Origin: a virus
Length of the DNA: 28,185 bases
Reading direction: 5' to 3' (one strand)
Virus record (IMG/VR): IMGVR_UViG_3300044700_000157
Location: 1-28,185 of that record
This document shows positions 1 to 28,185 of the stretch, in pieces (the stretch's first letter is position 1; each line of letters begins with the position of its first letter). The position numbers were made by a program, and so were the translations under genes. The notes below the pieces were generated by a model. The model had not been told where the DNA came from. It ran no database searches and saw only the letters and a program-made list of their open reading frames with translations.

Positions 1-1
1 T

Positions 2-3000
2 AATCGTGTTCTTGCTAACAGAGAATTTATCCTCGACGCAGCACTTGCTGAAATTGGTGTCTATCACCCAGACTTCTACATTCCTGGTGATACTCAGAGC
101 AACGCACAATCACGCTTTGCTGACGCATACCGTCTGATCCGTCGTAATAGCAAGGAGATCGCAGATAGAGCACTTGCGAAGATTGCTGTTGATTATCCTG
201 ATTTCTACTTCCCTGGTGACGCACAAACGACAGCAGATTCTCGCTTCTATGATAGCTATCGTCTAATCCAGCAGAATAAGACTGAGATTGTCAGTACTGC
301 TTGGACCAACATGGTCACTCTATATCCTGGTGTTGCTTCTACTGAAACGAAGTGTAAGAGAGACCTTGGATACTTTGTTGATGCTATCTCACTTGACCTG
401 TTCATTCGTGGTAACGAGTATTCATACAGATTTGCTGCTGAATACTTTACGAATGCTACAACTCCAATCAGCAACGGTCTAGTTGGTGAAGTTACTGAGA
501 GCATTTATGCTTTCAATCAGGCAAAGACCCTGATGAAGTCTGCTATCACTAACCAGCTCACAGTTAAGGATCTCACAATTACTGCTGATCCTGCTACTGG
601 TAGCAATACAAACGCAAACTCTTGCGCCAACGTTCGTTCTGCGATCGACACTCTTACTGGAATTGTTACTACAATCATTAACGATGGTAACTTAAATTCA
701 CTTCCTCTACAAATCAACAAGGGTTCTGCCCCTGCTGGCATGAAGAAGTGTGCCCGTGATATTGGATACTTTATTGATGCGGTTGCTGTTGACGTATTTA
801 CTGGTGGTAATAAGCACACCAGAACATTCGTTCAGCAGTACTTTAATGGCAACACTCCAATCAGCAACGGTCTAGTTGGTGAGACAGCACAGAGCAACAC
901 AGCATTCAACGAAGCTGCTGAGTACATGCGTCAAGCAGTTGTAAATGCTCTATATTACAAGGATCTTACAATCACTCCAGATCCTTCACCATCATCTGGT
1001 GCCGTAGGAAATCAGAATACAAACAACTGTGCAAACGTAAGATCTGCAATCACAACTCTTGCTGGTATTGCAACTGCCGCAATTACTGCAGGTAATCTCA
1101 ACAGTCTTCCTGCTGAGAATGTTGGCACATTCCTAACTGGCGAAGTTAAGTGCCGCAGAGATATCGGACATATCGTTGATGCTGTAGCGCAAGACCTCTG
1201 GTTTGGTGGTAACGAGTATACGATTGCTGCTACTAAGGAATACTTCACCAACGCAACAACTCTACTCACAAATGGCGTTGCTGGAGAGACTGGACCTTCT
1301 ATCACAGCATTTAGAAGAGCACAGGATCTAATGAACCGTGCTATCAATAACCAATACTATGTCAGAGATCTTACGATTACCTTAGATAATACAGAAGATC
1401 CAGCTATATTCTCTGACATTCATAGCAACGTCTTCTTATCCATCATGGATAACAAGAAGTTTATTGCCAAGGAAGCATACCAGCGTATGAAGTTGGCATA
1501 TCCTTCTTATGTTCCACAAACTGGTAACACAGAACAGGATTGCCTTGATGATGTCTATGATGTTCTAGAGCAGATCGCATATGACATCAAGTTTGGTGGT
1601 AATGCCAAGACTTATGATGCTGCAAATGTCTATGTAACTAACACATTCAACGGACAACCAGTTCAAACATTTATTGATCCTGAGCGTGATGAAGCTGCCA
1701 AGGTATTCCTTGAAGCAAAGAAAGTAGCGATTGCCATTATTAATAACGTTGTTGTAACTCCAACTGCTGGTAATACTGAAACTCAGGTATTTGACTTTAC
1801 CCAAACTCATGACTGGGATGCTGATGAAAACCTACCTAAGTGTGGTTCAGCAATTGCAGCTGCTGATACTCTATTTGGTATCATCATTCAAGCAATCGGT
1901 AACGATGGTGGAGTTGGTAACCTAACTGGTATCACGAGAACTGCTCCAGCACAACCAACCACATATGCTATTGGTAACTGTTCTGATGTTCTTGCAACTG
2001 TTGATACACTCATTAGCATCGTTGTTGATAGTCTATACGCTGGCAATCTTAATGTTCTACCACCTCTCAGCAACGGTGAGTGGGATTGTGCTAACGTTCG
2101 CTCAACGATTGAAAACCTCTTTGACATCGTTACTGATGCAATTGGAGGAGGAACTCTTGCTGGACTACCTCTAGCAAATGCAGGAGACTTTATTGCTAAT
2201 GCTAAGCAATCGAAGTGCTATCGTGACGTTTCTTACATCGTTGATGCTGTTGTTAATGACCTTAGACTTGGTGGTAACGTTAACTCCATCCAAGCTGGTG
2301 AAGCATATTATGTTGGCAACAACCTAACCTATATCGATGGGGAAAAGACTGAAACTATTGATGCTTGGAACTACGTTGGCGATCTTGCGATTGCAGCGAT
2401 GCGTAACTTCGACGTTCTTGCCGTCAATTGCGTAACAAATTCTGGTTCTGCTCTCGTTAATGTTGCTGATACCAGAGGCATTACTATTGGAATGAGAGTT
2501 GTTGAGTATGCAAATACCCCAACTCCATATGTAAATGGATTGCTTCAAAATGGAGCAGTTCCAATCTATACAAATATTCCAAAAGATACGTTTGTCAAGA
2601 GAATTGTAAGCAACACAACAATTGAACTTGGTGTTGCTAACTCCAGATTTACTAGTGGAAATACAGTTAATGCACTTCAGACAAGTACAACAACAAAACT
2701 ATACTTCACTTTCGAAAAGGGTGCTTGGGCTAATACTCTTCCACAAAGAGTAACTGTAGGACCAGCAAATACAAATCCAGATGTTATCCAAGATACTACT
2801 GCATTTACTCCATCTGCTCCAACTCAAAGAGAATGTGCTAGCACCGCTAACGCAATTATCACTCTAATTGGTAACATCACAACCATCATCAATAGTGGAC
2901 TTGGTACAGTTGCACTTCAAGAGCAGACAGTCAATACTGCACTCTTTGCTTCTCGTGCTACCGTCTTTACAATTGATACAACTGGTTATGGTTCAACAAA

Positions 3001-6000
3001 CGCACACAACTTTGAGACTGGAACTCCTGTAAGACTTGTTCCACGTCCTCGTTTTGATATTACAACTGGTAAGTATGTTGAAGTTGATAAGAGACTTGTT
3101 AGACTTCCAAAGGGATTTGAGCCAAACAGAACATACTATGTAATTGCTCCTGGTAGAAGAACTCAACCAGCAGATTACAGCAACACAACATACTTTAACG
3201 GAAGCGATCAAACCAAGTTGATGCTTGCAACCTCTAAGGAGAACGCAGCTGCTGGTATCTACATCTATGCATCAGAAACATCTGGTATTGACGCAAATGT
3301 AGAAATCGACCTCTACCAGTTTGTACTTGATGACAAGTATGATCTACACAATTACAGATGTAATCTAACCAATACTGTTAATGCTGGTATTGAAACTGAT
3401 GTATCACACATCTTTGACAGACCATCTGCTTCTACAACTCCACATAGAGTATTCTTTAGAGCAGTTGAGGGTGGACAACTACCATTAGTTTCTCAAACTT
3501 ATCAAAGTGATCCAACTGTAGCAGTAACTAATCCACAGAATGCTAACGTTGGTAGAATTAATCCTCAAGTAGAATTCTTTGCTCGTTATCAAAACGATAA
3601 AGTATTCACAATTCACAAGACACATGCTGATGCAATTAATAATGTAAATCCAATTCAATTCTTTGCTGGTCAAGCTGGATTGAAGTTTGATGTCTATGCT
3701 AACAAGCGTAGATCTCCTATGAGATTTGATCCATCATTTACTGACGCTAAGACAAGCGCAGGTAAGTGGTACGTACAGTGTAAAGATGTTGTTACTGGTG
3801 GTATTCCTAATGATATTGCCAAGAACATCTTCACTAGAATTAATGAAGATGATTATTCTGATAGACCAAGAACCACAGATATGTGGTACGAGCGTCTTGA
3901 TGATACTAGAGAAGCTGATGACAGAACTTATAAGATCCGTTATGTCATTCCTAAGTATATTGAAAACGCAAGAGATCCTATCAACGGATTTGTTCTTAAG
4001 ACAAGAACTGACGACACCCGTAAGTTAGTTCCACAGAAGATCGTACTGAAGCCAGTTACAGGATCTGTATATGGTGCTAGATTTGAGAACCCAGTACAAG
4101 CTGGCGAATATATCGGATATACTGCAGCGCAGTTTACATCAAATGATCTAAATTCAGATGCAGCATATGATCCATTCAAGAAAGATCTAACCAATCAGGG
4201 TATTGATTACCGTGCATTTGCTAAGTTTAGTTCTGGTATTCAAGCAACCATTCAGAGTGGTCGTTATGTAGCAGATGCTCTTGATGCAAATATCAAGTAT
4301 CTTGAGCTTACAGTATATGATCATACTGTAGATTCACAAAACTTCCCTGGATTGAGAAATGAACTCTTTACAACTGTAAAGATCACTTCTCCTCAAGGTG
4401 GTGACTTTGTTGCTAACAAGACACAAAACATCCTTTCAAATAAAGTATTCTTTACTGGTGCTTCTTCTGGTTCTGCTTACATCCATGCTTACTATAGCGT
4501 TGGTGGTGATCATTACCTAATCATCAAAGGAATTGCTGGTGGTAAACTAGAGTATAGTGAGTATGCTAACGTAAGATTTACTCAGGGAACTGTCTTCGCT
4601 GATATGCTCGAAGATCAGGATATGGGCAAATCCCTACCACTCAAGACACTTATTCGTAAGGGATATCCTGAGTATTACTGGAGACAAAATGGTGCTAATG
4701 TTTACACCATCACTCCTGGCGATAAGATCCAAGATGATGCTGGTATTGAATACTATGTTGATAGTGTAGAAGATGCTGGTATCATCGAAGATACATTCTA
4801 TATCTTCGCTACAGAAACACTACAGCGTCGTATTGCAGGTCAACAGGATGGTATTTATTACCTAACCTGCTTACGTGGTAACGTTTCACCATTCCCAACT
4901 GGAGCTGGCGTAACAAATAACTTCAAGAACTATAAGTTCTCACAACCAGTTGGTAGACTATATCCGCTAAACTATAGAAACGATCCTCTCTGGTTCCAGA
5001 AGAATGGAACATCAAACGAAGAGAAGAATTACTATGCAGCATTAATTGATCCACCAGAAACATTCTCTGCTGCTGATAACTATACTCATGGTTTAGTTAC
5101 TGTTAACGACTATAAGAACTCTGTAACAAGAGAAACCGTTGGAGATCTTATCAAGCAATCTGCATTTGCTGATAACACATATAGTGGAACTGTTGTAAAA
5201 TATGGCAAGACCTTAAATGCTTCTATTCAAGCACAAGAAGGAAATGCAACCTCTGGATCGGAAGATCGTATCATTCCAATCTCTGGTAGCAGCACAGTTG
5301 TAACAGATCAGAGATACTATGTTGAGCTCCGCAGACCATCGATTGCTCGTGCAGGTAACCACACGTTTGAATACCTTGGTTTCGGTCCTGGTAACTACTC
5401 TACTGGTCTCCCAGCCCGCCAGGAAGTCGTCCTAACACCAGATCAGGACTTCTATGCTCAAGCTAAGAAACAAGACGCTGGTATCGTCTTCTACACGGGT
5501 ATTAACTCTCAGGGTGATCTATACATCGGTAACAGAAGAATTAATGCTATTACTGGTGAAGAAACATTTATTGATAAGGCAACTCTTGCCGATGATGGTG
5601 ATGAGAATGACGTAATTGGCGGTCTCGTTACTACCTTTGATACACCTGTAACCTTCAACGAAAACTTTACCGTTGTTGGTGGCGATGGAACACTTGTAAC
5701 AAACTTTGAATCTCCTGTTGTTATCTCCGTACAAGATAATGACTTGATCCAAGAGCGTGATGCTTTAATCATTCGTTCTAATGTATCTTCTGTTGATCCT
5801 GTAACTCAGTTGCAGCAAGATGAGGGACTTGATAGAACTTCATTCAGACCAGTTAGCAAGGGTGATATTAAACTAAGTAAGAATAGAATTCAATCAGCAG
5901 TCTTCGCTTTTAATTCTAGAGGAAATGGACAAGAATATCTAATTCAAACTCATAGTGTAGTTGGTGTTGCCTCTAACATCACTCCAAATCAACTACCACT

Positions 6001-9000
6001 AGTTTCCAATAATGGAACTGCTTTATCGGTATCTCAATTTGTAACCTATGGTGGTGTATTGCCAACAACTGGTGATATCTTACTTAAGGGTTCTGAAGTT
6101 GGTAAGGCAGGATCACTTGGTTGGATCCTTGCAAACTACTATCAAAGTATTGCAAATAATTCGATTGAAAATGTTATCTTTGATGGAAGTAACGTAGTTA
6201 AGGTTACATTTAGATCTTCTGTAACTGGTCTGACTATTGCATGTCAGGATATTGGTATTACTTCTGCATCTCAGATCAGATTTAAGAACTATCCAGATCC
6301 TAACCTAAATCTAACTTGGGTAATTTACTCTCCAAATGGAGATGCATTCTCTCCAACTAAACCATATATCTACCTCCAGATTCTTGCTCAGAGACCAGCT
6401 CTTGTACAATCTTGGGCAGATCTAATTACTCAAGCAACAAATGCTAACAACCCTCTTCCAACAATTGAATTCTCTAATGCAAACTGGAAGGAAGTTGGTG
6501 TAATTGGTGCCGAAGCTCTTAGAACAGAAACGGAGACAATTGGTAACTACAAGTTAGGCATCAACACAGTTGCTCGTTCACCACATAGCGCACATACAAA
6601 CGCATTTATTGATGCAGCAACTACTGATCCTCGTGCAAACCTTGATGTTGTCGGTAACGCATACATCAGCGGTAAGAAGACTACGAACTACTTACAGCAC
6701 ACTAATTTTGCTGATCGCAACAAGAATGCGATTGCTGACGCATTTATTGTTGGTGGTGATAGTGGATCTCCAACTGATTACAGCACACTCAGAGTTGACA
6801 CGAGAACTGTTGCAATTACTGAGGCATCTAGAGGTAATAATCTAGGTAGAGTTGGTATTAACACAGACGAGACTGTTGCTGATAAGCAACTCAATAGAGC
6901 ACTAGTAGTCGTTGGTGATTCCAGATTTACAGAAGATGCAAGATTTGAGCGTGATATTGAGATCTATACTGACAGTGGCACAGACACTGCCGAAGTTAGA
7001 ACTGGCATCACAACTGGATCTTTCAACTTACTCAATGGATCTACCTCCACACAGTTTACTGGTCAACTATCAGTTACTGCTGGTGTTCTAAGTAAAGCAA
7101 ACTCAAAGGGTCTAAGATTTGGTAATAATCTTTCCTATATTGAGATTGGTGATGCCTATACTGATGATCAATTCATCTTTATTGGTAATAACTCTGATCA
7201 CTCAAATATCTCAATCGGTGATATCTCTGATGCATCCAGTAGAATTTCTAAAGTTCAAATTGGTGGTGCATACGGCAATAACTCTTCAAACTCTTATGTA
7301 ACATTTGGAACAAGAAGAGTTAACTTTGCTGGTGATGTAGTATTTGGTGCCAACAAACTTCAGGGTGGAGATAGACTTAATCCAGAAATGGTTATTTCTG
7401 TTGGATCTGAAGCTGGTATCGTTCAATTCTTTACTGGTAACACACAAACTCTTGACTTTGCAACTAACGCATCTGAGATCAACATTGGTGGTCAGGGTGG
7501 TCAAACAAAGGTAAGAAATAATCTTGTTGTTGATTCATCTGCTCGTTTTAATTCTAATGTAATTCTTTGTGGTGGTTTCGCTTCCTTCTCATTTGTTGGA
7601 AACAGAGCACAACTTGGTTCTACATCATTCAGTCACTCTTCTGGAATTTTAGGACAAAATACATTCAATTCTAATATCGATATTGTTAATGTATTTGTAG
7701 TTTCTGTTGTTAATCAAAATGCTCCAACTCCAGCAGAATTAACTGCTGGATTTAACAGAATTGACACCGCTGGTGCTGGTGTTTGGGGCGGGAACTCTGG
7801 TGTTTCTAACTTCCAAGCAGCAGTTCCTGGTGCTGGACCTGAAGGTGCTACATTGCCAGCACTAACTGGACTGGAATACTACGTTCCTATGAAGTACAAA
7901 CCAACTCCATACTTTGAAGCTGGCGACTATGTGATTATTGATAGTGCAATCTCTGGTTCTGGTGGATCTGCAACTCATCCAGAAATTGTTAGAATTACTG
8001 AAGATGGATTGCAAGGTGCGGAAACAGCACCTTACTACCTCAAGGTTCGTCGTCAACCACTTGGAACATTCACTACAATCAAGACAAACCATCCAGATAC
8101 AACAAACGTTTGGAAAGTAAATGTTGCATTTGATGCAACTTGGATTACTCAAGGTATTGATGCTTCTGGTTCTCAGGATAATGTATATCTTGCAGAATTT
8201 GGCGGACAACTTACAGCAAATGATTATGTAATTATTGATAGAGCAGATAGCAATAGTGATGGTATTGCTGATCAAGGAGAAGTATTCAAGGTTGCTTCCT
8301 TGCTGGAGCAAGTTGCTAAGAAGTTTAGCATTAAGAATGGTTGCGATACTCAGGCAGAGGAGACTGTGTTTGAAGTTAATTCAACTAATGGTAGTGTTTC
8401 TCTTGGAGATCCTGGTAATACAAATACTTCTACATTCATCTATGGTAATCTAACTGTAACAGGTCAGTGTGGTGGTGCTGGAACAGCAGACAATACAAAA
8501 CTTACCTTCAAGAACGAACTTTATACAACAGCAGAAATTGATATCTGTACAGGTAATGCATTCTTCGGAAGCAACTATGCAACAGTATTTGTTGTTGGTG
8601 CGTTCTACGGATCTACTGCAGCAGCTCACTCAACAACAGATCCAGTATATGTTTACAGAAGAGATCCGTTTACGGTTCAAGCAGCAGGTCCACTTACAAC
8701 AATTCTTGCTAATCAGCAGACTGGTAGCGTAACTGCAGCGACATCTAATATTCCAATTGCAACAAACCTATCAGCATTTGCTAAGGGAGACTTAGTTGCA
8801 ATTGTGGATGGAGTTTCTAAGGTTGAAGTTATCCAAATTACTGATGATCCATATACAGATTTAAATGGTAATAAGTTACTTCCAACATCTACTAATTCCA
8901 CATATCCATCTGGTGGTAGGGGAAGAGAAGGAACAGTAGCTCAGGCATGGAATAGTGGAGCAGTTGTTGTTAAGATCCAAAAGGATCCAAGAACTACAAC

Positions 9001-10168
9001 TTTAGCAGAACCAATCCCAGCAACTGGAAGGACTGCAGTTGAGTTCCCAAATATTAATCCTAACAAAATTAGAATTAAGATGGTCAACGGGGATCTTGTT
9101 GCAGAGAAATTAGACTATGAATACATAATCAGAATTGGAACTGAGTGGTTCTATCCAGATAGTAAGAGTGGCGCAGTTGATCCAGTCTACGGTGTAAGAC
9201 TTCCAAAGTCATATCGTGATCCTGTCTCTGGTAATGTTGAGCAGTTCTTTGGTGGAGGAGATCTTACAACTCATGGATCTCTTAATATTACAAGCGGAAA
9301 TATCAGAGTTTATGGAACTGATGGAACAACATTAGTATTCAACGTAACTAATGATGACGGACACCCTGGTGATGGTGCAATTGTTGACCCAGTTACGGGT
9401 AGAAATGGTATGTTCCTTAAGGGATTTGCCAACATATTCGGCAATCTTCAAGTTTATAATGAGCAGTGCCAGGAGAATGGATACTGTGATAATAAACTTG
9501 TATTCAAAGTTGATAGGGGAACTGGTAAGGTTGATATGGGCGAGTCCCTGTATATTCAGGGACAAGTATTTGAAACACAGTCTCCTTCAACTAAGATCTT
9601 ACACGTTGATAACCTTGGATCTGCTGGTGTTGGTGGAACGACTGGACCTAGAGATCTTATCCTGTATCAGGATGGTTCAATTGATGCATTTGGTATTACA
9701 CAATACTTCACTGCAAACGGTGGTAGAAGATGGACCTATGTTGCACAGTCTGCAACTGGAATTGGTCAAACTCAGTCAAATCCACTGCAACCAAATAACA
9801 ACTATCTATTGAACCTAACCTCTGGTGGTAACATGGTTCTATATCTACCAACTAATGCTGTTACTGGTGATATAATTAGATTTGTAGAATTGACTGGAAA
9901 TCTAAGTTACAATACAAATCTTGTTATTAGAGCATTGAGAATTGCCAACGCACCAGTTGGAATTCAGGGAGACTTTAATGGTTCCAAACTAACATCTGGT
10001 ACTGGAGCTAGTCTTCTTTCCCAGGCATGGGATAGTGGTGAACTAATTGTTCAGACACGAAATGCTGGTTTTGGACTTCTATATGTTGGATCAACCGATG
10101 CTCCTAATGATCCTCTTGCTTCAGAAATTCCTTCAAACCTACGTGGTTGGTGGTTAGTAGAACTATAA
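2..10168 (+). CDS. Giant repetitive virion structural / tail-fibre-type protein (5' end outside window)
   Basis: The frame is open from base 2 through the first internal ATG (311), and the translated repeats run across that point, so the gene starts upstream and at least 3,388 residues are visible. The N-terminal part holds two to three copies of a roughly 44-residue unit ending in YPDFY-x-PGD, then about five copies of a 115-150-residue unit built around C-x-RD-x-GY-x-x-DA, GGN, DLTIT and NCANVRS. The middle is rich in beta-prone N/T/G/V sequence. The last third has fibre-like modules (NLDVVGNAYISG, RVGIN, GNLTVTG, DNKLVFKVDRGTG). There is no signal peptide or membrane segment in the visible part. 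It lies directly before three collar-domain fibre genes. T4-like cyanophages carry such multi-kilobase virion genes of unresolved role; a long tail fibre, baseplate or whisker component is my inference, and no T4 gene number can be assigned. Confidence 0.8.
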   Translation, partial: NRVLANREFILDAALAEIGVYHPDFYIPGDTQSNAQSRFADAYRLIRRNSKEIADRALAKIAVDYPDFYFPGDAQTTADSRFYDSYRLIQQNKTEIVSTAWTNMVTLYPGVASTETKCKRDLGYFVDAISLDLFIRGNEYSYRFAAEYFTNATTPISNGLVGEVTESIYAFNQAKTLMKSAITNQLTVKDLTITADPATGSNTNANSCANVRSAIDTLTGIVTTIINDGNLNSLPLQINKGSAPAGMKKCARDIGYFIDAVAVDVFTGGNKHTRTFVQQYFNGNTPISNGLVGETAQSNTAFNEAAEYMRQAVVNALYYKDLTITPDPSPSSGAVGNQNTNNCANVRSAITTLAGIATAAITAGNLNSLPAENVGTFLTGEVKCRRDIGHIVDAVAQDLWFGGNEYTIAATKEYFTNATTLLTNGVAGETGPSITAFRRAQDLMNRAINNQYYVRDLTITLDNTEDPAIFSDIHSNVFLSIMDNKKFIAKEAYQRMKLAYPSYVPQTGNTEQDCLDDVYDVLEQIAYDIKFGGNAKTYDAANVYVTNTFNGQPVQTFIDPERDEAAKVFLEAKKVAIAIINNVVVTPTAGNTETQVFDFTQTHDWDADENLPKCGSAIAAADTLFGIIIQAIGNDGGVGNLTGITRTAPAQPTTYAIGNCSDVLATVDTLISIVVDSLYAGNLNVLPPLSNGEWDCANVRSTIENLFDIVTDAIGGGTLAGLPLANAGDFIANAKQSKCYRDVSYIVDAVVNDLRLGGNVNSIQAGEAYYVGNNLTYIDGEKTETIDAWNYVGDLAIAAMRNFDVLAVNCVTNSGSALVNVADTRGITIGMRVVEYANTPTPYVNGLLQNGAVPIYTNIPKDTFVKRIVSNTTIELGVANSRFTSGNTVNALQTSTTTKLYFTFEKGAWANTLPQRVTVGPANTNPDVIQDTTAFTPSAPTQRECASTANAIITLIGNITTIINSGLGTVALQEQTVNTALFASRATVFTIDTTGYGSTNAHNFETGTPVRLVPRPRFDITTGKYVEVDKRLVRLPKGFEPNRTYYVIAPGRRTQPADYSNTTYFNGSDQTKLMLATSKENAAAGIYIYASETSGIDANVEIDLYQFVLDDKYDLHNYRCNLTNTVNAGIETDVSHIFDRPSASTTPHRVFFRAVEGGQLPLVSQTYQSDPTVAVTNPQNANVGRINPQVEFFARYQNDKVFTIHKTHADAINNVNPIQFFAGQAGLKFDVYANKRRSPMRFDPSFTDAKTSAGKWYVQCKDVVTGGIPNDIAKNIFTRINEDDYSDRPRTTDMWYERLDDTREADDRTYKIRYVIPKYIENARDPINGFVLKTRTDDTRKLVPQKIVLKPVTGSVYGARFENPVQAGEYIGYTAAQFTSNDLNSDAAYDPFKKDLTNQGIDYRAFAKFSSGIQATIQSGRYVADALDANIKYLELTVYDHTVDSQNFPGLRNELFTTVKITSPQGGDFVANKTQNILSNKVFFTGASSGSAYIHAYYSVGGDHYLIIKGIAGGKLEYSEYANVRFTQGTVFADMLEDQDMGKSLPLKTLIRKGYPEYYWRQNGANVYTITPGDKIQDDAGIEYYVDSVEDAGIIEDTFYIFATETLQRRIAGQQDGIYYLTCLRGNVSPFPTGAGVTNNFKNYKFSQPVGRLYPLNYRNDPLWFQKNGTSNEEKNYYAALIDPPETFSAADNYTHGLVTVNDYKNSVTRETVGDLIKQSAFADNTYSGTVVKYGKTLNASIQAQEGNATSGSEDRIIPISGSSTVVTDQRYYVELRRPSIARAGNHTFEYLGFGPGNYSTGLPARQEVVLTPDQDFYAQAKKQDAGIVFYTGINSQGDLYIGNRRINAITGEETFIDKATLADDGDENDVIGGLVTTFDTPVTFNENFTVVGGDGTLVTNFESPVVISVQDNDLIQERDALIIRSNVSSVDPVTQLQQDEGLDRTSFRPVSKGDIKLSKNRIQSAVFAFNSRGNGQEYLIQTHSVVGVASNITPNQLPLVSNNGTALSVSQFVTYGGVLPTTGDILLKGSEVGKAGSLGWILANYYQSIANNSIENVIFDGSNVVKVTFRSSVTGLTIACQDIGITSASQIRFKNYPDPNLNLTWVIYSPNGDAFSPTKPYIYLQILAQRPALVQSWADLITQATNANNPLPTIEFSNANWKEVGVIGAEALRTETETIGNYKLGINTVARSPHSAHTNAFIDAATTDPRANLDVVGNAYISGKKTTNYLQHTNFADRNKNAIADAFIVGGDSGSPTDYSTLRVDTRTVAITEASRGNNLGRVGINTDETVADKQLNRALVVVGDSRFTEDARFERDIEIYTDSGTDTAEVRTGITTGSFNLLNGSTSTQFTGQLSVTAGVLSKANSKGLRFGNNLSYIEIGDAYTDDQFIFIGNNSDHSNISIGDISDASSRISKVQIGGAYGNNSSNSYVTFGTRRVNFAGDVVFGANKLQGGDRLNPEMVISVGSEAGIVQFFTGNTQTLDFATNASEINIGGQGGQTKVRNNLVVDSSARFNSNVILCGGFASFSFVGNRAQLGSTSFSHSSGILGQNTFNSNIDIVNVFVVSVVNQNAPTPAELTAGFNRIDTAGAGVWGGNSGVSNFQAAVPGAGPEGATLPALTGLEYYVPMKYKPTPYFEAGDYVIIDSAISGSGGSATHPEIVRITEDGLQGAETAPYYLKVRRQPLGTFTTIKTNHPDTTNVWKVNVAFDATWITQGIDASGSQDNVYLAEFGGQLTANDYVIIDRADSNSDGIADQGEVFKVASLLEQVAKKFSIKNGCDTQAEETVFEVNSTNGSVSLGDPGNTNTSTFIYGNLTVTGQCGGAGTADNTKLTFKNELYTTAEIDICTGNAFFGSNYATVFVVGAFYGSTAAAHSTTDPVYVYRRDPFTVQAAGPLTTILANQQTGSVTAATSNIPIATNLSAFAKGDLVAIVDGVSKVEVIQITDDPYTDLNGNKLLPTSTNSTYPSGGRGREGTVAQAWNSGAVVVKIQKDPRTTTLAEPIPATGRTAVEFPNINPNKIRIKMVNGDLVAEKLDYEYIIRIGTEWFYPDSKSGAVDPVYGVRLPKSYRDPVSGNVEQFFGGGDLTTHGSLNITSGNIRVYGTDGTTLVFNVTNDDGHPGDGAIVDPVTGRNGMFLKGFANIFGNLQVYNEQCQENGYCDNKLVFKVDRGTGKVDMGESLYIQGQVFETQSPSTKILHVDNLGSAGVGGTTGPRDLILYQDGSIDAFGITQYFTANGGRRWTYVAQSATGIGQTQSNPLQPNNNYLLNLTSGGNMVLYLPTNAVTGDIIRFVELTGNLSYNTNLVIRALRIANAPVGIQGDFNGSKLTSGTGASLLSQAWDSGELIVQTRNAGFGLLYVGSTDAPNDPLASEIPSNLRGWWLVEL
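62..325 (+). repeat. Tandem ~44-codon repeat units in the giant gene
   Basis: Units containing DAYRLIRRN or DSYRLIQQN followed by an alanine-rich helix and YPDFY-x-PGD recur 132 bases apart (YHPDFYIPGD encoded from 62, YPDFYFPGD from 194). A degenerate third copy (TLYPGV) lies near 317. The array probably continues to the left of the window. Confidence 0.7.
350..2430 (+). repeat. About five diverged copies of a 115-150-residue repeat in the giant gene
   Basis: Copies begin near 350, 745, 1147, 1540 (diverged) and 2214. Each starts with a C-x-RD-x-GY/SY-x-x-DA-like segment and a GGN turn. Copies 1 and 2 also share SNGLVGE, AFN, DLTIT-x-DP, NCANVRSAI-like and GNLNSLP segments. An identical 29-base run occurs at 461-489 and 854-882, 393 bases (131 codons) apart, which suggests fairly recent duplication or gene conversion. 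Copy 4 lacks the SNGLVGE part. Confidence 0.75.
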
Positions 10169-10172
10169 TCCT

Positions 10173-11723
10173 ATGGCACAAAATTACGGTTCAATCAAAA
10201 GCATGAAAACTGCCAAAATTGGCACAATCATGTTATGGGCAGGAGATGGAAATGATGGAGACTTGCTCTCCAACGTTCCTACTGGATGGATATTGTGTGA
10301 CGGAAGAGTGTATCCTGGTAGTAGGTATCCGCTTTTAACATCTGTTCTTGGTAATAGTTATGGGGGAACTCCTCTCACTGGAGATTTCCCACATTACGTT
10401 GGAACTATTAAACTTCCAGATATTACTGGAAGGTGTATGATGGACTTGGAACCAGAGATGCTAGCATTATCAAAGTATCAATATGGACAAGTTGATGCAT
10501 ATTCTAAATTGGCTAGTCTTGTTGTTGATGATGGATTGAGCATTTCTATTCCTACTCTGATTTCCGCAGATACAGATTTAGCATTTAATGTTACTTCTGA
10601 TATTCAATTTGTTGGTAAAATGACTGGTGGAGTTGGAGCAAACAATATTACGATTAGTCCTCCATCATTTTCAACAACTGTTTATACTGTTCCCAGAAAA
10701 CTTGGCATTAATCATATGCCATATCACAAACATCCTGGAACATATGAGAGCGCACAAGCATTTCAAGCTCCACCCGATGTTTTTTCCCCATCAACGATGT
10801 CGATTGGTGGAACTAGAACTCTTCCCAATGGTTGTGGAACTGGATCATGGAATGAAGCAACGTTCAATGATGCTGAAAATGCAGAAACATGGTGCGGCGG
10901 CAGTAGTGTAATTACATTTTACGATGAAAATACATTGATTCAAACAAATCAATTCAATACATTTCCTGGTCAAGGTGGTGGTGTTACATATGACTATAGC
11001 AAGATACCATCCTCTAGTGCAACTGCAAGAGTTCTAGAATCTCAGATTTATACAGATGCATTTACAAGTATTCCAGTTACTACTCACGCAGAAGATGCAT
11101 GGACTGGAATATTTCCTCGTCCAATCGAAACTCAAAATAGAAGAAATTATTTTGGTATCAATACTGGTATTACAGGTGGTACAGGACTTTCAGATGATCC
11201 AGAAGCAACTGCAGTATTTGGCGTTAATAATGTTACCATAACAGCGGCCTCTGCTCAGGTAACATTACCAACAGGAACAAATCTTGGAACAAATAAAGAT
11301 TCTATAGTTCCATTTATGTACGTTCAATCTGGATCCACCAGTGGAACATTTGTTGATTCTGGAACTCAAGTTTTGGGTATATTTCTGGATGATAATAATA
11401 ATTATGTTTTAGATTTAAGTAAGCCAATTGCTGGTGGAGGATCAATTCAGACAAGCTTAACATTTAGACATGGAACTTTTCCAACCACTTTGAATTCTAC
11501 TGCTGCAGCACAAGATCCAGCATCTACAACATTTCAAGCACACAATCATGCCAGCTTTGATGTTACCATGTTAAATGGCAACCTTAGTGGACCAACAACT
11601 CATCCAGTTACTAATGTTCAACGAGGTGATGTTACGCCAGAAACTATTTCTGGCGCTCTAAATATATTAGCAAACATCGCTAACCCATCACTAAACGTTG
11701 TTTACATAATTAGGGCGTACTGA
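10173..11723 (+). CDS. Tail collar-domain fibre protein 1
   Basis: This 516-residue protein has a phage tail collar domain (Pfam Phage Tail Collar type) at residues 36-88: PTGWILCDGR, RYPLL, LGNSYGGT and KLPDITGR. This is the pattern of short-tail-fibre and baseplate fibre tips. Two His clusters follow, H181-H185-K-H187 and H457-N-H459. In T4 gp12 and gp37, HxH histidines from three chains bind metal along the fibre axis, so a trimeric metal-stabilised tip is likely. It ends in VVYIIRAY, similar to the ends of the next two proteins. The ATG lies 4 bases after the stop of the giant gene. A receptor-binding or distal fibre role is inferred; the exact T4 counterpart is unclear. Confidence 0.8.
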   Translation: MAQNYGSIKSMKTAKIGTIMLWAGDGNDGDLLSNVPTGWILCDGRVYPGSRYPLLTSVLGNSYGGTPLTGDFPHYVGTIKLPDITGRCMMDLEPEMLALSKYQYGQVDAYSKLASLVVDDGLSISIPTLISADTDLAFNVTSDIQFVGKMTGGVGANNITISPPSFSTTVYTVPRKLGINHMPYHKHPGTYESAQAFQAPPDVFSPSTMSIGGTRTLPNGCGTGSWNEATFNDAENAETWCGGSSVITFYDENTLIQTNQFNTFPGQGGGVTYDYSKIPSSSATARVLESQIYTDAFTSIPVTTHAEDAWTGIFPRPIETQNRRNYFGINTGITGGTGLSDDPEATAVFGVNNVTITAASAQVTLPTGTNLGTNKDSIVPFMYVQSGSTSGTFVDSGTQVLGIFLDDNNNYVLDLSKPIAGGGSIQTSLTFRHGTFPTTLNSTAAAQDPASTTFQAHNHASFDVTMLNGNLSGPTTHPVTNVQRGDVTPETISGALNILANIANPSLNVVYIIRAY

Positions 11724-13135
11724 TGGCAACACATTACACAAAAGAAAAAAGTAAATATGGTACTCTTACTGGCAGCATAATTATTTGGCCTGTGGAAATT
11801 CCTGTACCAAATAATCCTCAAAGTGTAGAAGTTAAAAATATTTTGCCAGCTGGATATTTGAGATGTGATGGATCTAAGTATAATGCCTCACAGTATCCAG
11901 ATCTTGCATCAATTATTGGGACGGGAACTAATTGTAAATTTGTAAGAAAAGATCAAAATGGAGATCCACTTACACAATTGACAGATGAAGAATTTGTTGT
12001 TCCAGATCTTGGATCTAAGTATCCCAGACCAGTTCCTGGTGCAGATGCTGGAACATACAATAATATTTTAACAGAAACTCAATCTGGACTTTTTATTAGA
12101 AGGTCTGGGATTGGTGTTGAAGCCACATCTAACGTTGGACAAGTGGCTCAGGTAACATATACTGGAAAGTTTATTATTCCTCCTCAGACTATATCTTTAA
12201 AAGGAAAACCAAGTTATACATGGGGAAATGCTGGATATACCGATTCGGAATCAGTTGATGCTTTGGCAATTCACCCACACATGCACTTCTCCACTACAAA
12301 TAGAGTTAGAATTAAACCAAGGAATGCACCAGCAAGCGGTCAAGATCTTGCTTTTGGAACAAATAACTTCCAGAATGCGAGTACAATAAACGTTAGTGAT
12401 TGGTTAAATGCCACCAAATATAATGAGGGTGGACTATCAAACAACTCTCCTGGCAGTAATCAACCAGCGTGTTGGGCTATTGCGTCTGGGACAAAAGCGG
12501 GAACGCCAGATGATATTAATATTGTCCCACTACCACCTCCACTATTTTTAGGATCACAAGTTATCACATTTAATAATTTTTGTAGAAGTGGATGTGAATT
12601 GACAAACTTGAGATGTTATTGTTTGTTGACTAGTGGCGTTACTTACGATCTTGCTAATGACTGGTTTGGATTTCCTGGAACTAGAATTAGACAATATGTA
12701 GATAGTCTTATTGGTTGTGTTCCTGATTTGTTTAATGGAGGAGCTGATGGATTTGGATGGAATACAAGTGGAACAGCACCTTCAACTTATATTTCTGGCG
12801 CAGCTCAAGTTCCAATCGATTGGAAAGGAACATCACTTGCTGATGTACTACCACTAAATTCTAATCTAACCGAACAAACGTCCTATCCGCAGGCAAATAA
12901 TATTGTAACTGAAGTGCAAGAACTTAATTATACTGACGGTGTTGATGATCCAACCATACATAATCATAAAATTCTTATAACAAGATCTGGTCATAATTTT
13001 AAAATTGTCACTGATACTTTTTTATTGGAACCAGATGCATTAAATACTACTATAAGTCTTTTTCCAGACACTGAAGCATCTATTGATGCAATAACATCAC
13101 CATTCATTGTATTAGAATATTTAATTAAGACATAA
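11723..13135 (+). CDS. Tail collar-domain fibre protein 2
   Basis: This 470-residue protein is a diverged paralogue of its upstream neighbour. The collar motif is at residues 40-97: LPAGYLRCDGS, QYPDLASIIGTG and FVVPDLGSK. The usual YGG turn is missing and replaced by a longer loop. His clusters are H184-P-H186-M-H188 and H413-N-H415, with a further His in RSGHN just after. The C terminus VLEYLIKT matches the family ending. Several cysteines lie between residues 280 and 320 (NFCRSGCELTNLRCYCLLT), unusual among the neighbouring fibre genes. The ATG overlaps the TGA of the upstream gene, with AGGG eight bases before it as a weak Shine-Dalgarno. It is probably a virion fibre component co-translated with protein 1. 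Confidence 0.75.
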   Translation: MATHYTKEKSKYGTLTGSIIIWPVEIPVPNNPQSVEVKNILPAGYLRCDGSKYNASQYPDLASIIGTGTNCKFVRKDQNGDPLTQLTDEEFVVPDLGSKYPRPVPGADAGTYNNILTETQSGLFIRRSGIGVEATSNVGQVAQVTYTGKFIIPPQTISLKGKPSYTWGNAGYTDSESVDALAIHPHMHFSTTNRVRIKPRNAPASGQDLAFGTNNFQNASTINVSDWLNATKYNEGGLSNNSPGSNQPACWAIASGTKAGTPDDINIVPLPPPLFLGSQVITFNNFCRSGCELTNLRCYCLLTSGVTYDLANDWFGFPGTRIRQYVDSLIGCVPDLFNGGADGFGWNTSGTAPSTYISGAAQVPIDWKGTSLADVLPLNSNLTEQTSYPQANNIVTEVQELNYTDGVDDPTIHNHKILITRSGHNFKIVTDTFLLEPDALNTTISLFPDTEASIDAITSPFIVLEYLIKT

Positions 13136-13136
13136 C

Positions 13137-16100
13137 ATGGTAGCATTTAATCCTGTATATCGTAACAATCGACAAAATTTTTACTCAGAGAAAGGTCCAG
13201 ATTCTGTCTCTGTTGGTACAATTATTAATGTCTTAAAAACTAAGGCTGGCAAAAAATCTTTTGATTCTGAGTTTGTGCCAACTGGAAATGCTTTAAATGG
13301 CACAACTTCTTACATTAATGTTTCTGGAAACGCACAACCAGAAATAAATCCAGATTTTCAATACAGAGGATATCTCTATTGTGATGGATCTGAATATAAT
13401 ATTGCAGATTATCCGTTGTTATATGCTGCAATTGGGAATGTTTATGGTGGATCTCCTAGTAATGGAATTACTGTTTTAAGTCGTGGTAGTGGATATGCTG
13501 GTTCGAATACAATAACCTTTTCTGCAGCACCAATTGGTGGCATCACAGCAACTGGTGTTCCAGTAATTGAATCTGGTCAGGTTGTTGGAATTACTATTAT
13601 TAGAGCAGGAGTTGGATATACAGCACCACCAACCATAACTTTCACTGGTTCTGGTATCGGGGCAACGTTTGAAATTAGACTAAATCGTGATGGTTCTATT
13701 TCGCCAATTACACAGGATAATGTATTGGAGCATTGGCCTGATACAAACATGGGAACTTTTGCTGTTCCTGATCTTCTTGCCAAGAAGATCGTTGGATTTG
13801 GCGCAGTCTATGGTAGTGGATCTCCAGTTATTGGGAATATCGATATCGTAATTGGACCAGAAAGTATTGGTGGAAAATGGTACTTTGATGAACAATCACA
13901 GAAAGGACAGTTTAATCTAGGAGCCGTCAGCACAACAGGTTATACAAATGTTACCGACACTCTTGGTGGTGCTATTATAGGATCTGAAACAATTACATTT
14001 ACACTACAAGAAAAGAGATTATCTGGGGCGCCTCAGCATTCACATTTACTACTGCACTCAGAAGCACCTGCAACGCAGGGTGGAAAGCCTGGTGTCACAT
14101 ATGATAGCTATTTAACTGGATACAAGAATGGAACTGGTAAGATTGAGGGATTTACTCCATCTGGTGGTATTGCTCTTACGCACAATCATGCTCTTTTGAA
14201 AAAAGCAAATACCAGCACAACATTTGCAACCTATGATAGGTACAACTTTACTGGTGGAGATCCAGCATTAGGAACATCAAATCCATCTGGTAATATTTAC
14301 GCATCGGGTGGTTCTGGATCGTTTGAATTAGTCACATTTACTCCAAGTCCAACATTTAGAGTTTTTAACAATAGTTCTCAAATTGGTGGCAGAACTATTT
14401 TGACTTCGGGGACACCAATTTATAATTTTGTGACAACAAATTATAATAACCCTGGTACTTATACTTATAGTTTTAATACTTCTGTTGATGAAGTTACTAT
14501 TACAGTACAAGGTGGTGGTGCATCTGGTGCAGTTTATGATCAACAGGGAAATGATGGCGGCACATCTTCTGTAAATGTTGGTAATGGTGCAATTGTTATT
14601 ACTGCTGGTGGTGGCGTGAAAGGTGGCGCCGCAGGATTTTCTAGTGGTGGTAGCGGAGGAAGTGCTGGATCAAATACTATTACTGGTTCTGCATCTAGTA
14701 TCTTTAACATTCAGCAAGATCAAGGCGGTGCTTTAGCTGGATTTTCTGGTGGAAGTGGACAAGCTGGACCATTTTGGAAAGCAGTGAATGCGGTAGAAAA
14801 TCCTAGTGGAACTTGGGGAGGCGCTGCCAGTGCTAGTGGAAGTGCTGGAAGATATTTGAGTGTTAGTCAAATTGTTGATCTTGCAGCGGTAACAGTTGCC
14901 TATCCTAGCACTGGTAACTTCGCTGTTCAAGCATCAAATCCTAATTACTCGATTAATGCAGTAACTATTGAACTTTACGGGTCTATTGGAATTAATCCTA
15001 GTGCATATGAATATGGTTGTACTACTGGGCAAGGTGGTCCTGGTAAATATATGAAACTCTCTCTTAAGAGTCTTTCTTCTGGAGCCGTATTTGGGTTTTA
15101 TCCTGGACAAGGTGGACTACCAAGGGCAGGATCTGCAACTGCAACGTATGGAACTGGCGGCGGCGGGATTGGTGGTGCTGGATATGTTAGTAATGGTGGT
15201 GGTGGTGGTGCTGCAACTGTTCTCACTGGTACTATTGGTGCTACTGTGCAGATTGTTGCTGGCGCTGGTGGCGGTGGCGGCGGTGGAGGTACTGGTGAAG
15301 GTCAGTGTGGTGATAATGCTACTGGAAATCCGATCACAGATGCCGCCCAAGCAGTAACCTCTCCATTATTCTCTGGTGCTGGTGGATCTGGTGGTAACTA
15401 TGGATGTACTGGCGGCGGCGGCGGTGGTGGCGGCGGCGGTGTTGGTCTTCAAAGTCAAACTGGTGCTGGTCAAGGTCCAGAAGGTGGTGCTGGCGCAGGC
15501 GGATCTGGCGGTGGTGGTGGTGGAACTGGTGGTCACGGCGGTGGTTATGGTGGTGCTAGAGGATTAACCAGCTACCGATCTGATATTTTTGATTTAGTTG
15601 CTTCTGGTAATTCTTCAGAAACTAATGGCAAGATCGTAGGTCAAATTCAGGAAGATAGAAGTTATTGGACTTCTGGTGGCGGTGGTGGAGGATCTGGTGG
15701 TAGAATATCTGGAAATATTTTAGGATCTGCACTTCAAGCAAATGGTATTTCTTCTGCGACAATTACTGTAGGTGGCGGTGGTAGCGGAGTATCTAGACAA
15801 ATTAGTGGATCAAATAATGTAAGTAGTAATAACGGCAGCGGCGGACAAGTTAGAATTCAAACAGCTGTTATTACTGGATATCAAGGTGGAACAAGTAGTA
15901 TCTCTATTGGTGATATTATAGAAAGTGCTAGTGCTGGTCCAGAAATCTATTCTTCTGGAACTGGTGTTGGAACTGCTGGCGGATTTAAATTACCAACGAC
16001 ACAAGTTCCAACTGTTGTTATTAGTCCCCAAGGAAATACTGGTGGATCTGGTGCAACTGCTACTGCTACAGTTTCTAATGGAACTATTACTGGTCTTACT

Positions 16101-16931
16101 TTAACTGCTGGTGGTAATGGTTACACATCTCCACCAAAGGTCAGATTTTTGGGGGGTTGTGGAGCAGAAACAACAGCAACTACAACTATAAATGCTGCTG
16201 GAAATGTAACTAGTATTACTTTAGGTTCTGGAACTGGCGCAGCATATACAAAGTATGTTAAAATAGGTGGTAACGAGTTAGAAAGATATATTGTTCTTCT
16301 ACCTCAAGACTGTACGAATGTAGAAAAAATTGGAGTTAAGGCATGTAGAGGAAATAACATTAATGGTGGCGAAAGACCAGACGACAGTGCTGATGAATTG
16401 AGAGTTTATTATAATATCGATGGATCAGATAATTTCCCAGATAATCAATTTGTTGGCGTTTTAGTTCCAAGACCATCAGATGCAGAAATTGCATCTAACT
16501 ATGATGGTAATGGAGTTGGAAATACTGCAACTAATTGGTATACGTACACTATAACTCTACCACAGGCAGCACAAACCACTGGTGTTAAATTTAAAATCCT
16601 TCAGAAACGAACTGCAGCATCTGGTGCAAATGATAATGGTGGAAATAATGACCAATACGGAATTGTTGAGTTTCTCTATGATTATAAATTAGTATCTGAG
16701 GTACAATTTGTGCCAACACCAGGAGAACTAGTTGCAAGTGCTGGTTCAGTTTCATATCCTATAGAAGGACCAACAAATTCTGCTTATCCAGCAGGTATTG
16801 GCGTAAATGATATTACATTTAATATGACTGCTGGTGTTCCTTTAATTCCATCTCCATTTTTAGATCCAGTGACAGATATTCCACTGGTTGAACCATACAT
16901 GTTAACAAAATATCTTATCAAAGCATTTTAA
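13137..16931 (+). CDS. Tail collar-domain fibre / adhesin with long glycine-rich domain
   Basis: This 1,264-residue protein opens with a collar motif (residues 75-105: YRGYLYCDGSEYN, YPLLYAAIGNVYGG) whose second half (TFAVPDL, residues 207-213) comes about 100 residues later. In between sits a beta module with GSGY/VGYTAPPTITF features. HxH clusters are H301-S-H303 (with H307) and H349-N-H351. Residues about 445-545 and 627-903 are glycine-rich with runs of up to ten glycines. A second GYTSPP module follows near residues 953-1035, then a region with NGVGNTATNWYTYTI. It ends in TKYLIKAF. The layout (trimeric collar, long Gly-rich tip) resembles phage adhesins in which polyglycine-II helices present variable loops. 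It is a good candidate for the host-recognition protein, though binding is not shown by sequence. Confidence 0.75.
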   Translation: MVAFNPVYRNNRQNFYSEKGPDSVSVGTIINVLKTKAGKKSFDSEFVPTGNALNGTTSYINVSGNAQPEINPDFQYRGYLYCDGSEYNIADYPLLYAAIGNVYGGSPSNGITVLSRGSGYAGSNTITFSAAPIGGITATGVPVIESGQVVGITIIRAGVGYTAPPTITFTGSGIGATFEIRLNRDGSISPITQDNVLEHWPDTNMGTFAVPDLLAKKIVGFGAVYGSGSPVIGNIDIVIGPESIGGKWYFDEQSQKGQFNLGAVSTTGYTNVTDTLGGAIIGSETITFTLQEKRLSGAPQHSHLLLHSEAPATQGGKPGVTYDSYLTGYKNGTGKIEGFTPSGGIALTHNHALLKKANTSTTFATYDRYNFTGGDPALGTSNPSGNIYASGGSGSFELVTFTPSPTFRVFNNSSQIGGRTILTSGTPIYNFVTTNYNNPGTYTYSFNTSVDEVTITVQGGGASGAVYDQQGNDGGTSSVNVGNGAIVITAGGGVKGGAAGFSSGGSGGSAGSNTITGSASSIFNIQQDQGGALAGFSGGSGQAGPFWKAVNAVENPSGTWGGAASASGSAGRYLSVSQIVDLAAVTVAYPSTGNFAVQASNPNYSINAVTIELYGSIGINPSAYEYGCTTGQGGPGKYMKLSLKSLSSGAVFGFYPGQGGLPRAGSATATYGTGGGGIGGAGYVSNGGGGGAATVLTGTIGATVQIVAGAGGGGGGGGTGEGQCGDNATGNPITDAAQAVTSPLFSGAGGSGGNYGCTGGGGGGGGGGVGLQSQTGAGQGPEGGAGAGGSGGGGGGTGGHGGGYGGARGLTSYRSDIFDLVASGNSSETNGKIVGQIQEDRSYWTSGGGGGGSGGRISGNILGSALQANGISSATITVGGGGSGVSRQISGSNNVSSNNGSGGQVRIQTAVITGYQGGTSSISIGDIIESASAGPEIYSSGTGVGTAGGFKLPTTQVPTVVISPQGNTGGSGATATATVSNGTITGLTLTAGGNGYTSPPKVRFLGGCGAETTATTTINAAGNVTSITLGSGTGAAYTKYVKIGGNELERYIVLLPQDCTNVEKIGVKACRGNNINGGERPDDSADELRVYYNIDGSDNFPDNQFVGVLVPRPSDAEIASNYDGNGVGNTATNWYTYTITLPQAAQTTGVKFKILQKRTAASGANDNGGNNDQYGIVEFLYDYKLVSEVQFVPTPGELVASAGSVSYPIEGPTNSAYPAGIGVNDITFNMTAGVPLIPSPFLDPVTDIPLVEPYMLTKYLIKAF
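15016..15850 (+). repeat. Low-complexity glycine-codon tract
   Basis: GGT/GGC-rich DNA encodes stretches such as GGGGGGGG and GGSGGGGGGTGGHGGGYGG. Several in-frame runs of GGC and GGT triplets occur, the densest near 15,270-15,300, 15,410-15,445 and 15,505-15,550. Such tracts can expand or contract by slippage or recombination without breaking the frame. Confidence 0.7.
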
Positions 16932-16933
16932 TA

Positions 16934-17554
16934 ATGACAGAACCCTTTATACCATTACATCTCGTGAAAGCAGAATACCAAGACTTCATCGGGGTTTACC
17001 CAAATTTTTTAAATGAAGATATTTGTGAAAAACTTATTTCTGAATTTAAAGATAAACTAGAAATATCTGCTTCTACTAGTAAAGTGTGGAGAAGTGATAA
17101 TCAGTTCCAAGATAAAGGCAAACTCGGAAGATCAGATACTTGTTTGTTAGTTGAAAGTTTTAACAAAGAGTTAGCACAACATGTGAGTGAATACTTGCAG
17201 GTTTGTGTAATGCACTATGTTGATAAGTATGATGCCTTAAAGAAAGAAACTTTATTTTCCCCACATTATAAGTTGCAAAGAACCCAACCTGGAGGTGGAT
17301 ATCATGTCTGGCATTATGAAGCTGGTAATGTTGACACTTCAAATAGAATTCTTGTTTGGACAATATACTTAAATGATATGCCAGATGGTGAGGGAGAAAC
17401 TGAGTATATCTATCAACTCAGAAGAATCAAACCAACAAAAGGTACAGTTGTTATTTGGCCAGCACATTTCACTCATACTCATCGTGGATTAACTGTTTTG
17501 ACAGAAGATAAATATATATTGACTGGATGGTTTATGAGAGCGCCAAAACTATGA
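16934..17554 (+). CDS. 2OG-Fe(II) oxygenase
   Basis: This 206-residue protein fits the small 2-oxoglutarate/Fe(II)-dependent oxygenase family common in cyanophages. The core segment GGGYHVWHYEAG gives a likely metal pair H127-x-E129 (HxE rather than the commoner HxD). The distal segment WPAHFTHTHRG supplies H181 or H183, and R184 or K193 may hold the 2-oxoglutarate carboxylate. A long helical N-terminal part (residues 20-105) precedes the jelly-roll. It starts 3 bases after the adhesin gene and overlaps the next gene by 4 bases, so it is co-expressed with virion genes. The substrate is unknown; hydroxylation of fibre residues is a speculative reading of the context. Confidence 0.75.
   Translation: MTEPFIPLHLVKAEYQDFIGVYPNFLNEDICEKLISEFKDKLEISASTSKVWRSDNQFQDKGKLGRSDTCLLVESFNKELAQHVSEYLQVCVMHYVDKYDALKKETLFSPHYKLQRTQPGGGYHVWHYEAGNVDTSNRILVWTIYLNDMPDGEGETEYIYQLRRIKPTKGTVVIWPAHFTHTHRGLTVLTEDKYILTGWFMRAPKL
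17507..17514 (+). promoter_or_regulatory. Late-promoter-like octamer GATAAATA
   Basis: GATAAATA resembles the T4-type late promoter core (TATAAATA) used with gp55-family sigma factors, and lies 37 bases before the ATG at 17551, inside the end of the oxygenase gene. AT-rich coding DNA produces such octamers by chance, so this is weak. Confidence 0.25.
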
Positions 17555-18465
17555 GCATCGTATCGGAATCAAATGTTCCAAATTTAGTTCTACAACTAAA
17601 TGCCATTCAGAGGCAGGTAAATTATCGTGGAATGACACGAGAACTTAGTGACAGCTATTGGAACGATCATATTGGTCCTCGTCTCTACCCATCATGGGAT
17701 AGTGATAAAGACAAATTGGTATTATTCACATACTATGACACTGGCGCATTCCATGTTCAAAGGAGAAAGTTTGTAAAAAACTTTGCTACTGGAGAATATC
17801 TGTGGAAAGATTATGAAATGGAAGTCTATGATGCTAAAGAAGCACAAGAAATTTATGAAGCTCTAAAGGAAGCATTCTATCTTATTGAAAGTGTAGAAAA
17901 GGAAAATTTCCAGCAAGAACTTACTAAGGCATACCTTGAGGGTAAGAAAGTCTCATGGTACGGCATTAGACTAGCAAGAAATTTCTTGTTGGATGATACT
18001 GATTGGGTGTTTGGTGGTGATAGTCCAATTTCTGATGAAGAAAAAGAACTATGGAAAACTTACAGACAAGCATTAAGAGATATTCCACAGAATTCTGCAT
18101 ATGTAGAAGCACATGATGTTATGTTCCCAATCTCACCTGAAGATTGGAAAAAGTTTTATAAACCAGCAAACGAATCTGAAGAATACCTGGCAACCAACTC
18201 TCAATATTTAAAACTTTCTGCATACTTCCTGTCTAATTTTAAGGAAAGAATTATTCAAACCTTAATTATGAAGCAGCAATTGATGAATCCTCTTAATTAT
18301 AAAAATTATCGTGAAGCAATGGCAGCACTTCCAGTATATCAAGGTGCAAATGAAAATGCACAAGTAATACAACAAATTAAAGAAGGTCAAGATTTAAGTA
18401 GTGAACAAGTTTTAGACTATTTGCTTACAACACTTGACACAGAAGAAAGTGGAGCAGAAGAATGA
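17551..18465 (+). CDS. Phage tail-assembly-chaperone-motif protein
   Basis: I take the ATG that overlaps the oxygenase TGA (304 residues) rather than one 24 bases upstream. Residues 143-196 carry the pattern of phage tail assembly chaperone domains found beside tail-fibre genes: R-x-x-LLDDTDW, then W168, then YRQALRDIPQ, then FPISP. The N-terminal 130 residues (LYPSWDSDKDKLVLFTYY; GEYLWKDYEMEVYDAKEA) and the helical C-terminal 100 residues are not recognised, so the protein is longer than a minimal chaperone of this type. Position right after the fibre genes supports a role in fibre folding or attachment, analogous in place to T4 gp38 or gp57A but not clearly homologous to either. The C terminus is acidic (DTEESGAEE). 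Confidence 0.6.
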   Translation: MSIVSESNVPNLVLQLNAIQRQVNYRGMTRELSDSYWNDHIGPRLYPSWDSDKDKLVLFTYYDTGAFHVQRRKFVKNFATGEYLWKDYEMEVYDAKEAQEIYEALKEAFYLIESVEKENFQQELTKAYLEGKKVSWYGIRLARNFLLDDTDWVFGGDSPISDEEKELWKTYRQALRDIPQNSAYVEAHDVMFPISPEDWKKFYKPANESEEYLATNSQYLKLSAYFLSNFKERIIQTLIMKQQLMNPLNYKNYREAMAALPVYQGANENAQVIQQIKEGQDLSSEQVLDYLLTTLDTEESGAEE

Positions 18466-18803
18466 TTGAAGTATTTGACGCAAAAAATATTTTTGACATA
18501 ATGTACGATTATTGTGAAAAAAATAATTGTGCATTAGTTTACTTTTACAATCAATCTCTAGAACGATGCGAGAATCAGGATTTGATTGATAGTGTATATT
18601 CATTCTATGAAGAATTTTTGCCAGAAGATCTGCTTTTGATTATTAAGACGAAGCATGATAATATTATTCAATTTAAAACTGATGATGCTGCGAAACTAAA
18701 TGCAGAATCGTGGTTTCCAAAGAGACAATATGTGGAAAAAGATGAATATTATTTTAAGTGCTATGTGATAGATCAGTCAGGATATATTGTATTTGAAAAT
18801 TAA
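18462..18803 (+). CDS. Hypothetical protein, acidic, aromatic-rich
   Basis: This 113-residue protein overlaps the upstream stop by 4 bases (ATGA) and sits 2 bases before the glutaredoxin gene, so it is in the same operon. It is rich in Tyr, Phe, Asp and Glu (FYNQSLERCENQDLIDSVYSF) with no membrane segment, signal peptide or familiar catalytic motif. I do not recognise a family. The context, between a fibre-chaperone-like gene and a redox gene, does not assign a function. Confidence 0.7.
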   Translation: MIEVFDAKNIFDIMYDYCEKNNCALVYFYNQSLERCENQDLIDSVYSFYEEFLPEDLLLIIKTKHDNIIQFKTDDAAKLNAESWFPKRQYVEKDEYYFKCYVIDQSGYIVFEN

Positions 18804-18805
18804 TC

Positions 18806-19057
18806 ATGGATATCAAAGTTTATACTCTACTAAATTGTTCTTCATGTGCTCATCTCAAAGAGCTGATGACAAGAGCAAATCAAACCTATACTGAGACACA
18901 GGTAGGAACTGACATCACGCTAGAACAATTTCAACAAGAACATCCTGGCGTAAACATGTTGCCTTATGTTATAATTGATGATGAGAAAATTGGTGGACTG
19001 ATAGAAGTAGCACGAAAATTTCTCAAAGAAGGATTAGTTACACCACCGCAAAAATAA
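18806..19057 (+). CDS. Glutaredoxin-like thiol-disulfide protein
   Basis: This 83-residue protein has a complete glutaredoxin fold: beta strand IKVYTLLN, active site C-S-S-C at residues 10-13, helix HLKELMTRA, the cis-proline segment NMLPYVIIDD and the GG turn IGGLIEVARKF. The active site is CSSC, not the CPYC/CPYS of classic glutaredoxins, which may alter redox potential. T4 encodes NrdC, a thioredoxin/glutaredoxin donor for phage ribonucleotide reductase; an equivalent role is plausible, but no reductase gene is visible here. The ATG is 2 bases after the previous stop. Confidence 0.8.
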   Translation: MDIKVYTLLNCSSCAHLKELMTRANQTYTETQVGTDITLEQFQQEHPGVNMLPYVIIDDEKIGGLIEVARKFLKEGLVTPPQK

Positions 19058-19059
19058 TC

Positions 19060-19359
19060 ATGGCAGTACAAGTTGTGAAGATGATTACTGGAGAACAAGT
19101 AATCGCTGATATTGTTGACATGCAAGATGAAAGAGGAAAAAATGTTGGATTTAAACTGGCATATCCTTACACTCTTGTTATGCGTCAAACTGAAGATATG
19201 AAGTTTGATATTAATTATCTCGCATGGATGTCTGCGTCATCCAGTGTTGAGTTTGCTGTACCATACTCCAGCGTCATTACTATTGGTGATGCCGCAGAAG
19301 AAGTGAGAAAAGAATATCTTAAGCAGTTTGGAGAATTCTTGACAGAAGCACAAGACTGA
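19060..19359 (+). CDS. Small conserved protein, possible Sm-like fold
   Basis: This 99-residue protein starts VQVVKMITGEQVIADIVDMQDERG, continues with a strand-rich YPYTLVMRQ and ends with a helix (EEVRKEYLKQFGEF). The order TGE-x-x-IA, a short acidic loop, a P-x-x-L strand and a final V-PYSSVITIGDA strand is what I would expect of a small Sm/LSm-type beta barrel, and cyanophages carry a short protein of this sort near glutaredoxin. This is a pattern judgement, not a match. RNA binding is possible but unsupported by residues I can name. Confidence 0.55.
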   Translation: MAVQVVKMITGEQVIADIVDMQDERGKNVGFKLAYPYTLVMRQTEDMKFDINYLAWMSASSSVEFAVPYSSVITIGDAAEEVRKEYLKQFGEFLTEAQD

Positions 19360-19377
19360 TCTAGACTGCTAAAAGCA
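19339..19377 (+). promoter_or_regulatory. Sigma70-type promoter with start-site dyad (P19362)
   Basis: A perfect -35 TTGACA (19339-19344) and a 4/6 -10 TAGACT (19362-19367) are 17 bases apart. A dyad TGCT-AAA-AGCA (19367-19377) is centred 10 bases after the first base of the -10, the phase seen in other promoters here. The gene ATG is 27 bases after the start of the -10. It lies in the 3' end of the upstream gene and has no upstream CAGTT repeat. Confidence 0.5.
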
Positions 19378-19388
19378 TTCTAATCACT

Positions 19389-19637
19389 ATGAAAGTTCCC
19401 ACACAACCTGAGTTGATCCATCTTCAGCTCCAAGCAATGTTGCGTGATCACAATATTCCAGATACAGAAGTAAAGTATCTTGGTGATCGTGAATATACAA
19501 CAGAATATCAAGCTCATCCAGAGTATCATGGTCAAATCATGCCATGGTATTTGATTGCTAACGAACATGAGGTGCCTGTTTGTGACATCGCATCCGTCGA
19601 TCGAGTGGACGATGAGGAAACTGTCACATGGGGTTGA
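19389..19637 (+). CDS. Hypothetical small protein
   Basis: This 82-residue protein begins with a helix (PELIHLQLQAMLRDHNIPDTEVKY) and contains YHGQIMPWYLIANEHEVPVCD. It is acidic at the end, with no transmembrane segment and no family I recognise. It has its own candidate promoter just upstream (TTGACA/TAGACT) and its 3' end overlaps the strong promoter of the next gene. It marks the boundary between the virion-associated block and the non-structural block. Confidence 0.65.
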   Translation: MKVPTQPELIHLQLQAMLRDHNIPDTEVKYLGDREYTTEYQAHPEYHGQIMPWYLIANEHEVPVCDIASVDRVDDEETVTWG

Positions 19638-19662
19638 CAGACCCGAAAATCTCTGTTATATT
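19610..19662 (+). promoter_or_regulatory. Strong sigma70-type promoter with CTGTCAC box (P19657)
   Basis: -35 TTGACA (19634-19639), 17-base spacer, -10 TATATT (19657-19662). AACTGTCAC at 19619-19627 lies 36 bases before the -10, aligning with the box seen in five other promoters, but the left arm of the upstream inverted repeat is poorly preserved. Predicted start near 19669, about 11 bases before the ATG at 19680. Confidence 0.75.
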
Positions 19663-19668
19663 ACTCTC

Positions 19669-19690
19669 ATGCCTCAACGATGTTGAGCAT
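19669..19690 (+). promoter_or_regulatory. Inverted repeat at the predicted transcript 5' end
   Basis: CTCAAC-GAT-GTTGAG (19673-19687), flanked by ATG and CAT that extend the pairing across one bulged C. It would form a hairpin at the 5' end of the mRNA and would enclose the ATG at 19680, so it could be an operator, a 5' stabilising hairpin or a translational control. Confidence 0.45.
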
Positions 19691-20798
19691 ACCGCACAAT
19701 TACTTCCAAAAAATTATGTTTAAGAAAGTTGTAGTCGATCAATCGCAAGATTTCAACCTCTTGTATCTTGAGATTGACCCAGAAGATGGACCTTCGTATC
19801 CTCTTCTAGAATATGTAGATTTTGCTGTTCGTCAGGTTGGTGAGATCACCCCCACAGAAGCAAACTATCCTCGTAAGTCTGAGGTAATCCAAAACAAACT
19901 TGATGGTCTTGTTGCCTCTACTTCTGGTTACCGTTGGCTCTCTCGTTCTTGGCCTATTAGTGTCTTTATCTCTGAAGATAAAGAAGAGCAATTCGATCAC
20001 CGCCACCTTCTTCTTGCTTTGAAGGAGAATGATTGGCGTACTGCACCCGTGGCTCGTTATCGTCGTAAGGTTACTGGTGACGCTTTGCTTGATAGTCTTT
20101 CTGACAGTTCAGTTATGACTTTGAGCGGTATTTTTGTGAATGCTACTGACGGTGGCAACCCTCAAAACTGTTCTAGTGCAGATTTTCTGATCCTCTCTCG
20201 TGTTATGGAGGATGAAGGTATCCCCCGCACCAAGAAAAATCTAGAAAAGTTGTTTTCTGTGTCTGGTATCTATGAGCACTTCCCTTTAAAGGGGCATAAA
20301 TCTACTATCGGCACCATTCGTAACAAAATCCTCAGCAACGAGAAACCTTCTCAGCGAGTGTTTAACACTTCCAAGGTTGAGATCAAAGATTGGTACGAGA
20401 AAAACAAGTTGTTTGGTGAGAACAACTACTCTAGTGTTGATGGTGCCCGTACTCGCCATAAAGTTCTTGATAACAGTTTCACATATCGTTATGCTAACGA
20501 TATTCTGAAGTGGGCATTTGAAGCTGTTTTGGCTGGTGAAACTGTCCGTGTTAGTTGCGCTAGTAAAGCAACTTGTGAACATGAGATTGAGGCTGAGCGT
20601 CAAGAGATTGTCGATGCTATTAACGACATTTTGAATAGCACTATCAACTGGTATATCTCTAAAGTTGAGGGTATGCTTAATGTTGGTTCTCTCTTTAGCT
20701 TCAAACTTCCTAAGGTCGATGTTAATTCTCTTCCTTTGGAACTCTACTGGATCCCCCAGATTGAAGGTGAAGAAGAAGCGATCAGGGTTTCTTTCTGA
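19680..20798 (+). CDS. Unknown protein with a possible ParB-like segment
   Basis: 372 residues from the first ATG. A second ATG at 19716 (MFKKVVVDQ) gives 360 residues and is also plausible; neither has a Shine-Dalgarno. I prefer the first because most promoter-proximal ATGs here are about 28 bases from the -10 (23 for this one). Residues 92-127 (WPISVFISED...QFDHRHLLLALKENDW...APVARYR) resemble the ParB/sulfiredoxin-like core, in which D-x-HR-x-x-A-like residues precede a G/W-x-x-x-PV strand. The rest has VMEDEGIPRTKKNLEKLF and a charged helical C terminus. No helix-turn-helix is evident. A DNA-binding or nucleotide-dependent role is a tentative inference supported by the helicase downstream. 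Codon use shifts here to CGT. Confidence 0.6.
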   Translation: MLSIPHNYFQKIMFKKVVVDQSQDFNLLYLEIDPEDGPSYPLLEYVDFAVRQVGEITPTEANYPRKSEVIQNKLDGLVASTSGYRWLSRSWPISVFISEDKEEQFDHRHLLLALKENDWRTAPVARYRRKVTGDALLDSLSDSSVMTLSGIFVNATDGGNPQNCSSADFLILSRVMEDEGIPRTKKNLEKLFSVSGIYEHFPLKGHKSTIGTIRNKILSNEKPSQRVFNTSKVEIKDWYEKNKLFGENNYSSVDGARTRHKVLDNSFTYRYANDILKWAFEAVLAGETVRVSCASKATCEHEIEAERQEIVDAINDILNSTINWYISKVEGMLNVGSLFSFKLPKVDVNSLPLELYWIPQIEGEEEAIRVSF

Positions 20799-20800
20799 TC

Positions 20801-20865
20801 CACTTGAAAAACTGTCACAGGGGGCCCCGTGCCCCCTTTCTCATGCCCTATACTAATCTCATCAA
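20801..20865 (+). promoter_or_regulatory. Dyad-type promoter of the helicase operon (P20849)
   Basis: Upstream repeat CACTT-GAAA-AACTG-TCAC (20801-20818), -10 TATACT (20849-20854), ATG 28 bases after the start of the -10. The start-site dyad is degenerate here (CTAAT-CTC-ATCAA). No -35 match at the standard spacing; that region is occupied by the terminator hairpin. Confidence 0.6.
20820..20839 (+). terminator. GC-rich intrinsic terminator
   Basis: GGGGGC (20820-20825), loop CCCGT, GCCCCC (20831-20836), then TTTCT. It follows the 372-residue gene by 21 bases and lies inside the promoter of the helicase gene, between the upstream CTGTCAC box and the -10. Confidence 0.65.
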
Positions 20866-20876
20866 CAGCGAACCGC

Positions 20877-22121
20877 ATGACCTTCACCTTACGCCCCCAC
20901 CAGCAGCGTATCCTTGATGCCCTGCAGACTGCTGCTGTCGGTCGTGTTACCTGCCCTACGGGCGGCGGCAAGACCCTTCCTATGATCCTTGACTGTCTGC
21001 GTCGTCTTCAAGAGGCAGACCGCCCCCAGACCGTTGTAGTGGTCGCTCCTCGCATCCTGCTGGCAGTTCAGTTGTATGAAGAGTTCTGGTCTGAACTGAA
21101 CGGCAAGGTTGATGCTACTGTTCTTCATGTTCACAGCGGTGAGGTAGATTGTCACCACACCACTAAGGTGCGTGAGATCGTCATTCATAATTCTATCTGT
21201 AAAGCTGCCAACTCTCACCAGATTATCTTTACCACCTACAACTCTTTGCGCCGTGTCAACGAAGCGGGTATTGATGTGGATGTGATCTACTACGATGAGG
21301 CACACAATTCTGTGCGTCGTGACTTCTACATGGAGGTTGCTGCTGCTACTGTGACTGCCAAGAACGCATACTACTTTACTGCCACTCCTAAGTATCGTGG
21401 TGGTAACATCAGTATGCATAATACTGATGTGTATGGTAAGGAACTGATCAACATTCCTGCTCCTGAACTCATCGCCAATGGTAGTATCATTCCTCCTACC
21501 ATTCAAGCTCACGTTGTTGACATCGAGCGTAACAAGTCTCTGCTTGCTGCAGAGAACGACCGTGAGGTGCTGGTTGATATTGTCAGCAAACTCGATGATG
21601 CTGCTGCCCAGAAGATCCTGGTTGCTGCTCCCAACACTCGTGTGCTGTGGCGTTTGCTCTCTAGCACCAACGTGATGCAGGAGTTTGCTGAGCGTGGTTA
21701 CGATGTTCTCCACATCACTAGCAAGTATGGTGCCTATGTCAACAAACAGAAAGTTGGTCGTCAAGAATTCTTTGACACTCTTGACGCCTGGGGTAAAGAT
21801 CCTAGCCGTAAGTTCATCATGTTCCACTATAGCATCTTGAGCGAAGGTATCAACGTTCCTGGTCTTACTCACTGCATCCTGCTGCGTAATCTGCCTGTGA
21901 TCGAGATGGCGCAAACCATCGGTCGTGTCATTCGACTTGACAAACAGGACGCTGCTGATATACAATCGGGTAAGATCCCTGCTGGTCAGCTAGAATTCTA
22001 CCGCAAGCGTACTGGTTTCGTTACCGTGCCTGTGTTTAGTAACTACGGTCAGCAGACTGAGAAGCGACTGCAACGTGTTGTGGATGCTATCTTTGTCAAA
22101 GGTGTTGCCCCTACTGAATGA
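20877..22121 (+). CDS. SF2 DNA/RNA helicase, UvsW-like
   Basis: I start at the ATG at 20877 (414 residues) because an in-frame ATG at 20829 lies upstream of the -10. RecA domain 1 has the Q-like LRPHQQ at 5-10, Walker A PTGGGKT at 27-33, motif Ia APR at 58, DEAH at 140-143 and TAT at 168-170. Domain 2 has FHYSILSEGINVPG and motif VI QTIGRVIR at 346-353. T4 UvsW, which unwinds branched recombination intermediates and R-loops, has this organisation but is longer, near 500 residues. The shorter length and separate location mean it may be a second SF2 helicase rather than UvsW itself. It heads an operon of small genes, has elevated GC and uses CGT/CGC arginine codons. Confidence 0.85.
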   Translation: MTFTLRPHQQRILDALQTAAVGRVTCPTGGGKTLPMILDCLRRLQEADRPQTVVVVAPRILLAVQLYEEFWSELNGKVDATVLHVHSGEVDCHHTTKVREIVIHNSICKAANSHQIIFTTYNSLRRVNEAGIDVDVIYYDEAHNSVRRDFYMEVAAATVTAKNAYYFTATPKYRGGNISMHNTDVYGKELINIPAPELIANGSIIPPTIQAHVVDIERNKSLLAAENDREVLVDIVSKLDDAAAQKILVAAPNTRVLWRLLSSTNVMQEFAERGYDVLHITSKYGAYVNKQKVGRQEFFDTLDAWGKDPSRKFIMFHYSILSEGINVPGLTHCILLRNLPVIEMAQTIGRVIRLDKQDAADIQSGKIPAGQLEFYRKRTGFVTVPVFSNYGQQTEKRLQRVVDAIFVKGVAPTE

Positions 22122-22122
22122 T

Positions 22123-22443
22123 ATGAAACTCAACCCTAATAACCCCCACGAATTCACTATGACTATCGAAGGACGCCCAGAAATTCAACATTCTGATGAA
22201 TACTGGAAGCAAGAGTATACCAAGCAGCGTAAAGACCGTTTGTGTGATGCCGTCCATGATTATTTGGACGATGCTGATACCAGTATTCTAGAATTCTATA
22301 ACGATCTGCGAGATATTATCGTGGAGATGAACACTTATCACAAAACCTTTGCTGACAAGGCAGAGGGTGCCCTACTGCTGGTTCATGGCAAACCCAGCAC
22401 GGAAAAATGTGATGATAACATCCCTGGCGATCCTTCCTACTGA
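22123..22443 (+). CDS. Hypothetical acidic protein
   Basis: Starting at the ATG 2 bases after the helicase stop gives 106 residues (MKLNPNNPHEF). A start inside the helicase gene at 22075 is possible but adds an unlikely leader. The protein is acidic and mainly helical (DEYWKQEYTKQRKDRLCDAV; LDDADTSILEFYNDLRDI) with no recognised domain. It overlaps the next gene by one base (TGATG). Confidence 0.6.
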   Translation: MKLNPNNPHEFTMTIEGRPEIQHSDEYWKQEYTKQRKDRLCDAVHDYLDDADTSILEFYNDLRDIIVEMNTYHKTFADKAEGALLLVHGKPSTEKCDDNIPGDPSY

Positions 22444-22595
22444 TGGATGATAAAACCAAACTGATCCTTGCTCTGCTTCAGATAAATAATCTGACAGAGC
22501 TTCTTGCTGGCAATGAGTGGGAGAAATTTTTATACTCCCGCCTTGTCAGTTTGAAAGTAGAATTAGAACGACAATTGAGTTTTTACCATGACTGA
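22443..22595 (+). CDS. Hypothetical 50-residue protein
   Basis: The frame encodes MDDKTKLILALLQINN and ends RQLSFYHD. It starts on the A of the upstream TGA and overlaps the next ATG by 8 bases, so it sits tightly in the operon. It is predicted to be mostly helical with alternating Leu residues. Small size leaves coding status moderately supported; the coupled start and stop geometry is the main evidence. Confidence 0.55.
   Translation: MDDKTKLILALLQINNLTELLAGNEWEKFLYSRLVSLKVELERQLSFYHD
22481..22488 (+). promoter_or_regulatory. Late-promoter-like octamer GATAAATA
   Basis: It sits inside a dyad CAGAT-AAATA-ATCTG (22479-22493), 107 bases before the ATG at 22588. It overlaps a small coding frame, so it could be fortuitous. 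Confidence 0.2.
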
Positions 22596-22785
22596 TGAAG
22601 AGATGAAATCTGTAGTAGAAAATTTACTACAAATGCAGAGCAACAACGAATACAATTTCCAACTTCTCCAAGCACGTATTGATATGCTGCAGAAGCAATT
22701 GGATGATCTAAATGATCTCAAGGAAATGTTCAGATTGCCCAATCCAGCAAACAAAAATCGTGACGCATTCGAACAGATCAACTGA
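22588..22785 (+). CDS. Small coiled-coil protein
   Basis: 65 residues. Residues 3-45 (EEMKSVVENLLQ...LQARIDMLQKQLDDLNDLKEM) have heptad-like hydrophobic spacing and look like one coiled coil, followed by a proline/asparagine-rich tail. No signal peptide. It overlaps the upstream gene by 8 bases and the downstream gene by one base. The function is unknown; oligomerisation is likely from the coiled coil. Confidence 0.65.
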   Translation: MTDEEMKSVVENLLQMQSNNEYNFQLLQARIDMLQKQLDDLNDLKEMFRLPNPANKNRDAFEQIN

Positions 22786-23054
22786 TGAAGTTTGAACATG
22801 GGATGCAGGTTGGATACCGTGGGACACACGGTTGGATAGATTTTATTGACGAACAGTACATCACAGTCTGTTTCCTTGACATTCCTGATAAAACCAAGCG
22901 TAATGGTAGGTATCAGGCATCACTTTTAGTTTATCGTGAGTATTGGAATGAAGTACGCTGTTGTGTGGATCAAACAAAAGAAGAACAAAAAGGCGAAACA
23001 ACAAGCTATTTTCTACAATCTAGAGGATGCGATCTTGTGGGAGCAGCATGTTAA
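22785..23054 (+). CDS. Small beta-rich protein of a cyanophage-type family
   Basis: 89 residues as read. The first 65-70 (HGMQVGYRGTHGWIDFIDEQYITVCFLD...LLVYREYWNEVRCC) look like a compact beta-barrel of a kind I associate with small cyanophage proteins: G-x-x-V/GYRG, then a WIDF-x-x-x-YIT-x-CF core. The final 20-25 residues (DQTKEEQKGETTSYF...) are low in order and lie over another reading frame. The ATG overlaps the upstream TGA. Function unknown. Confidence 0.6.
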   Translation: MKFEHGMQVGYRGTHGWIDFIDEQYITVCFLDIPDKTKRNGRYQASLLVYREYWNEVRCCVDQTKEEQKGETTSYFLQSRGCDLVGAAC

Positions 23055-23106
23055 CATGACTGAGCACGTTAAAACTGAAATTCACCCCGTCTTTGGGGAC
23101 AGTTGA
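22948..23106 (+). CDS. Hypothetical 52-residue basic protein in an overlapping frame
   Basis: The frame encodes MKYAVVWIKQKKNKK, AIFYNLEDAILWEQHV and KTEIHPVFG. It overlaps the 3' end of the previous gene by 107 bases in another frame. The order of a basic strand, a FYNLEDA helix and a TEI-x-PVF strand looks like a folded alpha/beta microprotein rather than chance translation. Its TGA lies in the upstream repeat of the nuclease-operon promoter. Start by ATG at 22948; no clear Shine-Dalgarno. Confidence 0.6.
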   Translation: MKYAVVWIKQKKNKKAKQQAIFYNLEDAILWEQHVNMTEHVKTEIHPVFGDS

Positions 23107-23165
23107 AGAAGTGGCACGGGGGGCTTCGAATCCCCCTTTTTCATGCCCTATAATTACAAGGTAAT
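23100..23165 (+). promoter_or_regulatory. Dyad-type promoter of the nuclease-methylase operon (P23149)
   Basis: Upstream repeat CAGTT-GAAG-AAGTG-GCAC (23100-23117), consensus -10 TATAAT (23149-23154), start-site dyad ATTAC-AAG-GTAAT (23153-23165), ATG 28 bases after the start of the -10. From the -10 the next 26 bases are identical to those at 25392. Confidence 0.7.
23118..23141 (+). terminator. Intrinsic terminator
   Basis: G-rich arm (23118-23123), loop CTTCGAAT, CCCCC (23132-23136) and five T's. A second small hairpin CCCC-GTCTTT-GGGG lies just upstream at 23085-23098. It ends the helicase operon and, as at 20820, sits between the upstream repeat and the -10 of the next promoter. Confidence 0.75.
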
Positions 23166-23176
23166 CAATCAAACAC

Positions 23177-23752
23177 ATGTCTTACTTAGAGCGTCATCTG
23201 CTTCCTCTCATTCTCTCCATCGACCCCACACAGGTAGAGAGTTATATCGATGCCTGCCTTGGGTGGGAACCTGAGAATAGCGTTCAGAGCATCCGAATTC
23301 AGTTTGGCAATAAGATTGAAGAGTTCTGGAATCAAGTTATCAGCGATGCAAAGAACGCTGAAAATTTGATTGCAGAGAACAACATGATCATGGTTGGTAA
23401 CGATGAACGCCAACTTGATCATCTGTTTAAGTATAGCGTAGGTGAGAACGTGTACAAACTCTACCTTGAGAGCAAGTGTAATCTCAACTTTGACAGTGAG
23501 AAGGACAAAGCATCTAACGCTAAGATCAAAGCAGTTTTGGCGACTATGGAGGACGCTACTGGAGCATATTTCTGTCCTGTGGTAGATGCTGTTCCACATA
23601 AGTGGCAGGTCAAATATACCAACAAAGGTATGAATATCATTGGTGTCTCTGATATGATGAAGATGATTGACTGCCCATTTACCACTGAAGAATACTTCAC
23701 ATTTATGCGTGAAGTTGTTGGTCCTATTCTTAAGGAAAAGCGTTATGGTTAA
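23177..23752 (+). CDS. Probable PD-(D/E)XK nuclease, candidate type II restriction endonuclease
   Basis: 191 residues. The motif order matches PD-(D/E)XK endonucleases: GNKIEEFW (44-51, E48 on the first helix), an acidic residue in RQLDHLF (D81), then KLYLESK with E98-x-K100 after a 16-residue spacer. This is followed by CNLNFDSEK, a pattern I associate with some type II restriction enzymes. GAYFCPVV (129-136), IIGVSD (154-159) and EEYFTFMREV (171-180) fit the downstream strands and helix. The gene overlaps an adenine methylase gene by 8 bases and shares its promoter, the usual arrangement of restriction-modification pairs. It could instead be a phage nuclease for host DNA with no sequence specificity. 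The fold call is by eye; the cleavage site is unknown. Confidence 0.55.
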   Translation: MSYLERHLLPLILSIDPTQVESYIDACLGWEPENSVQSIRIQFGNKIEEFWNQVISDAKNAENLIAENNMIMVGNDERQLDHLFKYSVGENVYKLYLESKCNLNFDSEKDKASNAKIKAVLATMEDATGAYFCPVVDAVPHKWQVKYTNKGMNIIGVSDMMKMIDCPFTTEEYFTFMREVVGPILKEKRYG

Positions 23753-24590
23753 ACCTATTGTTAAGTATCAAGGTGGCAAATCTCGTGAGATCAAAACGAT
23801 CACGGGTTTGCTGCCTTCTTTTACTGGAAAGATTATTGAACCATTTTGTGGTGGTGCAGCTGTAGCATTCCATTACGGGAGACAGTCTATTCTGAGTGAT
23901 GTCAACCGAGATATTATCAATCTCTATCAAGTCGTTGCATCTGATAGATATGATGAGCTTCAACTCAAAGTGGATTATATCAAAACTTTGGAGCATGACG
24001 ATCTCGAAACTGAGTTCTATGCATCTAGAGAAGCGATCAATCAACCGTGGGATTGTGTAGATCCTCTGCAGAGGGCATTGTCGTACATTATCGTGCGGCA
24101 GTTGTGCTTCTCTGGCATGGAGAGGTACAATGCGAATGGAGAGTTCAACGTGCCATTTGGACACTACAAATCATTCTCATGTAATCTCTCGAAGGATCAC
24201 CATCAATTTCTTCTGAATTGTAAGATCTCTCATGCTTCATTTGAGCACTGCTTCAAAGATGTACGTGAGAATGATTTTATTTTTATTGATCCACCTTACC
24301 TAGATCGTCTTGGTTATACTACAGGAGATGGTGGTTCAAGTCTACACGAGAAGCTCTTGAGTTGTCTCAAGGCAACACCTGCTAAGTGGTTGATCATTCA
24401 CTCTGATCATGAGTTCTATCGTGATAGTTATGAAGACTATAACATCATGACCAAAGACTTCGTATACTCTCAACGATTTGGTAAGAACAAAAACCATTCT
24501 GGCGCCAAGGTACAGCATTTGTACATCACCAACTATCCAGTTCAACAACTGGCACACCCGACCGTGACCACCCACCTTGCTGCTGTATGA
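23745..24590 (+). CDS. dam: DNA adenine N6-methyltransferase, D12 class (Dam-type)
   Basis: I start at the ATG at 23745, with AAGGAA about 8 bases upstream and KYQGGK at residues 7-12 as expected for this family (281 residues). An in-frame upstream ATG at 23667 lies in the nuclease gene. Motif I is EPFCGGAAV (32-40), D52 in LSDVNRDIINLY contacts AdoMet, SGMERYNANGEFNVPFG (123-139) is the D12 signature, and the catalytic DPPY is at 182-185. The C terminus has FGKNKN and HLYITNYP. The family methylates adenine, most often in GATC; the actual target is not readable. It would protect phage DNA from the neighbouring nuclease or from host enzymes. Its 3' end contains the promoter of the next gene. 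Confidence 0.9.
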   Translation: MVKPIVKYQGGKSREIKTITGLLPSFTGKIIEPFCGGAAVAFHYGRQSILSDVNRDIINLYQVVASDRYDELQLKVDYIKTLEHDDLETEFYASREAINQPWDCVDPLQRALSYIIVRQLCFSGMERYNANGEFNVPFGHYKSFSCNLSKDHHQFLLNCKISHASFEHCFKDVRENDFIFIDPPYLDRLGYTTGDGGSSLHEKLLSCLKATPAKWLIIHSDHEFYRDSYEDYNIMTKDFVYSQRFGKNKNHSGAKVQHLYITNYPVQQLAHPTVTTHLAAV

Positions 24591-24603
24591 TTACAAAGTA
24601 ATC
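24538..24603 (+). promoter_or_regulatory. Dyad-type promoter (P24586)
   Basis: Upstream perfect inverted repeat CAGTT-CAAC-AACTG followed by GCAC (24538-24555), -10 TATGAT (24586-24591), start-site dyad GATTAC-AAA-GTAATC (24589-24603), ATG 29 bases after the start of the -10. Entirely within and just after the end of the methylase gene. Confidence 0.65.
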
Positions 24604-24614
24604 GAGAGACACCC

Positions 24615-24863
24615 ATGCAACTCGCCACCTTCTCCAAGATCGACGGCAAGCCCTCCATGACCGTTGATTACTTCCCTGTGAAGGATAGCACCAAGTTTAT
24701 GTTCAAGGTGCTCAAGTTCCGTGGTGTTGATGCCATGTCCTACAAGTGTATCACCAAGCGTGACTTCCAACGTGAGATGGACGAGCGTATCGGTCTCGGT
24801 TGGGAAGTGACTGGTTTTAACACTGAAGTCAAGAATGTTAACCCTATGGCAGGTGCTTGCTGA
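24615..24863 (+). CDS. Hypothetical 82-residue protein
   Basis: First gene behind its own dyad-type promoter. It is basic in the middle (SYKCITKRDFQREMDERIGLGWEV) and soluble, with a G-W-x-V near residue 62 that could begin a strand. GC is noticeably higher than in the virion genes, with C-ending codons (CTCGCCACCTTC), which suggests a different origin or selection for early expression. No family recognised. It overlaps the next ATG by one base. Confidence 0.65.
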   Translation: MQLATFSKIDGKPSMTVDYFPVKDSTKFMFKVLKFRGVDAMSYKCITKRDFQREMDERIGLGWEVTGFNTEVKNVNPMAGAC

Positions 24864-25156
24864 TGGAACTTCCGCATGACTTTCCGCATCAACCTCCTAA
24901 CGGATATTCTTATTCCGTGCAACAATTCAAAGCTGGATACCTGAGTATATGGATCGGTAATCACTTTCCGTTTTCATATACTCAAGATAGTCCAGTCTAT
25001 TCTATCTGGGGATTTTACAACATCAAGAAGAAAAAGTATTTTGCCCCAGTCAATTCTAAATCTATTGGCAAAGAGGTTGACATCGATGATACGTCACCCT
25101 ATAGTGCCATGCAGATCCTAAAACCGATGCGCCCTAGCGTCCTCTCGTTCGTCTGA
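24863..25156 (+). CDS. Hypothetical aromatic-rich protein
   Basis: 97 residues from the ATG sharing the A of the upstream TGA; a TTG six bases earlier is less likely. It contains many Tyr, Phe and Trp residues (YLSIWIGNHFPFSY; VYSIWGFYNIKKKKYF), suggesting a small beta sheet, and ends in PMRPSVLSFV. No transmembrane segment or known motif. Confidence 0.6.
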   Translation: MELPHDFPHQPPNGYSYSVQQFKAGYLSIWIGNHFPFSYTQDSPVYSIWGFYNIKKKKYFAPVNSKSIGKEVDIDDTSPYSAMQILKPMRPSVLSFV

Positions 25157-25193
25157 GGCACCCAGGAGCGCCTGTAACCCCCCTCTGACCCCT

Positions 25194-25388
25194 ATGACCT
25201 ATCCTTGCCCCTCTGTGGTCACCCACGTGACCCTGGACACCCAGCAGATCAAGTTTCTGATTGACCTGATGTGGGGACACAATCCCCGTGACAGTCGCAA
25301 GACAGCAAAGCAGCATGGCGTGGATGATGTGGCAGTTCAGTGCCAGTTGTGGAACTGTCTACAGAGCGCCCTGTCCGAGCTGGATTGA
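25194..25388 (+). CDS. Hypothetical 64-residue protein in a GC-rich patch
   Basis: It starts at ATG 25194 after a 37-base C-rich gap (25157-25193) with no clear promoter. It contains LDTQQIKFLIDLMWGHNPRD and a helical C terminus (QLWNCLQSALSELD). The region from about 25,130 to 25,380 is richer in G and C than the rest of the window and uses GTG, CTG and CCC codons, consistent with later acquisition. The final 45 bases contain the upstream repeat of the next promoter. Confidence 0.6.
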   Translation: MTYPCPSVVTHVTLDTQQIKFLIDLMWGHNPRDSRKTAKQHGVDDVAVQCQLWNCLQSALSELD

Positions 25389-25408
25389 CCTTATAATTAC
25401 AAGGTAAT
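25344..25408 (+). promoter_or_regulatory. Dyad-type promoter of the RlpA operon (P25392)
   Basis: Upstream perfect inverted repeat CAGTT-GTGG-AACTG with TCTA following (25344-25361), consensus -10 TATAAT (25392-25397), start-site dyad ATTAC-AAG-GTAAT (25396-25408), ATG 28 bases after the start of the -10. Confidence 0.7.
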
Positions 25409-25419
25409 CAATCAAACCA

Positions 25420-25623
25420 ATGCTTCCTTCTTACAACGCCATGCAATTTCAATCTAAAGAAGAGCACCTCGCCGCTCTCTATGATGCTTGCCTGTTGATT
25501 GTCAACACTTACAATCAATCTGATGTTCTTGATGGTGCAGATATGGGACTTTATACTCCCTTCCAATTCATGAAGTCTGCTCGTAACGTTGTCAATCAGA
25601 TTGCTGAAGGTCACATCAAATGA
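25420..25623 (+). CDS. Hypothetical helical protein
   Basis: 67 residues. I choose ATG 25420 because the distance to the -10 is the common 28 bases; ATG 25441 would give 60 residues (MQFQSKEEHL). It is mainly helical (EEHLAALYDACLLIVNTY; FMKSARNVVNQIAEG). First gene of an operon that continues with a membrane microprotein and RlpA; overlaps the next ATG by 4 bases. No family recognised. Confidence 0.65.
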   Translation: MLPSYNAMQFQSKEEHLAALYDACLLIVNTYNQSDVLDGADMGLYTPFQFMKSARNVVNQIAEGHIK

Positions 25624-25775
25624 AACTCCGCTACATTCTGATTGCTGTAGCTACCATCGTAGTCTACAACGTGTTCCTGATCCAGCGTGATCAGAAGATG
25701 TTTGAAGCATACGACACTGTATGTGCTACTCTACCTAAAGGACATCCCGATTGTATCTTTGCTAAACCCAAATGA
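25620..25775 (+). CDS. One-pass membrane microprotein with two cysteines
   Basis: 51 residues. It has a basic start (MKLR), a hydrophobic segment at residues 5-20 ([16 protein letters not shown]), then an outward-facing tail with C35 and C46 ([14 protein letters not shown]). This is an N-terminal signal anchor or uncleaved signal, with the tail probably in the periplasm where the cysteines could pair. Overlaps both neighbours by 4 bases. Its place before RlpA suggests an envelope role (lysis, exclusion or peptidoglycan), which is inferred only. Confidence 0.6.
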
Positions 25776-26077
25776 TTATTGCTGGTTTGATGTGTGGCAT
25801 CGCCACATTCTACGGCATGGGTGATGGTTTCCATGGACAACGTACTGCTAATGGAGAAACTTTCAGTGCTTATCGTTGGACTGCTGCTCACCCACATCTC
25901 CCTATGGGATCCAAGGTTCGTGTAACGAACCAAGATAATGGCAAACAGGTTGTTGTTCGTATCAACGACCGTGGCCCTTACTCTCACGCAGATTTGGATT
26001 TATCCTATGCTGCGTTTGCTCACATCGCATCTACCAGTCGTGGTAATGCTACTATCTGTTTCCGAGTAATTTCCTGA
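25772..26077 (+). CDS. RlpA-like double-psi beta-barrel protein
   Basis: 101 residues, essentially one RlpA/expansin-type domain: [21 protein letters not shown] (9-29), [11 protein letters not shown] (37-47), [21 protein letters not shown] (49-69) and DLDLS (74-78). H40 and D66 fall where Pseudomonas RlpA has its catalytic His and Asp, so lytic transglycosylase activity on peptidoglycan is possible. There is no SPOR domain. The N terminus (MIIAGLMCG) is too short for a normal signal peptide, so export would need another route or release at lysis. Flanking genes encode one-pass membrane proteins. Confidence 0.8.
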
Positions 26078-26078
26078 C

Positions 26079-26207
26079 ATGAACCCTGACACCTACACTT
26101 TCACTGGCGATGCTGTTACCTTCCTTGGTTTGGTTGGTGTGGCTTCGACGCTGCTTATTGTTGTTACTGCTTTCCGCCGTTTTTATTCCTCTCCTCTGAA
26201 CAAATGA
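26079..26207 (+). CDS. One-pass membrane microprotein
   Basis: 42 residues with one hydrophobic segment (VTFLGLVGVASTLLIVVTAF, residues 13-32) followed by a basic RR, so the C terminus is probably cytoplasmic. The ATG lies 1 base after the RlpA stop and the gene overlaps the next by 4 bases. It could be a small holin-like or anchoring partner of RlpA, but nothing in the residues proves this. Confidence 0.6.
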   Translation: MNPDTYTFTGDAVTFLGLVGVASTLLIVVTAFRRFYSSPLNK

Positions 26208-26338
26208 TTGAAGAAGTTTTGCTTGACCGTGAGATCCTGAACCAACTTGATGCTTATGATCTAGACCTGTCTGCCTACGATCCGTACCAGGATGTGCCAG
26301 TTGAAGAGCTGTCACAGGAGGCACTGGCACTGCTCTGA
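26204..26338 (+). CDS. Small acidic protein
   Basis: 44 residues, strongly acidic, helical (MIEEVLLDREILNQL; EELSQEALALL). Last gene of the RlpA operon; the promoter repeat of the next operon lies inside its 3' end. No known family. Confidence 0.5.
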   Translation: MIEEVLLDREILNQLDAYDLDLSAYDPYQDVPVEELSQEALALL

Positions 26339-26362
26339 TCTGCCCTATACTGATTACATCAG
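26298..26362 (+). promoter_or_regulatory. Dyad-type promoter (P26346)
   Basis: Upstream repeat CAGTT-GAAG-AGCTG-TCAC (26298-26315), -10 TATACT (26346-26351), start-site dyad CTGAT-TAC-ATCAG (26350-26362), ATG 33 bases after the start of the -10. Confidence 0.65.
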
Positions 26363-26378
26363 CGAAAGACACCACCCC

Positions 26379-26837
26379 ATGACCGCCACCTTCGCCCAGT
26401 TCGTCGCCCAGCAAGACGCCCGTAACACCATCCAACTCAACGTGATCAAGTGGTGCTGGATGCTGACCGATGCTCTGCGTCAGAACTATATTGAGACTGC
26501 TGTTCGTGGTCATCAGCGTTCCCTTGCTCGTCTGGAAGGTAATACTGAGACTGGCATTCAGTATCACAAAGCATGTATTGCTGATCTCCAGAGCGGTCGT
26601 TGCCCCATCGATTATGTGATCGAGAGCGGTAGGAAGTATCACAAGATCATTCTTGTTGATGGTGGTGGTCAGCGTTCTGTTCATGCTTTCGTAGACAAGA
26701 AGACTGGCGAACTGTATAAGTCTGCCTCTTGGAAGTCTCCTGCCAAAGGTGTTCGCTACGATCTGCGTATCATCGAGCAGCGTGAAGATGTTCTCGCCAA
26801 CTGTGACTGGGCGGGCGGTTATCTTTACGCTCGCTGA
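26379..26837 (+). CDS. Conserved phage protein of unknown function
   Basis: 152 residues from ATG 26379; an in-frame ATG at 26292 lies upstream of the promoter -10 and is rejected. The N-terminal half is helical (TFAQFVAQQDARN...LNVIKWCWMLTDALRQ). The C-terminal half has GGGQRSVHAFVDKKTGELYK and WKSPAKGVRYDLR, a beta pattern I remember from unnamed proteins of many tailed phages, usually of similar position among small early genes. No catalytic residues can be named. It is a one-gene unit with its own promoter and a second promoter directly after it. GC is high for the window. Confidence 0.7.
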   Translation: MTATFAQFVAQQDARNTIQLNVIKWCWMLTDALRQNYIETAVRGHQRSLARLEGNTETGIQYHKACIADLQSGRCPIDYVIESGRKYHKIILVDGGGQRSVHAFVDKKTGELYKSASWKSPAKGVRYDLRIIEQREDVLANCDWAGGYLYAR

Positions 26838-26839
26838 GC

Positions 26840-26868
26840 TTGACATTCCGCATCACTCCTGCTAAATT
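26840..26868 (+). promoter_or_regulatory. Sigma70-type promoter (P26863)
   Basis: -35 TTGACA (26840-26845), 17-base spacer, -10 TAAATT (26863-26868), ATG 28 bases after the start of the -10. It begins 2 bases after the upstream stop. No start-site dyad and no CAGTT repeat. Confidence 0.7.
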
Positions 26869-26890
26869 ACCTACAGAGTTCAAACCAACC

Positions 26891-27118
26891 ATGCATTACA
26901 TCGTTACTAACGGCAACGCATACGCTATCGACCACGCTGGTGATGCTATCTACAGTGCTGATGTACTTGAAGATGGTACAGTAGATTGGGACAACGCCTA
27001 CGATATTGCGTGGGAGTTGCTTGATGAAGAGCAGCAGGAATATGTTGCTCACGTTGCCTATCACCTCCAAGAGGTTGCTAAATTATCTGAAGAACACCAG
27101 GAGGTTTTTGTTAAATGA
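26891..27118 (+). CDS. Hypothetical acidic protein
   Basis: 75 residues from the ATG at 26891. A longer TTG-initiated frame would begin inside the -35 and is rejected. It starts with strands (HYIVTNGNAYAIDHAG), then an acidic helical part (WELLDEEQQEYVAHVAYHLQEV). It heads a chain of at least six small genes, each overlapping the next. No family recognised. Confidence 0.65.
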   Translation: MHYIVTNGNAYAIDHAGDAIYSADVLEDGTVDWDNAYDIAWELLDEEQQEYVAHVAYHLQEVAKLSEEHQEVFVK

Positions 27119-27369
27119 GGTACAATCCACTCGTTGAATACACCCAGACACTGATTGAACCACTCCCTAATCGTTACACGATGGGTGAGTATAGTGTTCA
27201 AGTTCTCCCTCGTCAAGACCTAGATGAGGATGGTGTTGCCAAATACTGGCGCATCTTCTCTAAGTTTCCTAACGAATTCGCAGCTGCAGTCTCCAGACTG
27301 ACGCCCAGTGATATAGAATTCAGGTCTTACGACCACCTCGCTAACAAACTCACCCTTTTCAAGAAATGA
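27115..27369 (+). CDS. Hypothetical 84-residue protein
   Basis: Overlaps the previous stop by 4 bases and has a strong Shine-Dalgarno AGGAGG at 27099-27104, unusual for this window. The protein has EYSVQVLPRQDLDEDGVAKYWRIF and ends in KLTLFKK. Soluble, mixed alpha/beta, function unknown. Confidence 0.65.
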   Translation: MRYNPLVEYTQTLIEPLPNRYTMGEYSVQVLPRQDLDEDGVAKYWRIFSKFPNEFAAAVSRLTPSDIEFRSYDHLANKLTLFKK

Positions 27370-27590
27370 ACAACGAAGACTGCCTCCGTATTTCTCAACA
27401 ACGTGACGCCATCTATGAGTGGGCGTGTGACCGCTTCAAACAACTGATTGCTGAAGATCGTGTCGATGATGCGTTGGGATTTGCTGACGAATACTTTGAG
27501 TGGTTGGATCCAGAACAACTAGATAACGAAGTTACTTTGTTTTATGACGAGCATGAACTTGGAGAATTCTTCCAGTCCATTGGATCCTGA
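27366..27590 (+). CDS. Hypothetical acidic helical protein
   Basis: 74 residues, overlapping the upstream gene by 4 bases. Mainly helical (QQRDAIYEWACDRFKQLIAEDRVDDAL; EHELGEFFQSIGS), net acidic. No motif recognised. Confidence 0.65.
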   Translation: MNNEDCLRISQQRDAIYEWACDRFKQLIAEDRVDDALGFADEYFEWLDPEQLDNEVTLFYDEHELGEFFQSIGS

Positions 27591-27708
27591 TCTACGGTCA
27601 CTGATCTTAGACTACATCACAGCATATAACGGCGACGACCATTCACTGGCAGAGGCAATTCTGCTGAAAATCAAACAGATCCGAGAGCAAAATGAAAGTG
27701 ACACTTGA
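27544..27708 (+). CDS. Hypothetical small protein, start uncertain
   Basis: The frame from ATG 27544 gives 54 residues (from ATG 27553, 51; a TTG at 27580 behind GGAG would give 42 and remove most of the overlap). The C-terminal part LRSLILDYITAYNG...SLAEAILLKIKQIREQ is a convincing pair of helices, so the frame is probably coding, but the N terminus is not settled. It overlaps the next gene by 17 bases. Confidence 0.45.
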   Translation: MTSMNLENSSSPLDPDLRSLILDYITAYNGDDHSLAEAILLKIKQIREQNESDT

Positions 27709-27862
27709 ACTAGGACCAGACATACAGTTAGAGTATGAAAGCTGGTTAGCAGTCAAAGAAAGTCTGGGTATTGAGCGTAGCATCAACAACTTTCTGTACT
27801 ACACATACAACTACGGTACATTTGCTGATCCCAAAAATCCTGATGAGAATGAAGAAGTATGA
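27692..27862 (+). CDS. Hypothetical small protein
   Basis: 56 residues. It starts with strands (KVTLELGPDIQLEYE), then a helix (LAVKESLGIERSINNFLYYTY), and ends acidic (DENEEV). A short strand followed by a helix recalls ribbon-helix-helix regulators, but the basic strand residues and a second helix needed for that fold are not clear. Overlaps the next ATG by 4 bases. Confidence 0.5.
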   Translation: MKVTLELGPDIQLEYESWLAVKESLGIERSINNFLYYTYNYGTFADPKNPDENEEV

Positions 27863-28185
27863 GTGACATTCCAAATTTCAAATCTCCTGAAGACGAAACA
27901 CTCTTCTATGACATCTATGAAGAGAAACTAATTGAATACAAGTTTCTACTTGACAAGGTGCGTGAGGTAATGTTCGACGGTAAGGGTGGCGGTTCATACA
28001 TGAATGTGCCTGGATCGATGCTGGATGTGATGCAGCGTATCTGTAGAGAATTAATCTACGAGACATCAGAACGATTTGAGAAGGAGCGTCCTGATTACAA
28101 GGATTATCGTGATAGCATCTTTGTCAATCGTAATGAGCTCAAGGAGACCATGAAGATTGCACTATCTGAAGTACAACAACAAGAA
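27859..28185 (+). CDS. Hypothetical protein, 3' end outside window
   Basis: 109 codons remain open to the right edge. It begins MSDIPNFKSPEDETLFYDIYEEK, with a glycine turn (FDGKGGGSYMNVPG) and then charged helices (QRICRELIYETSERFEKERPDY). No family recognised; soluble. The first residues overlap the preceding stop, so it belongs to the same coupled chain. Confidence 0.6.
   Translation, partial: MSDIPNFKSPEDETLFYDIYEEKLIEYKFLLDKVREVMFDGKGGGSYMNVPGSMLDVMQRICRELIYETSERFEKERPDYKDYRDSIFVNRNELKETMKIALSEVQQQE

Follow-up and report, generated by a model that had tools for sequence, protein, structure and literature searches.

Whether a lytic cyanophage can carry a complete restriction-modification (R-M) system of its own is the question raised by two overlapping genes, here called N and M, in a 28,185-base virus record. 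This whole stretch, referred to as the window, is assigned to a T4-like cyanophage on the basis of its tail proteins, tail-assembly chaperone, 2OG-Fe(II) oxygenase and UvsW-like helicase, and the closest named relatives of the N-M locus are the Synechococcus phages S-CAM8 and S-WAM2 (Kyanoviridae). A sequence-only reading of the locus had proposed N and M as a candidate phage-encoded R-M pair, and this proposal is supported after examination of structure, residue invariance and methylase linkage. We put at about 0.78 the probability that T4-like cyanophages encode, in N-M, a Type II-like R-M module whose nuclease family is phrog_26553. This reading is based on the predicted fold of N, an invariant set of active-site residues, a linkage to M that persists when genes are rearranged or partners exchanged, and signs of purifying selection. 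The locus is laid out as follows, in coordinates of the window.

23118-23141, + strand: strong terminator-like hairpin with a T run, closing the upstream gene and preceding N-M
23149-23165, + strand: TATAATTACAAGGTAAT, exact match to a -10-like plus palindromic promoter/operator-like motif, 11 bases before N
23177-23752, + strand: N, open reading frame with ATG start, translated to 191 aa
23318-23320, + strand: E48 of N, catalytic candidate
23417-23419, + strand: D81 of N, catalytic candidate
23468-23470, + strand: E98 of N, catalytic candidate
23474-23476, + strand: K100 of N, catalytic candidate
23732-23736, + strand: AAGGA, Shine-Dalgarno-like sequence for M within the N gene, read from the sequence
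23745-23752, + strand: overlap of the N and M reading frames, 8 bases
23745-24590, + strand: M, open reading frame with ATG start, 281 aa, assigned by Pfam and NCBIfam profiles

Both the 191-aa frame and the D12 methylase frame are present as previously described, with an overlap of exactly 8 bases. The description of the pair as a terminator-isolated operon holds on one side, with the hairpin at 23118-23141 upstream, but no terminator was predicted downstream of M. A common transcript for N and M is likely from the arrangement of the two genes, and a single promoter serving both is plausible given that the TATAATTACAAGGTAAT motif lies just before N and recurs before the next gene; a sigma-70 site with both hexamers was not found just before N. 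Further exact copies of the TATAATTACAAGGTAAT pattern occur at 24586-24602 (before the next gene) and 25392-25408, and at two or fewer mismatches the window holds five matches against 1.24 expected, a number reached in 2 of 100 shuffles. The palindromic -10-like motif TATRATTACAARGTAAT that recurs before genes at these three places (23149-23165, 24586-24602 and 25392-25408) is a candidate phage promoter or operator. Elsewhere in the window, a 372-aa open reading frame (ORF) at 19680-20798, immediately upstream of the helicase gene, has a near-identical copy in another contig (L004, 503-1621) and gave no match in Pfam or PHROG.

M is a member of the Dam/DpnM-like D12-class (alpha) N6-adenine DNA methyltransferases as judged from its sequence, which includes the DPPY motif. 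The earlier assignment to the D12 class is confirmed by matches to Pfam MethyltransfD12 (PF02086, E=9.6e-40) and NCBIfam dam (TIGR00571, E=3.7e-50), both above the curated cut-offs. Its best sequence match in the PDB is the DpnII methyltransferase (2dpm, E=4.5e-25), aligned over nearly the whole length. Residues K7, R127, P137 and Y141 of M align with K9, R124, P134 and Y138, GATC-contact residues of EcoDam; in place of EcoDam N120 and L122, M has S123 and M125. The motifs K7, CFSGMERYN and [EQ]FNVP[FY]GHY are alike in nearly all readable M sequences (85 distinct members), whatever the partner gene. GATC is therefore the likely recognition site of M, since DpnII is the best PDB relative, the EcoDam contact positions are kept and the motifs are constant across partners. 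We infer the same site for N, the likelihood of GATC coming from M only.

The window contains many GATC sites, as the sequence-only reading had remarked. We counted 187, against 103 expected from base composition and 177 under a trinucleotide model; under the latter, the count points neither to avoidance nor to clear enrichment, and GATC avoidance was accordingly dropped as a test of specificity. Among other short palindromes, CCGG is absent from both positions 1-50000 of S-WAM2 (L167; 31 expected) and the window (16 expected), CGCG is absent from the window (21 expected), and GTAC is almost missing from the same S-WAM2 stretch (4 seen, 150 expected). These scarcities perhaps reflect avoidance of host restriction.

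N belongs to phrog_26553 (E=5.2e-69 in a search of HMM libraries), a family listed there as of unknown function. Against characterised restriction endonuclease (REase) families, the HMM libraries gave nothing above cut-off. The NCBIfam HinfI profile (NF045831) scored 15.9 bits (E=0.0064) against a curated cut-off of 175 bits, and the match spans only residues 36-63, around E48, missing the D81/E98-K100 core; across the family it matched weakly in 10 of 34 members, with a best E of 7.7e-4 that is far below the curated cut-off in strength. Pfam RE_TdeIII matched one member weakly (E=0.016), and the Pfam "phage putative PDDEXK" profile gave a sub-threshold match to N (E=0.058). Sequence searches of PDB chains with N alone, or with profiles of 6 or 34 sequences, found no meaningful match, and no relative of N was found in a plasmid search or in 84,980 cellular genomes searched by pattern. 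The search of cellular genomes with M as query gave one N, on a short contig binned into an archaeal metagenome-assembled genome (MAG) (L170), although this contig looks like cyanophage. In the comparisons made, dN/dS of N was about 0.05-0.17, indicating strong purifying selection in every one of them, and since N is also conserved in many records, sequence evidence identifies it as a real gene. A separate nuclease type "B", erected for the proteins of L093, L137 and L140, was abandoned once iterated profiles joined all of them to the N family.

An AlphaFold2 model of N, built from an alignment of 34 sequences from the window and IMG/VR, has a mean pLDDT of 94.9 and a pTM of 0.89, with a helix at residues 36-57, strands up to 91-99, a helix at 107-123 and a strand at 128-132. 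The predicted structure contains a PD-(D/E)XK core in the alpha-beta-beta-beta-alpha-beta order, as the sequence-only reading anticipated. Foldseek matches in the PDB include Card1, Can2, XisH/FdxN-element proteins, EndoMS, BamHI, HindIII and EcoO109I; the scores are modest, with two matches at E<=0.001, and the mix is dominated by PD-(D/E)XK nucleases. Among viral models the best match is the S-CAM8 homologue, and a compact protein of Salmonella phage STML-198 (type D, below) follows in 31st place, weakly scored. The catalytic candidates E48, D81 and E98-x-K100 are at the positions claimed for them. Variation at E98 and K100, which would have spoken against the proposal, was looked for among homologues and none was seen in either alignment: G44, E48, Q79, D81, E98, K100, D106 and K109 are invariant in the 34 homologues, and the same eight residues are kept in a divergent set of 17 sequences with identity down to 16%. 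On this modelling, N is most likely a compact putative restriction endonuclease with a PD-(D/E)XK fold.

Among 2.9 million viral contigs scanned, 68 N loci were found. The fetched loci together encode 67 distinct N-family proteins, and for 56 of these the stretch that was fetched also includes M. In 46 of these 56 linked cases N overlaps M or lies within 40 bp of it, and the overlaps are often short, being 4 bp (ATGA type), 8 bp or 17 bp. The order is N-M in 47 linked pairs and M-N in nine. N and M thus show the linkage of REase and methyltransferase genes expected of a Type II R-M system.

The sequence-only reading had raised the prospect of N homologues occurring freely without a methylase; sought among the 67 distinct proteins, such homologues were absent from records long enough to judge. 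Eleven of the 67 lack a full M on the fetched stretch. One (L026) has a 52-aa fragment of M at the contig end, and the contigs of the other ten end either at N or no more than about 9.2 kb upstream of it. In two records the pair is split: M lies 8.3 kb upstream of N in the same orientation in G005, and about 9.5 kb upstream, again in the same orientation, in the 177-kb record G011, across the ends of that record if these join. Because the split pairs place M 8-10 kb upstream, beyond the ends of the remaining contigs, the missing M genes on those contigs are explicable, and the methylase-free loci were set aside as counter-examples. One short contig (L042; 6.4 kb) carries two tandem divergent copies of N at 1352-2752 and no M within its length.

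Many phage records match M, and most of the best 80 of 133 viral M loci, which we examined, carry N. In others the neighbouring position is taken by a different gene. An ORF of about 200 aa with the pattern FQDEIF..VDIL..INSKGKS (type C; L097, L143, L147, L149, L150, L151 and L252-L257) overlaps M in every contig in which it was found. It is unrelated to N and replaces it at least twice beside closely related M, the tree of M requiring at least two changes to type C, both nested among N-paired M. The type C proteins have a conserved NSK where (D/E)-x-K would be expected, and their sequences suggest a nuclease, possibly an unusual PD-(D/E)XK variant. Nuclease status for type C was not accepted as proven: its predicted structure is of low quality (pLDDT 60.5) and gave no fold matches, leaving the motif pattern and weak profile matches to BanI and MTES_1575.

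In the T4-like enterobacterial phages Klebsiella phage KP179 and Salmonella phage STML-198, a further compact ORF (type D) overlaps an M that is about 44-45% identical, the pair forming a separate starred branch on the M tree. At these loci (L077, 2385-3837; L078, 2387-3846) the type D ORF has a weak Hjc-like match and an IDVKSSG motif, and from sequence the type D ORF and its D12 methylase are a possible second R-M pair. An HNH nuclease gene stands directly before M in L095 (at 9497-9973) and also in L096, with no N in 107 and 159 kb, and 12 M rows that form one starred clade, all of them from short contigs, show no N. Two further M homologues were observed in passing: one adjoining an intact N (L083; G012:C1:168974-169768) contains one in-frame TGA and is possibly a decayed methylase, and a relative of M, 57% identical, on a Deltaproteobacteria MAG contig (L169) has no adjoining N-family gene.

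Different partners beside an unchanging methylase would be expected of an R-M module and are also compatible with nucleases homing into one locus, so we retain as improbable the alternative in which N is a homing endonuclease, free-standing and spreading through cleavage, at the M locus, of genomes that lack it. M would then be an ordinary orphan Dam-like methylase, and the linkage would be that of a selfish gene to its insertion site. The position beside M is taken by different nucleases and M also occurs without N; moreover, phages commonly carry homing nucleases, cyanophage examples such as F-CphI are described (PMC6083498), and one report has phage nuclease genes marking exchange boundaries (PMC10448857). 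Selfish insertion is nevertheless difficult to reconcile with a linkage kept in both gene orders and at 8-10 kb in two records, with many short overlaps typical of operons, and with the lack of partner-independent N loci in records long enough to judge. Homing genes often decay, in contrast to the strong purifying selection on N in all comparisons. We consider it very unlikely that N serves repair or recombination as an EndoMS- or resolvase-like nuclease, acting for example with the neighbouring UvsW-type helicase and found in one operon with M by circumstance. EndoMS is among the fold matches of N, and a helicase gene lies upstream of N-M in the window, S-CAM8 and S-WAM2, but in L153 and L166 a helicase adjoins M without N, N stays with M when the order changes, and unrelated ORFs replace N beside M. 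Very little probability is likewise left for a modification-dependent or inactive N beside an operative M that serves as an anti-restriction methylase. One survey finds orphan methylases to be much the most frequent kind of R-M gene that phages carry (PMC4176335); an inactive N, however, is at odds with the invariant active-site set and the low dN/dS, and a methyl-dependent N beside M would attack the phage's own DNA.

If N-M is an R-M module, M would protect the phage genome as it replicates by methylating adenine in a short site, probably GATC; N, as a compact PD-(D/E)XK endonuclease, would cut the same site when it is unmethylated. The main role would be cutting of the unmethylated chromosome of a marine Synechococcus-type host, leading to nucleotide recycling and host shut-off; as a side effect, unmethylated rival DNA may also be cut, as proposed for chlorovirus R-M enzymes. 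Alternatively, the pair may be an R-M system whose main use is to keep out superinfecting phages, satellites or plasmids; R-M is usually read in this way, the sequence-only reading suggested it, and nuclease exchange, which suggests an arms race, speaks for it. We consider exclusion unlikely as the main role, while giving it real weight: lytic infection is short, and a report on chloroviruses in which exclusion was tested found the REases not to be responsible (PMC7019647). We favour attack on host DNA as the likely role, on three grounds. Cyanomyoviruses are described as lacking denA, ndd and denB and as degrading host DNA less efficiently or by an undescribed method (PMC2984593). Apart from picocyanobacterial Group C1, almost all cyanobacteria are reported to have dmtA, a gene for a GATC methylase, and the same account calls this enzyme apparently ubiquitous, "excluding the picocyanobacteria" (PMC4390886). 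Finally, chlorovirus REases are stated to be packaged and are credited with host DNA degradation (PMC7019647).

Several known systems resemble N-M in part. The chlorovirus PBCV-1 systems CviAI (GATC) and CviAII (CATG) likewise combine a virus adenine methyltransferase with a nearby endonuclease gene in a lytic dsDNA virus, CviAI being described as a GATC methylation system (PMC7248222), but chlorovirus hosts are eukaryotic algae. The methyltransferase of DpnII/MboI-type GATC R-M systems resembles M and has the GATC-contact motifs in common with it, whereas N has no sequence match above cut-off to any named REase family, and its profile matches to the Type II REases HinfI and TdeIII are weak and far below the curated cut-off. 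F-CphI is similarly a small nuclease gene beside a conserved gene in T4-like cyanophages, but as described (PMC6083498, PMC2984593) it has an Endo VII catalytic motif, targets the psbA intron site and has no methylase partner. Phage orphan Dam methylases such as T4 Dam and P1 Dmt are of the D12 class like M; they have no dedicated adjoining nuclease, in contrast to most members of this M clade. Complete R-M systems are nearly absent from non-prophage phages in one survey, which counts nine in 831 phage genomes (PMC4176335). In searches of the open literature, we found no report of the N-M pair as an R-M system. Virus R-M genes are already known; new here is a nuclease family that has no name yet, within an exchangeable module carried by lytic cyanophages.

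The presence of the N-M pair in dozens of related viruses suggests that these viruses own a means of cutting DNA that lacks the methyl mark, perhaps the host chromosome. If the R-M reading is true, phrog_26553 would gain a name as a nuclease family, and new site-specific endonucleases may follow. More tentatively, and with somewhat less than even confidence, we suggest that an exchangeable R-M module, in which one GATC-type methylase is combined with interchangeable compact nucleases, is carried by many T4-like cyanophages and would fragment the unmethylated chromosomes of picocyanobacterial hosts. Such a module would correspond, in bacteriophages, to the R-M of chloroviruses and would supply the host-DNA-degradation function that cyanomyoviruses are missing. 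The N-M pair makes the question of how T4-like cyanophages break down host DNA directly testable in cultured S-CAM8 and S-WAM2.
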